This document shows positions 1 through 64,000 of a stretch of DNA of 64,000 nucleotides, piece after piece. Each line of letters starts with the position of its first letter. The first letter of the stretch is position 1. The stretch is from positions 868,001 to 932,000 of the forward strand of contig NZ_CM004509.1 of the NCBI RefSeq assembly GCF_001693435.1. The letters run 5' to 3'. Source of the DNA: Gilliamella sp. wkB7. GTDB taxonomy: Bacteria > Pseudomonadota > Gammaproteobacteria > Enterobacterales > Orbaceae. The position numbers and the translations under genes are program-made. Under the pieces are notes generated by a model, which was not told the origin of the DNA, searched no databases, and was given only the letters and a program-made list of their open reading frames with translations.

Positions 1-342
1 TTAGGGTTTGCATGGTTGTCTGTTGAAGGCCCATTTACTGAAATTACCTACCACGCTAAAATTTTATTAGCTTTAGTGATTAGCTTTGAAGCGTTAGGCG
101 TTGGGCTAGGATCAGCGGCATTTGTAGCTTTTATAGCAAAAACAACTAATCCCCTTTATACAGCGACACAATTTGCATTATTTACAAGTATTGCTTCTAT
201 CCCAAGAACATTAATTAATGCCACTACAGGCATTATGGTTAATTATTTAGGATGGACAACTTTCTTTGGTTTATGTACGATTCTTGCCATACCTGGTATG
301 TTACTATTATTAAAAGTTGCCCCATGGAATACAAAAGAATAG
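1..342 (+). CDS. ampG: AmpG-type muropeptide permease, C-terminal part only
   Basis: The frame is open from base 1 and ends in TAG at 340-342, so the gene starts upstream of the window. The visible ~113 residues contain three hydrophobic segments and read like the C-terminus of AmpG, the inner-membrane MFS importer of anhydro-muropeptides used in cell wall recycling; the stretch 'YTATQFALFTSIASIPR' and the following 'GWTTFF' resemble the last helices of that family. It is followed 8 bases later by a nitroreductase gene on the same strand. The family call rests on a fragment and is good but not certain. Confidence 0.75.
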   Translation, partial: LGFAWLSVEGPFTEITYHAKILLALVISFEALGVGLGSAAFVAFIAKTTNPLYTATQFALFTSIASIPRTLINATTGIMVNYLGWTTFFGLCTILAIPGMLLLLKVAPWNTKE

Positions 343-350
343 GAGAAAAC

Positions 351-1007
351 ATGGATAAATTAACACAAGCATTATATTTTCGACACGGATGTAAAAAATT
401 TGACGAAACCAAAAAGATTGATCCTGCTGAAATTGAATATATTTTAGATGCAGGTCGCTTATCCCCTTCAGCATTTGGACTTGAGCCTTGGCATTTTGTG
501 GTAGTTGACAGCCCTAAAATTAAAAGCGAATTATCTGAAGCTTGTTTTAAACAAGAGCAAGTCACCAGTTGCTCACATTATGTAATTGTACTTTATCGTA
601 AATCAAACAGTTTTTCGGTACAAAGTGAGTATTTCCGTAAGGCGATTGCACGTACGTTACCTGATCCAGATGATCAAAATTGTATTGATACTACGTGTCA
701 ATCAAGGCTCAATTTTTATGAAAATGGTTTAGCCAGCGGCCTAACCATGAATCATTCATTAGAAATGCAGGCGTATCTAGCTTGTGCCAATATGCTCACA
801 GCCGCCGCTTATCATAATATTGATTCCTGTGCGATTGGTGGATTTCAACATGATGCTGTTATTAAAATTTTAGAAAATCACATACCATCATTTAGTGGTG
901 AAAATTTCGGTGTAGCACTTTGTTTAGCATTTGGTTATCGTATCAATGAACCAACACCTAAAATACGTTGGCCACTCAAAGATATCACCACATATCTATC
1001 TGAATAA
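351..1007 (+). CDS. NAD(P)H-dependent nitroreductase-family oxidoreductase
   Basis: This 218-residue FMN-dependent nitroreductase-like protein probably reduces nitro or quinone compounds with NAD(P)H in the cytoplasm. The N-terminus 'RHGCKKFDETKKI' followed by 'LSPSAFGLEPWHFVVV' is the usual FMN-binding start of the family, and 'CAIGGFQHDAV' near residue 165 matches the second conserved block. I start it at ATG 351 because AGGAGA lies 5-10 bases upstream; an open frame extends further 5' but overlaps ampG. It directly follows ampG, so the two are probably co-transcribed. The physiological substrate cannot be read from the sequence. Confidence 0.85.
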   Translation: MDKLTQALYFRHGCKKFDETKKIDPAEIEYILDAGRLSPSAFGLEPWHFVVVDSPKIKSELSEACFKQEQVTSCSHYVIVLYRKSNSFSVQSEYFRKAIARTLPDPDDQNCIDTTCQSRLNFYENGLASGLTMNHSLEMQAYLACANMLTAAAYHNIDSCAIGGFQHDAVIKILENHIPSFSGENFGVALCLAFGYRINEPTPKIRWPLKDITTYLSE

Positions 1008-2432
<1,425 letters not shown>

Positions 2433-2446
2433 ACTAAAATATCATC

Positions 2447-4162
2447 ATGTCACTAGATAAAAAACGTCAAACTTATCTACTTGGCTGGTTGAAACAGCAT
2501 GCAAAAATGCATAAAGCAGATTTGCGTGCTTCTGCTTTAACTGGTTTTGCATTGACTTTATTGGTTATTATGCAAGCGGCTCTACTCGCTATTATTTTAC
2601 AAAAATTGATTATTGAGCAACAACATTTTGTCGATATCCTGCCTTACTTTGGTTCACTTATTATTATTTTATTAGGTAGAGCGCTGTTAATGTATGTGCG
2701 AGAAAAGATCAACTTTGCACTAGGGAAAAAGATACGAAAACAAATTCGCAATGACTTAATTAATCAACTTGAAGCTTATGGCCCTGCTTATTTAAATCAA
2801 AGTACTACGGGCGCTTGGAGTACGTTACTTATAGAGCAAGTAGAAAATCTGCATGACTTTTTTGCTCGTTATCTGCCACAAATGCGTTTAGTCAGTATCG
2901 TCCCAATTTTAATTTGCATTGCTATTTTACCGTTTAACTGGGCAGCAGCCGCTATCTTGTTATGTACTGCCCCACTGATTCCAATCTTTATGATTTTAGT
3001 TGGTATGGGCGCAGCAGATATTAACCGTCGTCATTTTAAAGCTCTGGCATATTTAAGTGGTCACTTTTTAGATCGCTTAAAAGGACTTAATACTATCCGT
3101 CTATTTAATCAAGGTGAAAAACAAACCAACGAAATTGCTCAAGCATCCGAAGACTTTCGCGTTAAAACCATGCAAGTATTAAAAATGGCTTTTTTATCCT
3201 CAGCTGTGTTGGAATTTTTTACGTCAATTTCGATCGCGATCGTAGCGGTTTATTTTGGTTTTTCGTATTTAGGTGAATTTAATTTCGGTTCATATAATGG
3301 CACTGTGACCTTATTTGCGGGTTTTTTTACGTTAATTTTAGCACCCGAATATTTTCAACCATTGCGCGATTTAGGAACTTACTACCATGCCAAAGCTGAA
3401 GCCATTGCAGCAGCGGATAATATTGAAGCTTTTTTAAGTAAAGATGTCTTGTTAAATCAAGCTTATCATGATGCCAACCCAATTCAAATCAATCAACCAT
3501 TACATACTATTGAAGCAAGTAATTTGATTGTACTGTCTAGCGAACAACAACCCATTGTTGGACCATTATCATTCACTTTACAAACACCTTTTAAATTAGC
3601 TTTAGTCGGTAAAAGTGGTGAAGGTAAAACTTCGTTAATGCAAGTTTTGCTTGGCTTTTTACCTTATCAGGGTTCGTTGAAGATTAATGGGATCGAATTT
3701 AATCAATTAGATATTACCCATTGGCAACAACAAATCAGTTGGATCGGACAGAGTCCTTATCTTATTAATGGCTCAGTACGTGAAAATATTTTATTAGGAA
3801 AACCGAATGCTTCTGATGATGAAATTGAAACTGTAATTGCCAAAACCCAGTTAGTGTCTGTTATTGATAAATTACCTCAAGGATTAGATACCCAAGTAGG
3901 TGAAGACGCAGTGCGTTTGTCAGTCGGGCAAGCACAACGTGTGGCAATCGCTCGAGCTATGCTAAAACCATGTCAGTTACTCATTCTTGATGAGCCTACG
4001 GCAAGCTTAGATAGACAAACCATGCAAAATATAGATCAGCAATATATCGCACCAAATACAATTACCATTACCCATCAAACCGATGATATGCACATTTATA
4101 ACCAAGTTTGGCAGTTAGCAGATGGTCAGTTACATTGTGATAACAAGGAGGATTTATGTTAG
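2447..4162 (+). CDS. cydD: Cysteine/glutathione ABC exporter subunit CydD
   Basis: This is one half of the heterodimeric CydDC transporter, which exports cysteine and glutathione to the periplasm and is needed to assemble cytochrome bd. The protein is 571 residues: a six-helix membrane domain (about 20-310) followed by an ATPase domain with Walker A GKSGEGKTS near 388, signature '[15 protein letters not shown]' and Walker B LLILDEPTASLD. Length and order match E. coli CydD (588). The stop overlaps the cydC start by 7 bases, implying translational coupling. Not finding a promoter in the 14-base gap suggests co-transcription with trxB. Confidence 0.95.
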   Translation: MSLDKKRQTYLLGWLKQHAKMHKADLRASALTGFALTLLVIMQAALLAIILQKLIIEQQHFVDILPYFGSLIIILLGRALLMYVREKINFALGKKIRKQIRNDLINQLEAYGPAYLNQSTTGAWSTLLIEQVENLHDFFARYLPQMRLVSIVPILICIAILPFNWAAAAILLCTAPLIPIFMILVGMGAADINRRHFKALAYLSGHFLDRLKGLNTIRLFNQGEKQTNEIAQASEDFRVKTMQVLKMAFLSSAVLEFFTSISIAIVAVYFGFSYLGEFNFGSYNGTVTLFAGFFTLILAPEYFQPLRDLGTYYHAKAEAIAAADNIEAFLSKDVLLNQAYHDANPIQINQPLHTIEASNLIVLSSEQQPIVGPLSFTLQTPFKLALVGKSGEGKTSLMQVLLGFLPYQGSLKINGIEFNQLDITHWQQQISWIGQSPYLINGSVRENILLGKPNASDDEIETVIAKTQLVSVIDKLPQGLDTQVGEDAVRLSVGQAQRVAIARAMLKPCQLLILDEPTASLDRQTMQNIDQQYIAPNTITITHQTDDMHIYNQVWQLADGQLHCDNKEDLC

Positions 4163-5799
4163 CTATATTACGTCCTTATATCGCACTGTATAAACACTAT
4201 TTTTGGCAAATTTTGTGTGGTCTATCTTTAGCGCTTTTGACTCTTTTTACTAGTGTATTTTTACTCTCTTTATCGGGTTGGTTTCTAGCTTCAACGGCAG
4301 TTGTTGGGGTTGCTGGCTTATATACTTTTAACTATATGTTACCGGCAGCGGGAGTGCGTGGGGCAGCAATTACTCGCACAGCAGCACGCTATATGGAACG
4401 CTTGGTGGATCATAATACGACATTTAAGATCTTGGCCTATTTAAGGACATTAGCATTTCGTAAGATTTTACCACTGAGTGCCAATCAGTTAGCTCAATAT
4501 CAAAGAGCCGATTTACTTAACCGCTTTATTGTTGATATTGATGCGCTGGATCATCTTTATCTCAAACTGTTTTCGCCTATTGTGACCGCTTTGCTCACGA
4601 TTGGTATAATCTTTATTGTGCTAAGTAATATCAATCTACCAGTAGCGCTTGTTATCACTATTATTCTGACCCTTACTTTATTAGTCATACCCGTTATTTT
4701 TTACCAAGCTGGAAAAGAACTGGGCAAGAACTTAGCAAAGCAACAAAGTGAATATCGCTTATTACTGATCAATTATTTACAAGGACAAGCTGAACTTACC
4801 CTTTTCAATGCTCAATCACGTTATCGTCACAAACTGGATGAACTGGAAACAAATTGGCTTCGTAATCAACAGCAGCAATCAACTTTAATGGCACTTTCAA
4901 GTGCATTAGTATTATTGATCGCTGGCTTTTTAACTCTATTGATTCTTTGGTTAATTACGCAATATACCCTTTCTCCTTTAGTTGCCTTATTTGTATTTGT
5001 GAGTCTTGCCAGTGCCGAAATTCTAGCACCAATTCCTGGCGCTTTTATCTTTTTAGGGCAAGTGTTAACCTCCGCTACGCGCACAACAGCAATTTTTAAT
5101 CAAACACCTGATATTAAATTTATCTCGGAAAGCGAAAGCAAAAAAGTTGATTTAAGTTCAGCAACGCTACAATTTGAAAACATCAATTTTAGTTATCCCA
5201 ATCAACCTTTCGCGGTATTAACAGATTTTTCGTTAACGGTTAATCAAGGAGAACATATTGGATTAATTGGAAAAACTGGATGCGGTAAATCAACATTATT
5301 AAATCTTGTTAATCGCGCTTGGGAACCCACATCAGGCAATATCTATTTTAATGACACACCATTGAATCAATTGGACGAAAAAACCTTACGACAGGCGATT
5401 GCTATGGTGCCACAAGTTATTGCAATTTTTAGTGATACCTTAAGGCAAAACTTGTTGATAGGCAATGCACAAGCTACTGAGCAACAACTTATTGAAGTCT
5501 TAAAACAAGTTGAACTTGAAAAATTGTTAAATACAGATCAAGGTTTGAATTTGCCTATCGGTCAAGGTGGTCGCGCTTTATCGGGTGGGGAAATTCGTCG
5601 TATCGGTATTGCCCGAGCTTTACTGCACAACTCTCCACTCATTTTGATGGATGAACCAACAGAAAGCCTTGATCAGCAGACCGAGCAACAAATTATTCAA
5701 TTAATCAAACAAACTTGTAAAAATAAAACGTTAATTATGGTTACCCATCGTTTAACGGATAATCCATTATTTGATAGAGTAATTTCTCTTAATGGTTGA
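4156..5799 (+). CDS. cydC: Cysteine/glutathione ABC exporter subunit CydC
   Basis: This is the second half of the CydDC exporter, 547 residues: a membrane domain with about six helices (15-310), then an ATPase domain with GKTGCGKST near 375, signature LSGGEIRRIGIARAL, and Walker B LILMDEPTESLD. The ATG lies within the cydD 3' end behind AAGGAGG (4145-4151), a strong ribosome binding site. With trxB and cydD it forms a thiol redox operon: cytoplasmic thioredoxin reduction and export of reductant to the periplasm. Confidence 0.95.
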   Translation: MLAILRPYIALYKHYFWQILCGLSLALLTLFTSVFLLSLSGWFLASTAVVGVAGLYTFNYMLPAAGVRGAAITRTAARYMERLVDHNTTFKILAYLRTLAFRKILPLSANQLAQYQRADLLNRFIVDIDALDHLYLKLFSPIVTALLTIGIIFIVLSNINLPVALVITIILTLTLLVIPVIFYQAGKELGKNLAKQQSEYRLLLINYLQGQAELTLFNAQSRYRHKLDELETNWLRNQQQQSTLMALSSALVLLIAGFLTLLILWLITQYTLSPLVALFVFVSLASAEILAPIPGAFIFLGQVLTSATRTTAIFNQTPDIKFISESESKKVDLSSATLQFENINFSYPNQPFAVLTDFSLTVNQGEHIGLIGKTGCGKSTLLNLVNRAWEPTSGNIYFNDTPLNQLDEKTLRQAIAMVPQVIAIFSDTLRQNLLIGNAQATEQQLIEVLKQVELEKLLNTDQGLNLPIGQGGRALSGGEIRRIGIARALLHNSPLILMDEPTESLDQQTEQQIIQLIKQTCKNKTLIMVTHRLTDNPLFDRVISLNG

Positions 5800-5846
5800 A
5801 TTAATGAAATAATTTTTACTCAAACGTATAGTGAATCTGAAACTTC

Positions 5847-5876
5847 TTGACAAAATATACAAGGTCAATGTTATCT
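5847..5876 (+). promoter_or_regulatory. Candidate sigma-70 promoter for rsfS
   Basis: TTGACA at 5847-5852 is followed after 18 bases by TTATCT at 5871-5876 (TGTTAT two bases earlier is an alternative). It sits 64 bases before the rsfS start and after the cydC stop, so it could start the rsfS-rlmH-ybeY transcript. The -35 is a perfect consensus; the -10 is ambiguous. Confidence 0.45.
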
Positions 5877-5939
5877 TCACCGTTATTTTTTAAAAATATG
5901 ATATACTGATGCTTTAATTTTTATGATAGAGAGATTATT

Positions 5940-6254
5940 TTGCAACAGTCGTTACAAGATTTTATTATCGATAAGATTGATGATCTAAAAGGCAAAGACA
6001 TTGTTACCTTAGATGTGCGTGGTAAATCAAGCATTACCGATTATATGATTGTCTGTACGGGCACTTCAATCCGTCATGTCTCATCCATTGCTGAGCATTT
6101 ACTTGATGAAGCGAAAAAACATGGGCTTCTTGTTCTAGGTAGCGAGGGAAAAAATGATGCTGATTGGGTAGTGGTTGATATGGATTCAGTCATTGTACAT
6201 ATTATGCAAGAAGAAACCCGTCAACTTTACGAACTCGAAAAACTTTGGAGTTAG
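5940..6254 (+). CDS. rsfS: Ribosomal silencing factor RsfS
   Basis: This 104-residue protein binds ribosomal protein L14 and blocks 30S-50S joining when nutrients are short. It aligns closely with E. coli RsfS along its whole length: '[18 protein letters not shown]', '[14 protein letters not shown]', 'ADWVVVDM' and the terminal '[13 protein letters not shown]'. The only sensible start is TTG at 5940, weakly preceded by GAGAG; no ATG gives the family N-terminus. It is 4 bases from rlmH, the conserved rsfS-rlmH pair. Confidence 0.95.
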
Positions 6255-6258
6255 CGGC

Positions 6259-6729
6259 GTGAAGATACAGCTTATCGCTGTTGGCAACAAAATGTCAAGT
6301 TGGGTTACCACTGCTTTTGAAGATTATCGTTCGCGCTTCCCTAAAGATATGCCACTAGAACTTATCGAAATTCCAGCTGGAAAACGAACTAAAAATGCAG
6401 ATATTGCCCGAATTTTAGATAAAGAAGGCGAACAAATGTTAGCAAATTGCGGTAAAGGCAACTGCATTATCACATTAGATATTCCTGGTAAACCTTATAC
6501 TACGCATAATTTAGCACAACAGTTAGAACGTTGGAAAACCGATGGTCGTGATGTGAGCTTGCTTATTGGGGGGCCTGAAGGCTTATCTCCTGCTTGTAAA
6601 GCGGCAGCACAGCAGAGCTGGTCGCTGTCGCCTCTTACGCTTCCTCATCCTTTAGTGCGTGTCATTGTCGCAGAAAGCCTTTATCGAGCATGGAGCTTAA
6701 CCACTAACCATCCTTATCATCGTGAATAA
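6259..6729 (+). CDS. rlmH: 23S rRNA pseudouridine-1915 N3-methyltransferase RlmH
   Basis: RlmH is a small SPOUT-fold methyltransferase that modifies pseudouridine 1915 of 23S rRNA in the 70S ribosome. The GTG at 6259 gives a 156-residue protein starting VKIQLIAVG, in line with E. coli RlmH (155). SPOUT-knot motifs are plain: '[17 protein letters not shown]' near 105 and '[18 protein letters not shown]' near 130, ending NHPYHRE. The start lies 4 bases after rsfS stops. In E. coli this pair is followed by mrdA; here ybeY follows. Confidence 0.96.
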
Positions 6730-6752
6730 ATAAATTAGGTAAACACAGTAAA

Positions 6753-7220
6753 ATGAGTGCAATTATTTTAGATTTGCAAATAGCTACAGACGATAACCAA
6801 AATTTGCCAACTGAAGAACAAATTACGCAATGGTTAAACGTGATTTTGCCTCAATTTATGGATAATGCTGAAATCACTATCCGAATTGTGGATGAACAAG
6901 AAAGCCAGCAGTTAAATAATACATACCGCCACAAAGATAAACCCACCAATGTACTCTCTTTTCCATTTGAATCACCGATTGAAATTGAAGTACCACTGTT
7001 GGGTGATTTGATTATTTGCAAACAAGTGGTGGAAGCTGAAGCGAAAGAACAAGATAAATCGTTAACTTCACATTGGGCACATATGATCGTGCATGGTTGT
7101 TTGCATCTATTAGGATATGATCATATCCTTGACGAAGAAGCCGAAGAAATGGAAAATATCGAAATTGATATAATGCAACAGCTAGGATTTAATAATCCAT
7201 ATCAACCGATTGACGAATAA
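6753..7220 (+). CDS. ybeY: Endoribonuclease YbeY (16S rRNA maturation)
   Basis: YbeY is a zinc-dependent single-strand endoribonuclease acting in 16S rRNA 3' maturation and 70S quality control. The metal-binding H-x3-H-x5-H motif is present as [11 protein letters not shown] near residue 115, and the family block '[17 protein letters not shown]' is near 52. It is 155 residues, the usual length. In E. coli the gene follows ybeZ (phoH-like); here no ybeZ precedes it and rlmH is 23 bases upstream, so two operons found apart in E. coli are joined in this genome. Confidence 0.95.
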
Positions 7221-7225
7221 CTGTG

Positions 7226-7254
7226 TTCAGTTATCATCATTAATGATAACTGAA
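7226..7254. other. Perfect 12-bp hairpin between ybeY and corC
   Basis: TTCAGTTATCAT (7226-7237) pairs perfectly with ATGATAACTGAA (7243-7254) around a CATTA loop. No T-run follows on either strand, so it is unlikely to be a strong intrinsic terminator. It may instead attenuate or process the mRNA between ybeY and corC-lnt. Confidence 0.6.
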
Positions 7255-7302
7255 CTGAAGTAAAAATAATTAAATACAATAAATTAGTAAAGGAAAAAGC
7301 AA

Positions 7303-8166
7303 ATGAGCGATGATAATCCCCGGAGACCCAAAAAAGGGTTTGCCTTATGGTTAAGTCAGTTATTTCATTCAGAACCCAAAGATAAAGAAGAACTGATTGA
7401 AGTTATACGCGAAGCTGAAGAAAACGAACTTATCGATCCAGACACACTTGATATGATTGAAGGCGTCATGGATATAGCCGAACAACGCATTCGCGATATT
7501 ATGATCCCCCGCTCACAAATTGTTACTATCAAAGACAATTATTCACTTGATCAATGCTTAGATATTATTTCTGAACATGGTCACTCTCGTTATCCTGTAA
7601 TTAGTGAAGATAGAGACCACATTGAAGGTGTGTTACTGGCGAAAGATTTACTCATATTTATCCGCCAAGGTATTGACGATTTCGATTTAAAAAAGATACT
7701 ACGACCAACAGTTATTGTGCCGGAAAGTAAACGTGTTGATCATATGTTAAAAGAGTTTCGTATGCAACGTTACCATATGGCAATAGCGATTGATGAATTT
7801 GGTGGAGTATCAGGTCTTGTCACAATTGAAGATATTTTAGAGCTCATTGTAGGTGATATTGAAGATGAATATGATGAAGTTGAAGATCGGGATGTTCGTC
7901 GCTTATCTCCTTTGGTTTACACCGTACGTGCGCTCACGCCAGTAGAAGAATTTAACGAAATTTTTGCGACACATTTTAGTGATGACGAAATGGATACGAT
8001 TGGTGGTTTGGTAATGCAACATTTTGGTCGCTTACCTTTACGAGGTGAAAGTATAATCATTGACGGTTATCAATTTAAGGTAACCATAGCCGATAAAAGA
8101 CGTATCATCCAACTGCATGTAACTATTCCTGAAGATGCCACAGTGCCTAATTTAGAGTTGCCATAA
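7303..8166 (+). CDS. corC: CorC/YbeX, CBS-domain magnesium/cobalt homeostasis protein
   Basis: This 287-residue cytosolic protein has paired CBS domains (about 65-190, starting '[11 protein letters not shown]') and a C-terminal CorC/HlyC transporter-associated domain ('[19 protein letters not shown]', near 238). It matches E. coli YbeX/CorC (292), linked to Mg2+/Co2+ homeostasis and genetically to ribosome maturation. AAAGGAAAAAGC precedes the ATG. Its stop is one base from the lnt start, the conserved ybeX-lnt coupling. Confidence 0.93.
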
Positions 8167-8167
8167 C

Positions 8168-9709
8168 ATGCTCAAATATCTACTATTAAGTTTTATTTAC
8201 GGTTGCATCGCTGTTTTTAGTTATGCACCCTTTCATATTTGGCCTTTAGCATTTATCTCTTTTGCTGGCCTATTATGGCTTATTGCCAATAAAACTAAAA
8301 AACAAGCAATGTTATTAGGATTGAGTTGGGGTATTAGTTATTTTACCTCAGGAGTCCATTGGGTTTATATCAGTATTAAACAATATGGGGAACTACCTAC
8401 ACCTATTGCAATGGTGATACTAGGCTTTCTGATCCTATATTTGTCACTTTACCCGATGTTATTTGCTTTTTTACTTAGAAATGCAGATCGTTTAGCACCT
8501 CAATTTTCATTCAAGCAATTGGCGTTAGCTGCACCTATCTTATGGCAATGTACTGAATTTTTACGAGGTTACATTTTAACGGGTTTTTCCTGGTTACAAC
8601 TTGGTTATAGCCAACTTGATAGCCCATTGCGAGCCTATTTTCCTATCGTTGGTATAGATGGTGTTAATTTGCTAACTTGTTTTTTATGTGGACTGGCCAT
8701 TTACAGTTTATATAAAATTAAGCAACATCAATCCCAAAAGCACGCGCTTGGTGCAATAATTGCACTATTAACGATCTTCATTGCACCAATTTTATTCAAA
8801 GATAAAAACTGGACCGAGGTTGATCATCATCGTATAGCGAATTTTTCATTAATTCAGGGCAATATTCCACAAACTTTAAGGTGGAGCAATGAACAATTAA
8901 ATAATACTTTAGAAACCTATTATCAACTTACTCAACAAAATTTTGGTAAAGACAAAATTATAATATGGTCAGAAGCCAGCATTACAGATTTTGAAACCAA
9001 TCAACAACCTTTTTTATATTATTTAGATAACCAAGCAAGAGCGAATGATTCTGAAATTGCCGTTGGTATTATTGATTATCGTTTTAATGAGACAGACAAT
9101 CGAAATAAAGGTAATATTTATAATTCGTTAATTGTATTGGGCGAAAAAGAACCCTATCAATACCCAACAGCTCATCGTTATCAAAAACATCATTTAGTAC
9201 CATTTGGTGAATTTACACCATTTGAATCTTTACTAGAACCGATTACTGAACTGCTTAATATTCCAATGTCTTCAATGAAAGCAGGCGATGAAAAACAGCC
9301 CCAATTAACCATGAAAGGGTTTAAATTCACAACAGCTATCTGTTATGAAGTAATTTTATCCGATCTTATATGGGAAAACTTTAAACCTGATACTGATTTT
9401 TTACTCACTGTCTCGAATGATGCTTGGTTTGGTGATAGCATTGGTCCAAAACAGCATTTGCAAATGGCACAAGCTAGAGCATTAGAGTTTGGTCGTCCAT
9501 TAATTCGCAGCACCAATAATGGTATTACCGCAATAATTAACGAGCAAGGCAGAATCATAAAACAGATTCCGGCATTTACCGCCGATGTTTTAAATGCCAG
9601 TCTATCTCCGACCACTGGCCTAACTCCTTATGCTAAATGGGGAAATAAACCTTATTTATTGTTCATGATATTAATGTGTATTTCCATATTTATAAAAAGA
9701 CGTTCATAA
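8168..9709 (+). CDS. lnt: Apolipoprotein N-acyltransferase
   Basis: Lnt adds the third acyl chain to the N-terminal cysteine of lipoproteins at the periplasmic face of the inner membrane. The 513-residue protein has about six N-terminal membrane helices (1-215), a periplasmic nitrilase (CN-hydrolase) domain with the triad regions 'IIWSEASI' (Glu), 'RYQKHHLVPFGEFTPF' (Lys) and 'TAICYEVILSD' (Cys), then a final helix. Length equals the E. coli enzyme (512). It is transcribed with corC. Confidence 0.96.
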   Translation: MLKYLLLSFIYGCIAVFSYAPFHIWPLAFISFAGLLWLIANKTKKQAMLLGLSWGISYFTSGVHWVYISIKQYGELPTPIAMVILGFLILYLSLYPMLFAFLLRNADRLAPQFSFKQLALAAPILWQCTEFLRGYILTGFSWLQLGYSQLDSPLRAYFPIVGIDGVNLLTCFLCGLAIYSLYKIKQHQSQKHALGAIIALLTIFIAPILFKDKNWTEVDHHRIANFSLIQGNIPQTLRWSNEQLNNTLETYYQLTQQNFGKDKIIIWSEASITDFETNQQPFLYYLDNQARANDSEIAVGIIDYRFNETDNRNKGNIYNSLIVLGEKEPYQYPTAHRYQKHHLVPFGEFTPFESLLEPITELLNIPMSSMKAGDEKQPQLTMKGFKFTTAICYEVILSDLIWENFKPDTDFLLTVSNDAWFGDSIGPKQHLQMAQARALEFGRPLIRSTNNGITAIINEQGRIIKQIPAFTADVLNASLSPTTGLTPYAKWGNKPYLLFMILMCISIFIKRRS

Positions 9710-9936
9710 TTTACGATAGTGGCATAAATATTGCTTAAATATATCTAGTTTCAAATAAAATCATGTGCAGAAATAATTGCTTATAAAGCATAATTATAGC
9801 TGCGCATTTGGAGCCAATGATATATAAATAAACAGTAAAAAGTACTTTTATGATAAAAAATAAGTTATAATATACGCCCTTTGTAAAAATATTAAATAAA
9901 TTTAATATGATACAAATTAAACAGTAGGAGACGAGA

Positions 9937-10845
9937 ATGAACAAAAAGACAAAATTAACCAAATTAGTTTTATCACTTGCAATGTTAGGTCTAATGACTG
10001 GTTCGGCATTAGCTGAAGAACTTACTGGCACGTTAGCTAAAATTAAAGAAAGTGGTGTTATTGTTGTTGGTCATCGTGAATCTTCTATTCCATTTTCCTA
10101 CTATGGCGATAAGCAAGAAGTGATTGGCTATTCACAAGATTATTCTAATCTAATCGTAGATGCAGTAAAAAAAGAGTTAAACTTACCTGACCTTAAAGTA
10201 AAATATTTACCAGTTACTTCTAAGACGCGTATTCAACTCCTTAACAACTATACTTACGATTTTGAATGTGGTTCAACTACTAACAATCTTGAACGCCAAA
10301 AAACAGTTGGTTTTTCAAACAGCATCTTTATTGTAGGTACGCGCTTTTTAGTTAAAGCGGACAGTAATATCAATAGTATTGAAGATTTAAAAGGCAAAAA
10401 TGTAGTAACGACGGCTGGCACTACTTCTGAAATCCGTTTAAATCAAATCAACAATAAAGAAAATTTAGGTATCCGGATCATTACCCCAAAAGATCATGGT
10501 GATGCATTTAATTCACTTGAAACTGGTCGTGCTGCTGCATTTTTAATGGATGATGCTTTATTGGCTGGTGAACGTTCACGTGCAATTAATCCTGCTGAGT
10601 GGAAAATTGTTGGTGAACCTTTATCTTATGAATCTTACGGTTGTATGTTAAGAAAGGGTGACACTCAATTTAAACAACTTATGGACAACGCCATTGCTGA
10701 AGCCCAAAAATCAGGAAAAGCATTAGAGTCTTATAACAAATGGTTCACTCAACCAGTACCACCAAAAGGTGCAAATATGGAACTTGAAATTTCACCGAAA
10801 ATGGTTGAGCTTTTTGCAAACCCTAACGATAAAGCATTAGATTAA
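9937..10845 (+). CDS. gltI: Glutamate/aspartate periplasmic binding protein
   Basis: This 302-residue solute-binding protein, the same length as E. coli GltI, delivers glutamate/aspartate to the GltJKL importer. A Sec signal peptide (MNKKTKLTKLVLSLAMLGL..., probable cleavage after SALA near residue 26) precedes the family 3 binding fold: 'GVIVVGHRESSIPFSYYG', 'DFECGSTTNN', and 'TAGTTSEIRLNQI'. AGGAG lies at 9926-9930. A TATAAT at 9866-9871 may be the -10, with a poor -35. It is the first gene of gltIJKL. Confidence 0.94.
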   Translation: MNKKTKLTKLVLSLAMLGLMTGSALAEELTGTLAKIKESGVIVVGHRESSIPFSYYGDKQEVIGYSQDYSNLIVDAVKKELNLPDLKVKYLPVTSKTRIQLLNNYTYDFECGSTTNNLERQKTVGFSNSIFIVGTRFLVKADSNINSIEDLKGKNVVTTAGTTSEIRLNQINNKENLGIRIITPKDHGDAFNSLETGRAAAFLMDDALLAGERSRAINPAEWKIVGEPLSYESYGCMLRKGDTQFKQLMDNAIAEAQKSGKALESYNKWFTQPVPPKGANMELEISPKMVELFANPNDKALD

Positions 10846-10868
10846 TACTTTTCTTATCTTTCTAATCC

Positions 10869-10898
10869 ATGTACTAAATGCCGTAGCATTTAGTACAT
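10869..10898. other. Intercistronic 13-bp hairpin between gltI and gltJ
   Basis: ATGTACTAAATGC (10869-10881) pairs perfectly with GCATTTAGTACAT (10886-10898) around a CGTA loop, with no T-run. A stable stem just after the binding-protein gene is the arrangement known from other amino-acid ABC operons, where it stabilises the upstream message and lowers expression of the membrane subunits. That role here is inference. Confidence 0.65.
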
Positions 10899-10925
10899 AA
10901 TCTAAATTAGTGAATTAAATATATT

Positions 10926-11660
10926 ATGAGTTTTAATTGGACACTATTTTTTGAACCCACCCCTTATGGTGATGGGATTTATTTAAATTGGCTGTTAGAT
11001 GGCATTTTTGTGACCGTTTCATTAGCCATTACAGCATGGATCATCGCCTTTGTGCTGGGTTCATTGGTTGGTATCTGTAGAACACTTGACAACAAGTTTC
11101 TAAGTAATTTTGCGTCAAGCTATATTCAGCTATTTCGTAATATCCCGTTACTTGTACAAATGTTTTTATGGTATATGCTATTTCCTGAAATTCTGATAGG
11201 CAGTTTAAAAACGTGGTTTGTATCTGGTTTATCACCAAATATTAGTTCGTTCATCATCGCCGCAACTGCTTTAGGACTGTTCACATCTGCGCGAATTGCC
11301 GAGCAAGTAAGAACGGGTATTCAAACTTTGCCTAAAGGCCAAAGATATGCAGCAATCGCACTTGGCTTAACCAATCGTCAAGCATATAGATACGTTTTAT
11401 TACCTAATGCTTATCGTCGAATTATTCCACCATTAACATCAGAAATGACTAATATTATTAAAAACTCATCTGTTGCTTCAACAATTGGGTTAATAGATTT
11501 AATTGGACAAATTGATCGTATTAATGAATCAACCAATAGTATTGTCGAAATTTTGTGCGGTGTAACGATTGCCTTTATGCTAATAAATTATGCTGTACTC
11601 ACTATTATGCGTATTGTTGAAAAACATACTCGTTTACCAAACATGAATCATGGAGGATAA
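10926..11660 (+). CDS. gltJ: Glutamate/aspartate ABC permease GltJ
   Basis: This 244-residue inner-membrane permease of the HisMQ type has about five helices and the family loop '[24 protein letters not shown]' near residue 125, which contacts the ATPase. It aligns with E. coli GltJ (246). The N-terminal '[20 protein letters not shown]' is the first helix. It partners with GltK and GltL. The gltK ribosome binding site is embedded in its last codons. Confidence 0.93.
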
Positions 11661-11661
11661 A

Positions 11662-12363
11662 ATGCAGCTTTTTGATTGGATTGCAAATATACCTTCATTG
11701 GTATTTGATAATTATCATTTACTATTAAGTGGTTTATGGTTAACAACAAAAATCACCCTTAATGCGGTCATTTTTGGTATTGTTTGGGGTACTATGCTTG
11801 CGTTAATGCGTTTATCAAATAATAAATTGCTTAATATTTTTGCTAAATGCTACGTAAATTTATTTCGTTCCATTCCTCTATTATTAGTGCTGTTATGGTT
11901 CTATTTAGCATTGCCACAAGTTATTAAATATGTATTTAATTTACCACCTTATGCGGATGTACGTATTGTTTCGGCAATGATCGCTTTTGCACTTTTTGAA
12001 GCGGCTTATTATTCAGAAATCATTCGCGCTGGTATCAATGCAGTGAACAAAGGCCAATATCATGCTGCTTATGCTTTAGGAATGACTAAAGGTCAAGCCA
12101 TGCGTTTAATTATCTTACCTCAAGCATTTCGGTCTATGGTGCCACTGTTACTAACTCAAGGTATTATCTTATTCCAAGACACCTCGTTAGTTTATGTGAT
12201 GAGTTTAATTGACCTTTTCGGTGCAAGTGTAACTCAAATTGGTAATGTTCAAGGCGGTACTGTTAAATATTCAATGATTATTTTTGCAGCAGCAAGTTAT
12301 TTTGTAATTTGTTTTACTGCTTCACAGTTAGTTAATTATTTTAAGAAAGGGATAAATCGATGA
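11662..12363 (+). CDS. gltK: Glutamate/aspartate ABC permease GltK
   Basis: This 233-residue second permease subunit has the coupling loop '[24 protein letters not shown]'. I prefer ATG 11662, which sits 5 bases after GGAGG (11652-11656), to the ATG at 11650 inside gltJ. The length compares with 224 in E. coli GltK. Its last bases overlap the gltL start (ATGA at 12360), so translation is coupled. Confidence 0.93.
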
Positions 12364-13085
12364 TCTCCTTAGAAAATATATCAAAATGGTATGGACAATT
12401 TCAAGTTTTAAAAAACTGCACAACAAAAGTAGGTAAAGGTGAGGTTGTCGTTGTTTGTGGACCTTCTGGTTCAGGTAAATCAACATTAATCAAAACTGTT
12501 AATGGTTTAGAACCAGTACAACAAGGTAAAATCATTATTGAAGATACAGAAATAACCGATCCCGCAACTAATTTAGCGAAATTACGATCAAAAGTGGGTA
12601 TGGTGTTTCAACATTTTGAACTCTTCCCTCATTTAACCATTTTAAAAAATTTAACGCTTGCCCAAATTAAAGTATTAGGTCGAGCGGATGAAGAGGCTCG
12701 TGAAAAAGCTCTTAACCTATTAGAGCGTGTGGGTTTACTTGCTCATGCTGATAAATACCCTGCACAGCTTTCTGGTGGTCAACAGCAACGTGTTGCGATT
12801 GCTCGAGCACTTTGTATGGATCCAATTGTTATGCTATTTGACGAACCAACCTCAGCGCTTGATCCAGAAATGGTTAATGAAGTACTTGATGTAATGGTTG
12901 AACTTGCTTATGAAGGCATGACAATGATGGTAGTTACTCATGAAATGGGCTTTGCGCGTAAAGTTGCACACCGGGTTATCTTTATGGATAAGGGTGAAAT
13001 TATTGAAGATACCTCAAAAGAACAATTCTTCACTAATCCACAATCAGATCGTGCTAAAGACTTCTTAGCTAAGATTATTCATTAA
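12360..13085 (+). CDS. gltL: Glutamate/aspartate ABC transporter ATPase GltL
   Basis: This 241-residue ATP-binding subunit energises GltIJK, and its length equals E. coli GltL. Walker [10 protein letters not shown] is near residue 34, signature [15 protein letters not shown] near 136, Walker [13 protein letters not shown] near 157, and the switch histidine lies in 'VVTHEMGFA'. It is the last gene of the operon, followed 13 bases later by a clear intrinsic terminator. Confidence 0.95.
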
Positions 13086-13097
13086 ATTAATATCAAT

Positions 13098-13127
13098 TAC
13101 AGGGCAATATGCCCTGTATTCTTTTCT
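13098..13127 (+). terminator. Rho-independent terminator of gltIJKL
   Basis: TACAGGGC (13098-13105) pairs with GCCCTGTA (13111-13118) across an AATAT loop, and is followed by TTCTTTTCT. This is a GC-rich stem with a U-tract right after gltL. The opposite strand has no comparable U-tract, so recD on the minus strand does not share it. Confidence 0.85.
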
Positions 13128-13204
13128 TGTTTATTTAATTTAATTTTATTTTATTTTTTATATTCAATAAAATAATCAACCTTCCAACTGTTATTTATAT
13201 AACT

Positions 13205-15055
13205 TTATCCATTATTTAGTAATAAATTAACTAAACCACTGTGCCTTTGTGTTTGAGATTTTATTGCTTGTTGCAGAATTTGTTCAGTTGCATAAATTGA
13301 AACCGTTTTTTTAGCGCGAGTGATGGCTGTATAAAGTAATGAACGATTAAGTAATGGCGAAAATTCTGTTGGCAAAATAATATTTACATAATCAAATTCT
13401 GAACCTTGTGACTTATGAATCGTCATTGCATAAGCCGTTTCATGCTCAGGTAATCGGAAAGGAGAAAACCCTTTTATCGAACCGTCAGCAAATGGAAAAT
13501 AGACTCGTAATTTTGAATGGTCATGCTCTGCCCTTAAAGTAATTCCAATATCACCATTATAAAGTCCTAATGAAATGCTATTGCGTAAAATCATAATCGG
13601 ACGACCGACGTACCAAGCTTCGTCATTCTTAAGGTGAATCAATTTTTTTTGAGCTAATAAAGACTCGATTTGCTTATTTAAACCACTCACACCAAACTGC
13701 CCTTCTCGCACTGCACAGAGTAAGCGATATTGAGCAAATTTATCTAAAATCGTTGCAATACCATCAACGCAGTGTTGATTTATTACATTTAGATAATGTT
13801 GATATTGATTCACACTATCATGTAAAACAGCTTGGTAGGCTTGCTGAGATGAAAGTTCCTGATACTTAATATCACTCAATGAAACATTGTTTAATAATTG
13901 TTTAACAACACCTGATTTCCCATCTTTTACCGCATTAGCAAGTAAACCGATACCCGATGCCTCATCAAATCGATAACTCTTTTGTAATAAGCAAATACTG
14001 TCAGTAATGTTGGCTGTTCGCTCTGAAATTGGCACTTCATAACCTGTCACTTGGCTTAGTTCTTTAGCTCGTAATTTGCTGTATCCATCAGTAATAAATG
14101 CACAGAGATCACCAAATACAGCACCTGCTTCGACCGATGAAAGTTGATCTTTATCACCAAGTAAAATTAAGCGTGCTGAGGATGGTAACGCATCTATTAC
14201 TCTTGCCATCATATTTAAGTCTACCATTGATGCTTCGTCTATCACTAATACATCTAAGTTAAGTGGATTATCTTTATCATACGTGAATGAGCGATTATCT
14301 GCTTTGGCACCCAACAAGCGATGCAAGGTAACTGCTTCCGTATTAATATTTAAAGGTGATAAGGAAAGCTGTTCAATTGCTCTACTTAACGATTCGGTTA
14401 ATCTTGACGCCGCTTTTCCTGTAGGTGCGGATGTAACTAATCGAGCTTTAGGATTAGTTTGCCTAATTGCAGCAAGTATTTTGGCAACCGTTGTGGTTTT
14501 CCCTGTTCCCGGTCCACCAGAAATAATGGCTACTTTACGGGTTAATGCAACTGCCACAGCAATTTTTTGCCAATCGATAGACTCTTCATTATTGCTAAAA
14601 AGCTGATTAAGAATTACATTTAAGTCAATTAAGTAATTGGATTCTAGGGTAAGTGCTGTGTGATTAAAATATTGAGCAACATTAACTTCATCAAACCACA
14701 TACGCTGAAAATAGAGTTTATTTTGGGTAAAAATAAGGGGTGATAAATTTGTGCCATCACTCACAACCTGTTTACTTTCGGCTTGTTTAAGTACCGCTTG
14801 CCAATCTTGTTCACTTGGTAAACCCAAATCCTGCCATAATTGTGGTTCAATGAATTGTTGATTTAAATTAGTCAGTTCAAGACAGACATGACCTGCTCTC
14901 ACTTCTTTACTCAGCGATAAGACTAAAAAACTAAAACGTTTAGCTGTAATATCATCGTTTAGCCCAGCTTTATTGGTTAAAAACAGAGCTAAATGAATAT
15001 CGAGCAAACTGATTTGGCTGTTTTGTTCAAATTGTGTTAACCATTCTATTAACAT
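13205..15055 (-). CDS. recD: RecBCD exonuclease V subunit alpha (RecD helicase)
   Basis: RecD is the fast 5'-3' helicase motor of RecBCD, which processes double-strand breaks and degrades foreign DNA. The 616-residue protein matches E. coli RecD (608) in length and motifs: Walker A 'SGGPGTGKTTTVAKIL' near 178, 'LVTSAPTGKAASRLTESL' (motif Ia), 'DVLVIDEASMVDL' (motif II), 'LLGDKDQLSSVEAGAVFGD' (motif III) and 'AMTIHKSQGSEFD' near 555. In Enterobacterales recD follows recB; here it is alone, with a pseudogene 21 bases upstream. recB and recC must be elsewhere. Confidence 0.94.
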   Translation of the reverse strand: MLIEWLTQFEQNSQISLLDIHLALFLTNKAGLNDDITAKRFSFLVLSLSKEVRAGHVCLELTNLNQQFIEPQLWQDLGLPSEQDWQAVLKQAESKQVVSDGTNLSPLIFTQNKLYFQRMWFDEVNVAQYFNHTALTLESNYLIDLNVILNQLFSNNEESIDWQKIAVAVALTRKVAIISGGPGTGKTTTVAKILAAIRQTNPKARLVTSAPTGKAASRLTESLSRAIEQLSLSPLNINTEAVTLHRLLGAKADNRSFTYDKDNPLNLDVLVIDEASMVDLNMMARVIDALPSSARLILLGDKDQLSSVEAGAVFGDLCAFITDGYSKLRAKELSQVTGYEVPISERTANITDSICLLQKSYRFDEASGIGLLANAVKDGKSGVVKQLLNNVSLSDIKYQELSSQQAYQAVLHDSVNQYQHYLNVINQHCVDGIATILDKFAQYRLLCAVREGQFGVSGLNKQIESLLAQKKLIHLKNDEAWYVGRPIMILRNSISLGLYNGDIGITLRAEHDHSKLRVYFPFADGSIKGFSPFRLPEHETAYAMTIHKSQGSEFDYVNIILPTEFSPLLNRSLLYTAITRAKKTVSIYATEQILQQAIKSQTQRHSGLVNLLLNNG

Positions 15056-15076
15056 GTGATGAGTTCAGTTATTAAC

Positions 15077-15613
15077 TTATAATCCCATTATATCGCCAAC
15101 TTTATCTTTTGGATAAGTAAGTTTGAAGCTTAAATTAAGTTTTTTAGTCTCATTCGGATTAAAATCAAACTTCCATGTTACTAATCCTGTTTTTTCATCA
15201 TAATTTGCACCAATAAACTTAATATCATCAAGCTTTACAGTTTTATTGATAATAAATGGGATCTGAGCATAGACAACTAAATTGATTGACATCGACTTGC
15301 CATTTTTCACATCAATAATGTAGGCATATTTTTGTGAAAGATAATTACCTACCGACAAAGATTTTAACGTTTCACTATTATTTCAATTGTGTGAAATTAA
15401 AATATTTTTATCTTTACCTAAATAAAGATCCAAAGTATCTTTAGCCAATTTTGTGACAAAAAGGCTTTTGGCTACTTTAGTGATACCTTTGCTTGACCTT
15501 GTAATTCTGCACTTTGTAAAAATAGAGTCACTTTATTTAAATTGATATTATTGTTGGCAAATAACACTACCTGAAACTAATGCAATTAATAGAGCTATTT
15601 TTTGAATTTTCAT
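15077..15613 (-). pseudogene. Degraded DUF4140/DUF4139 (MuiA-like) secreted protein
   Basis: Reading right to left, ATG at 15613 starts a signal-peptide-like MKIQKIALLIALVSGS. After a frame change 'NLNKVTLFLQSAELQGQAKVSL' resembles the DUF4140 N-terminal domain. Then 'DTLDLYLGKDKNILI', and in another frame a 93-residue segment with 'YDEKTGLVTWKFDFNPNETKKLNLSFKLTYPKDK' resembles the DUF4139 C-terminus (the quoted segments are in pieces; the middle of the gene is missing). At least two frameshifts, stops and a large internal deletion show it is dead. Family members are putative envelope proteins of unknown function. Confidence 0.7.
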
Positions 15614-15797
15614 ACTGTCCCTTTTTAATAATTTTATGTTTTAATTATTTAAATATATTGATTTTATAACTATGTCTGTATCCCCTATCTATCCATGATA
15701 ACTGTGCTTAAAACAGTATTGGCTATTTCTGCTTAAATTTCCATAAAATTTAATTTTGTGTTAAATAAAAAATTAATTTAGTTTTATATATTGAACA

Positions 15798-15827
15798 TTT
15801 AACAAAAAAAATGTATATTTTGTTAAA
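15798..15827. promoter_or_regulatory. 30-bp palindrome upstream of nadR, candidate operator
   Basis: TTTAACAAAA (15798-15807) and TTTTGTTAAA (15818-15827) form a perfect inverted repeat with a 10-base spacer, ending 28 bases before the nadR start. A further TGTTAAA lies at 15759-15765. E. coli NadR binds TGTTTA-N6-TAAACA, a related TG/TTAAA sequence, so autoregulation by the NadR helix-turn-helix is a reasonable guess. Confidence 0.5.
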
Positions 15828-15845
15828 AATAAAAAACAAATATAA

Positions 15846-17090
<1,245 letters not shown>

Positions 17091-17092
17091 TT

Positions 17093-17782
17093 ATGAATCA
17101 ATTAAATCAACTTATAATATTTATTGGACGAAACAAATTCTATCCACTTTTTTGCATAATATGTGTAACGTTGGCCTTTTTATACACCGATCCATTTAGT
17201 CAATTTAATCTTCGTTACACCATTTCCTATATTGGCGCTTTTTGTGGATTGATCTGTGTAATATTATTGGCCAAACGTAAAAATATGGGAAATGTGATGG
17301 GCATGTTAGCCAATGTCGCTGAATGCTCTGCTAACTTTCTTAATGGTAATATAGGTGCTGGCCTACCAAGTATTTGTTATTTTGGCTCACACATTTATGG
17401 CTTAATTAATTGGCAAAAAAATCAAGATAACAATAAAAATGTTAAATCCAGAACCTTGAGCGAAAGTAATTTTTTATGTGCCATTATCGCCCTTATTGCA
17501 GCAGTATTTTTAAATATTTACATCACCGAATCGCTTGAAGTTAACAATAGTAGTTATCAACTTATAACTAACTGCTTTATCTTTGGATTAGGGATTGTTG
17601 CCCAATTATTGTTGATGATGCGTTACTCATTCAATTGGTATTTTTGGGTGATATTAAATGTGTTGGTAATTGGTCTTAATATTTATACAGATAATATCGT
17701 TATTGCTGCACAATATTTAATTTATCTATTTAATGCAATTTATGGTATTTGTGAGTGGAGAAATTCTGAACAAAAACAATAA
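17093..17782 (+). CDS. pnuC: Nicotinamide riboside transporter PnuC
   Basis: This 229-residue integral membrane protein has about seven helices and the PnuC block 'GNVMGMLANVAECSANFLNG' near 67 and 'YLFNAIYGICEWR' at the C-terminus. PnuC imports nicotinamide riboside by facilitated diffusion, trapped by phosphorylation by NadR, encoded 2 bases upstream. The length compares with 239 in E. coli. Its place directly behind nadR suggests a shared transcript and shared control by NAD status. Confidence 0.93.
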   Translation: MNQLNQLIIFIGRNKFYPLFCIICVTLAFLYTDPFSQFNLRYTISYIGAFCGLICVILLAKRKNMGNVMGMLANVAECSANFLNGNIGAGLPSICYFGSHIYGLINWQKNQDNNKNVKSRTLSESNFLCAIIALIAAVFLNIYITESLEVNNSSYQLITNCFIFGLGIVAQLLLMMRYSFNWYFWVILNVLVIGLNIYTDNIVIAAQYLIYLFNAIYGICEWRNSEQKQ

Positions 17783-17828
17783 GTATGTTTGTCAAAAAGT
17801 TTCAGGTAATGCATACGTTTCAGTAAAA

Positions 17829-17857
17829 AATTATCCATGCAAGCAGCATGGATAATT
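17829..17857. terminator. Bidirectional-looking hairpin between pnuC and pcm
   Basis: AATTATCCATGC (17829-17840) pairs perfectly with GCATGGATAATT (17846-17857), loop AAGCA. On the minus strand the stem is followed by TTTTTT, so it can end the ftsB-ispD-ispF-truD-pcm transcript; on the plus strand only a weak CTATATTT follows for nadR-pnuC. The other ~280 bases up to the pcm stop at 18136 are AT-rich and I see no gene there. Confidence 0.7.
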
Positions 17858-18135
17858 CTATATTTACTCACTGATGTTAGAAAAATTAATAATCCAAATA
17901 TTTTATTTAGTCAACAATCAGAGTTTTTTAATTAAATAGTTAGTTATCACTTTTTTTACCACTGCTATACAGACAGGTAACCACGGGCATGAAGGATAAT
18001 ATTTAAAGGAAAACTAACGAATTATAATTACTAACTAATTGTTTGTATTATTAAAAAATATAAGATTAGTCAAAAAACACTAACTATTAAATCTAAAATA
18101 TTAACGATCTCATTAAAGTTATCAATAAAGCTTTG

Positions 18136-18765
18136 TTATTCAATATCACCTTTAATAAGTGGGACAAATTTAACATCTTCAACATTTTTTACAATAAAAC
18201 CATCACCACTGCGTTTTATTAATTGTAGAACTTGATTTTCTTCATCACCAACAGGGATGACTAAGCGCCCTTTATTTGCTAACTGATCTAAAAGACTTTG
18301 TGGCACTTGTGTTGCTGCAGCAGTGACAATAATACCATCAAATGGACCACGTTCAGGCCATCCTAACCAACCATCTCCATGTCGAGTAGAAATGTTGTGA
18401 ATGTCTAATTGTTTTAAACGACGTTTAGTATTCCATTGTAAACTTTTAATTCTTTCAACCGAACAAACGTGGTTGACTAATTTGGCTAAAATTGCCGTTT
18501 GATAACCAGATCCAGTTCCAATTTCAAGCACTTTTGAGTTAGGTTCTAAACGTAATAACTCGGTCATCTTTGCAACGATATAAGGTTGTGAAATGGTTTG
18601 CCCACTCCCTATCGGTAAAGAACAGTTATCATAAGCCTGATGGGATAGAGCCTCGTCGATAAAATGTTCTCGTGGTATAGAGGCAAAAGCTGTTAAGACA
18701 CGCTCATCTTTGATTCCCTGCTGACGCAATAATTTAATTAGAGACTGCATTTTTAAACTTTGCAT
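18136..18765 (-). CDS. pcm: Protein-L-isoaspartate O-methyltransferase
   Basis: This SAM-dependent repair enzyme methylates isoaspartyl residues in damaged proteins. The 209-residue protein aligns end to end with E. coli Pcm (208): '[23 protein letters not shown]' near 49, SAM motif I '[19 protein letters not shown]' near 79 and '[16 protein letters not shown]' near 144. It starts 5 bases after truD stops. In enteric bacteria surE lies between truD and pcm, with nlpD-rpoS after; none of these is present here. Confidence 0.95.
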
Positions 18766-18770
18766 ATGTA

Positions 18771-19793
18771 TTACTCATTTCCTATTATCAATTCACGTAT
18801 CACACTTGTGGCATAACATCCTGACGGTAAATAAAAACGCATAGTAAGACTATTATCATTCAACCATTGCCAGTTAAGTTCTAAAGGATAGACAACTATA
18901 GAGCGCCTTGCAGTTTCAATACGCTCTTTTTTAAATAATTCAAGAAAAGTCATCCAATTTTGTAAACAATTTTTTTCAAATTCAAGTGTTTGAGACATTG
19001 TTCCAAGTGGTGAATCACCCAGCATAGGTGCAGTAATCGTAATTTCACGATTTTCTAAACGGTGTTGCAATAAATCCAATTCTTCTATTTTTGCAACAAA
19101 CCAACTTCCACGCCCAGCAAGTTGTAATATATCACCATCAAGCGCGGTACGATGCAAATTTTGTGCAATTCGTTGACTGACAATATCATTAAAAATTGCA
19201 CTACGTGCTGCTGAAAGGTAAAAACTGCGTTTTTTACGATCTTTAACGGAAATCTCGCCATTTGCCCATTTGATAGCTTGAGTGATATTATTTTGTTCGC
19301 GACCAAAACGCTGTTCGCCAAAATAATTAGGCACCCCATTTTCTTTAATTAACGCCAATTTAGTCTCAATCCCTGATTTATCACTTAGCATTTTCAATGT
19401 AATATCAAAATAGTTGCCTTTCAAAGCCCCTATTTTTAATTTTTTATTATGTCGTGTAATCTTTAAAATTTCACATCCGTCTAAATTAAAATCCGAAAAA
19501 TCAGGTGTTGCTTGACCTGGCATATGTAAACTAAACCACTGACAAGTGACCGCTTGGCGATCTTTTAATCCTGCATAACTGACTAACTTAGCTGAAATAC
19601 CCACATATTTAGCTAATTGCTCAGCAACAAATATCGTATTACAATCACGTTTTTGAAGATAAACCAAGACGTGTTCACCATCACCGGTTAGCTCAAATCC
19701 AAGATCTTCAGTAACAATAAAATCTTCATATTGTTGTTTATATTGTCCTGTTACTGTTGGTTTACCATAAAAATAATTCAGTTCTGTTAACAC
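18771..19793 (-). CDS. truD: tRNA pseudouridine(13) synthase TruD
   Basis: This 340-residue enzyme makes pseudouridine 13 in tRNA-Glu. The catalytic aspartate is in '[20 protein letters not shown]' near residue 80, and '[17 protein letters not shown]' near 152 is the TruD signature. The start is GTG at 19793, behind AGG in GATAGGTAGCATTC; no ATG fits better. The length compares with 349 in E. coli. It lies between ispF (21 bases upstream) and pcm. Confidence 0.95.
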
Positions 19794-19814
19794 GAATGCT
19801 ACCTATCTTTTGAT

Positions 19815-20300
19815 TTAATTGACTTTAGCTATTTTAGTAAGTAATACGACTGCTTCACAGGCTATACCCTCTTTACGCCCGGTAAAACCTAATTGTTCTG
19901 TAGTGGTTGCTTTGACACTAATTTGATCAAAGTGAACATTAAGATCTTCAGCAATATTAACTCGCATTTGATCGACATGCCCACGCATTTTAGGCTCTTG
20001 AGCAATAATAGTCGTATCTAAATTAACAAGTTCATAACCTTTGTTTTGAATAATGCTATAAACTTTTCTTAATAATATTCGGCTATCAATTCCTTTATAC
20101 TGAGGATCGTTATCAGGAAAAAGTTTACCAATATCTCCTAACGCTAATGCACCAATTAACGCATCAGTTATGGCATGTAATACCACATCCCCATCGGAAT
20201 GGGCAACCAGACCATATTGATAAGGAATTTTCACTCCTCCAAGCGTTATGGGGCCTTCCCCTCCAAATTTATGAACATCAAATCCATGACCTATTCGCAT
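19815..20300 (-). CDS. ispF: 2-C-methyl-D-erythritol 2,4-cyclodiphosphate synthase IspF
   Basis: IspF is the fifth enzyme of the MEP isoprenoid pathway, a zinc-dependent trimer. Zinc ligands appear in '[11 protein letters not shown]' (Asp and His near 8-10) and '[19 protein letters not shown]' (His near 42); '[20 protein letters not shown]' is the conserved C-terminal block. I begin at ATG 20300 (MRIGHGF, 161 residues, behind AGGTAGA), matching known N-termini. A longer version from 20318 directly abuts the ispD stop. Confidence 0.96.
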
Positions 20301-20318
20301 AATTCTACCTATAATCAT

Positions 20319-21008
20319 TTATGTAGTTAAATAAAAAGTGGCCAACGCTAAGTCTTCAGGTCGAGTAATTTTGATATTATCGCGGCGACATTCAACCAAT
20401 AATGGATGCCCACCACAATATTCAATGGCAGAAGCTTCGTCAGTAATTGTCATATGATTATCTAAAGCCTGCTGCAAACATGATTTTAGCTCATTTGCTT
20501 TAAATAACTGTGGCGTTGCTGCTGCCCATAAATAATTTCTATCTTCGGAGCATTCAATAATATTATCATTATTTTGATAAGCACGCTTTATGGTATCGCT
20601 GACGCGAGTAGCTAAAATACCGCCTTGTTGTGCATTGAGTACAATATCAATTAATTGTGTTATATCATCATGGCAAACACAAGGTCTTGCTGCGTCATGA
20701 ACCAGCGCCCATTGATTATCATTTAATAAATGCAAACCCGCTAATACCGACTCGGCACGGGTTTCTCCGCCTATAGTGACTTTTATCTTATCATGCAAAG
20801 CAATTGCAAGCGTTTTAAATATTACATCTTCACGATTAATAACGACAATCACCTGTGTAATTTTAGGATGAGATAATAGCTTATTTAAAGTGTGCTCAAT
20901 GACCGTCATGGAGCCAATTTTCAAATATTGTTTTGGTATTTGATTATTCATACGGCAACCGATGCCAGCTGCTGGAACAATTGCGACAATATTATTGGTA
21001 TTATTCAC
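20319..21008 (-). CDS. ispD: 2-C-methyl-D-erythritol 4-phosphate cytidylyltransferase IspD
   Basis: IspD is the third enzyme of the MEP pathway and joins CTP with methylerythritol phosphate. The 229-residue protein shows the nucleotide loop 'VAIVPAAGIGCRMN' near 10, 'WALVHDAARPCV' near 100, and 'DEASAIEYCGG' near 190. Its start is GTG 21008 behind AAGGCG. It is adjacent to ftsB and ispF, the widespread ftsB-ispD-ispF order. Confidence 0.96.
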   Translation of the reverse strand: MNNTNNIVAIVPAAGIGCRMNNQIPKQYLKIGSMTVIEHTLNKLLSHPKITQVIVVINREDVIFKTLAIALHDKIKVTIGGETRAESVLAGLHLLNDNQWALVHDAARPCVCHDDITQLIDIVLNAQQGGILATRVSDTIKRAYQNNDNIIECSEDRNYLWAAATPQLFKANELKSCLQQALDNHMTITDEASAIEYCGGHPLLVECRRDNIKITRPEDLALATFYLTT

Positions 21009-21016
21009 GTTACGCC

Positions 21017-21313
21017 TTATTGAGATTGCGGGTTAGGATCTTTAATAATTCGATAGAAATATTCATTCGGTTTTACCATACCTAAATGGTTGCGCGCACG
21101 CTCTTCTATCGCTTCAGAACCTTGCTGCAAACTATTAATCTCGGCAAACATCTGTTCATTACGATCTTTTAATCGTGCATTTTGCTCATGAAGATCAGCC
21201 AACACTTGTAGATTATCTTGGTAATCATAAATATTATTTTTGCCATACCATAGCGAGTATTGCAGATAACCAAGCACAAAAAGTAAAATTAAAGGCAATT
21301 TCCATCTAATCAT
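21017..21313 (-). CDS. ftsB: Cell division protein FtsB
   Basis: FtsB is a bitopic divisome protein that links FtsQ and FtsL to septal peptidoglycan synthesis. The 98-residue protein has one N-terminal membrane helix (about 6-22, 'LPLILLFVLGYLQYSLW') and a periplasmic coiled coil ('LADLHEQNARLKDRNEQMFAEI', shown in part), then 'EERARNHLGMVKPNEYFYRII', typical of FtsB. It is the first gene of the ispD-ispF-truD-pcm operon. Confidence 0.94.
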   Translation of the reverse strand: MIRWKLPLILLFVLGYLQYSLWYGKNNIYDYQDNLQVLADLHEQNARLKDRNEQMFAEINSLQQGSEAIEERARNHLGMVKPNEYFYRIIKDPNPQSQ

Positions 21314-21334
21314 GAGATTATTCTATTCGCTTAT

Positions 21335-21652
21335 TTAGATACATTTAACAGGTTTTGGTAAGCCTGCAAGTTTAGTTGCTTGTTTAGCAGGGCCATCAGG
21401 AAATAATTTATATAAATAACGACTATTACCCTTTTCTAAACCAAATTTTTTTTCCATCGCTTTAACTAACGCTCTAATCGCTGGCGATGTCTTATACTCT
21501 AAATAAAAATCACGGACAAATAAAATCACTTCCCAATGTGCATCAGTTAATTCAATAGACTCCTTTTTTGCCAATAAAGGAACCAAATCAACAGTCCAAT
21601 CCTGCCAATTTTTTAAATAACCATTATCATCAGTTTGTATTAGCTCTAACAT
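21335..21652 (-). CDS. tusE: Sulfur relay protein TusE
   Basis: TusE (DsrC family) accepts persulfide from TusBCD and hands it to MnmA for 2-thiolation of tRNA wobble uridine. The C-terminal '[28 protein letters not shown]' region carries the acceptor cysteine as the penultimate residue, and '[24 protein letters not shown]' is diagnostic (both quoted only in outline of the family blocks). ATG 21652 gives 105 residues; an in-frame GTG at 21664 would add four. No strong ribosome binding site decides between them. It precedes ftsB by 21 bases. Confidence 0.92.
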
Positions 21653-21802
21653 TTTTGTAAACACGCATTTTTATTTGTGCCATATTATACCCGTTAAAAT
21701 AAATTCCAACACTATTTTGATAGTGAAAGCGCCATATTTACACTAATTATGGCTAGATTTGATGAAAATTAAAGCAAACAATCAAAAAATTTAAAATACC
21801 TA

Positions 21803-21831
21803 TTTACAAATAAGTAAGTCTACTTTAATAT
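21803..21831 (+). promoter_or_regulatory. Sigma-70 promoter of tRNA-Ser
   Basis: TTTACA (21803-21808), a 17-base spacer and TAATAT (21826-21831) place the start about 7 bases before the mature tRNA 5' end at 21845. Position and spacing are both as expected for a stable RNA promoter. Confidence 0.7.
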
Positions 21832-21844
21832 GCACAGCCATTGC

Positions 21845-21932
21845 GGAAGTGTGGCTGAGCGGTTGAAAGCACCGGTCTTGAAAACCGGCGAGGGGCGACC
21901 CTCCCAGAGTTCGAATCTCTGCGCTTCCGCCA
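21845..21932 (+). tRNA. serT: tRNA-Ser (anticodon UGA)
   Basis: This 88-base class II tRNA has acceptor GGAAGTG paired with CGCTTCC, an anticodon stem ACCGG/CCGGC around CTTGAAA (anticodon TGA, reads UCA-family serine codons), a long variable arm, the T-loop TTCGAATC and an encoded CCA. It is nearly identical to enterobacterial tRNA-Ser(UGA). Its 3' end is the integration target of the element that follows. Confidence 0.97.
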
Positions 21933-21933
21933 T
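21918..21933. repeat. attL: 16-bp direct repeat within the tRNA-Ser 3' end
   Basis: TCTGCGCTTCCGCCAT occurs here as the tRNA T-stem, acceptor arm, CCA and one further base, and again at 32955-32970 outside any tRNA context. The match is exact and stops on both sides. This is the standard outcome of tyrosine-recombinase integration into a tRNA gene. Confidence 0.85.
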
Positions 21934-22180
21934 TTATTTTTGTGGCGAGTTCCACAGCAATCCAGAGAAATTCATTTTGACCTTTGTCATAAAGGGTTTA
22001 AGTGAATTTTTTTTTGCTTTCATTTTTATTATTCATTCCATACTCATCCAGAGTAATCCATTTCAATTCACGCTTAGAACGTCCAATGAAAAATAATCGA
22101 ACTATTTTGTATTTTTTATTAAATGCGCCTATCTCGTTCTACATAATTCAATGCATTAAAAAAATGTTGGGGAATTATTC

Positions 22181-23155
22181 ATGGCAAGGCTAATTGAACG
22201 TTATGCCGAATTAGTTCAACAATTTCCTGCTTCAAAGAGTCATCATCATGTGTATTTGGGGGGAATTCTTGAAAATGGACTAGAAATCATGGCATATGCA
22301 TTGAATCAATCTGTCAAAGAATGATAGTCAGGTAGAGCAGGAATCCATTACTGATAATGTTGCACAAGAAATGACAACCTTATTTACAGAACAAAATGCA
22401 CCCGATATACCCCATGAAGTTGAAACAGTAAAAACACCTAATAATTCACCGTCAGCCGATAGTTTAGAAGCGGTATTTGATTTACTTGAAATGAATGGCG
22501 AGAATGAACAACTGGAATCAGCAGATACAGTAAGTCAATTGTTTATTACTGAAATCAACCACAGTGAGCCCAAATTAATCATCGATAGCCAGCTAACTAA
22601 TCCTTTGAATGATTATTCATCAATGTTTCATGAACCAACTGAACCAACTGAACCAACTGAACCAACTGAACCAACTGAACCAACTGAACCAACAAACAGT
22701 TTGATTGAATTTACCGATAAGGAAAAGAAAATAATGCAACAAATAGATGAAATAACACCTTCTGGTGAACATTTTATGCAGTGTTAAAAGAAGCTATCTT
22801 AATGCAAAAGCTCATCATCAACGAACCACAAGCACAAATTCATACGGTGGATGATACGATTTTTATTGTTACACCCGGTATTTTTATGCGTTACGTGATG
22901 GAGTTTCCTCAAGTACAACTGGTTGCTAAAACTGAAAAAACACCTGTCTGGCGATATATGCAAAAAGCGTTTGAAAAGCTTAGATATCATAAACGTAAAG
23001 ATGATAGTTACAGCATTTGGACATGTGCGTTAGAAGGCCCCAAAAGCACTAAAAAAGTACATGGTTATCTCTTTAATGACCCGACAATACTCATTCCTGA
23101 CATTGTTTATAACAATCCTTATTTGAAAATTTTTTTGAATAATCAAACTTCATAA
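22181..23155 (+). pseudogene. Collapsed MobH/TraI-type conjugative relaxase
   Basis: ATG 22181 starts a 47-codon piece, 'MARLIERYAELVQQFPASKS' then 'HHHVYLGGILENGLEIM', matching the 3H N-terminal domain of MobH/TraI relaxases. The catalytic middle is gone. From about 22320 another frame carries an acidic linker with a Glu-Pro-Thr repeat, ending 'ITPSGEHFMQ'. A one-base deletion at about 22782 moves to the next frame, which continues 'LKEAILMQKLIINEPQAQIH' to 'NNPYLKI', the DUF1528-type C-terminal domain. Restoring one base would join the two frames. This is a remnant of conjugation machinery. Confidence 0.75.
22632..22694 (+). repeat. Seven 9-bp tandem repeats (GAACCAACT) encoding Glu-Pro-Thr
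   Basis: Six exact copies of GAACCAACT plus one copy with a changed last base run head to tail inside the relaxase linker and encode (EPT)n. They remain in phase with the reading frame. Such arrays change length by slippage. Confidence 0.9.
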
Positions 23156-23166
23156 GTGATATCACG

Positions 23167-23895
23167 CTATACCAACTCAATGACGTTGGTTTTTTTATAT
23201 TGAAGATAACGTATTAAAATTTGATAACTATCTCGACTAAAACGGGGAAGAGGTACGGTAGGCATATCATGCAAATGAGTGACAGAACCCAAATAACGCC
23301 ATTGATTGATAATATGAAATGCTTTACATTCATAACGCGGATCTTCCTCAACAATAGCAATCGCTGATTGCCAAGGCCAAGCTATTAGCGCATAGTGTTC
23401 AAATGCCTGAATTAGGCGTTGATTGTGACTTGCTATTGTCTCATCGCCACAACACGCTCCATGGCAGCGTTTCAACTGATAATTAAAACAGCAGCCACGA
23501 TGGGTTGATTCTAGACCAAGGACTTTAGTGCATAACTCATTTTTTTCAGCTAGTTTTAGTAACCATTGTTTTGCTCTTATCTGTGATTGATACAACCCCA
23601 CACTGATTTCATCGTCAGCAATATCATCCACACGGTATAAAATTGGCATGAAGTCATCATTTAACACCCATGAATAAAGATTTTGATGTTTTCTCAAACA
23701 CCGATTATAAATTGGTTGCCTTGATTGAATCTCTGCTGATTCGAGTAACAAAGCACCTAATTCCCCGGCAGTGCAAATAAAATTGATGTGCGCCGTTTGC
23801 TTAATTAACTCAGCGTGGCGCTTAGTTTTATCATGATTATAAAAGAATGTTTTTACTTTTGCCTATATACAGTAAAATATCAGTCTTATCATAAA
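23167..23895 (-). pseudogene. Truncated DnaQ/GIY-YIG (Cho-like) nuclease
   Basis: An open stretch of 194 codons (23751 down to 23167) reads 'LLLESAEIQSRQPIYNRCLR', later 'STHRGCCFNYQLKRCHGACC', the Cys-rich UvrC/Cho-like region, and 'AIVEEDPRYECKAFHIINQW' as in DnaQ-GIY-YIG fusions. Upstream in a different frame 'DILLYIGKSKNI' (about 23890) is part of a GIY-YIG core, then a frame change leads to 'FYNHDKTKRHAELIKQTAHI'. No start codon suits the intact part and the N-terminal exonuclease is absent, so this is a dead fragment of a DNA repair-type endonuclease. Confidence 0.6.
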
Positions 23896-24120
23896 AATAA
23901 TAACTGATATTGTAAAAATAATAAATCAATGTATTCGTTCTTTGTAACAAAAGTTATTTATAGCTTTCTTATCTTAAAAATTAAATAAATATGGAACATA
24001 TCAAATATTATTTGTTGATTAAACTTAAATCCATTAACAATTAATGATTTAGAAAATTAATTCTATTTTATATATAGATTTGTTTTGTTAAATATTTTTC
24101 TGATAATGATGGAGCGGAGA

Positions 24121-24981
24121 ATGGTAAATAAACTACAATCATATCATTACTGTTTCCATGATGATTATTTCAAAAACATCATAACTAAATATTTTCAATT
24201 TAATTATATAAATATAGTAATTAATGCTGCAAATAGAAATTACAAGGTTGATCTATTTTACAATGAAATTGATAAAATATACCAAATTGGTGTCATTGGT
24301 TATGGCGGTATATTTCCAGCACCACAGAGTTGTTTTGTTCTTGAAGAAATAATTTTTAACCTAAAAATTATCCATGATATAGACATAAAAAAAATAAAAA
24401 TCCCTCCACTTTTTCCTTGCGAACTTTCTGTAGAAAACCTAAATAAGTATCTGAAAACAGAAATGACTACTCAAATAATTGTAATGCAAGAGTTTATAGA
24501 GTTGGGTTATCGCTTATTTAAAGGTAGTGTGAGAACAGATATTAGATGCGCAGAAAAAAATCAAATAACAGTTCATTGTTATAATAAAAATAATCGTAGT
24601 GAATTAATGTTTTTTTATGATTTATATATAAAAACCCTGAAAAAAGTTAATGCTAATTATTGTATCAGTTTGCCTTTAATCGAAGATTTGCTTAATGATG
24701 AAAGAAATGCAGAACTATATTTAGCTTACTATAATGGCAAAATTGTATCAGGTAGTATTATATTAAAATCAAAAAATAATATCTTTTATTGGATAAACGC
24801 TAGTGATAGTGTTTCATTGAAATTTAAACCAAATCATAAAGTACTCTCCCATATTATTACTAAGTATTCAGATATTGATTATATCAACTTGGGGTTTTCA
24901 CATAGTGATACATTAAGATAATTTAAAAAAACATGGGGAGCTAAGGATTTTAAATATTATGTGTTTGAAAAATCATTTTAA
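24121..24981 (+). pseudogene. FemAB/GNAT-like acyltransferase with a premature stop
   Basis: ATG 24121 behind GGAGCGGAG opens a frame to a TAA at 24919-24921. The same frame continues without interruption to TAA 24981, adding 'FKKTWGAKDFKYYVFEKSF', the usual end of FemAB/BioF2-like acyltransferase domains ('NLGFSHSDTLR' precedes the stop). So one nonsense codon removes about 20 residues; the shortened protein (266 residues) may or may not fold. Such enzymes transfer amino acids or acyl groups to peptides or lipids. It pairs with the unknown gene at 25036, suggesting one pathway. Confidence 0.55.
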
Positions 24982-25035
24982 ATATTATCGTTGGTTAAAA
25001 AATTAATTATTAGTTCAATTAACTAAGGAGTAACT

Positions 25036-26349
25036 ATGAAATCAGTATTTTTTATACCAACAAATAGAAGTATTAAAGATAGTGTTAGTAGTTATATTAA
25101 GGAGATTTTATACGCAAATGATGTCTTGCAAGTTAATATTCCTTTAATTGTAGTTGAAACCAATGAATTTTCATCTATAGAAAATAATGAAATTATTAAA
25201 TCATTAAAAAATCAATATCCAAAATTGAATATTCTACATCTATCTGTTGATGTACAGAAAAAATACTTTAAGTCACTCTTTAAAGGTATGGATGATGATT
25301 TCTATAAGATTTTTACTTATACAGGCACTGATTATGCTACTGCTATGAATAAATTAGGTTTATTTGCGTGTTCAATGGGGGCTAACGCCTATCATAGAAG
25401 AGATTCTGATACTTGTTTGTTATTTGATAGAAGGAGTGAAGCTAGGGAAGTCTATCCAATTGAGTATGAATTAAAGTATTTAGGTAAACCAATAATGGAA
25501 ATAGTTAATGACTTGGATATCAAAAATCTTAAACAAGATATAAACAATAAAAGACGAATACTTGTGGTTGGTGGGAATTACTTAGGTGAGTGGAATCTTG
25601 ATGTAAAAGATTTTGCAAAAGTGTCGTATGACTATGTTTATAAAATATATGAACTACTTGGTTTTAAATCTGAGCATATTATTGATATTTGCGATGATAT
25701 ATTCAAATTAGAGCAACCCGTTCCTCAAAATGATGTTATTTCCTTAGTTACTTCTGTTGACGATGGGTGTAATCCTGACTGTGGTAATGTTAGTGTCTAT
25801 CGACTATTTGAGTTCCTACCAAACTTACCTGGTAAAAATACATTAGCAGCGGATTATTTCGCTTTTGATACCTCGACTGCATTAGGCTACCCATCTGTAC
25901 ATCATACTAGACCCGTGTTTCATGAATATCATGATGAAAGATTTGAGTATGATAAAAAACTAAAATATTGGTATGGGATGTTAAAATTTGCAGATTATTT
26001 TTCATTATATGGAAGTATCTATAATGATAAGCTTATTGATAACTTTTGTGATTATGATGATTGCTTCGTTTCTCAACAAATGTGTGAGTCTCTTTCTGAA
26101 AAAATAGCATCATTTGCTTCTAATGATACTAAAAGAGAAGAGCATATAATCAGAATTATTGATGAAGTATTATTAAAATTCGATGAAAATTATTCAAAGA
26201 TAGGACAAGAATTAAGGAAAGTCACTGCAAAATGTATTGCCGAATGTAATGAAGAATACTTCTTACACGTTAAACTCTTAAAAAACTGGAGTAAAATCAT
26301 AGTACAGGCCAAGAACATTAGTTTAATGGATTTTATTGTTGATCATTAA
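25036..26349 (+). CDS. Unknown 437-residue protein (possibly DUF6271-like)
   Basis: I do not firmly recognise this intact protein; the N-terminal 'FFIPTNRSI' and a central 'GANAYHRRDSDT' resemble DUF6271-type proteins from memory, with low certainty. The N-terminal 150 residues alternate strands and helices like a GT-A nucleotide-sugar fold and 'RRDSD' could be a metal-binding DxD-type motif; that is inference. Cysteines cluster in 'VDDGCNPDCGNVS' near 240. There is no signal peptide or membrane segment. AAGGAG lies 7 bases before ATG. It follows the FemAB-like gene by about 50 bases and seems co-transcribed. Confidence 0.75.
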   Translation: MKSVFFIPTNRSIKDSVSSYIKEILYANDVLQVNIPLIVVETNEFSSIENNEIIKSLKNQYPKLNILHLSVDVQKKYFKSLFKGMDDDFYKIFTYTGTDYATAMNKLGLFACSMGANAYHRRDSDTCLLFDRRSEAREVYPIEYELKYLGKPIMEIVNDLDIKNLKQDINNKRRILVVGGNYLGEWNLDVKDFAKVSYDYVYKIYELLGFKSEHIIDICDDIFKLEQPVPQNDVISLVTSVDDGCNPDCGNVSVYRLFEFLPNLPGKNTLAADYFAFDTSTALGYPSVHHTRPVFHEYHDERFEYDKKLKYWYGMLKFADYFSLYGSIYNDKLIDNFCDYDDCFVSQQMCESLSEKIASFASNDTKREEHIIRIIDEVLLKFDENYSKIGQELRKVTAKCIAECNEEYFLHVKLLKNWSKIIVQAKNISLMDFIVDH

Positions 26350-26391
26350 GTAAAATTAATATGCTTATGCATACAATTAGAAATACAGTTA

Positions 26392-26445
26392 AAAATTCCT
26401 GACATTGTTTACAATAACCCGTATTTGAAAATTATTATTGAATAA
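26392..26445 (+). pseudogene. Second copy of the relaxase C-terminal tail
   Basis: The frame reads KIPDIVYNNPYLKIIIE then stop, almost the same as 'IPDIVYNNPYLKIFLNN' of the relaxase remnant at about 23093-23150, with silent and missense differences at DNA level. The two copies bracket the GIY-YIG relic and the FemAB/unknown gene pair, as if a segment was inserted by recombination between duplicated relaxase ends. Confidence 0.65.
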
Positions 26446-26649
26446 CCTAATTTTATAAGTCTTTAAGAATGAAAAAATTTTCATATTCAATTTTGCAAAT
26501 ATGGTTAGTATACCCTTTGTACCATTTCTTGCCCATTTATTCTCTTGAGAGAGTAATACATCATGACGTCATTTTCTATGACCTCACTGGTACACCAATA
26601 TCCTAGTGTTAAGCGATCTTCGCCAAAAAAGTGGGCAAATGTCTCTTCT

Positions 26650-26760
26650 ATGATAATTGTCTGTGTGATGGATCTCACTTATATTAAACTAAACTGGTAA
26701 AGGATGGTTATATTTGTTTGGACGTAAAGTGATTGGTCGACAAACAAGCCATCACATATT
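26650..26760 (+). pseudogene. IS3-family transposase (OrfB) fragment
   Basis: 'VMDLTYIKLNW', then in the next frame 'KGWLYLFGRKVIGRQ', recall the W-x-D-I/L-TYI and 'GWLYLA...SRKVIGW' blocks of IS3-family integrase-type transposases. A few bases are missing between the blocks and no ends are seen. The rest of 26446-26807 has no gene that I can support. Confidence 0.55.
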
Positions 26761-26807
26761 TAAAGTTTTTAACATAACAGCACTATCATTAAGACAAAAA
26801 ATATAGA

Positions 26808-27578
26808 TTATATAAACTCTAATATATCACCAGTAGACATTTTTTTTGAATTTAATATTTTTTCTGCAATTTTACCTGTACAATGACATGTATAAAAATT
26901 AGTCGCATTTGTTTTTTTTAAAATTCTAAGCACGAATGGTAATTTTAATACAGAAAGCCCATTAAAATGTAATCCACCTACTATTGCATAAACTCTTTTA
27001 TCCCCAGTTATTCTGATAGCTTTATTTATATGTTTCTTCAAACCAGCATGATTGCATCCGGTAATAATGACTAATCCCTTTTCTGAACAATATACTAAAC
27101 TAGAATCATCATTAATATAGTCTAACCTTATTTTATTATCAGTTTTAATAATTCCTGTGGGTAATTTGCATCCACCAACATCACCAAGAAATACCATTTT
27201 TTTTGTTAACCAAATAGCTTCTGTTGTTAACTTTATATCAAATTTTGTTTTCAATTTTTCCAAAGATAACCTGCCATCCGATCGAGTTTTTAGTGGATTG
27301 ATGGCATATCTTTTTTCTAATGCATCAGGATGCGCTATCAGCGTTATTTTTTCTAATGCATCCTGATTTATATTTACATGATTTATTCCACCAGAATGAT
27401 CATAATGACCGTGTGATAAAACTATATAAGTTATGTTATTTAGAGTTAAATTCTCACTCCATTCAGATCCACAATCCATTAGAATTTTTGTATTATCATC
27501 TTCAATACAAAAACTAACACCTTTATTGGGGCTTAATTTAAAGCCTCTAATATCGTTAATTAATAATTTTATTTTCAT
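26808..27578 (-). CDS. Metallo-beta-lactamase-fold hydrolase
   Basis: This 256-residue cytoplasmic MBL-fold protein has the zinc motif 'LSHGHYDHSGG' near residue 56, a later metal histidine in 'ITGCNHAGL' near 174, and 'YAIVGGLHFNG' near 198. It resembles the subgroup annotated as beta-ribofuranosylaminobenzene 5'-phosphate synthase-like hydrolases, but no substrate can be assigned. AAGGAGAA precedes the ATG. It faces away from the unknown gene at 25036 and lies among fragments of oxidoreductases, so it may have belonged to a small biosynthetic set. Confidence 0.85.
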   Translation of the reverse strand: MKIKLLINDIRGFKLSPNKGVSFCIEDDNTKILMDCGSEWSENLTLNNITYIVLSHGHYDHSGGINHVNINQDALEKITLIAHPDALEKRYAINPLKTRSDGRLSLEKLKTKFDIKLTTEAIWLTKKMVFLGDVGGCKLPTGIIKTDNKIRLDYINDDSSLVYCSEKGLVIITGCNHAGLKKHINKAIRITGDKRVYAIVGGLHFNGLSVLKLPFVLRILKKTNATNFYTCHCTGKIAEKILNSKKMSTGDILEFI

Positions 27579-27649
27579 ATTGAAATTCTCCTTAAAATTC
27601 TACTTAAAAATATTATAGAGAATTTTCTACTTTTTTATGAACTATTTTA

Positions 27650-27886
27650 GTGGATAGTTACAATGCTTATCTGGATACCCTTTTTGATCACCAGCCATAA
27701 TTAAACCTGGTAGCTGATTAATTGCTCTTGGTGTAAACAACCACATACTATCTGGTCGTCTACGCCAGACGTCTCCTATACGTTCATCTCTTTCTAATAT
27801 AAGAACAGTGATATTTTTTTAGTCAGAAATGATGCTAAACACTGTCCAGCTTGTCCAGCACCAATGATTACACAGTCGTAAGTCAT
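27650..27886 (-). pseudogene. N-terminal fragment of a flavin-containing monooxygenase
   Basis: From ATG 27886 the frame reads MTYDCVIIGAGQAGQCLASF, the FAD-binding GxGxxG start, then one base is lost around an A/T run near 27821. The next frame gives 'NITVLILERDERIGDVWRRR' and 'SMWLFTPRAINQLPGL', typical of FMO-type NAD(P)/FAD oxidoreductases. It ends at about residue 78, so most of the enzyme is deleted. Confidence 0.65.
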
Positions 27887-28165
27887 GAATTTTATCCTCT
27901 AATTGATATATGTTGGGTGAGCATATATCAATTCAAAGGTTATTTAATTTAATAAACTAGCTATATTAGATCTCTCATTCTTTTTTTAAATGAAAATAAT
28001 TGTCAAAGAATAAATAACTATTTGAAATATAGAGAGTTAAATAAATAAATGATTTTTTTATAAAATGAAGTCAGCTTATTTGTTCAAGACAATATTACTC
28101 ACCCATTTATACAATGTCGTTAACTTTTCACAATCTAATAACCAAACAAGAGATGGAGTAACATA

Positions 28166-28273
28166 ATGGAAAATAATAAGGAAGTGGCTATGTCTGTGAA
28201 TTTTTTACTCGGTTGTGGGGGTAATTATATTACGGATCAAACTCTATTTATTGATGGTGGAATGTCTGCTTAA
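28166..28273 (+). pseudogene. C-terminal scrap of a short-chain dehydrogenase
   Basis: The 35-codon frame ends 'NYITDQTLFIDGGMSA', the standard SDR C-terminus (ITGQ-x-L-x-VDGG). 'VAMSVNFLLGCGG' before it matches the preceding helix. Nothing of the Rossmann part remains upstream; bases 27887-28165 have no other gene. Confidence 0.6.
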
Positions 28274-28342
28274 TGAAATAGCATTTTGTGATGCTGTTCA
28301 TAGAAGCAATGATTAAAATGAAAGATATAAATGGAGTGTACG

Positions 28343-29518
28343 ATGGAAAACAACACCGATGGTCGACAATTCAATGGTTTAACACGATATAAAAAATTGA
28401 TTATTTTATCTGTTATTTTCCTAGTTTCAGGGATAGGATACTTCATTTTTTGGTACATGTTTTCTCGGTTTACACAATCTACAGATAATGCGTATGTTAT
28501 GGGAAATCAAATTCCAATTCATACTCAAATAAGTGGAGGAATCTCCTCCATTTACGTTGATGATAATGACTTTGTGAGAAAAAAAGATGTTATCGCTCAA
28601 TTAGAATCAATTGATGCTGAAAATAATTTTAGTTATGCAAAAAATGAATTAGCCAAGGTAATAAGAGAAACTCAACAGATCAAACTGACAACTGAAAAAT
28701 TGTTAGCAAGTATTCAATTAAAACAAGCGACATTAGATAAATTAGAAAAAGATTTAGCTCGGAGAGAAGGTCTTTGGTCTCGTAATGCTATTTCACAAGA
28801 AGAAATAGAGCATGCTAGGCAAGATGTATTAATTGCTTCAAATGACTTAAATATTTCCAAGCAAGAGTTAGAAATTAATAATGCCCTATTAATGCAGAAT
28901 TCATTATTAGAACAGCCACATATTCAGCAAGCTATTTCTAAACTAAAGGAAGCTTGGCTTAACTTAAAACGAGTAACAATTGTTTCCCCTGTCACTGGAT
29001 ATGTTTCGAGGCGCCAAGTCCAAGTTGGAACACAAGTTAATAGAGGAGAACGATTATTAGTTATTGTTCCTTTGGATCAAGTTTGGGTAGAAGCTAACTT
29101 TAAAGAAGTTCAACTAAAACACATTCGATTAGGACAAAAAGTTAAGTTAACTAGTGATTATTATGGAGATGATATTAAATTCGACGGGGTGATTACAGGA
29201 ATTGCTATGGGAACGGGAAGTGCATTTTCGTTATTACCAGCACAAAATGCAACAGGAAATTGGATTAAAGTAATTCAGCGTTTACCTGTCCGTATTGAAT
29301 TGAATAAAGAACAAATTAAGGAATATCCATTACGGGTGGGGTTATCTATGTATGTAACAGTGGATACCAGTGATGTAAGTGGAAAATTACTTACTGATAT
29401 TTCACCTCAAGAAATTAAATATCAAACAGATGTACTTGCTTACGACTTAGATGAATTCGAGCAACTAGTACGAGAAATTATGCAAAATAACTTAATTTTA
29501 GAGAGTAATATTCAGTGA
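28343..29518 (+). CDS. EmrA-type HlyD-family efflux adaptor
   Basis: This 391-residue periplasmic adaptor is anchored by one N-terminal helix (about 22-42, 'LIILSVIFLVSGIGYFIFWY'). A biotinyl-lipoyl-like half-motif 'TDNAYVMGNQIPIHTQISG' follows, then a long coiled-coil hairpin (about 95-205) and the second lipoyl half 'TIVSPVTGYVSRRQVQVGTQ'. I use ATG 28343, six bases after GGAG, rather than 28331. It overlaps the emrB-like gene by 4 bases. With an outer-membrane channel (not in this window) the pair would export hydrophobic compounds. Confidence 0.9.
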   Translation: MENNTDGRQFNGLTRYKKLIILSVIFLVSGIGYFIFWYMFSRFTQSTDNAYVMGNQIPIHTQISGGISSIYVDDNDFVRKKDVIAQLESIDAENNFSYAKNELAKVIRETQQIKLTTEKLLASIQLKQATLDKLEKDLARREGLWSRNAISQEEIEHARQDVLIASNDLNISKQELEINNALLMQNSLLEQPHIQQAISKLKEAWLNLKRVTIVSPVTGYVSRRQVQVGTQVNRGERLLVIVPLDQVWVEANFKEVQLKHIRLGQKVKLTSDYYGDDIKFDGVITGIAMGTGSAFSLLPAQNATGNWIKVIQRLPVRIELNKEQIKEYPLRVGLSMYVTVDTSDVSGKLLTDISPQEIKYQTDVLAYDLDEFEQLVREIMQNNLILESNIQ

Positions 29519-31056
29519 ATCATAAAATGTCACCATTATATCTATCAGGTGCAAAATTAATTGGGCTTATTGTTGCATTGGCAACAGTGGCCTTCTTACA
29601 AATTTTAGATTTAACAATTGCCAATGTAGCACTCTCTACAATTGCTGGAAACCTAGGAACATCAACTAGCCAAGCAACATGGGTAATTACATCATTTGCC
29701 GTATCCAATGCCATTTCAATTCCTTTATCTGGATGGCTAGCTAAGTACTTTGGGGAAGTTAAGTTATTTTTGTTTTCAATTTTTTTGTTTGTTTTAGCCT
29801 CTTGGTTATGTGGTGTCTCCAACAGCCTTGAAATGTTAATTATTTCACGAATACTACAAGGTGCGGTTTCTGGACCAATTATTCCTCTTTCTCAAAGCTT
29901 ATTATTAGCTAACTCTCCAAATTCCAAAAAAAATATGTCTTTAGCAATATGGTCGATGACGATTATTATTGCTCCCGTCTGTGGACCTATTTTGGGTGGA
30001 TGGATAAGTGACAATTTATTTTGGGGCTGGATTTTTTTACTAAATGTGCCAATTGGTCTAATAGCTTGGATAAGTATTAAAATATTATTAAAAGGGCGAG
30101 AAACAGAAATAAGTAAATCTCGAATTGATACTATCGGGCTTGCTTTATTAATATTTGGTGTTGGTAGTTTACAGCTTATTTTAGATAGAGGGAAAGAACT
30201 GGATTGGTTTAATTCATCTGAAATTATTATTTTATCTGTGATAGCGTTAGTAACACTTTCTTTTTTTGTTCTTTGGGAAATGACATCGAATCATCCTATC
30301 GTTGATCTATCTTTATTTAGATCAAGAAATTTTACAGTAGGGACGATTTGCATAAGTTTGGCATTTTTGCTACATATAGGGACATTAGTTATGCAACCAC
30401 AGCTATTACAACGAGTCTTTGGTTATACTGCAACGTGGGCAGGATTAGCATTGTCTCCCATTGGTTTAGTTCCTATCGTTCTTGCTCCAATAGTCGGCCG
30501 TTTTGTTCCTTATTTAGATATGAGGAAGCTTGTGACTTTTGGTTTCATTGTTTTTGCTTTGTGCTTTTTTTGGAGAGCTTACTCGTTTGAGCCTAATATG
30601 GATTTTTCGAGTTCTGCATGGCCTCAATTCTTTCAAGGATTTGCGATAGCTTGCTTTGTTATGCCTTTGAATATAATAATTTTATCTGATATACCTTCTC
30701 ACAAGTTAGCGGCAGCAGGAAGTTTATTTAATTTTTTTAGAACATTATCTACTTCCATTGGTACTTCTTTAACAAATTCATTATGGGAACATCGTGAAGC
30801 AATTCATCACAACCAACTAACTGATCTAATGAATCAAAATATACAAACGCTAGAATACACATATCAGCAGTTTCAGTTGCAAGGTTTTTCTGAAACTCAA
30901 GCTTCGGCAAAACTAGCACAAAATATTACTAATCAGGGGCTGGTAATCGCAACCAACGAAATTTTTTGGCTATATGGAATTATTTTTCTACTATTAATCA
31001 TAGTTGTTTGGTTTGCAAAATCAACCATTACATCAAAGAATGAAATAGAAAAATAG
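29515..31056 (+). CDS. EmrB-type DHA2 (14-TM) drug/proton antiporter
   Basis: This 513-residue MFS exporter of the DHA2 family has 14 predicted helices, motif A-like 'GWLAKYFGEVKLFLFSI' near 68 and motif C-like 'GPILGGWISDNLFWGWIFLLN' in the fifth helix region (the latter is the family's antiporter motif). It starts at GTG 29515 overlapping the adaptor's TGA (GTGA); ATG 29527 is an alternative. Being inside a small decayed biosynthetic set, it may have exported that product or a toxin. Confidence 0.92.
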   Translation: MNHKMSPLYLSGAKLIGLIVALATVAFLQILDLTIANVALSTIAGNLGTSTSQATWVITSFAVSNAISIPLSGWLAKYFGEVKLFLFSIFLFVLASWLCGVSNSLEMLIISRILQGAVSGPIIPLSQSLLLANSPNSKKNMSLAIWSMTIIIAPVCGPILGGWISDNLFWGWIFLLNVPIGLIAWISIKILLKGRETEISKSRIDTIGLALLIFGVGSLQLILDRGKELDWFNSSEIIILSVIALVTLSFFVLWEMTSNHPIVDLSLFRSRNFTVGTICISLAFLLHIGTLVMQPQLLQRVFGYTATWAGLALSPIGLVPIVLAPIVGRFVPYLDMRKLVTFGFIVFALCFFWRAYSFEPNMDFSSSAWPQFFQGFAIACFVMPLNIIILSDIPSHKLAAAGSLFNFFRTLSTSIGTSLTNSLWEHREAIHHNQLTDLMNQNIQTLEYTYQQFQLQGFSETQASAKLAQNITNQGLVIATNEIFWLYGIIFLLLIIVVWFAKSTITSKNEIEK

Positions 31057-31139
31057 TTGGTTAGATAAATATGTAAGTCATAACAAGATTATAATATTTT
31101 GAAAAATAAAAATGAACTTCAAAAACTTTATTGATCAGA

Positions 31140-31358
31140 TTACCTACATGTAATGTACATGTTTTTTTCTTTGTTTATACCTATGCAAAAAATATCTTCA
31201 TATGAAAGTGTAATACCAGTTGAGCTAAACGCCTTATATAAACTCTCTTGGGCTGAAAATACTAAAGTAATGTAATGTGTTATGTCAATTATCATGTCAC
31301 TGGGAGTAGGACATTTTAGGATCGTTTGACTTAAATCAATTGCTTTTTGAGTGGACAT
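31140..31358 (-). CDS. Hypothetical 72-residue protein
   Basis: I do not recognise this open frame (starts MSTQKAIDLSQTILKCPTPS). It has no membrane segment or motif and overlaps the likely terminator of the efflux genes at its 3' end. It could be a chance frame or a relic. It sits between the efflux pair and the AraC remnant. Confidence 0.25.
   Translation of the reverse strand: MSTQKAIDLSQTILKCPTPSDMIIDITHYITLVFSAQESLYKAFSSTGITLSYEDIFCIGINKEKNMYITCR
31146..31167 (+). terminator. Likely terminator after the emrAB-like genes
   Basis: ACATGTA (31146-31152) pairs with TACATGT (31156-31162), loop ATG, followed by six T. The stem is AT-rich, so strength is uncertain; it lies 90 bases after the antiporter stop. 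Confidence 0.5.
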
Positions 31359-31556
31359 TATTTTTTCTATATCAACCCTATGCTTTGAACCTCATTTGAG
31401 TGTTTTATTGTAATTATTAGAGTGAGATAGTGAACCAGCTATGTTTTTAGGCCATAAAACGGCTCCGTTGGAACTTTTTAGTCTCCAGTAATATTCTCCA
31501 TCATGCAATAAGTTTTCTAATGCCAAAGTCGCTTTTTTCATCTTTTTCGTTCTGAG

Positions 31557-31814
31557 TTGGGTATTAATTTCAGGGGTTATCTATTGTGGAAAAGATTACA
31601 GGATGTAATTGATATACTCGACTCCCCTACAACACTGACAAAATTAGCCAGTGATATGGGATTTTCTGATTCGGCTCATTTTAGCAGAACATGTTTATCT
31701 AGTTTGGGGCTGAGACCATCACAACTCAAACGAGCTTTAATAATTGATAATAAAGACACTATATACGGAAAACATTACTGTTTGTACAGCGTATTTCAGG
31801 CATTACATACCTAA
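31557..31814 (+). pseudogene. C-terminal half of an AraC-family regulator
   Basis: 'FRGYLLWKRLQDVIDILDSP' and 'LTKLASDMGFSDSAHFSRTC' followed by 'GLRPSQLKR' are the two helix-turn-helix motifs of AraC regulators. The effector domain is missing, and nothing like it is found in 31359-31556, so this is a truncated copy. It may once have controlled the adjacent efflux genes. Confidence 0.6.
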
Positions 31815-32017
31815 AATACACTGTATTATCGTTTATATACTACTAACTGAATATAAGATTCTTCGTTTCAGAAATATTGACCAAAGATTGCATTTGATTA
31901 ATCGCAATAACATTGAGCTGTATCAAGCGTTCGCAAGCACTTATACCTTGATGAATTAAGACTGAGTTAATACTGTGCAGATTAGATAAAACGACTAATT
32001 GCTCTAATGTAGCAACA

Positions 32018-32681
32018 TTACGTATGTTTCCTTTTTTGATCAGGATTGGCTTGTCGCCATTGTGCTGCTGTCATACCAAATAAAGCTATATTCAGTAAGT
32101 CTGCTTCACTGGCATACACTTTCCTTGTCTGTGCATTTGTTAATTGTATCGGAATCAAGTGTTCTTTAATGGCATCTGTATGTATGCGGTAGTTGACCTT
32201 TGCCAAAGTACGTTGGAAATTCCATTCCAGTAACATTACTTTGGCTTCTTCATCTTTAAATCTTTGAAATTCTTTAATTAGATAAAGCTTGAATTCAGGG
32301 CTGAGCCATGAGCCGAACTCAAAAGCAATATCTTTATAGGCATAAGTGCCACCGTAACGACCTGCCTTGGCTTGTAGGTCAATAGCTCCGGTGAGATCAC
32401 CCCATTTCTTAGCAGAGAGATAGAAACTGTTTCGACCTGCTTCATTTTTAATTCCCTCAAATTCGAGGGAATTAAAACAGCAGTTATTAATTTTTTCCCA
32501 TACACCTAAAAATAGTAATGTGTCTTTATTTTTCAGCCATTGCTCAATTAAAGCACTACCACCCTCAAAGTTTTTTACCATATCAGTCAGTGAAATATAA
32601 TCTTGCTCATGATTGTTTGTAATCGTAACGGTGTTCCTTGCACCACAATACTAAGGCTTTTCTTGGTGTTTCCAATTGGCA
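32018..32681 (-). pseudogene. KilA-N domain protein with disrupted 5' end
   Basis: An intact 187-codon frame from 32581 reads 'ALIEQWLKNKDTLLFLGVWE', 'GRNSFYLSAKKW' and 'YAYKDIAFEFGSWLSPEFKL', the KilA-N DNA-binding domain of phage and plasmid proteins. Upstream the frame stays open as 'NTVTITNNHEQDYISLTDM', while the expected preceding residues ('SLSIVVQGT') are in another frame, implying a one-base indel near 32635. It may still be translated from ATG 32581, but lacks the N-terminal strand. It lies just inside the right end of the element. Confidence 0.6.
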
Positions 32682-32954
32682 CATCAAAAACGCCTAATGG
32701 GTTTGATTGGTTCAACTTTATCAGTATATTTAACAAATCAACAAAGAAAAGCTAAAATAGTTAACCAATAAATAATTTGAGACACTCAAAATTTAGGTTT
32801 AACTTTGATTAAAAATAATATTATTTTACTCAAAATAAGTTCTATATTTGAATGTCCAACGAAACGTCCAATGGGATTTTATGGAAATTTTTTAACGTGT
32901 AAATATGATTAATAATCAATATTATAGATTTAGTGACGGGTGGCTTTTATTTTT

Positions 32955-32970
32955 TCTGCGCTTCCGCCAT
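32955..32970. repeat. attR: copy of the tRNA-Ser 3' end
   Basis: TCTGCGCTTCCGCCAT is identical to 21918-21933 but here follows TTTTATTTTT and has no tRNA upstream. It marks the right boundary of the tRNA-Ser element. Confidence 0.85.
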
Positions 32971-33318
32971 CTTCTTGATGCGATACTTAAATAACTAATT
33001 TCAAATAAACATCAAATTATCTACCTAATCTTTTTACCTACTTTAAAATAACTAATTACTTCCACTTTTTACTACTTAATTTTATTCATAAATATCGGTC
33101 ATATACTTATCAAACAATCATCTTAATTGCCTAATTTGTGTGCATACCTGTTTTTTTATCAAATAAAAAGTCAAATTCATTATATTTCTCATTTTTAATT
33201 TAAGTTGTGCCAGTATCAATTCCTCATATGAGCTTACATTATCAATGACCTTTAATTCTATGGAATTATGTTATATTGATAACATTAACAAACTCATTCT
33301 TACACAATGTACCTCATA
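32971..33318. other. Intergenic, no feature seen
   Basis: These are 350 AT-rich bases between attR and the JAB pseudogene. I see no gene, strong promoter or stable hairpin here. Confidence 0.5.
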
Positions 33319-33992
33319 ATGGATATAAAACTCGGTAAAAACGATAAACGTTATATAAAAGGCACGAATGATGTTTATAATATCATGAAGAATGTGCTAT
33401 TACGTGACAATAAAATAGACCTAGAAAAAGAGTATTTCTAGATTATTGGCATGAATCTAGCGGGTTATATTTTTTATATTGAACACTTTGCCTTAGAGTC
33501 TTATAAATCAGTTGATGTTGAACCAATGAAGGGGTTCCGTGTAGCTGCCATGAAAAATGCTTGTCGAGTTATTACCGTAAATAATCATCCCTCAGAACGA
33601 TTAGCACCCTCTGTACCCGATGAAGATATCATAGATCGAATAATCCAAGTAGGGCATATATTAAATATAGAATTTGTAGACCACTTGATAATATCCCCAG
33701 TATCTTATACAAGCTCTCGGTATATTGATTTAATGGATGAGTTGGAAAAAAGCCCTAAATATGTGTCGACTTATCAGGTAGTGGAGTAGATTAGAAAGAA
33801 AAAAAGCGGATTGCTAAAGAAAGGTTAGAATTATAGAAAAACAAGACAAAATCTGTTCAAGATAAGGCAAAGGAAGCTAGAGAACAATCTAAAATATTAG
33901 CTTTGCTTGAAAAAGGTGTTAAAGTAGAAAATATCGCTAATATTTTAGATATAACACCGAAAACTGTTGAAATTATTATTAATAAAAAATAA
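33319..33992 (+). pseudogene. JAB/RadC-like protein interrupted by an in-frame TAG
   Basis: ATG 33319 opens 'DIKLGKNDKRYIKGTNDVYN' and runs to TAG 33439-33441. The same frame then continues 'IIGMNLAGYIFYIEHFALES', 'EPMKGFRVAAMKNACRVITV', 'NNHPSERLAPSVPDEDIIDR' and 'NIEFVDHLIIS' to 33789. This is the JAB/MPN fold of RadC relatives, where a Trp is usual at the stop position. The canonical HxH is altered to NNH. In another frame a tail 'ALLEKGVKVENIANIL' to 33992 looks like its helical C-terminus. So one nonsense codon and one frameshift. Confidence 0.6.
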
Positions 33993-34316
33993 GAATTTGT
34001 ATTTAATAAACTTATAATCCCAAAGTATTCTTGACTAATTGGATAAAGCTTTACTTAAGTTATAATAACACATAATGTTGGTTTGTAATGAAGAGAACTC
34101 TAGTTATCTATACTATAGATTAAGAATTGGCTCGGAAATGTAAATTGCAACATCTTCTCCAACCAGACTGAAATATCGGCGTTTATTCCATTTTATTTCA
34201 AGAACAATATTTTGTTTTTATCTTTACTTGAGAATTCATTTTAAAAAAAATTGTAGTTATGTTAGTCTATACAAATCAACCTTTTGTATTTTAAGATTGT
34301 AAATTCAATTAAAACT
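33993..34316. other. Intergenic before hamA
   Basis: These 320 bases are AT-rich. TATAAT at 34061 and TTGACT at 34031 are too far apart to pair. I see no convincing promoter, although one must exist if hamA is expressed. An in-frame TTG at 34284 would extend hamA by 11 residues. Confidence 0.35.
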
Positions 34317-35267
34317 ATGGATAGATTAGAAAATGCAATAGATAGATTATTTATTCAATCAAAAGGAGAAATAAAATCTCGTATTGAGGAGGTATCCTTT
34401 TGTATTGATATTCCAGAAACTCAAGCAAAAGGTTATTGCTATTGCCTAAAAGTTGATGCTAATGGAAATTTGCGATTAATGGATTTGATCGAATTTATAG
34501 ATACGAAGATTGTTGAGTACGCAATTCCTAAAAAAGAAATTGATGAAGCTAGACAATATTTTAATGAAACACAATCACCATCAAAAGTAGAGCAGCTTAA
34601 GAAAAAAGCTAAAGGTCTTTTTACCAACTTAGAAAAAACTGGAGAAGGTGGTGAAATTTTACTCTATATTCTTATTCAAGAATTTTTACAACTACCTCAA
34701 TTGATTAGTAAGATGTCTTTAAAAACTTCTGGACAACTGCACTATCAAGGGGCTGATGGAGTACACATTAAATATGATACTTCTTCGAAATGCTTAAATT
34801 TATATTGGGCAGAAGCCAAGATGTATTCAAAATTTAGTGATGCTATTACAAAGTGTTTTGAAAGTATTAATGGGTTTTTATTAAATTCTCAAGGGTATAA
34901 ATCTATTCAAGAAAGAGATTTACAGCTAATTACATCTAATATTCATGCTAATGTAAATGATAAAAATTTAGAAAGTATTTTAGTCAGGTATTTTGATAAA
35001 GATGATGATCTTTCGAATAATCTTGTATATAAAGCCGTGTGTTTTATAGGTTTTGATTATAAAAAATACCCATTAAGGGATGATTTGACTAATACTACAG
35101 AAGATATAAAAAAGGAAATATTAAAAACACATAATAAATGGTATAGAAGTTTAAGTAATAAAATCAGGAAGCATATAAACCTTGAGAAAAAAGAGATACA
35201 TGTTTTTTTATTACCATTCCCATCAGTTGAAGAATTTAGAAAATACTACTTGGAAATATTAGATTAA
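34317..35267 (+). CDS. hamA: Hachiman defense protein HamA (DUF1837 nuclease)
   Basis: HamA is the effector of the Hachiman anti-phage system, a PD-(D/E)xK-like nuclease held in check by the helicase HamB. This 316-residue protein has 'GEGGEILLYILIQEFLQLPQ' near 108, 'GADGVHIKYD' near 146 and 'LYWAEAKMY' near 162: the Glu, Asp and E-x-K of the nuclease core, which are also the DUF1837 signature. The start is ATG 34317 (TTG 34284 possible; no clear ribosome binding site for either). Its TAA overlaps the original hamB ATG by one base (TAATG). The call is from motifs plus the partner gene. Confidence 0.82.
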   Translation: MDRLENAIDRLFIQSKGEIKSRIEEVSFCIDIPETQAKGYCYCLKVDANGNLRLMDLIEFIDTKIVEYAIPKKEIDEARQYFNETQSPSKVEQLKKKAKGLFTNLEKTGEGGEILLYILIQEFLQLPQLISKMSLKTSGQLHYQGADGVHIKYDTSSKCLNLYWAEAKMYSKFSDAITKCFESINGFLLNSQGYKSIQERDLQLITSNIHANVNDKNLESILVRYFDKDDDLSNNLVYKAVCFIGFDYKKYPLRDDLTNTTEDIKKEILKTHNKWYRSLSNKIRKHINLEKKEIHVFLLPFPSVEEFRKYYLEILD

Positions 35268-35380
35268 TGCTTGCAGAAAAAGTTTATAATTTGAGAAGCT
35301 TTAGGAGACAGTATGATGCACTTCTTGTTTTGTCTGTTTGCGATACAATACCCAATTTAATATGGGAGAATGAAAAGTAG
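35267..35380 (+). pseudogene. hamB: 5' part of hamB, cut off by an in-frame TAG
   Basis: The ATG at 35267 overlaps the hamA stop (TAATG), the coupling expected for hamAB. It encodes 37 residues (MLAEKVYNLRSFRRQYDALL...) and then TAG at 35378-35380. Past the TAG the frame stays open with no further stop ('SLLKIIDWNNLLGIASILSY') all the way into the helicase, so a single C-to-T or similar change truncates HamB. Confidence 0.7.
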
Positions 35381-35542
35381 TCACTACTTAAAATAATTGA
35401 TTGGAATAATCTTTTAGGTATTGCATCTATATTAAGCTACTCTTCAAATAGCCTGCATCTAGATGCCGCATTAAGAATTTCACAAACTTGCTTAATCCAA
35501 GATACCTGTTCAGAAACCCAAAAGAGTGCATCGGCTATTATA

Positions 35543-37789
35543 TTGGATAATTTAACTAATAAATTAGCTATAAAAATGGCTATACATAAAGAATACCTGA
35601 ATAGTAATTATGAAGAAAATTATCCAATTACATTTAAGTTACAAAAAATAAGATCCGACTTCGAGAATTCTATTTTTATAAAAGATAAGTTAATATTTTT
35701 AAATAGATTCCAAAAACAAGTTTATGAAGCACACAAAAAGAATGAAATTATTAGTATTTCAGCTCCAACTTCTGCAGGAAAATCCTTTGTTCTTTGCAAT
35801 GTTCTTTTAGAAGAGTTGATTGAAGGTAATAAAAATATCATCTATTTAGTTCCTACTAGAGCGCTTATCAGTCAAGTAGAATTAGATTTAAGAAGCCTTA
35901 TCAAGGCTAATCAATTAGAAGAAAATATAAATATTTCAACAGTTCCTCCTCAAGAAGAGATAGAAATTAATAAATCAAATGTATTTATCTTTACACAAGA
36001 AAGATTACATTGGTTTTTAATTGAAAATAAATCCATTTCTTTACATTTACTTATTATAGATGAGGCTCATAAAATAGAGGATAAAAATAGAGGTATATTA
36101 TTGCAACAAAAACTCGAAGAAACAGTTAGGTATAACCCCAAAATTAAAGTGTATTTTTCTAGTCCTTATACTTCCAATCCTGAAATATTACTGGAAAATG
36201 TTTTAAGTGATGGTAAAAAGAATATCGTTAACACACAGTTCCTAGCTGTTAATCAAAATTTAATTTATGCAACACAGATCCCTAGAAAATTAAAAGAATG
36301 GCAGTTAACCATTTGTACTACTGATAAAACTTTACCTATAGGGAAACTTATTTTGGAACATATACCTTCGACAGAGTTACATAAGATTGTTCTTCTTTCG
36401 GAAAGATTTTCTGATCAGGATAGTGGTAATTTAATATATTGTAATGGAGCTGCGGATGCTGAAAAAATATCGTTATTATTGTTTGACCTACTAGAACAAT
36501 CATCAATTTCATCTGAAATAACAGAGCTTATAACTCTTGTAAAAGAAGCTATTCATCCTAATTATGCTCTTGCTACAGTATTACAGAAAGGGATTGCCTT
36601 TCATTATGGAAATATGCCGTTGTTAATAAGGCAGGAAATAGAACGACTTTTTTCAAATGGAAATATTAAATACCTTGTATGCACATCAACCCTTTTAGAA
36701 GGGGTAAATTTACCTGCAAAATCGATTTTTATGAAAAAACCCACTAGAGGTAAAAATAACCCATTAAATGAAAATGATTTTTGGAATTTAGCAGGGCGGG
36801 CAGGAAGGTGGGGAAAAGAATTTAGTGGCAATATTATTTGTATTGAACCTGACTCATGGAAAATAGAGCCGAATCCGAATAAATCAAAACAAATAATCAA
36901 ACGAGCACTAAATATTGTTGAAGAAAATGGTGAAGAGCTTTTAAATTTTATTTCAGATAAAGCTCCAAGAAAAGATGCTAATTCAAGGCAGGATTTAGAA
37001 GTCGCATTCGGCTATTATTATATTAAATACATTTTAAATAAAGAAACTTTCCCTCAAACATCTTTTCATGAAAAATTACTTCCAAAATTGCAATATATTA
37101 GTTCTACAATTGAGTTACCTTCTTATATTATTAAGAGAAATCCTGGAATTTCGCCTATAGCTCAACAATCGCTACTCGACTATTTTAAAAGTAATATAGA
37201 TAGAATTGAAGAAGTTATCCCTGTTTATCCTAATGATGTAAATGCTCTCGAAGAATATACAAGGTTAATAGGTCGAATCGGTAAAACGATTTCTGAATAT
37301 CCAAAGCAATTAAACCAATCTAGAGCTTTACTTGTTATTAATTGGATGACAGGAAAACCCTTGTCATACCTAATTAAAAAAAGTTATGAATCTTATCAAA
37401 AAAATCCTAAATACAATAAGACAAAAACTCTCCCAGTAGTTATTAGAGAGGTTATGGACAATATAGAAAAGTTTGTAAGATTTAAATTTGCAAAAGATTC
37501 TAGTTGTTATATTGACATATTAAGATATTTTTTAGAAATTAATAAGAGATACGATTTATTAGAAAATATACCGCAGTTAAATTTATGGTTAGAATTCGGT
37601 GTTTCTCAAAAAACACATCTATCGTTGTTATCTTTAGGATTGAGTCGTAATACAGTTATTGTGCTGACAGATTATATAGTTAATACTCAAATGTCCAAAA
37701 ATGAGAGCTTGGATTGGATTAAAAGACAAGACTTAGACCAATTAGACATATCTTCAATTATTATTGAAGACATAAAAAAAATTTTATAA
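35543..37789 (+). CDS. hamB: Hachiman helicase HamB, intact frame downstream of the TAG
   Basis: This superfamily 2 DExH helicase senses DNA damage or phage DNA and releases HamA. Counting from the original ATG 35267 the protein would have 840 residues: Walker A 'SAPTSAGKSF' near 166, 'LLIIDEAHKIED' (DEAH) near 262, 'VCTSTLLEGVNLPAKSIFM' near 470, and motif VI 'NLAGRAGRWGKEFSG' near 507. The frame has been open since the TAG at 35378. TTG 35543 is merely the first possible start that keeps 748 residues; reinitiation there is uncertain. A stem-loop follows the stop. Confidence 0.8.
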   Translation: MDNLTNKLAIKMAIHKEYLNSNYEENYPITFKLQKIRSDFENSIFIKDKLIFLNRFQKQVYEAHKKNEIISISAPTSAGKSFVLCNVLLEELIEGNKNIIYLVPTRALISQVELDLRSLIKANQLEENINISTVPPQEEIEINKSNVFIFTQERLHWFLIENKSISLHLLIIDEAHKIEDKNRGILLQQKLEETVRYNPKIKVYFSSPYTSNPEILLENVLSDGKKNIVNTQFLAVNQNLIYATQIPRKLKEWQLTICTTDKTLPIGKLILEHIPSTELHKIVLLSERFSDQDSGNLIYCNGAADAEKISLLLFDLLEQSSISSEITELITLVKEAIHPNYALATVLQKGIAFHYGNMPLLIRQEIERLFSNGNIKYLVCTSTLLEGVNLPAKSIFMKKPTRGKNNPLNENDFWNLAGRAGRWGKEFSGNIICIEPDSWKIEPNPNKSKQIIKRALNIVEENGEELLNFISDKAPRKDANSRQDLEVAFGYYYIKYILNKETFPQTSFHEKLLPKLQYISSTIELPSYIIKRNPGISPIAQQSLLDYFKSNIDRIEEVIPVYPNDVNALEEYTRLIGRIGKTISEYPKQLNQSRALLVINWMTGKPLSYLIKKSYESYQKNPKYNKTKTLPVVIREVMDNIEKFVRFKFAKDSSCYIDILRYFLEINKRYDLLENIPQLNLWLEFGVSQKTHLSLLSLGLSRNTVIVLTDYIVNTQMSKNESLDWIKRQDLDQLDISSIIIEDIKKIL

Positions 37790-37832
37790 ATATACTTTTT
37801 ATGAGCATAAGACTCATTTTAAAAGTATATTT
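37788..37832 (+). terminator. Long hairpin at the end of hamAB
   Basis: AAATATACTTTT (37788-37799) pairs with AAAAGTATATTT (37821-37832), with a second internal pairing ATGAG/CTCAT. It starts in the hamB stop region. The stem is long but AT-rich; the T-rich right arm could serve as U-tract. Confidence 0.5.
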
Positions 37833-38617
37833 AATTCTAATTATTTCATGAAAAACAAGATTTATTTTTATAGCTAATTGATTTTACAGTCATTCATTTC
37901 TTTTAAATTATATACGTCTTTAATATTCATTCCCTTCCCGTCCCCCATGCCCTAAACCCGTAGATGTGAGGGCTAGTGCCTCTTTTTCGATAAAACCTTG
38001 TTAAATGTAGTATTGAGTCATGCCCTGTAAAAGTATGAGGTGAGATTTTGCCGGTTAAGCCTAATAGCTTTGTTTGGTTACACCAGTAGGTCATTGGGGA
38101 TGTGCTGATAAGATTAATATAAAATGTCAGTGAAGTTTTCTAAATCTATAGAATAGTTAAACTAAAAAAGCCACTGATTTAGAATAGACTAAATTTACCG
38201 CTCAAACGGTAGTCTTAGCTTAACATATCACCCAATAGGGTATTTAAATTCAGGCTCTTTCTTGTATGGCTAATAAGTCCCGCATCAGAACGAGGGCTAA
38301 GTGTGTAGTTGACCAATGTACGCAAGGTATACCGCAGATTTAAAGATCGTATCTATCTGGAATTCGGAAACGTTTAACGGTTTCCAATAAGATACACTTA
38401 ACACGTGCATAACGTTTGATTATTATTCATTTGATTCATAATAAAAAATATCACTTAAAACTGTCTAAAATGTTTCCTACTTTTATTGATCATTATACTT
38501 CCTTACTATCTCTTTTTTAATTGAAAGCTTGATATGTAATGTATGAAGTATTTTGAAGCGAGTTGGCTTTCAAGCCAATGGATGTTACATTAACATCATC
38601 CGTCTAATATTAGTAAA
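37833..38617. other. Gene-free stretch between hamB and an IS5 relic
   Basis: This is about 780 bases without a supportable gene. It contains short, broken open frames on both strands and a small inverted repeat GGAAAC/GTTTCC at about 38366-38385. The composition is uneven and probably reflects scraps of insertion sequences, but no family can be named. Confidence 0.4.
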
Positions 38618-38845
38618 CGTTCAAAGACAATTTACGCCAAATATAGCAATAAATCGAGAGGTCTATTCGCTATTTCGTTATTGACTCGACAGACCTTAAA
38701 GTCTTTGGTAAATGTAAATTAAAAAAAGCAAAACATGGCGCAAATCACACTTAGCTATTGATGTGGATACTCACGAAGCTATTAGTACACAAGCCAGCCT
38801 TGTCAATGTTGGCGATAAGGAAGTGCAAAGTCTTGTTGGAGCAAA
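38618..38845 (+). pseudogene. IS5-family transposase relic
   Basis: 'RSKTIYAKYSNKSRG' is followed, after frame changes, by 'STDLKVFGKCKLKKAKHG' and 'HLAIDVDTHEAISTQASLVN'. This is the order DSTGLKVxGxGEWK...KHG...WRKLHLAID of IS5-type DDE transposases. Several frameshifts are needed and no inverted ends are seen. The ribosome binding site of the following acetyltransferase lies in its last bases. Confidence 0.65.
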
Positions 38846-38850
38846 TCATA

Positions 38851-39351
38851 ATGAAAATAGGAAACACGTTGAGTAATGTTGCATCTAAAATCGAAGTAAA
38901 ACCATACTCACCACTCTATGCAACTGAAATATGCGATTTGTTTCATTCGACTATTCATGCTATTGATACCGATATTTATAGCAAAGCAGAGCAAGAAGCA
39001 TGGTGCCCAACACCACCAGATTATCAGATGTGGTTAAAACGTTTAGATAACACTCAGCCTTGGATGGCTATCTTTGGCTCACGTCTTGCGGGGTTTATTG
39101 AACTTAGAGATAATGGTTACATAGACTGTCTATACGTACATCCTGACTTTCAAAAGCGTGGCATAGCTAGAAAACTCTATAACCATGTTCTTGACTTGGC
39201 CTACCAGAAAAAGTTTTCACAATTAAGTGTGGATGCGTCAAAAGTGGCCATGCCAATTTTCAAAAAATGGGGTTTTAAAATAAAGTGGGCTAATAAAATA
39301 TACAGAAAAAATCAGGTACTGATAAATTACCATATGTATAGACCACTTTGA
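38851..39351 (+). CDS. GNAT-family N-acetyltransferase
   Basis: This 166-residue acetyltransferase shows the acetyl-CoA loop 'IDCLYVHPDFQKRGIARKLY' near 94 (R/Q-x-x-G-x-G/A), preceded by 'GFIELRDNG' and followed by 'LSVDASKVAMPIFKKWGFK'. It resembles the small YafP/ElaA-like group that acetylates small molecules. ATG 38851 with TTGGAG upstream is chosen; the frame extends 5' into the IS5 relic and that part is transposase-derived. It is flanked by insertion-sequence scraps and was probably brought in by them. Substrate unknown. Confidence 0.82.
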   Translation: MKIGNTLSNVASKIEVKPYSPLYATEICDLFHSTIHAIDTDIYSKAEQEAWCPTPPDYQMWLKRLDNTQPWMAIFGSRLAGFIELRDNGYIDCLYVHPDFQKRGIARKLYNHVLDLAYQKKFSQLSVDASKVAMPIFKKWGFKIKWANKIYRKNQVLINYHMYRPL

Positions 39352-39592
39352 TTTTTATTGCGACCTTTATACAGTAAAGCTTCACTCAAACTAAATTCCT
39401 AACCGCGCTTTTTTGAGGCATTTGTTCTTATATTTAGACCTAAATACCTCTAGATAAGTGACTATTTATCGCCATTCTCCTGTTTTAAGCGCAACTTTCC
39501 TGCTGTACAGATACCCCTTGTTTGTGTAGTGGTTTAATAATTCTTAACACCAAATAAGATGGTAAAATAACATCATCAAAATGAGATGAACC

Positions 39593-39688
39593 ATGATAAT
39601 GAAACTTCAAAGTTATCCAACAGAATTTAAACGAGATGCAGCATCTCTGGTCGTTGAGCAAGGATACTGTAGTGGTCAAGTCAATTAA
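39593..39688 (+). pseudogene. IS3-family OrfA fragment
   Basis: The 31 codons MIMKLQSYPTEFKRDAASLV then 'VEQGYCSGQVN' and stop resemble the N-terminus of IS3-type OrfA ('Y-x-x-EFK-x-DA-x-LV'). No OrfB or terminal repeats are found nearby. Confidence 0.55.
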
Positions 39689-39812
39689 GTTCAAGCTCTA
39701 TGTGGAAAAATAAAAAATTTTTCTGCTATCCTCCAAATAGATTCCTTACCTCTATTTTTATGCCACTACAATTATCTGTAACAAACAGCAGGATTTAGCT
39801 AATAGTATAATA

Positions 39813-40271
39813 CTAAATTTGTCCACTGCACTTTTGCCATTCCAGCGTAGCATCAATTTCAACACCGCCAGAGCGTACCGGCTCTACTGAAGACAGAAAG
39901 AGACGGTCACCTTCAATGCGTGCTCGGCGAAGCTGGCGTTGACCGCACCAGTTTGGGAAAAGCGACACATCCATGCCGTGAATGATTGTTCCGGGCTCCT
40001 CGCCCAGTTTCCATGGACCACTATAGGCGATATATGTGGTTGCTTCCGCCTTGAACTCCTCAGGAGAAGCGACAAACCAGTCTCCCGATACAAAATGAGA
40101 GCGATCAGGGGCACAAAGTTGTGCCGACATGTAGCCATCTGGTGTGTAAAGGATCAATCCTTGGGGGCGATCGGTCATAGGTTGGCGTATTGGAGATCCG
40201 TCTCGCGGTCGTTCAATGTAGCTTACAAGGCGCCATGCCCCGATTAATTGTTCACGAAGAATATGAGTCAT
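39813..40271 (-). CDS. Lipocalin-like domain protein
   Basis: This 152-residue soluble protein begins 'LREQLIGAWRLVSYIERPRD', the G-x-W opening of the lipocalin-like (Lipocalin_5) family, with 'GLILYTPDGYMSAQLCAP' following, as in fungal and proteobacterial secondary-metabolism proteins. The start is ATG 40271 behind GAGGGA. It lies 48 bases downstream of the CocE-type hydrolase on the same strand. GC is clearly higher than in the surroundings, so the pair was probably acquired together. It may bind or modify the hydrolase's product. Confidence 0.8.
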   Translation of the reverse strand: MTHILREQLIGAWRLVSYIERPRDGSPIRQPMTDRPQGLILYTPDGYMSAQLCAPDRSHFVSGDWFVASPEEFKAEATTYIAYSGPWKLGEEPGTIIHGMDVSLFPNWCGQRQLRRARIEGDRLFLSSVEPVRSGGVEIDATLEWQKCSGQI

Positions 40272-40319
40272 CAAAAATTCCCTCTTTTTTAGGCATAAAG
40301 CCCGTCAGTATTGGTCGAT

Positions 40320-42344
40320 TTAAAGTTTCTTCAATGGTACAAGGAGATAACTATCACACTCAGCACCAAAATGAATATGATGAACGCCCTTGTTACGGGA
40401 CGGTGGCATCACTTCTTGAGACTTGGCCCATGCTGGCATCGTTGCTGGTCCACCGCCTGCCAGATGGATCATCTCTGGCTCCGTACCAGGTTCAAACGTA
40501 AAGCTGTTCTTTGGCAGATCAATCGCCGCCTGTCCGAAAGGTAAGTTGACAGGATCATTACGGAAAGGTTCGATCGTAAGTTTTAACTGTTCACCTGGAT
40601 GAAACTTCATTGCCAACGGCCAGATGCCTATATCAACAGGTACCACTTCTTTAGGTGAAAGTCGCTGTTCACCTTGTAGAAGAAGTACTGGATCTATCTC
40701 AGTTGAAAGGACAGGATCCAGAGCACGACGTGAAACCCTCAGATAACTTGCCGTTCGGGTCGGTGCTGCGCCACCGGGATATGTCTCGCGAATAATGGCT
40801 CGTCCCGCAGAATCCACTTTCTCTAAATAAATAGTAAGATCCATGTCATCCGCCCCATCGGCTTCGACAAATAAACGCAGCTTGCTATAGCCAATAAGCT
40901 CCGCCTCATGATCAATCGGCAATAAGAATGTAGCTGAACCACCATTCACATTGTAAGAAACGACACCCGATTTCTTGGATGACGTGGTTGACAGTGAAGA
41001 AACATCAACTATATGAAGCTTGATATGATCATAACCATTTGGAGGAAACGCCTCGACAATACGATCAACCTCATCCTTGTGCCCGGGATCGAGAACCGAG
41101 ATACGAACTTTTGGGGTTTCTTCCCATCCATTTTTCTCGCCTTTCAGATATCGATCGAAAAAGCGTTTAAGTTCAGCCTGATGAGCAGGATCGTAGAAAT
41201 CCGGCCACTCTTGTTTATTATGAACACGTAGCCATTTCTCTTTGGATGAAATTCTGCGCCACGCGTCAAACGTTCCATATGTATGAGCGACATTATCGTA
41301 GCTAGCAACGATATAGGCTGGGACTTCGATGCGCTCAAGGCGCGCAGCTTTATCTGCCCAGTAAGGCGTCATATCCTGTTCAGTCGCAGCCATACGCGGC
41401 ATATCTTCCAAAAGGTGCTCACCACCAAAGCTTTGGATTAGCGCTTCTGGGAATGCGGTGCGAGGGATGCCACCACGGAGAAAATCACCGCGGGCAATAT
41501 CGGTACAACCCTCCCATGGCGCTATGGCAGCTAAGTGCGGTGGTTGTTCTGCTGCGATAAACCACTGCGAAACACACAGCCAGCTATTACCAGCCATACC
41601 TACTTTACCATTAGACCAACCTTGACTTGCCACCCAGTCAATTACGTCACAGCCGTCTTCGGCGGTCTGCCGACCCCAGCCGACAATATTTCCACCAGAA
41701 CGATAAGCACCACGAATGTCGGGATTGATCACGGCGTAACCAGCATTGACCCAGTAAGCTGGATCAGGACCTTCCCATTTCATCATTTCAGACGTCATAC
41801 TTAATTTGACGCCATAACGTTCTGGAATTTCGTCCAGCCATTGGCCACCAATCTCTTTGCCATATGGACTCCAAGCGAGAATTGCCGGATGGACAGCATC
41901 GCCGACAGGACGGAAAACATCAGTATAAATCACCGTACCATCACGTAGTGTGATCGCGAGATCGCGCTCAAACATAATGTCACAAGGTAATGGCATCGCA
42001 CCCTCACGTCGAATGGTTCCTTTACGCAGAATTTCTGATCCAGGCTTGAAACCGGGATAACGCACTCGTGGTGCATCCAAAGGTAATGGACGACGGAAGT
42101 AGGTCGGATAAGCATCGTTGCCATAGATTCGAAGAGGCAGCTTTTCGGAAAAAGGAACTTCATTTTTTGATGACGCTGCAAACGCCGAGTTAATTGGCTT
42201 TCCGATGAATGGCAAACCGAACTGACTGGCGGCAAGAGCCCCGCCGGCGATCCCCATTGCACTCAGGAAGCGTCGTCGGCTTATGGACTCGGTAGTATTG
42301 ATGCAAGGTAGATGTATTGTCGGAGACTGTTTTGATTTAGTCAT
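40320..42344 (-). CDS. Tat-exported CocE/NonD-family (S15-like) hydrolase
   Basis: This 674-residue secreted alpha/beta hydrolase has a twin-arginine signal 'SRRRFLSAMGIAGGALAAS' (residues about 22-40). The hydrolase domain contains 'TDVFRPVGDAVHPAILAWSP', the nucleophile elbow 'GKVGMAGNSWLCVSQW' (Gly-Asn-Ser-Trp) near 248, and the C-terminal histidine region. A jelly-roll domain follows ('FHPGEQLKLTIEPFRNDP'), as in X-Pro dipeptidyl peptidases and cocaine esterase. Substrates could be esters or peptides. It is divergently transcribed from a LysR gene, and its base composition is foreign to this genome. Confidence 0.9.
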   Translation of the reverse strand: MTKSKQSPTIHLPCINTTESISRRRFLSAMGIAGGALAASQFGLPFIGKPINSAFAASSKNEVPFSEKLPLRIYGNDAYPTYFRRPLPLDAPRVRYPGFKPGSEILRKGTIRREGAMPLPCDIMFERDLAITLRDGTVIYTDVFRPVGDAVHPAILAWSPYGKEIGGQWLDEIPERYGVKLSMTSEMMKWEGPDPAYWVNAGYAVINPDIRGAYRSGGNIVGWGRQTAEDGCDVIDWVASQGWSNGKVGMAGNSWLCVSQWFIAAEQPPHLAAIAPWEGCTDIARGDFLRGGIPRTAFPEALIQSFGGEHLLEDMPRMAATEQDMTPYWADKAARLERIEVPAYIVASYDNVAHTYGTFDAWRRISSKEKWLRVHNKQEWPDFYDPAHQAELKRFFDRYLKGEKNGWEETPKVRISVLDPGHKDEVDRIVEAFPPNGYDHIKLHIVDVSSLSTTSSKKSGVVSYNVNGGSATFLLPIDHEAELIGYSKLRLFVEADGADDMDLTIYLEKVDSAGRAIIRETYPGGAAPTRTASYLRVSRRALDPVLSTEIDPVLLLQGEQRLSPKEVVPVDIGIWPLAMKFHPGEQLKLTIEPFRNDPVNLPFGQAAIDLPKNSFTFEPGTEPEMIHLAGGGPATMPAWAKSQEVMPPSRNKGVHHIHFGAECDSYLLVPLKKL

Positions 42345-42374
42345 AGCAGATCCTTTCTTTGGTTTCGGTTATTG

Positions 42375-42419
42375 TTGACAATAATAAAATTCGGTACTTA
42401 TAATGTCCAATGACATTAT
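42375..42419 (+). promoter_or_regulatory. LysR promoter with an overlapping 8-bp palindrome
   Basis: TTGACA (42375-42380), 18 bases, TATAAT (42399-42404) form a near-consensus promoter toward the LysR gene. ATAATGTC (42400-42407) and GACATTAT (42412-42419) make an inverted repeat over the -10 and start. It may be the regulator's own operator in the shared divergent region. Confidence 0.6.
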
Positions 42420-42447
42420 GTTCCCCCTGTAATTCCAAGAGGTAATA

Positions 42448-43356
42448 ATGGAACTCCGCCATCTGAAATCTTTCGTCGTACTGGCTGAGGAGCTGCATTT
42501 TGGAAGAGCGGCGAAGCGTCTGCACATCGTCCAGTCGGCACTTAGCAAGCAAATGCTGCTCCTTGAGGAATCCGTAGGATGCCGTTTACTCAATCGCAAT
42601 CGTCGAGGTGTGACGCTTAGCGAAGCGGGAAAGGTGTTCCTTGAAGAGGCAAATCAAGCTCTTGAACATGTTGAGCGCGCGATCGAAACTGCATGGCGCG
42701 TTAGCAAGGGGCTATTAGGACGTGTACGGATCGGCTATTCAGCCATCGCAGTTCATTCTGGTATTTTGACATCAGCCCTCACGCGGATCGAACACGCCAT
42801 GCCTGAGGTCGAAGTACTGCTACAACAAATTGAACCATGGGAACAAAATGAAAGGCTTATGACTGATAAGGTTGACTTCGTATTCGCTCCTGTCCTTGAC
42901 AACTATCAACAGACGCTTCGAGTGCACCATCTTACAAAATTGCCCGTAGTCGTAGGTATGTCGGTTCATCATGTACTTGCTTCCAAACCCATAATTGAAC
43001 TTGAAGACCTCAAGGAAGAAGTGTTTATCGAATTTGCCAATAGTGACGGTGAGGCTCTTGACGTAGTGAAAAGTCTTATTGGTCTTCATCCCCAAACAGT
43101 CATCGCAAAATCCGACCCGATCGCAGTCCTAGCACTTGTTCAAGCTCAGCGTGGCATCTGTGTGTTACCTACAGTACTTCAGCTACCAAATTTTCCACAG
43201 GTTACGTATAAACCTCTTACAACGAACTGCGCGGTTCTACTGTCACTTATCAGCCGACGAGATGGAAATGATCCTTTACTAAACAAGCTCAAAGAGATCT
43301 TGATTGCACCAACTATTTTAGCTCAAGATCACCCCAGATCGGTATTGATCAAGTAA
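42448..43356 (+). CDS. LysR-family transcriptional regulator
   Basis: This 302-residue LysR regulator has an N-terminal winged helix ('MELRHLKSFVVLAEELHFGR', 'AAKRLHIVQSALSKQMLLLE', residues 1-60) and a ligand-binding domain starting at 'GRVRIGYSAIAVHSGILTSA'. AAGAGG precedes the ATG. It is divergent from the CocE-type hydrolase across 103 bases and probably controls it and the lipocalin. GC content is like its neighbours in the acquired block. Confidence 0.92.
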   Translation: MELRHLKSFVVLAEELHFGRAAKRLHIVQSALSKQMLLLEESVGCRLLNRNRRGVTLSEAGKVFLEEANQALEHVERAIETAWRVSKGLLGRVRIGYSAIAVHSGILTSALTRIEHAMPEVEVLLQQIEPWEQNERLMTDKVDFVFAPVLDNYQQTLRVHHLTKLPVVVGMSVHHVLASKPIIELEDLKEEVFIEFANSDGEALDVVKSLIGLHPQTVIAKSDPIAVLALVQAQRGICVLPTVLQLPNFPQVTYKPLTTNCAVLLSLISRRDGNDPLLNKLKEILIAPTILAQDHPRSVLIK

Positions 43357-43734
43357 ATTAGAATACACACTTAGCGTTTTTCCCAAAAAGTGTTTCTGAT
43401 TGAATGGATGTTAATCCTCTATTGTATTGATGAGGCTTAAGTCGAGTTAACAGAGACAAGAAAGAGGCGTTAAATATATTTAAATGTGGAGGCATTAGGG
43501 ATTTGGAAGAGAATGCAAAATCACTTATTGAATTAGATTTTTAGTATTTATTAGGCAATAGATGATTATATCCTAGGAATAGGACTATACAGAGGGATTT
43601 ACGGCAGCAAAAACAGAGAAATTAGAAATATACAACAATATGTATAATATCAATATTATTTACTCGAGATATGTTAAAAATCTCAAGTAAATAAAGAAAT
43701 CCTTTAATTTATTAAATAAGAATATCAAAAAGTT
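43357..43734. other. Gene-free stretch after the LysR gene
   Basis: These are 380 AT-rich bases. A short plus-strand frame (about 43445-43545) reads 'KKEALNIFKCGGIRDLEENA' but has no start and no known relatives I can name. It may be the tail of a lost gene. Nothing else stands out. Confidence 0.35.
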
Positions 43735-44016
43735 TTATTTTAGCTGTAGATTAGGTGATAGTTTAGTAGCCGCAAAAAAAGTATAGTCGAAATTCACCAA
43801 ATCATGAATATAAAAAGGATCTGATTTCATAATATTTTGTGCTTCTTCAATTGAATCACTCATTACTAAAATTATACCCCCTGATTTATCTTCCAGAAGC
43901 CCAGATGCTAGAAATTTATTTTTTGCAAAAAAATCATCTAAAAATACATTGTGCTCATCGAGTTTTGCAAAAATTTCAGGCATAGGTTTTTTAAACGTTA
44001 AAGTTACAATTATCAT
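43735..44016 (-). CDS. YciI-family protein
   Basis: This 93-residue ferredoxin-like-fold protein of the YCII group has 'MIIVTLTFKKPMPEI' at the start, 'FLASGLLEDKSGGIIL' near 35 and 'DPFYIHDLVNFDYTFF' near 67. YciI proteins often act as small catalytic or ligand-binding partners; several are linked to chlorinated or nitrogen compounds, but here nothing specifies the role. AAGGAA precedes the ATG. It stands alone and is AT-rich like the host genome. Confidence 0.85.
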   Translation of the reverse strand: MIIVTLTFKKPMPEIFAKLDEHNVFLDDFFAKNKFLASGLLEDKSGGIILVMSDSIEEAQNIMKSDPFYIHDLVNFDYTFFAATKLSPNLQLK

Positions 44017-44139
44017 TTTTATTCCTTATTTAAAATCTATTTAATTCAATATAGTAAATTTCGTATTTCATAAAAATCAACTGATGTAATTTTCAGTGTT
44101 TATATATTATTTAAAAACATGAATTAGATCTTTTGCTCT

Positions 44140-44380
44140 TTATCCTGCAATCATTACATAATCATCTTCATAAGATAACCTTTTAGCTAATTTTTTAAAA
44201 GCGCCTACTTTTTCTGCTTTGTTTGGCCTTTCATATGAATTACTTTTATTACAATTATTGCCATTCATCAATATAGTCATTTTTTCATCTTTAGCTATTT
44301 TATATCCGATATAAAAGCTTTTACTATCTTAAAATGATTTTATAGCAAAATTATAATTGTCTTCGCCTTGTCCCTAATGA
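44140..44380 (-). pseudogene. Unrecognised gene relic
   Basis: One minus-strand frame reads 'GQGEDNYNFAIKSF' stop 'DSKSFYIGYKIAKDEKMTIL', then 'AEKVGAFKKLAKRLSYEDDY' and stop at 44140. The frame is conserved apart from an internal TAA, and there is no usable start, so it looks like the 3' end of a decayed gene. I cannot name a family. Confidence 0.35.
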
Positions 44381-44542
44381 ATTAATAGAAGTTATACCAA
44401 TATATACATTGGGCTTTTGCGATTAAAAAAATAATCAAAACGCTCGTTAAAAATAGAATTAACCTAAAATGAAGTATATTACCTATCTTTTCCAAAAAAC
44501 AATCTTCATTATTCTAAAGAAATAGAAAGGAATTTGAGAAAG

Positions 44543-44573
44543 AATAGCTGAAGTTAAATCCAGCTATTTTTTT
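44543..44573. terminator. Intrinsic terminator downstream of the DeoR gene
   Basis: AATAGCTG (44543-44550) pairs with CAGCTATT (44561-44568); a T-run (44567-44573) follows on the plus strand and TTCTTTCTC on the minus strand. It lies 22 bases past the DeoR stop on the minus strand, so it could serve that gene; on the plus strand no gene needs it. Confidence 0.55.
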
Positions 44574-44595
44574 ATTTAAAAATTTTTATGCTTAA

Positions 44596-45351
44596 TTAAA
44601 TAACTTTATCAACAATAATTTTTTTTGCTATTAGATATTGTTCATCATTAAGATTAATCGCTTGATCGGTGATCACTCGGTGGATTGATTCGATCGGCTT
44701 TAATTGATAGGGTTGTTTTTGACCAAATTTTGAGGAATCGGTAATAATAATGTTTTCACAAGGTTTGGTTAATATTGTATTGACTAATTCGGTACGCATT
44801 TGGTTTCGTCCTGAAAAACCTGTAGTTGGTAAAAAACCGTCAATACCTATAAACGCTTTGTCGAAATGTAAATGTTTTATCGCAAGGCAAGCTAATTCAC
44901 CCACAACGCTTTCACTTTTCTTTTGATATTCTCCTCCAATCAAAATCACTTTTAAATCGGTATTTTTCAGTAATTGAGCAATGTAATAACTGGAAGTAAT
45001 TAAAGTGATTCGGCGAGTGTAGGCTAAATGCCTTGCTAATAAGGCGTTGGTACTCCCTCCTTCAATAAAGATATGTTCATCATTATTGACTAGCGAAGCC
45101 GCATATTCTGCTATCTTTTGTTTTAATGGGAACTTTATTTTCATGCGAGCATCAAGATTGTCGCTATCGACCGCAACAGCATAACCATGCTCTCGCTTTA
45201 AATAACCGTTTTGCTCTAAGAAATTGAGATCATGACGAATGGTCACAACAGAAACATTAAATTGCTCAGCTAAATCATTGACACTAACTTGATTGAGTTC
45301 ATTAACTTTATAAATAATCTCTTGTTGTCGTTCATTCATTAAATAAAGCAT
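44596..45351 (-). CDS. DeoR/GlpR-family transcriptional regulator
   Basis: This 251-residue sugar-type repressor has an N-terminal helix-turn-helix 'VSVNDLAEQFNVSVVTIRHD' with 'GYLKREHG' after it, and a DeoR sensor domain with 'EHIFIEGGSTNALLARHL' (phosphosugar loop) and 'FIGIDGFLPTTGFSG'. ATG 45351 is 5 bases after ACAGG; GTG 45357 and ATG 45339 are alternatives. It sits downstream of the glycyl radical enzyme genes on the same strand and may regulate them or the lost ROK kinase. The effector is not readable. Confidence 0.9.
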   Translation of the reverse strand: MLYLMNERQQEIIYKVNELNQVSVNDLAEQFNVSVVTIRHDLNFLEQNGYLKREHGYAVAVDSDNLDARMKIKFPLKQKIAEYAASLVNNDEHIFIEGGSTNALLARHLAYTRRITLITSSYYIAQLLKNTDLKVILIGGEYQKKSESVVGELACLAIKHLHFDKAFIGIDGFLPTTGFSGRNQMRTELVNTILTKPCENIIITDSSKFGQKQPYQLKPIESIHRVITDQAINLNDEQYLIAKKIIVDKVI

Positions 45352-45511
45352 AATCACCTGTTATAAAATTGCCATATCCATATATTAATATATGAGTAAA
45401 CACATAAAGAAAAATAGTAATGAATTAAATCGTATTTGTCATTATAAAAGTGACAATGATCGATTTAGTTATAAATTACTGTATTAATCTTTTAAAAACG
45501 ATCTCGTTAAG

Positions 45512-45542
45512 TCAAAAAAAGACCTACATCAGTAGATCTTTA
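45512..45542 (-). terminator. Duplicate of the glycyl radical enzyme terminator
   Basis: AAAGACCTAC and GTAGATCTTT form the same stem as at 46717-46740 but with one mismatch, and the minus strand continues with seven T. It belongs to the decayed copy of the enzyme's 3' end. Confidence 0.65.
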
Positions 45543-45576
45543 CTTTAATTGCCAAGGTTTATAAATTACCTATTAA

Positions 45577-45681
45577 TTAGATAACGTGCTCTGTTCTTTC
45601 GATAATATCATCCTGAGTATCAAGTCCTATAGCTTTAAAGAATACTGAATAATCAGCAATACAAACAACTGAATCATAATA
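45577..45681 (-). pseudogene. Decayed second copy of the glycyl radical enzyme C-terminus
   Basis: The frame reads 'YDSVVCIADYSVFFKAIGLD' and 'TQDDIIERTEHVI' then stop. It corresponds to 'YRDLVVRVAGYSAFFTALSP' and 'DTQDDIIARTEHVI' of the intact enzyme at 46768. The radical-bearing glycine (A-G-Y) has become aspartate (A-D-Y). Nucleotide similarity covers roughly 45511-45684, including the terminator. Only this tail remains. Confidence 0.8.
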
Positions 45682-45816
45682 TATAGATTTTATTATTGAA
45701 TATAGACTAGATACTATTAATATGACAAATTAAACAAAGTATAAGTAACAAACATTTATTAATAATATCAAATTGAAAAGATATATATGGAATGAGAATA
45801 CATTGGGGATAATTCT

Positions 45817-46677
45817 ATGAATAAAAAAATACTATTTTTACTCATGCTATTTATGAGTCGTTTTGCGCAAAGTCAGGAAGTAACTTGGGATCTAACTTTT
45901 GATGACAAATATAATTTACCTTTAATCATGATAAATTATCAAGGTGAAAAAATTCAGATGATATTGGACACGGGGTCTAATATAGCTTTACACCTACCGA
46001 TGGATTTAATTAATAAAATCCCTAATAAAATGGAAAATTCTGAAAAAAACAGGTCGACTGATCTTTCTGGTAGTGTCACAGAACTGCGATCATTTATCAT
46101 CGATAAGTTAGTGTTAAATTCTTTTATCTTTAATAATGTGCAAGTCGTCGAATATAAAGATTGGGGATTATATATTTCGAGTGATCAAACTAATAATAGT
46201 GAGGATACTAATGAAGATAAACCTGTTATTGGGCTTGGATTGTTTGATGATTATGTATTAACTATCAATTATCCTGAAAGTAATATAACCATATCAGATG
46301 ATATTGCAACAAACTTAACTCCACAATGGATTGCCATTCCCTTTGACTTAAATGATGAAGGTTTGGTTGTCAATCTGTCCGATGGTATAAAGAATTATAA
46401 AATGATTTTAGATACAGGGGCGACATTATCACTCATCAAACAACAATCCCTGTCACCGGAATCAATTACAATAAGCGATCCTGAAGATGATTTTAAAGCT
46501 ATATCACTTGATGTGAATAATGTCGCGAATGATAGCGTTCTTCCAATAATAATTGATTCATTTCCTAATGAATTTCAAGCTGACGGATTATTAGGCGCCG
46601 ACTTTTTAAGTAAAAACAGAGTTAAAATTGATTTTAAAAATAAGCAAATGTGGATTCAACCTGCTGTGATAAAATGA
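45817..46677 (+). CDS. Periplasmic retropepsin-like aspartic protease with two DTG motifs
   Basis: This 286-residue protein has a signal peptide (MNKKILFLLMLFMSRFAQSQ) and two aspartic protease-type repeats: 'QMILDTGSNIALHLP' near 48 and 'KMILDTGATLSLIKQ' near 196, each followed further on by a hydrophobic-Gly pair (VIGLGLFDDYVL and 'GLLGADFLSKNRVKIDF'). A single chain with two DTG lobes is pepsin-like in layout, whereas most bacterial retropepsin-like proteins have one motif and dimerise. GGGGAT precedes the ATG. It sits, opposite in strand, between the intact and decayed copies of the enzyme 3' end. Confidence 0.8.
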   Translation: MNKKILFLLMLFMSRFAQSQEVTWDLTFDDKYNLPLIMINYQGEKIQMILDTGSNIALHLPMDLINKIPNKMENSEKNRSTDLSGSVTELRSFIIDKLVLNSFIFNNVQVVEYKDWGLYISSDQTNNSEDTNEDKPVIGLGLFDDYVLTINYPESNITISDDIATNLTPQWIAIPFDLNDEGLVVNLSDGIKNYKMILDTGATLSLIKQQSLSPESITISDPEDDFKAISLDVNNVANDSVLPIIIDSFPNEFQADGLLGADFLSKNRVKIDFKNKQMWIQPAVIK

Positions 46678-46714
46678 TTTATTTTAATATTTAAAGTCGA
46701 TAATCAAATCATTG

Positions 46715-46740
46715 AAAAAGACCTACATCAGTAGGTCTTT
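46715..46740 (-). terminator. Terminator of the glycyl radical enzyme operon
   Basis: AAAGACCTAC (46717-46726) and GTAGGTCTTT (46731-46740) pair perfectly around ATCA. On the minus strand the stem continues into TTTTTCAATG, 28 bases past the enzyme's stop codon. Confidence 0.85.
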
Positions 46741-46767
46741 ACATTAATTACTGAGGTTTATAATTAA

Positions 46768-49200
46768 TTAGATAACATGCTCTGTTCTAGCGATAATATC
46801 ATCCTGAGTATCGGGTGATAGTGCTGTAAAGAACGCAGAATAACCAGCAACACGAACAACTAAGTCACGATATTGATCCGGATGTGCTTTAGCAGCAAGT
46901 AACGTATCACGTGAAACAACATTATATTGAACATGCCATCCTTTATGAACCTCAAAAAATGTTCGTAGCATCATCATGAGTTTTAACTTATCACGCGGAT
47001 TGTCTAAGGTTGATGGATTGAGTTTTTGATTTAAAAGCACGCCACCAAGAATCTTATCCGTTGGTAATTTACCTAATGAGTTAAATACTGCTGTTGGCCC
47101 TAAGGTATCAGTACCTGATGATGGGCTGGCACCTTCAGCTAATGGTGTCCATGCTTTACGTCCATCTGGTGTTGCCGCAGTTTGTGCTCCAAATGGCACA
47201 TTAGCAGAGATAGATGAAGTACCAGCGTAATAAGTACCACCAATTGGACCACGACCATAGCGAGGGTTACGATAATTTTTTAACTCATCAATATAATAGT
47301 TATATAGTTCAGCTAAAAGATAATCCACTTCATCGTTATCATTACCGTATTTCGGCGCATTATTGAGTAGGCGTTGACGTAATTGTTCACCGGCAGAACC
47401 TTCAAAGTTTTCAGCCAATGCTTTAGCTAAATCGGATTGTTTGATGATGTGTTCATCAAAAATTAATTTTTTAACTGCTTCAAAGCTGTTAGTAGTATTG
47501 GCTAGTCCGACTTGTAAGCCTGATACCCAATCATATTTCGCACCACCTTGTTTAAGCGTTTTACCGCGTTCAATACAATCATCAACTAATACTGAGCAAA
47601 TAATGTCATGAGCATTTTCTTCTAAGATAGTATCAATCACATACTCAATTTCGATTGATTTTCGAGTATAGTAGCGAATTTGTTTATCCCATTGCGCTTT
47701 AACTTCGTCAAAACTTTTGAAGTTATTTTTACTAAGTGCTTGTTCTTGAGGTAAGTAAACAACACCACTGGTTGCATCTTTACCACCCTCTAAAGTTGCG
47801 AGTGCAACACGAGCAAAGTTAATAAAGCTCATCCCCGTGCAACGATATCCCCATTTACCCGGCACCGCAGTTTCAATACAGCCAATAGCAGAATATTGGT
47901 AAGCATCCTCACGTTCTACACCGAGTTTAATAAATTCAGGAATAACGATTTCGTCATTATTAAACGCTGGCATACCAAAACCACAACGAATAACTTGTAC
48001 GCAAGCATCTAAAAAGTCATCACTCATTCCAGCATGATAGCGTACACTTAAATTAGGTTGAGTTGATTTTAATCGTCCGCAAGACTCTAAAATAGCATAA
48101 GATAATGAGTTAACGGCATCAACAGCAACATCATCTACCAGCTTTTGACCACCAATTGTTACGTTTTGATACATCGGACTACCGGCTGAACTTTTAGAGT
48201 GTGAGCCTGAACGAATTTTATTGACTTCTAATAGTTTTAACCAACAGCTGTGCAATAACTCAATTGCCGCCTCGCGAGACAATGTTTTTTCTTGCTCAAC
48301 ATCTTTTTCATACCATGAAGAAAGATATTGGTCCATGCGACCGAACGATACTGAGTGACCATTTGATTCAATTTGTAACAATAACATAACAAAATAACAT
48401 AATTGGACTGCTTGCCAGAATGTTTCTGGTGGTCTATGAGCGATAACATCACAGTTCTTAGCAATCTGTAATAATTCATCTTTACGCCATGAACGTTCTT
48501 CTTTAGTTGCCATTTCACGGGCTAATTCAGCATAACGTTCAATGTATTCACTCATGGCCTGCATTGAAATTTCAGATGCATTCAAGAAGTGATCTTTATG
48601 GAAATCATCAAAATCAGTGGTATTGATGCGACTACGACGTTCTTTAATTTTGTCAATAATACCATCAATACCTTTTTCCAAAATAAATGGGAAGTTAACA
48701 GCAAGATGAGCATCACCGGAATTCATATTCCCTTCAGCTTTGATCATAACAGTATCAAGTAATGATTTGTGTTCATCACTGAATAGTGCATAACAGCGGT
48801 CAAGTACCGTTTGGCCATGCCACCATGGGCAAACGCGGTGTAAAACTTCTTTATCGTGTTCGGTAACTTCAAATCCTGCACCAGGACGATCACCTAATAC
48901 ATCTATCTCTTTTTCAACCCAACCAACGGTATATTCTGGAAATATTGGTGCAGCTCTAGGTGAACTCGCTTGATTACCAACGATTAATTCATCGTGTTTT
49001 ATCCAAATTGTTTTTTTACTTAAATGATTTGCTAATGCATAAGCGCGACGTAATACAACTGGTTTTGCCAAATGTTCTTGGTAAGATTCGGTATAATGTT
49101 CTGCACGTTCTACGCAAATCGGTGGTTTAATAATATGAATCAATGCATTTTTATGTGCTTTAATCCTTGGTGTGACAGTAGTAAGGTCTAGAGTAGACAT
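46768..49200 (-). CDS. pflF: Glycyl radical enzyme, formate acetyltransferase-like (YbiW/PflF type)
   Basis: This 810-residue enzyme of the pyruvate formate-lyase/glycerol dehydratase superfamily is the same length as, and very similar throughout to, E. coli YbiW (PflF). The thiyl cysteine is in 'YSAIGCIETAVPGKWGY' near 439, and the glycyl radical loop 'VVRVAGYSAFFTALS' lies near 785. 'NVPFGAQTAATPDGRKAWTP' is another family block. It works only anaerobically after activation by the neighbouring radical-SAM protein. The substrate of the YbiW group is not established; a C-C lyase or dehydratase reaction is possible. AAGGAG precedes the ATG. Confidence 0.92.
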   Translation of the reverse strand: MSTLDLTTVTPRIKAHKNALIHIIKPPICVERAEHYTESYQEHLAKPVVLRRAYALANHLSKKTIWIKHDELIVGNQASSPRAAPIFPEYTVGWVEKEIDVLGDRPGAGFEVTEHDKEVLHRVCPWWHGQTVLDRCYALFSDEHKSLLDTVMIKAEGNMNSGDAHLAVNFPFILEKGIDGIIDKIKERRSRINTTDFDDFHKDHFLNASEISMQAMSEYIERYAELAREMATKEERSWRKDELLQIAKNCDVIAHRPPETFWQAVQLCYFVMLLLQIESNGHSVSFGRMDQYLSSWYEKDVEQEKTLSREAAIELLHSCWLKLLEVNKIRSGSHSKSSAGSPMYQNVTIGGQKLVDDVAVDAVNSLSYAILESCGRLKSTQPNLSVRYHAGMSDDFLDACVQVIRCGFGMPAFNNDEIVIPEFIKLGVEREDAYQYSAIGCIETAVPGKWGYRCTGMSFINFARVALATLEGGKDATSGVVYLPQEQALSKNNFKSFDEVKAQWDKQIRYYTRKSIEIEYVIDTILEENAHDIICSVLVDDCIERGKTLKQGGAKYDWVSGLQVGLANTTNSFEAVKKLIFDEHIIKQSDLAKALAENFEGSAGEQLRQRLLNNAPKYGNDNDEVDYLLAELYNYYIDELKNYRNPRYGRGPIGGTYYAGTSSISANVPFGAQTAATPDGRKAWTPLAEGASPSSGTDTLGPTAVFNSLGKLPTDKILGGVLLNQKLNPSTLDNPRDKLKLMMMLRTFFEVHKGWHVQYNVVSRDTLLAAKAHPDQYRDLVVRVAGYSAFFTALSPDTQDDIIARTEHVI

Positions 49201-49214
49201 AAGTTTCTCCTTGG

Positions 49215-50114
49215 TTATCCTCGTAAAACAGCGGTTAACTGTTTTTGTTCGGCATAGTTGGTTGCAAAGTCAATGATATTTGCGTCATTTAGAGGTTCTT
49301 TAGGTGCGTGATAAGGCAGATCGAGCATTTTGTATTTGTTTATACCTAAAGTGTGATATGGTAAAAAATGGATCTCATCAGTCGGTATTTCGCTAGCGAC
49401 AAAATCGACAATACTTTTTATCGATTTTTCATCAGCATTGAATCCTTGAATTAATGGCACTCGAATGGTGATTTTTTTGTTAGCATTAGCAAGATGTTGG
49501 AAGTTTTTTAAAATTCTTTTGGCTGAGCCTTTGGTCCATGCATGAAAAATAGATTCGTCAGTATGTTTTAAATCAGCCAAGAAAAGATCTAAATACGGTA
49601 ATGAAGCTTCTATGTTCTTCCAAGGAACATGCAGGCAAGTCTCAACTGCGGTGTGATAGCTTTGTTGTTTGCAAGCAGCTAGAATTTCTTGACTTAATTT
49701 GGGTTGCATAAATGGCTCACCGCCAGATAATGTTACCCCTCCACCAGAACGTTGATAAAAAGGACTATCCTTATTAATGGTTTGCATCACCTCTTGTACT
49801 GATAACAATTCACCACACACAGTTAATGCTAAACTTGGACAAATATTTTGCATTTTTTTATAATCAGCTTGTTCAAATTCTTTTCGATTAATCCGAATGT
49901 GTCCATTTGATTTATTAATTAAATTTGGGCAAGATGCAGAACAAAGATCACAATCACTCATGCAAAGCCTTTCATCGAACAGAATTTCTTGCTTAGCGGA
50001 TTGACTTTCTGGGTTCTGACACCAAAAACACCCTAAAGAACACCCTTTCAAGAAAACTACTGTTCGAATTCCTGGCCCATCATGAGTCGAATATCGTTGT
50101 AAATTAAAAATCAT
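49215..50114 (-). CDS. pflE: Glycyl radical enzyme activase (radical SAM, YbiY/PflE type)
   Basis: This 299-residue radical-SAM activase installs the glycyl radical on the enzyme encoded 14 bases downstream. The Cx3Cx2C cluster is C25-C29-C32 in '[19 protein letters not shown]', followed by a ferredoxin-like insert with extra cysteines ('[14 protein letters not shown]'), and the SAM motif '[15 protein letters not shown]' near 129. Activase-first order differs from E. coli ybiW-ybiY. GAGG precedes the ATG. A CRP site lies 50-72 bases upstream. Confidence 0.94.
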
Positions 50115-50163
50115 ACATTACCTCAATATTTTTTCTACATAGTAATAACTTTCGAACGAAAGC

Positions 50164-50185
50164 GTCTGTGATCTAAATCACATTT
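50164..50185. promoter_or_regulatory. CRP binding site upstream of pflE
   Basis: The core TGTGATCTAAATCACA at 50167-50182 matches the CRP consensus TGTGA-N6-TCACA with perfect half-sites. It is placed 50-72 bases before the activase start, suggesting cAMP-dependent activation of the operon. The divergent ROK relic may once have shared it. Confidence 0.8.
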
Positions 50186-50299
50186 TTTAGTATTAAAATC
50201 AAAAGTAAGATCTTGGTCACGTTTTTTAATTGAATCATTTTTTTGTGAATTATTAATCTTTCGGTCTTAAATTTATTTAAGCCTTAATCAAAAAAATAT

Positions 50300-50961
50300 G
50301 AGGAAGAACAAGAATATTTTTTAGGTATTGATGTTGGTGGTGCTAAAACCGCATACGGACTTTTTGATAGCAATAACAATTTAATTTTAATAAATACCTG
50401 CTAATCCTAATTTAGAAGCACAAGCTTTTTTGATGAGAATGCCGATAATGTCAATATAATTCTTAAGAATAATGATGTTTAGAATTCTAATTTTTGTGAT
50501 GTTGGCATAGGTATACCTTTTTATATTTTTATAAAGAAAGTTGTATTATGAAAACGACAAACTTACCTAAGATAAAAGATTTTCCTGCCCGCAGTTATTT
50601 ATATAAAAAGTTAGTCGGAAATATTAGAATCATGCTTGATAACGATGCACATACAGCAACATTAGCTGAACATCGTAATGGCGCTAGGCGTGGTTTTATA
50701 CATATGCTTTATTACTAGATTTTTGAAAGATATTTTATTGATAATAAATTATTTTGTCGGCGTTATTATAAGGCAGGAAAAACCAAACATATGATTACAA
50801 TTGATATTGAAAAGAAAATGCATCTAGTGGCAACTGAATTTTGTTCAGAAAATGATACCATGAAAAATATGCTAGGTAATGTTCAACCTCAAGATGTTTA
50901 TGCAGCTTTAATTGCCACTAACCAATATGGCGAAAATTATTTATCAAGAAAAAATAAGTAA
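50300..50961 (+). pseudogene. Degraded ROK-family sugar kinase
   Basis: 'YFLGIDVGGAKTAYGLFDSN' near the start is the ATP-binding DxGG motif of ROK kinases. After two or more frameshifts 'NIRIMLDNDAHTATLAEHRN' matches the 'NDANAAALAE' block. The last open stretch, 'DVYAALIATNQYGENYLS', ends at TAA 50961. Several stops and frame changes inactivate it. It diverges from pflE and may have supplied the sugar-phosphate sensed by the DeoR regulator. Confidence 0.65.
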
Positions 50962-51335
50962 AATTTTCCCTAACCCTAATTAATACTCGAAATCATAGAG
51001 AAATTATATAAATAGTTTCTCTATTAAAAGAGAGATAACAATTTTCAAATTTTTTTTTCACTTAACAAATTTACTCCTAAAAATGTTATTACATAATTTT
51101 TTATTTGAATTATAGAAATCATTCCAAACTATCTATTTTTGATAAATATCTTATAACTTGATAAATATAGCGCTACCGTAAATGAAATTAAGATTAAAGG
51201 TAATTATTTATCGCACTTAAGCAGTTTATTATTTTCTACTGGGATTTTGACGGATATATCACAGTAAATAGAATTTTATCCAATACAGTTGTAGTGACTA
51301 ATTGATTTGGTGCAGTTTTGTTGCTGCTTGTGTCG
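50962..51335. other. Intergenic, no feature seen
   Basis: These are 370 AT-rich bases between the ROK relic and the decayed type VI-associated gene. No gene, terminator or promoter stands out. Confidence 0.45.
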
Positions 51336-52382
51336 TTAAAGCAAGGAGTGCCAATAACTTAATATTTTATTTGGATAAAAAAAATAGTTATCTAACTGAA
51401 AAATAGCGGGATTATCTATCTCACTTAAGATTATTCCATATTCAAGAAATAAGATTTTCAAGTTAGTGATTGCATTTTCAGTGAACAGACTACACCAGAG
51501 TTTTTTAAAATAACTAAATACTGGTTGAACTTCATGCTGTTGTGAAATCGCTTTAGGAAACTCATCCCAATTAGTTTGCATTGATCGCAAAACATAACTT
51601 TTCGCTCTTAAAAAGGGTATTTTTTAAATAAAGACTCATTAGCCAGAAATAAAGCCTCATAAATGCAGAACTACCTGTAGGCTGTACATTATATTTAATA
51701 ATTAAATAAAACGTGGCTCCTCATTATCAATGAGCTGATTAATATCAATCTGCTCTTTACCGAAAGTTGTTTGATAATGAAACTCTAATAGATGATTGCA
51801 GTTTAAAAGCTTATATGCTTATAAAATCAATCTCGATTGTTCACTATGAAATTCAGATGATCCCTATAATAAAACAGTAATTTTATAATTATCGTCTATT
51901 TGATTCAGACTCTCATAGAGATAAGAAAATATCTACTCATGCGATTCAATATAGAATTGGTCATTAATTTTATTAAAACTAAACAGTTCATGGAAAGCAA
52001 AACACAATTCCCTTTTATTTTTTAATAGATCATCTACAGATAAATTTTGAGGAGTAATAATGACACTATTAAGCATTGCTAACGACTGCATTGACTTTTT
52101 TGACCATTGCTTATCGTGATTTTTTTTATTCATCCCAAAATTAAAATTTTTCTCAGTCAATCCATAGATAAATAGACATATACTAAATAATATTGATGTT
52201 ATAAATACTGAAATTCGACTAAGAATCACTAATAAAAGGGTATTGTTACTAATATTTATAGGAGTAACAAATATTGTAAGAGAGAATAAGCATATAAATA
52301 TTAGTACTATGATGATCATCCAGCCTCGCAATCTAATTGGCTTAGGTGCCTGTAATCTTACAATATTCGTTTTAGACCACAG
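51336..52382 (-). pseudogene. Decayed two-TM gene of the type VI cargo module
   Basis: Translation can begin at CTG 52382 (behind AGGAG) or TTG 52331. The start region reads 'LWSKTNIVRLQAPKPIRLRG', followed by two membrane helices, 'WMIIIVLIFICLFSLTIFV' and 'RISVFITSILFSICLFIYG'. TAG at 51933, TAG at 51864 and a TAA further on then interrupt a frame that otherwise continues ('IFSYLYESLNQIDDNYKITV'). After two frameshifts it ends with 'MQTNWDEFPKAISQQHEVQP' to 51336. It follows the PoNi gene. Its family resembles unnamed VgrG-linked membrane proteins; that is a weak recollection. The first 150 codons could still be expressed. Confidence 0.55.
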
Positions 52383-52404
52383 CGTTACTCCTAGTGCTTA
52401 TATT

Positions 52405-53208
52405 TTATGATATTAATCGACTACGCGCATATTCAACCATATCTTTAGGATAATAAATAAAGCGGTGAAGAGTACTATCATCAATATTTTTTAGGTATGC
52501 TACCGCTGCGGCTTCAAAACACCAGTAGCCAACAAAAGAACAACAATCTCGAGAATCGCCTTGTTGATTTAAATGACTATCTATGTATTCATATCCAGTT
52601 TCACGTAATCCATCGTACCAAAAGCGTAAATATTCGTCTAAAAATTTTAATGTGTCTTTCGGTTTTTCGGCATGAATGGCTTTATAAAGTGGATTACGAA
52701 AAGATAATTCACTCGGTGTTTCTTCTTCAGTAATAGGATAATCTGGAATTTTCATTGCAATTAGACTATCTATCGATTTTTCTCTATTTTCTTGATCATA
52801 ATCGACGGCTTTTACTATGGTTTCAAACCAATCAATACGTTCATATAAAATACATAAACCTAATAAATTTGACAGAGTTTCAGTTTCAAAATATTCCGTT
52901 AATATAATTATCATCATTTTATCATCTGGATTCGCAATATTATATCTGTCTACATAATCATTTGAGTTCTTTATAAGTTTTATAATGTATTCCATTTTAT
53001 TAAATAATTCATTACAACTCTTTCCTACGGTATAATCTAAACAAAATTGTTGATATTGCAGTTCTACCATAAACTCAGCATAACCATTTTTTTCTCTTTT
53101 CATATCGCTATCAACTCTACTAATTAGTTTGTTGAGCCTTTTTTGAAAATAATGGTAAAAATCTTCATCTAATAGTTTTTGACGACGTTGTTGTTCAAAT
53201 TCCGACAT
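52405..53208 (-). CDS. PoNi-type immunity protein (DUF1910/DUF1911)
   Basis: This 267-residue all-helical cytoplasmic protein would bind and neutralise the DNase toxin encoded 27 bases upstream. The N-terminal part resembles DUF1910; the C-terminal part, 'CSFVGYWCFEAAAVAYLKNI' then 'YYPKDMVEYAR', is the DUF1911 signature of PoNi immunity proteins. AGGAG lies upstream of the ATG. The pair PoNe-PoNi behind vgrG is a known type VI secretion arrangement. Confidence 0.88.
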   Translation of the reverse strand: MSEFEQQRRQKLLDEDFYHYFQKRLNKLISRVDSDMKREKNGYAEFMVELQYQQFCLDYTVGKSCNELFNKMEYIIKLIKNSNDYVDRYNIANPDDKMMIIILTEYFETETLSNLLGLCILYERIDWFETIVKAVDYDQENREKSIDSLIAMKIPDYPITEEETPSELSFRNPLYKAIHAEKPKDTLKFLDEYLRFWYDGLRETGYEYIDSHLNQQGDSRDCCSFVGYWCFEAAAVAYLKNIDDSTLHRFIYYPKDMVEYARSRLIS

Positions 53209-53235
53209 GATTATTTCAACTCCTAAATTTATTTT

Positions 53236-54663
53236 TTACTTATTTTTTCTTTTTTTGTTTGTGTTGTTTTTATTTTCGAGACTTCGCTTTTTTTCTGAAA
53301 TAATAAGGTTAATGTTCTTTTCACCATATTTATGGATCAAAAAACCAGAATGTTTAGAATGATCTGCACCGGAGTTGGACCCATTATTAAGAAGTGCTTC
53401 AATATGTTCAAGTCCAGGATTTACCAACAATGATACAATTATGATATGGCGAGTATATATCTTATGATAATCATCTATTCGCATTATACGTCCAAAATCA
53501 TATTTAGTTCCATCATCAAGTGAAACAAGTAACTGTCTTATCCGCATACTAATCCAATAATGATCCATTTGTACAATAGGTTCATTTTTATATTTTCCAG
53601 AAAGCACATTTAATTTACTTGCTATAAAATTAGTCGAATTTATTCCTACTCCCGTTGTTGCTTTTGCTTCAACCACTGCATATTTTTTACCTCGATTAGT
53701 AGAAAGCTTTGCCCGCCAAAAACCGTCAATTCCTCTTTCATTATTTATTGTACTATTACGTTTAAGTTTTCTATTATTATTTAACTTACCTAAATTTGAT
53801 GCACTCGGTAATTTTTTCCATGTTCCTTGTTGAGCTTTGTCATGCCCATCCCATTGATCTTTGCCCCAATCTAGGTTTTCCAAACAATAATAATCAGCAA
53901 TATGTTCACCAACACCTCCAATAGCAGAAGTAATATTCGGAAACTTGCTTCGAATTCTAGCTATCAAATTACCTCGACTTCTTGTTACCGTAGGTTTACT
54001 ACTACCTTTATTCGTAGTATTGGTCTTTTTAGTATTAGTTGATGTCGTAGTATTGGTCTTTTTAGTAGTAACATTGCTTGGTCTTGCGGAATTTTTGCGG
54101 TGAAGAGCGCGATTAATGGCAGCTAGAACTGCAGGAGCTAGTACATTTTTTATTATATCTTCTAATTGATTACTAAGTCCACCTAAAACACTATCTACTG
54201 TTTCAGGAAGGCCTACCCAACGAGCAGTTTTATATTGTCTAAGTTGAGCAACATATTTGATGCGAATTTCATTCAAATACTTTCGTATGTAAGACGCATC
54301 GATTAATTTTCGTAAATACCCTTCGGGATTTAATGGGTAGTTATAATTCCAACGCTTATTAGTTTCTTCAATAATTGCGATACTCAAATCAAATATTATC
54401 GGACCATAAAAATCTGGTTTTTTAATTAATGATTTTAACGCAAGACGAAAGCCACCACCAATACCAGGAATAAAAGAAATAATACCCATTAATAATTGAA
54501 ATTTTGCTTGGGAGCGCACTTCAGGGTCTTTCTCCTTATACAAACACCAAGTAGCTTCACCCACTTCCGCTGCTGCTAGTAATATTGACCCTGGTGGCAT
54601 ACTTGATGCTACAGCTTTAGCCATGTCACTCATGAATTCCTTATATTCTTTTTCTGAAGTCAA
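53236..54663 (-). CDS. Type VI secretion DNase effector with PoNe domain
   Basis: This 475-residue antibacterial effector has an N-terminal region with small hydrophobic stretches ('LLMGIISFIPGIGGGFRLAL' near 50), which may interact with VgrG or a chaperone. A Thr/Asn/Lys-rich linker (about 190-225) follows, then the PoNe nuclease of the PD-(D/E)xK type: 'GVGEHIADYYCLENLDWGKD' (250), 'GIDGFWRA' (315), 'KKYAVVEAKATTGVG' (325). The catalytic Asp and E-x-K are visible. The tail is very Lys/Asn-rich. The start is TTG 54663 with GAGAGAAA, or ATG 54633. It follows vgrG by 88 bases. Confidence 0.85.
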   Translation of the reverse strand: MTSEKEYKEFMSDMAKAVASSMPPGSILLAAAEVGEATWCLYKEKDPEVRSQAKFQLLMGIISFIPGIGGGFRLALKSLIKKPDFYGPIIFDLSIAIIEETNKRWNYNYPLNPEGYLRKLIDASYIRKYLNEIRIKYVAQLRQYKTARWVGLPETVDSVLGGLSNQLEDIIKNVLAPAVLAAINRALHRKNSARPSNVTTKKTNTTTSTNTKKTNTTNKGSSKPTVTRSRGNLIARIRSKFPNITSAIGGVGEHIADYYCLENLDWGKDQWDGHDKAQQGTWKKLPSASNLGKLNNNRKLKRNSTINNERGIDGFWRAKLSTNRGKKYAVVEAKATTGVGINSTNFIASKLNVLSGKYKNEPIVQMDHYWISMRIRQLLVSLDDGTKYDFGRIMRIDDYHKIYTRHIIIVSLLVNPGLEHIEALLNNGSNSGADHSKHSGFLIHKYGEKNINLIISEKKRSLENKNNTNKKRKNK

Positions 54664-54751
54664 TTTCTCTCTACCTCGCTGATTTAAATATTAATAATAA
54701 ATACGTTATAACATAATTTTATCATCGCATTCATCAGTCATTATCTTTTTT

Positions 54752-57700
54752 CTATTCGTTATTTTGTTCTGCGATTTCTAGGTATTCTTCTGTATATTCT
54801 ACGTAACAATCGATAAAGGCATCTAATTCTTCAGGTGTTATATTAATATGTTCTTGCAATTGCTCAATTACGCTAGCTTTTGAATAATCTTTCGCATCAT
54901 ATTCCACATCCGGAAAAATAGGATCATCAGTACTGTAACCAAAAAAGACATTAGCATAACCAGTAGGTGTATTTTCAAGTAAGACCTCTCCATTATCATC
55001 TAAAATACCCTCTCGAACAGAACCATCTTCAAATTCAACGCGATAATTCGCTCTAGGAATAGGATTTAGATTACTGTCATGATAAAAAATTTTAAGCTGC
55101 CCAGTTTCATCAACAAACGGAGCAGGTAGATTTGGAGATGGTAAATTTAGATAATCTACCCCCATTTTTTGTAATGCATTACTTTTTATATAAACATTAT
55201 CCGCCGTGCCCAGCTCTATCCCTGCACTGCTAATTTTGATGTATGAACCGCCACACATTAACGTCAGCTCTTCACTTGCGGTAATCGTCAGCTCACCATC
55301 GACACTGTCTATTTTAATATCTTGCTTGGCAGCCATATTCAGGTTGGCATTTTGCGCCTGCACCTCAACATCACCTTGGTTGGCAAAGACTTTCATTCCT
55401 GATTTATGGGCAAACAGAACGATGGATTCACCGGATGAGACGGTAATGTTTTTTAACGCATTAATGTCAGTTTGGTTTTCACTGGTCATTGAAACACTGT
55501 TTGAAGTGGACAGTTGAATGTTTTCCGGACTGGTTAAAGCGATGCCCTCTTGTGCATAAGCAATAATACCACTTTGGGCTAATTGGGTTAATGTCGCTTT
55601 AAGTTGCTCTTGACTGTCGGTATCTGCGCCATGGGCTTCAGATGAGGTTGCTGCATTTTGCAGTGCTTTAGCAATTGATAACGCATTTTCAAGCTGAGTA
55701 ATGGCACCTTGCATATCCAGTTGTTTACCCTGTGCCTTAGGCTCGGTCTGACTGGTCAGATATAAACCTTTATTGGCAGCAATCGCTCCCCACTCATCGG
55801 TGCGCAGTTCAAATCCCTCACCACGCTGCTCTTTGTTTTGGTCAACTAAATGCCCGATGTTAAGCTGGGTTTTACCGTATTCGGTCGCTAACTTAATGTG
55901 CTCTTGTCCGCGCTTATCATCCATCCGCAGTTTGTTGTTAGCAGGGGTACGAATTACATTTCGGTGTTTGTTTATGGTGGTCACATGGTCAGGGTGGCCA
56001 CTGTCATGCATCGCATGTGCGATATAAGGTCGGTCCGGATTACCGTTAGTAAACGCAACCGCAACTTCTGTGCCGTCAATCAGTGGAAAGTGAAAACCAT
56101 AGGTACTGCCCGCATACGGTTTAGCCAGTCTTAACCATAAACTTTCTTCACCGTTTCGCCACTCTTTTAAATCAAAGTTAAATTTAACCCGATAGCGCCC
56201 TTGTGTATCAATATAACCATAGGTGTCATTATTCGGACTGGTTACCCGTGCCGGTAAAGTGCCGTCAATAGTCGGAAAAGGAATCGGCTCCGGGCGGTAA
56301 GGTTTTAATGGCTGGTAAGGTATGGCGGTAAAACTCAGTTCATAAGCCTCACTGCGGTTTCCCTGTCCTTGCACCGTTAATATCATTACCCCCTCATCTA
56401 TTCCAGCTATCGTACTGCCTTTGATGCGGATATGTTGACCCGGAGCTAAATTGGCCTGATTGCTTTTACCCCGGATAACAATTTGACGGCTAATGGCGTG
56501 TTCATGGCGAATACGGGCATACCATTCTCCACTTTCAACACTATTACCCGTGTTAGCTTGATTACGGTTAGTATCACTGCTGTTGTTATTGTTATTATTA
56601 GTGTTAGTTTTATCGTTATTATTGTCGTTGTCATTACTATTGCCGTTACTGCTTTGACCGTCGTCGGTATCGATATCACCACTGTTTTCATTATCATTGC
56701 CATCATTATTATTGTTGGTGTTACTATTAATTCCATTATTGCTGTCACCATTGCTATTTAACCCTTTATAGTGCTCATCATAACGGTAATCAGTACCATA
56801 AGTGGTGTTATCTTTTAGTTGGCTGTTAACTTCTCCCAGTAAATTCGCCTGCGCATCGCGGTAGTTATAATCCTGTACTTGTACCGAAGATTCCACCATC
56901 TGACTGTGTAAGGTCATATCCCAGACACTTTCAACGCTGTTATCCAGTGTGCCGCTCGGTTGTTTGTACACAATATCAGCTACCTGCTGATAACCTTGCT
57001 CATAATCACTGATGACCATTACATCACAGTTGTGTTCACCATGCGTTTCAAATCGGAAATAGACCCCCACATCAGCAAGCAGTCTTTGAATAAATTCAAG
57101 GTCACTCTCCTGCCACTGGGTGATAAACTCACGCTCCGGATATTGCTCTTTAAGTGCTAAACGATAATCAATCCCTGTATAACCATGACCACGCAAGACC
57201 TCTTCAACCACACTGATAACGCTTTGATTCTGAAAAATAGCACAATTATGACTTAATGAAAGTTTTGCTAATTGTGAAGACAAGACAACCTGATAACGAG
57301 CCTCATCGTTACTGACTGATAATTGACTGAACTGGGTAATCACACCATAAAGAGTGCGTGAGCCGCCTTGAGATAATAGTGAATTTAACGGATTAAGCGG
57401 ATTAAATTGGGTTAAAGAATTAAGTGAATCGAGTGGATTGGATTGTTTAAGTTTATCTAACTGTTTTAATGGCTCAGAGTGTTTTAATGCATCTAATGGA
57501 TTAGCCGAAGTTAAGGAATTAAGTGCATTAAGTCCTTGAGTTGCAAAGTCGCTTAAACTGCCAGAATTAGCAGGATTAAAACTCAAACGGGCATTTTGGT
57601 TAAGAAATGACTCAACAGAAAGTTGTTTATCCGAGCTGGTGAAAATAATCGTATAGTGCCAAGGCTGGTTAAGTTGCTCATTACCCTCGACTTGTAAGAT

Positions 57701-57835
57701 TGAAACCTCAGCAGGCAAACCATCAATATTTAACGTATAGCGATTATGACTGACCCCATTAACTAAACCTTGCCTTAAGCCCTGACTTAAACCATTGCCC
57801 AATTGATTCACCTGATTAGCTAATCCTTTCTCCAT
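54752..57835 (-). CDS. vgrG: Type VI secretion spike protein VgrG with C-terminal extension
   Basis: VgrG trimers cap the Hcp tube and carry effectors into target cells. Here 1027 residues include a gp27-like part from about 30 ('RYTLNIDGLPAEVSILQVEG', 'QWQESDLEFIQRLLADVGVY'), a gp5 OB-fold near 530-580 ('GYIDTQGRYRVKFNFDLKEW'), and a beta-helix/DUF2345 region. The end carries a carboxypeptidase-like or Ig-like strand set ('YRVEFEDGSVREGILDDNGE') that may dock the PoNe effector. Residues about 100-160 repeat NPLxxL units and about 359-430 are an Asn/Asp-rich insert. ATG 57835 follows AGAGGA; 57874 is less likely. Confidence 0.92.
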   Translation of the reverse strand: MEKGLANQVNQLGNGLSQGLRQGLVNGVSHNRYTLNIDGLPAEVSILQVEGNEQLNQPWHYTIIFTSSDKQLSVESFLNQNARLSFNPANSGSLSDFATQGLNALNSLTSANPLDALKHSEPLKQLDKLKQSNPLDSLNSLTQFNPLNPLNSLLSQGGSRTLYGVITQFSQLSVSNDEARYQVVLSSQLAKLSLSHNCAIFQNQSVISVVEEVLRGHGYTGIDYRLALKEQYPEREFITQWQESDLEFIQRLLADVGVYFRFETHGEHNCDVMVISDYEQGYQQVADIVYKQPSGTLDNSVESVWDMTLHSQMVESSVQVQDYNYRDAQANLLGEVNSQLKDNTTYGTDYRYDEHYKGLNSNGDSNNGINSNTNNNNDGNDNENSGDIDTDDGQSSNGNSNDNDNNNDKTNTNNNNNNSSDTNRNQANTGNSVESGEWYARIRHEHAISRQIVIRGKSNQANLAPGQHIRIKGSTIAGIDEGVMILTVQGQGNRSEAYELSFTAIPYQPLKPYRPEPIPFPTIDGTLPARVTSPNNDTYGYIDTQGRYRVKFNFDLKEWRNGEESLWLRLAKPYAGSTYGFHFPLIDGTEVAVAFTNGNPDRPYIAHAMHDSGHPDHVTTINKHRNVIRTPANNKLRMDDKRGQEHIKLATEYGKTQLNIGHLVDQNKEQRGEGFELRTDEWGAIAANKGLYLTSQTEPKAQGKQLDMQGAITQLENALSIAKALQNAATSSEAHGADTDSQEQLKATLTQLAQSGIIAYAQEGIALTSPENIQLSTSNSVSMTSENQTDINALKNITVSSGESIVLFAHKSGMKVFANQGDVEVQAQNANLNMAAKQDIKIDSVDGELTITASEELTLMCGGSYIKISSAGIELGTADNVYIKSNALQKMGVDYLNLPSPNLPAPFVDETGQLKIFYHDSNLNPIPRANYRVEFEDGSVREGILDDNGEVLLENTPTGYANVFFGYSTDDPIFPDVEYDAKDYSKASVIEQLQEHINITPEELDAFIDCYVEYTEEYLEIAEQNNE
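56545..56762 (-). repeat. Asn/Asp/Ser-rich low-complexity insert inside vgrG
   Basis: This is about 72 codons made almost only of Asn, Asp, Ser, Gly and Thr, with runs such as NNNND and NNNNNNSS, located between two gp27-domain segments. It stays in frame. AAT/AAC and GAT codons predominate in imperfect short tandem units. The opposite strand shows long chance open frames due to this bias. Confidence 0.85.
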
Positions 57836-58486
57836 GTTATCCTCTATATATTTCATGTCCCCTGCAAATAACACAATGTTTTATTGAACTATTTATTATT
57901 ATTATTTTTATCTGACCGGTTAATTATTATTATAAAAATTGCCAATAGTCAGTAAGGAGTTAAAATCAGTCAGATTTAAAAATAATCTAAAAAATAATAT
58001 AAAATACACTGTTTAGGGTATTTTGCAACCTTTTTTTAAAAAAATTTTTAAATTCAAGTTAGATAGATAACTGACTGATATTACTAATAATATCATCAAA
58101 ATATAGATAACAAATTGTCGCCTAAACATGATCAAAAAAGGATTAGTAGAATTTGGCTTTTGCAGATTTTTTATTGAGTATTTTGCACAGAATTTTTACT
58201 AAGATTTGTAACTAAAAAATCATTTTTACTCAGATATAGCCATGACCTGAAACTTTTTGACACAAATAACTGTCAGTACAACAGTAAAAAATATTTTTAA
58301 AACGATTACTAAGAGAATGAATAGAATATAGGGAATATTAAATAATTAAATTTAGATAAATATAACAATATGATTTTAACACAATAAATTCTGTAAAAAA
58401 TATTCCGGAGTCTATACTGTTTCGTTATTAAAAACGCACTGTATATCAGGGACAAATGCAAATGGATGGTTCTAGCAAAACTACTA
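57836..58486. other. Gene-free stretch upstream of vgrG
   Basis: These are 650 very AT-rich bases that must contain the vgrG promoter. I see no consensus -35/-10 pair that I trust, no gene and no strong hairpin. Confidence 0.4.
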
Positions 58487-58700
58487 AACAGTACTCACCT
58501 CTATAATGTTGTTTAAATGATACTGTTTTTCATATTGCAACGACGATATCCAGCCATTAACTGGATAACGACGAATACGATTATTATAGATTTCAATATA
58601 TTCAAATTATACTTTATCGGCTCATGCCCTTATTTTATATTACTATCATGAATAATATGTTTTTTAACGTATGAAAAAAACTTTTCAATACCGCATAATG
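58487..58700 (-). pseudogene. IS3-family transposase C-terminal relic
   Basis: Reading right to left, 'AVLKSFFSYVKKHIIHDSNI' and, after a stop and frame change, 'FEYIEIYNNRIRRYPVNGWI' and 'SSLQYEKQYH' match the 'SFF..LK.E' and 'YIE.FYN..R.H..LG..SP..YE' blocks of IS3 OrfB. The rest of the element is missing. Confidence 0.6.
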
Positions 58701-59171
58701 CTTACAATTTCAACTTAGACCCATATTTTGCCTTAATTCGTATTGCAACAATAAACTTTTAAAACCAGAACTAAAATTTGATTATAATATGTTTTCTCTA
58801 ATACTAAGAATAATAACATTATAAAAAACAATCATTATTTAAAGAAATTAATAAATAATTGTAAGGTTGATATTATAACTAATATTATAAAAAAAAAGTG
58901 GATAGAATTATTCTTTATGTAAGAGATGATTCATAAAAAATAAATTTAAATGGCAAAATGAATCACCTTTTAATTAATATTTATTATAGAGTTAAATTAT
59001 AGAGAAATGAATTTATAGTAATGAAACTGTAGCTTCTTTATAAACAATATAATTATTTTTATAAGAACTAGAGTTCATTATATTTAAAAGAAATTAAAAT
59101 GAGGGAAAATGGGAGTTTTTTTACTGGTAAATCAATGAAGAGATTGAATTTTTTTAACCATTCATCAGTAA
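58701..59171. other. Gene-free AT-rich stretch
   Basis: This is about 470 bases with no open frame, repeat or promoter that I can support. It separates the IS3 relic from a minus-strand terminator. Confidence 0.4.
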
Positions 59172-59197
59172 GAAAAAAGCCCACAATAACTGTGGGC
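59172..59197 (-). terminator. Minus-strand terminator next to a lost gene end
   Basis: GCCCACA (59179-59185) pairs with TGTGGGC (59191-59197) around ATAAC; the minus strand then has TTTTTT. Just upstream (59215 to about 59310) a minus-strand frame 'NDGLRQNGLTKKETDKNSKN' ends in TAA, so the terminator seems to be the remaining end of a decayed gene, possibly in one unit with the lysozyme relic at 59407. Confidence 0.75.
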
Positions 59198-59406
59198 CAT
59201 TAATTTTAAATGAATTAGCAAGTTAAAGTTGATTTTGGTATTTGCTGAAGATTTTTTGAATTTTTATCTGTTTCTTTTTTGGTCAAACCGTTTTGACGAA
59301 GACCATCATTAGTAAATTACGAACTTTTCCGATATACATATAAAATGGCGTCAGCCCCAAAAAAAAACAAAAATATCAATAATTTTATTTATTTTTTTCT
59401 ATCCAA

Positions 59407-59840
59407 TTATTTATTTAATAGGCTCTTTTCTACTTTCCTGCGATTTGTGAAATCACTAGAAAATTGTTTGATGTCATCAAATATATTTTTATTCCAACGT
59501 TCGAACTCATTTGAAGCACCAATATGATTATCCACATTCAATTTTGCCAACAATTTCCATTGATTAAATGTTAAAACACCTACATTATAGACACAAGAAA
59601 ATAACACATCATATTGATTCAGTTCTACTTTAATCAATTGACTAATTGACTGCTCAATAAGATTGATATCTTGTACAAAAAATTAGTCTGAGAATTACTG
59701 ATTATATCTTTATCTTTAAAATTTTTAGTATGGTCATATCCAACAGTATACAAACCTGCTTGACATTTATATGCTGTTAATTTTAGACTTTCAAAGCTTT
59801 TTATTATATCTGTAACTTTTTGATTAATAGATATTAATCT
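59407..59840 (-). pseudogene. GH24 (phage-type) lysozyme with a homopolymer frameshift
   Basis: The N-terminal part 'INQKVTDIIKSFESLKLTAY' and 'KCQAGLYTVGYDHT' (catalytic Glu present; the usual GYGHT is GYDHT) is in one frame. At an A6/T6 run (59677-59682) it shifts to the frame of 'INLIEQSISQLIKVELNQYD', 'VLFSCVYNVGVLTFNQWKLL' and 'NEFERWNK', the GH24 C-terminus, to TAA 59407. No start codon exists in the first frame. Such enzymes cleave peptidoglycan; near vgrG it may be a relic effector, though phage origin is equally possible. Confidence 0.7.
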
Positions 59841-60052
59841 TTATTATGTTTGATAATTCTTGAGTTATTCGTTAAATAGTAAGTTTATCATTGATAATGA
59901 ATGGAAAATAAAAAACACTTAGATTGGTTCATATAAAAAGAAGTAATGATAAAAATTTACTTTTAAGGCAACTAAAAAAAACATTATTTTTTAATAATCC
60001 TAGATACAACTTTTATTATAATTTATTATCGAATAAATTTGTTGAACATACT

Positions 60053-60235
60053 GCCGTTTTGATGAACGTCTTAGGCATGACGTTAAACGGTCTAATTGGC
60101 TGTTTTGATTCGGTAACAATTAAAACAGCCAGTTTAACTTCCAATGAGCAAATAAAACTCAACCTTTTTAGGGATATAAGTTGTTACAAAAGCAGTGAAC
60201 AGTACATCATCTGCCCCGCTAGCCGGGGCTTTTTT
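60053..60235 (+). ncRNA. Candidate structured small RNA
   Basis: Three stems follow in order on the plus strand: CCGTTT (60054-60059) and AACGTC (60065-60070) pair with GACGTT (60079-60084) and AAACGG (60085-60090), leaving a 5-base bulge; AATTGGCTGTTTT (60094-60106) pairs with AAAACAGCCAGTT (60122-60134) with one G-U; and a GC-rich terminator stem lies at 60213-60229. No coding frame explains the terminator: the 106-codon frame here has no ribosome binding site and runs through it. No known RNA family is recognised. Confidence 0.45.
60213..60235 (+). terminator. Strong plus-strand intrinsic terminator
   Basis: GCCCCG (60213-60218) pairs with CGGGGC (60224-60229), loop CTAGC, then six T. It stands out from the AT-rich surroundings. 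It cannot serve the convergent minus-strand MFS gene, whose direction has no U-tract here. Confidence 0.85.
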
Positions 60236-60267
60236 GAAAAATGATGATTAAACAATCTATTATTGTT

Positions 60268-61482
60268 TTAATTTTTTATCACTTTACTTGCATAAACCCC
60301 ATTAAAAAATGCAAGTGCTATTGAACCAATGACAACAGGAAAATAACCAAAATTTTGTGCAAGATAATAACTTAATGATATTACCGCAAATCCACAAAAA
60401 TAACTTGGTGCCAATTGGGCATTCCAAGCAGTGGAACGAGCTTGTGAGCTATCCGAATTGTCCATGATAATGGCAGTAATCGCTATCGACATTAAAGGTA
60501 AACTAAAGAAATAAAGAAAACAGGCTAAATAGACACTAAATACATTCACATATCCTAACGAAATTGGTATAAATGATAGTAAACAAAAAGCATGACAAAG
60601 CAACGAATAGACTAGACTCTGTTTTCTTGTTAAACGTTTTAGGATTTTTGAAATTAACACAACTGCCACTAAGCTTACAATTGAACCAAATACTTTTAAT
60701 AAAATAGCAATATCTGGCAACGCCCAACCATCATCAACAAGTATTGGCGATAATAGATTATAAGCGGGGAGGAAACTAAACGGCATAAGTATTAAGATAA
60801 TTAACCAATTTATTTTACCTTTCCAAATGGTAATCAGATTTTTCCAATATTGAGGATCATTACTTTCGGCAATAGGCTGATTTTGGCTGTAACGGTACTC
60901 TTCAAAAAAGAAAAGTTGAATTAATGTAAAACCCACTAAAACAGTAATCAATAATAAGCACCATATCCAACCAATATAAGCATAAAGTAGCAATATCACA
61001 CCGCCACCTAAAATATTACCGATCATTGAACCACTTGTCTTGATACTTGAAATAAGATAACGCTGCTCGGCTAAAAAAATATTACAGGCCAATCCGGATA
61101 TGGCTAATTCTTGAGTAGCTGTCATTATCGAAAAAATAAAGATAATGGGTAGAATGATGTAAAATTGTTTAATAGGATCTAGGAAAGCGATATTCATCAG
61201 ACAAATTAACATAAAGGTTAAAGAGATGATTAACCAATTACGATAATGTGATAATCGTCCTTTTAAATATTTATCAACAATAGGTGCCCATAAAATTTTC
61301 AACCCTATTGGTAACATCATTAAAGGAATCAAACTTAATTGGTTTAACTCCATGCCATCTTTCCTTAAGATTAATGCTAAGGCGATGGTTAAAAAACCAG
61401 TACCCACATATTCTGTAATATAAAGGCTTACAAATAATAACCAAACATTTTTGGGCAATTTAATTGTTGCTTTGTCATTCAT
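60268..61482 (-). CDS. RhtX/FptX-like MFS permease, probable siderophore uptake
   Basis: This 404-residue, 12-helix MFS protein of the AmpG/RhtX/FptX group has 'LWAPIVDKYLKGRLSHYRNW' in loop 2-3, as in AmpG-like permeases, and 'ATQELAISGLACNIFLAEQR' in the fourth helix region. RhtX and FptX carry siderophores over the inner membrane without an ABC system. Its gene follows a TonB-dependent receptor by 186 bases on the same strand, which supports that role over muropeptide uptake; a true ampG is at the left edge of the window. GGAAAA precedes the ATG. Confidence 0.8.
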   Translation of the reverse strand: MNDKATIKLPKNVWLLFVSLYITEYVGTGFLTIALALILRKDGMELNQLSLIPLMMLPIGLKILWAPIVDKYLKGRLSHYRNWLIISLTFMLICLMNIAFLDPIKQFYIILPIIFIFSIMTATQELAISGLACNIFLAEQRYLISSIKTSGSMIGNILGGGVILLLYAYIGWIWCLLLITVLVGFTLIQLFFFEEYRYSQNQPIAESNDPQYWKNLITIWKGKINWLIILILMPFSFLPAYNLLSPILVDDGWALPDIAILLKVFGSIVSLVAVVLISKILKRLTRKQSLVYSLLCHAFCLLSFIPISLGYVNVFSVYLACFLYFFSLPLMSIAITAIIMDNSDSSQARSTAWNAQLAPSYFCGFAVISLSYYLAQNFGYFPVVIGSIALAFFNGVYASKVIKN

Positions 61483-61668
61483 TTATTCATTTTTCCTTTT
61501 GAAGCACTAACTTTTCGGTACTAACATATTAATTAATATCATTCTTTAATAGTAAAAATATATTTTAATAACCCATTACCACTCATGATTCGGTAAATTT
61601 AAAACAATCTGTTTTGTGAAACTAAAACAAATTTAAATCGTTCATAAATATAATATTTAACTAATTTA

Positions 61669-63687
61669 TCAATAGTTTATTTGCGCAGAAATACCTACTT
61701 GTCGTGGTTGCTGATAAGTACTATAACGAGAAGATGAAGACATAAGGCTTATTTTGTCATGAGAATTGAAAACATTATCAGCATAAAGCATAATTCGACC
61801 TTGTTTGAAGTTATAAGCTAAATAAGCATTTGCTTGATAATAACTATCAATTTTAGATGTTTTATTATTTGATGCATCAGTGAAATAACTATCCACAAAC
61901 GATGCATTTAATCCGGTTTCCAATCCATATGGTAGGTTATAATAACCGCCTAAGTTAAATGTATAACCAGGAGCACGTGTTAACTTATTACCGTTATAAC
62001 TTTTACTATCACTGTATTTTTTTATTTTGGTTTTAAGTAAGCCCAAACCGGTTGTTAAATTTAAATTTTGTGTTGCCTGCCACTCAACATTAAATTCAGC
62101 ACCATAAGTTATAGCTTTATCGGCATTAGCAATAGTGATACCGAGTGGATGAGAATACTCAATTTGCATATCTTTATAGTCGTTATAGAAAATATTGGTA
62201 TTAATTTTTAAGCGTTTATCGTCTGAAAGCCAGCGGTGATAAAGTTCATAGTTCCAAAGATATTCAGTACCATAACTGTATGTTGAAAAAGGATAAGTAA
62301 ATGTAATTCCAGCCCCTCCTGGATTATAACCACGAGCAATTTTAGCGCCAATACGCTGATCATCACTGATTAGATAAGCAATATCAAATTTCGGTAAGAA
62401 AACATTTGTTTTATTATCATAATTTAAAAGAAATAAGCTACCACCTTTGCGGGTATGTTTTTCTTGCTCATAACGAGCTGATAGATTAACTTCGATAACA
62501 TCAATTGGTTTAAAGGTAAACTCTCCTAAAACCGCTTTAGTTTTAGTAACGTCATGATAACGGTTGCGGACCCCTAATAAAATACTGTCATCTTGTGGTG
62601 ACTGAAAATAAAATAGACCCAATAAACCTTTGTATGTACCATTGTTGTATCTTAAAATTGGCTGAACTTGCCATTTGTGCCCCTCAACTCTTGATGGTGC
62701 TCCAGAAGGCAGAGAAAAACGGTCATGAATATAATTTGAATAAACAACTTTATTTTCAAATTCCCATGTATCATTAAATTGATAACCTGCATCCCAAATT
62801 GTGCTTGAAGTCCGAATTTTGAATACAGAGCGATAGGTATCATAATCTGTTGTAGGCTTAAACTCACCCTGAGGATTTCGTGAATCTATATGTTTAAAGG
62901 TTAAACGGCTATAAAAATCTGGCAAAGATGAAGGTAACCAAAGTAATTTAGCCTTAGTTGTGGTGGTTTTAAATTTCCTTGAATCACCTGCTGGATGATA
63001 ATTTGCTAAATGTTCATAAGATTTACGACCTTGATCATCAACCGTAAAACGAAAGAGTAATTGCTCATCAACTAATGGACCAGACAGCATGGCAGCAAAT
63101 TGACGTTTATTTTGATTACCATAATCCGTTTTTGCTGCCGCTTCAAATTTATTGATGGGATCATTACTTTGCATAACAATAGCGCCAGCTATAGAATTAC
63201 GTCCTTGAGCATAACTTTGTGGTCCACGATAAACTTCGACTTGCTTGATATCCCATAGCGATTTAGTTGCGAACGCTAATTCATTATAATTAGAATTATC
63301 ACCATCAACTTGTACATTAACTCTAGGGCGTGCACCCGCTAAAAAAGATATTGCACCATGAGCTGATGAGCCCTCAACACCTCGAATTGTGGGTAATTGA
63401 TTACCTAATCCGGTTTCTAATATATTGGAAGTTTGTTTAAGTACAGTTGTTAAAGAGTAAAGATCGGGACGTCTTTCGATATCCTTATTGATTATAACAC
63501 TTAAACTTGAACTCGTTTGTAATTCACTACGTTGTACCCCTTCACCAATAACAGTGATCGTGTCCAATTTATCTTTTTCACTATCTTCCTTGATATCTTT
63601 GATATTACTTTCAGCTAGAACAATAGAACTATAACAACTCATAAGGCACAAACTAAATAGACTAAATTTTGCAGTTATTTTTTTCAT
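61669..63687 (-). CDS. TonB-dependent outer-membrane siderophore receptor
   Basis: This 672-residue receptor has a signal peptide (MKKITAKFSLFSLCLMSCYS, cleavage after VLA near 25), a TonB-box-like 'DTITVIGEG' near 42, and a plug domain with 'LPTIRGVEGSSAHGAISFLA' and 'VEVYRGPQSYAQGRNSIAGA' near 155. A 22-strand barrel follows, ending in an aromatic residue (SAQINY). It probably imports a ferric siderophore; which one is unknown. A Fur box overlaps its promoter. No Shine-Dalgarno is obvious. The permease at 60268 is its likely partner. Confidence 0.92.
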   Translation of the reverse strand: MKKITAKFSLFSLCLMSCYSSIVLAESNIKDIKEDSEKDKLDTITVIGEGVQRSELQTSSSLSVIINKDIERRPDLYSLTTVLKQTSNILETGLGNQLPTIRGVEGSSAHGAISFLAGARPRVNVQVDGDNSNYNELAFATKSLWDIKQVEVYRGPQSYAQGRNSIAGAIVMQSNDPINKFEAAAKTDYGNQNKRQFAAMLSGPLVDEQLLFRFTVDDQGRKSYEHLANYHPAGDSRKFKTTTTKAKLLWLPSSLPDFYSRLTFKHIDSRNPQGEFKPTTDYDTYRSVFKIRTSSTIWDAGYQFNDTWEFENKVVYSNYIHDRFSLPSGAPSRVEGHKWQVQPILRYNNGTYKGLLGLFYFQSPQDDSILLGVRNRYHDVTKTKAVLGEFTFKPIDVIEVNLSARYEQEKHTRKGGSLFLLNYDNKTNVFLPKFDIAYLISDDQRIGAKIARGYNPGGAGITFTYPFSTYSYGTEYLWNYELYHRWLSDDKRLKINTNIFYNDYKDMQIEYSHPLGITIANADKAITYGAEFNVEWQATQNLNLTTGLGLLKTKIKKYSDSKSYNGNKLTRAPGYTFNLGGYYNLPYGLETGLNASFVDSYFTDASNNKTSKIDSYYQANAYLAYNFKQGRIMLYADNVFNSHDKISLMSSSSRYSTYQQPRQVGISAQINY

Positions 63688-63704
63688 CCGAACACACTAA
63701 AGTT

Positions 63705-63753
63705 GATAATGATTTTCATTTGCAATCTTATAGATTAAAAAATAAGCTGTCAA
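63705..63753 (-). promoter_or_regulatory. Fur-regulated promoter of the TonB receptor
   Basis: On the minus strand TTGACA (63753-63748), 17 bases, TAAGAT (63730-63725) form a good sigma-70 promoter. Directly downstream GATAATGATTTTCATTTGC (63705-63723) matches 15 of 19 bases of the Fur box GATAATGATAATCATTATC and would cover the start site. Iron-replete repression is expected. Confidence 0.85.
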
Positions 63754-63844
63754 ATAACTAATTAGAATTAAAAAACAATATTAAATTAATTTGTTTTTAG
63801 TCAATTTAAATAAATAAGATTTATACTAACTAATCAATTGGAAT

Positions 63845-63872
63845 AAAAAAACCCCAGATAAACTAGGGTTTT
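63845..63872 (-). terminator. Terminator of the gene at the right edge
   Basis: AAAACCC (63848-63854) pairs with GGGTTTT (63866-63872), with AG/CT inside and one mismatch. The minus strand continues with a run of seven T. It lies about 35 bases past the stop of the edge gene. Confidence 0.7.
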
Positions 63873-63905
63873 ATAAGTAATCAGATTAATAAATTAAATG
63901 ATTAA

Positions 63906-64000
63906 CTATTTTTTCTTTGCTTTACTTTTGTACTCATCATAATACTCTTGTGCAAGTTTACGCATTGACAAGCCAATCGCTGCATATTGATATTCATTTA
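63906..64000 (-). CDS. Unidentified protein, C-terminal 31 residues
   Basis: A minus-strand frame is open at the window edge and ends at TAG 63906-63908: 'NEYQYAAIGLSMRKLAQEYY' and 'DEYKSKAKKK'. The Lys-rich helical tail suggests a small cytoplasmic protein. A terminator follows. Too little is visible to name it. Confidence 0.5.
   Translation of the reverse strand, partial: NEYQYAAIGLSMRKLAQEYYDEYKSKAKKK

Follow-up and report, generated by a model that had tools for sequence, protein, structure and literature searches.

The closest described relatives of the locus analysed here are Hachiman systems, two-gene defences that protect against phage and respond to DNA damage. In E. coli ECOR31 (Tuck et al., PMC12278908; PDB 8vx9, 8vxa and 8vxy), the sections of the report drawn on here describe a DUF1837 nuclease, HamA, followed by HamB, an SF2 Ski2-like helicase that carries a helical bundle at its N terminus. 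The same sections name the NAH as the HamA-binding part of HamB and conclude that HamA action requires HamB. According to them, mutants of the HamA-HamB interface are viable, yet undefended.

A hamAB operon of this layout occupies positions 34317 to 37789 of the window, the whole stretch of 64,000 nucleotides of Gilliamella DNA that was analysed. RecD of the window agrees with this host, being 87% identical to a protein of unclassified Gilliamella and 95% to one other protein, with more Gilliamella matches at lower identity. Gilliamella is a commensal of the bee gut. We consider it likely that a Bacteroidota-type hamAB was acquired here, beside a variable site at a tRNA-Ser gene, and was recently inactivated by a nonsense mutation at codon 38 of hamB.

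The first gene, hamA (34317..35267, forward strand, ATG at 34317 and TAA at 35265-35267), is intact and encodes a DUF1837/HamA effector nuclease of 316 residues, matching the PADLOC HamA1 profile at 8e-106 and the Pfam HamA profile (PF08878) at 9.8e-55. Its relatives are represented by 120 matches listed of 373, with the locus's own call excluded from the alignment. Among these 119 proteins 316 residues is the most frequent length (58/119), and the closest, among the matches listed, are 76% identical. The D ... E(x)K nuclease motif expected of a Hachiman HamA is present: E110, D147 and E166-x-K168 are all kept, and D147, E166 and K168 are near-invariant in the relatives. Across 75 near-invariant columns the protein deviates at none; by the same count 89 of the 119 relatives also deviate at none, 26 at one, three at two and one at three. 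The cluster to which this HamA belongs (P0121) has two members, on one contig.

The two genes are adjacent in one operon and overlap by one base in TAATG at 35265-35269. From its ATG at 35267-35269, hamB is open for 37 codons (35267..35377, forward strand), is interrupted by an in-frame TAG as codon 38 (35378..35380), and is then open again for 802 codons to a TAA at 37787-37789 (35381..37789). An open frame of 802 codons would arise by chance, at the local composition, with a probability of about 3e-30. Downstream of the TAG the frame matches PADLOC HamB1 at 8.5e-271 as well as Pfam DEAD and Helicase_C, in keeping with an SF2 Ski2-like DExH helicase, and carries what we take to be motifs I (APTSAGKS), II (DEAH), V and VI (NLAGRAGR). 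The HamB1 match begins at profile position 46, far enough in for the 37 codons before the TAG to fit ahead of it. P0002, an intact relative of 840 residues, matches the locus from residue 1 to residue 840 at 76% identity, and this match crosses a single TAG and no second stop. The 37 codons therefore form the genuine start of hamB, as the alignment with 119 relatives also indicates, and the stop is unique in the frame. These results bear out what the sequence-only reading had proposed, namely a hamAB pair with a one-base overlap, a lone amber codon after 37 codons of hamB, and helicase motifs left intact behind it. In a Hachiman system, HamB is encoded as a single piece that includes the HamA-binding bundle at its N terminus; here the TAG lies within the predicted bundle. 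Because HamB is not encoded in one piece, we would class the locus, from its sequence, as a Hachiman operon that has decayed rather than as a functional Hachiman system.

A stop at this position would mean little if HamB proteins generally began further downstream, as the sequence-only reading allowed. The relatives speak mostly against it. We aligned 119 HamB relatives (120 proteins listed of 6174 matches, the locus's own call omitted), 113 of which have 834-848 residues. In 114 of the 119 the stop column holds a sense residue, of 11 kinds in all, and these same 114 begin no more than three residues from the homologous start; in six named relative loci the alignment to P0002 opens at its first residue. 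As a general rule, then, we reject a natural start beyond the TAG. The remaining five have no residue at this column since their gene calls, known as protein sequences only, begin later. P0019 opens on a residue that is not a start, as at a contig end. P0034 is called from the Met homologous to codon 104, the only such case in the 119, and codon 49 is where the calls for P0072, P0077 and P0080 open. Over 788 residues, P0072 and P0077 show 100% identity to the full-length P0049 and P0069, and P0080 differs little, with 99.9% identity to P0069. The shortened calls P0034, P0072, P0077 and P0080 could possibly reflect recurrent N-terminal lesions or edge effects.

Genome searches, made in samples of larger groups, place the stop at this locus alone. 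Within the class to which Gilliamella belongs, hamB was found at E <= 1e-20 in five of 369 sampled genomes, the present one included, and solely the present locus carries the stop. In a sample of the order of a Bacteroidales MAG (G035), hamB was found at E <= 1e-100 in one of 393 genomes, the seed itself, with no stop. The sampled order of a Flavobacterium genome (G038) gave hamB in 3 of 395, seed included, and no stop in any, among them L077 and L078 on the minus strand.

The rest of the operon shows little wear. The present HamB deviates at one of 211 columns whose invariance among the relatives is 99% or more; comparison relatives (21 of the 119, with a nearest neighbour at no more than 82% identity) deviate at 0-4. 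Together with the absence of deviations in HamA, this argues that the lesion is recent and has no other visible damage beside it. The absence of a second stop sets an upper limit on neutral divergence since inactivation, at about 0.02 substitutions per site at the 95% level (simple substitution models, counting stops only). Fresh inactivation had been one of three options in the sequence-only reading, and the single stop and unbroken remainder favour it. A point against inactivation is that the 802 codons past the stop seem fully constrained, as in a working gene; from these comparisons, the lesion looks young, or else the frame is still under selection.

Three other explanations of the TAG each have a small probability in our estimation. 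The first is an error of sequencing or assembly, the true codon being a sense codon and the system intact. One stop in a gene that is otherwise undamaged is what such an error would leave, and yet the genome is a single contig of 2.90 Mb listed as 99.99% complete, and the preserved frame means that the error could not be an indel. The database call for the truncated protein, P0001, of 737 residues, moreover comprises nine member sequences on five contigs, which may or may not be independent of one another. This cluster size may mean that the TAG allele persists in several strains, a point to be set against simple inactivation as well. We regard an error as improbable.

A second explanation is that ribosomes re-enter downstream and make a shortened helicase that retains some function. 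The first ATG, GTG or TTG past the stop is a TTG at codon 93 (35543..35545, forward strand) and the first in-frame ATG is codon 104 (35576..35578, forward strand), which would yield proteins of 748 and 737 residues, respectively. Both codons are in frame, the public call P0001 starts at the ATG, and the helicase core sits downstream of both, the 748-residue frame still matching HamB1 at 6.5e-256. The predicted ribosome-binding energy at the TTG is -2.4 kcal/mol, just 0.9 kcal/mol weaker than the -3.3 kcal/mol at the true hamB start. Against restart, the ATG has no ribosome-binding site that we could find, a measure that is not decisive since the hamA start has none by it either, and only P0034 of the 119 relatives is called, as a protein, from the homologous Met.

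A further objection to restart is what its product would lack. The predicted fold of P0002 (mean pLDDT 87.9, from a 31-sequence alignment) has nine helices within residues 1-133, and a restart at codon 93 or 104 would drop five or six of them wholly and cut one more. Structural comparison of this model was judged by first and last aligned residues only, in 50 rows shown of 993 aligned chains. The alignments of the four Hachiman chains open at residue 1 or 7 of the model; among the other 46 chains, 42 align no earlier than residue 127, and the remaining four from 24-89. On the strength of this comparison, the region of residues 1-133 is most likely a HamB-specific N-terminal domain, the NAH of Tuck et al. 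A restarted protein would thus miss most of the predicted HamA-binding bundle, and we doubt that restart accounts for the locus.

The third explanation is read-through, in which near-cognate tRNAs pass the amber codon at a low rate, so that HamB is made at full length in small amounts and the Hachiman system is throttled. The stop column tolerates 11 kinds of residue in the relatives, so most inserted residues should be acceptable, and the apparent constraint on the frame past the TAG would fit. Read-through is nonetheless not favoured by the genome, which has RF1, and in which none of the 52 tRNA genes found (52 places from 150 scored of 226 candidates, all read by ARAGORN) has the anticodon CTA. 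Nor is there any other in-frame TAG in either gene, hamB having 35 Gln codons and hamA 13, and this leaves no sign of a source in which TAG was recoded. We think read-through unlikely to be the answer. Slightly less probable still, in our view, is that the amber codon serves as a tolerated throttle, rare read-through giving traces of full-length HamB, an excess of HamA and few complexes. If this were true, the locus would be a low-cost Hachiman with less autoimmunity, and ongoing selection would explain why the frame past the TAG looks constrained. Recoding of TAG as a sense codon is rejected, given the presence of RF1, the lack of a CTA anticodon among the 52 tRNA genes, and the lack of further in-frame TAG codons.

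Inactivation by the nonsense mutation, the reading that we prefer, leaves an intact hamA beside a broken hamB. The sequence-only reading had argued that HamA without its inhibitor should be toxic, and that HamB was therefore likely to retain partial function. This argument finds little to stand on. The published conclusion that HamA needs HamB weakens or removes the premise of a toxic lone HamA, and Aureicoccus marinus, one of the six named relative loci, provides a comparable arrangement, with a hamB frame broken at about codons 733-743 (L005:5884-8400) and an intact hamA beside it. The A. marinus break may stem from an error of sequencing, or it may be another such case in nature. There are counter-hints in the same sections of PMC12278908, where HamB is said to constrain HamA, and strains with mutant HamB are reported to be more sensitive to mitomycin C and bleomycin than HamA mutants. 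Lone HamA may thus not be entirely harmless. Ectopic Hachiman as a whole is described there as mildly toxic. The parts of a further paper, PMC12799240, drawn on here concern mainly protease-HamA fusions.

We suggest the following course of events for the inactivated operon. Ribosomes coupled from hamA would halt after 37 codons of hamB, with no adequate restart, and any restarted product would be made without most of the bundle of N-terminal helices by which HamB holds HamA. On its own, HamA would be insoluble or never activated, so that defence would be lost and the cell would not be poisoned. Consistent with this course, hamA is probably silent. The allele would be young, and possibly maintained by drift or by the fitness cost of Hachiman.

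The origin of the operon appears to lie outside the genus. Among 35 Gilliamella genomes, 30 of them at least 90% complete and no more than 5% contaminated, hamA and hamB are each found in one, the present genome, and the 34 others are without them. The closest HamB relatives, among the matches listed, are 77% identical, and those listed relatives that carry a name belong to Bacteroidota, such as Alistipes, Prevotella, Dysgonomonas and Flavobacterium. A single HamB record is given as a Methanobrevibacter MAG in one source and as Bacteroidales in another. G+C content is 28% in hamA, 29% in hamB and 33.7% in the window. No relative was found in viral contigs, and a distant blastn search of plasmids returned one Bartonella record covering 7% of the query. 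The pattern of relatives points to horizontal acquisition from Bacteroidota.

The surroundings of the operon vary within the genus. A tRNA-Ser(tga) gene (21845..21932, forward strand) marks the left edge of the segment carrying hamAB that is missing beside the same tRNA in three relatives. The right flank holds a GNAT acetyltransferase gene (38758..39351, forward strand), which in these three relatives is inverted and lies 0.4-1.1 kb from the same tRNA-Ser. The distance from the end of the tRNA to the inverted GNAT segment is about 430 bases in G021 (L040), 1.1 kb in G019 (L039) and 0.9 kb in G023 (L041), so roughly 17 kb of the window is missing in each. These three come from 11 flank loci compared, of which the other eight do not show the tRNA-Ser inside the fetched stretch. 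Of the 35 genus genomes, 14, the present one included, contain matches to the downstream flank, several of them over short pieces only. An EmrAB-like efflux pair also lies between the tRNA-Ser and the GNAT gene, and the stretch past the tRNA looks like decayed mobile-element ground.

Several other features of the region may be recorded. A C-terminal fragment of a TraI-type relaxase lies at 22781-23155 (forward strand), between the tRNA-Ser and the GNAT gene, and fragments of an AraC-type regulator and of RadC are found at 31557-31814 and 33451-33789, both on the forward strand. A KilA-N protein encoded at 32018-32581 on the reverse strand matches PADLOC PDC-S22 at 2.3e-88, over profile positions 32-215 of 281 only, and judging from this match its gene is possibly a second, shortened defence gene of the region. 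Further right, at 39813-43356, is a block of high G+C content (48% at 40001-42000) with lipocalin-like, CocE/NonD hydrolase and LysR genes; a segment carried by enterobacterial plasmids of wastewater origin matches it at 83.5% identity.

If hamAB here is indeed inactivated, nature has provided a hamB-defective allele beside an undamaged hamA, in keeping with the published need of HamA for HamB. Narrow literature searches returned no report of an inactivated Hachiman system or of Hachiman in Gilliamella. Profile-based defence finders could count the locus as Hachiman, given the strength with which the 748-residue frame past the stop still matches HamB1. In other respects the locus is a defence operon, gained by horizontal transfer, that is decaying in a routine and ordinary way.

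Compared with known systems, the locus shares with ECOR31 the order of a DUF1837 nuclease and a Ski2-like helicase, and the predicted fold of P0002 aligns with ECOR31 HamB over 783-788 positions between residues 1 and 840. It differs in that identity to the solved HamB is only 16-17% and in that a stop breaks hamB at codon 38. The E. coli protein AbpB (PDB 8zue, deposited under the title Hachiman defense system) is 17% identical and is a separate, intact protein. The closest solved sequence to the present HamB, at 8.9e-54, is an 853-residue chain in PDB 9wh1, 9whk and 9whu, labelled 'DNA polymerase theta (Helicase domain only)', which may be an oddly named bacterial HamB-like protein. The nearest systems listed are the hamAB operons of Bacteroidota (among them Alistipes, Dysgonomonas and Flavobacterium), with identities of up to 77% in HamB and 76% in HamA; in these operons, unlike the present one, hamB is intact, and their hosts belong to a phylum other than that of Gilliamella.
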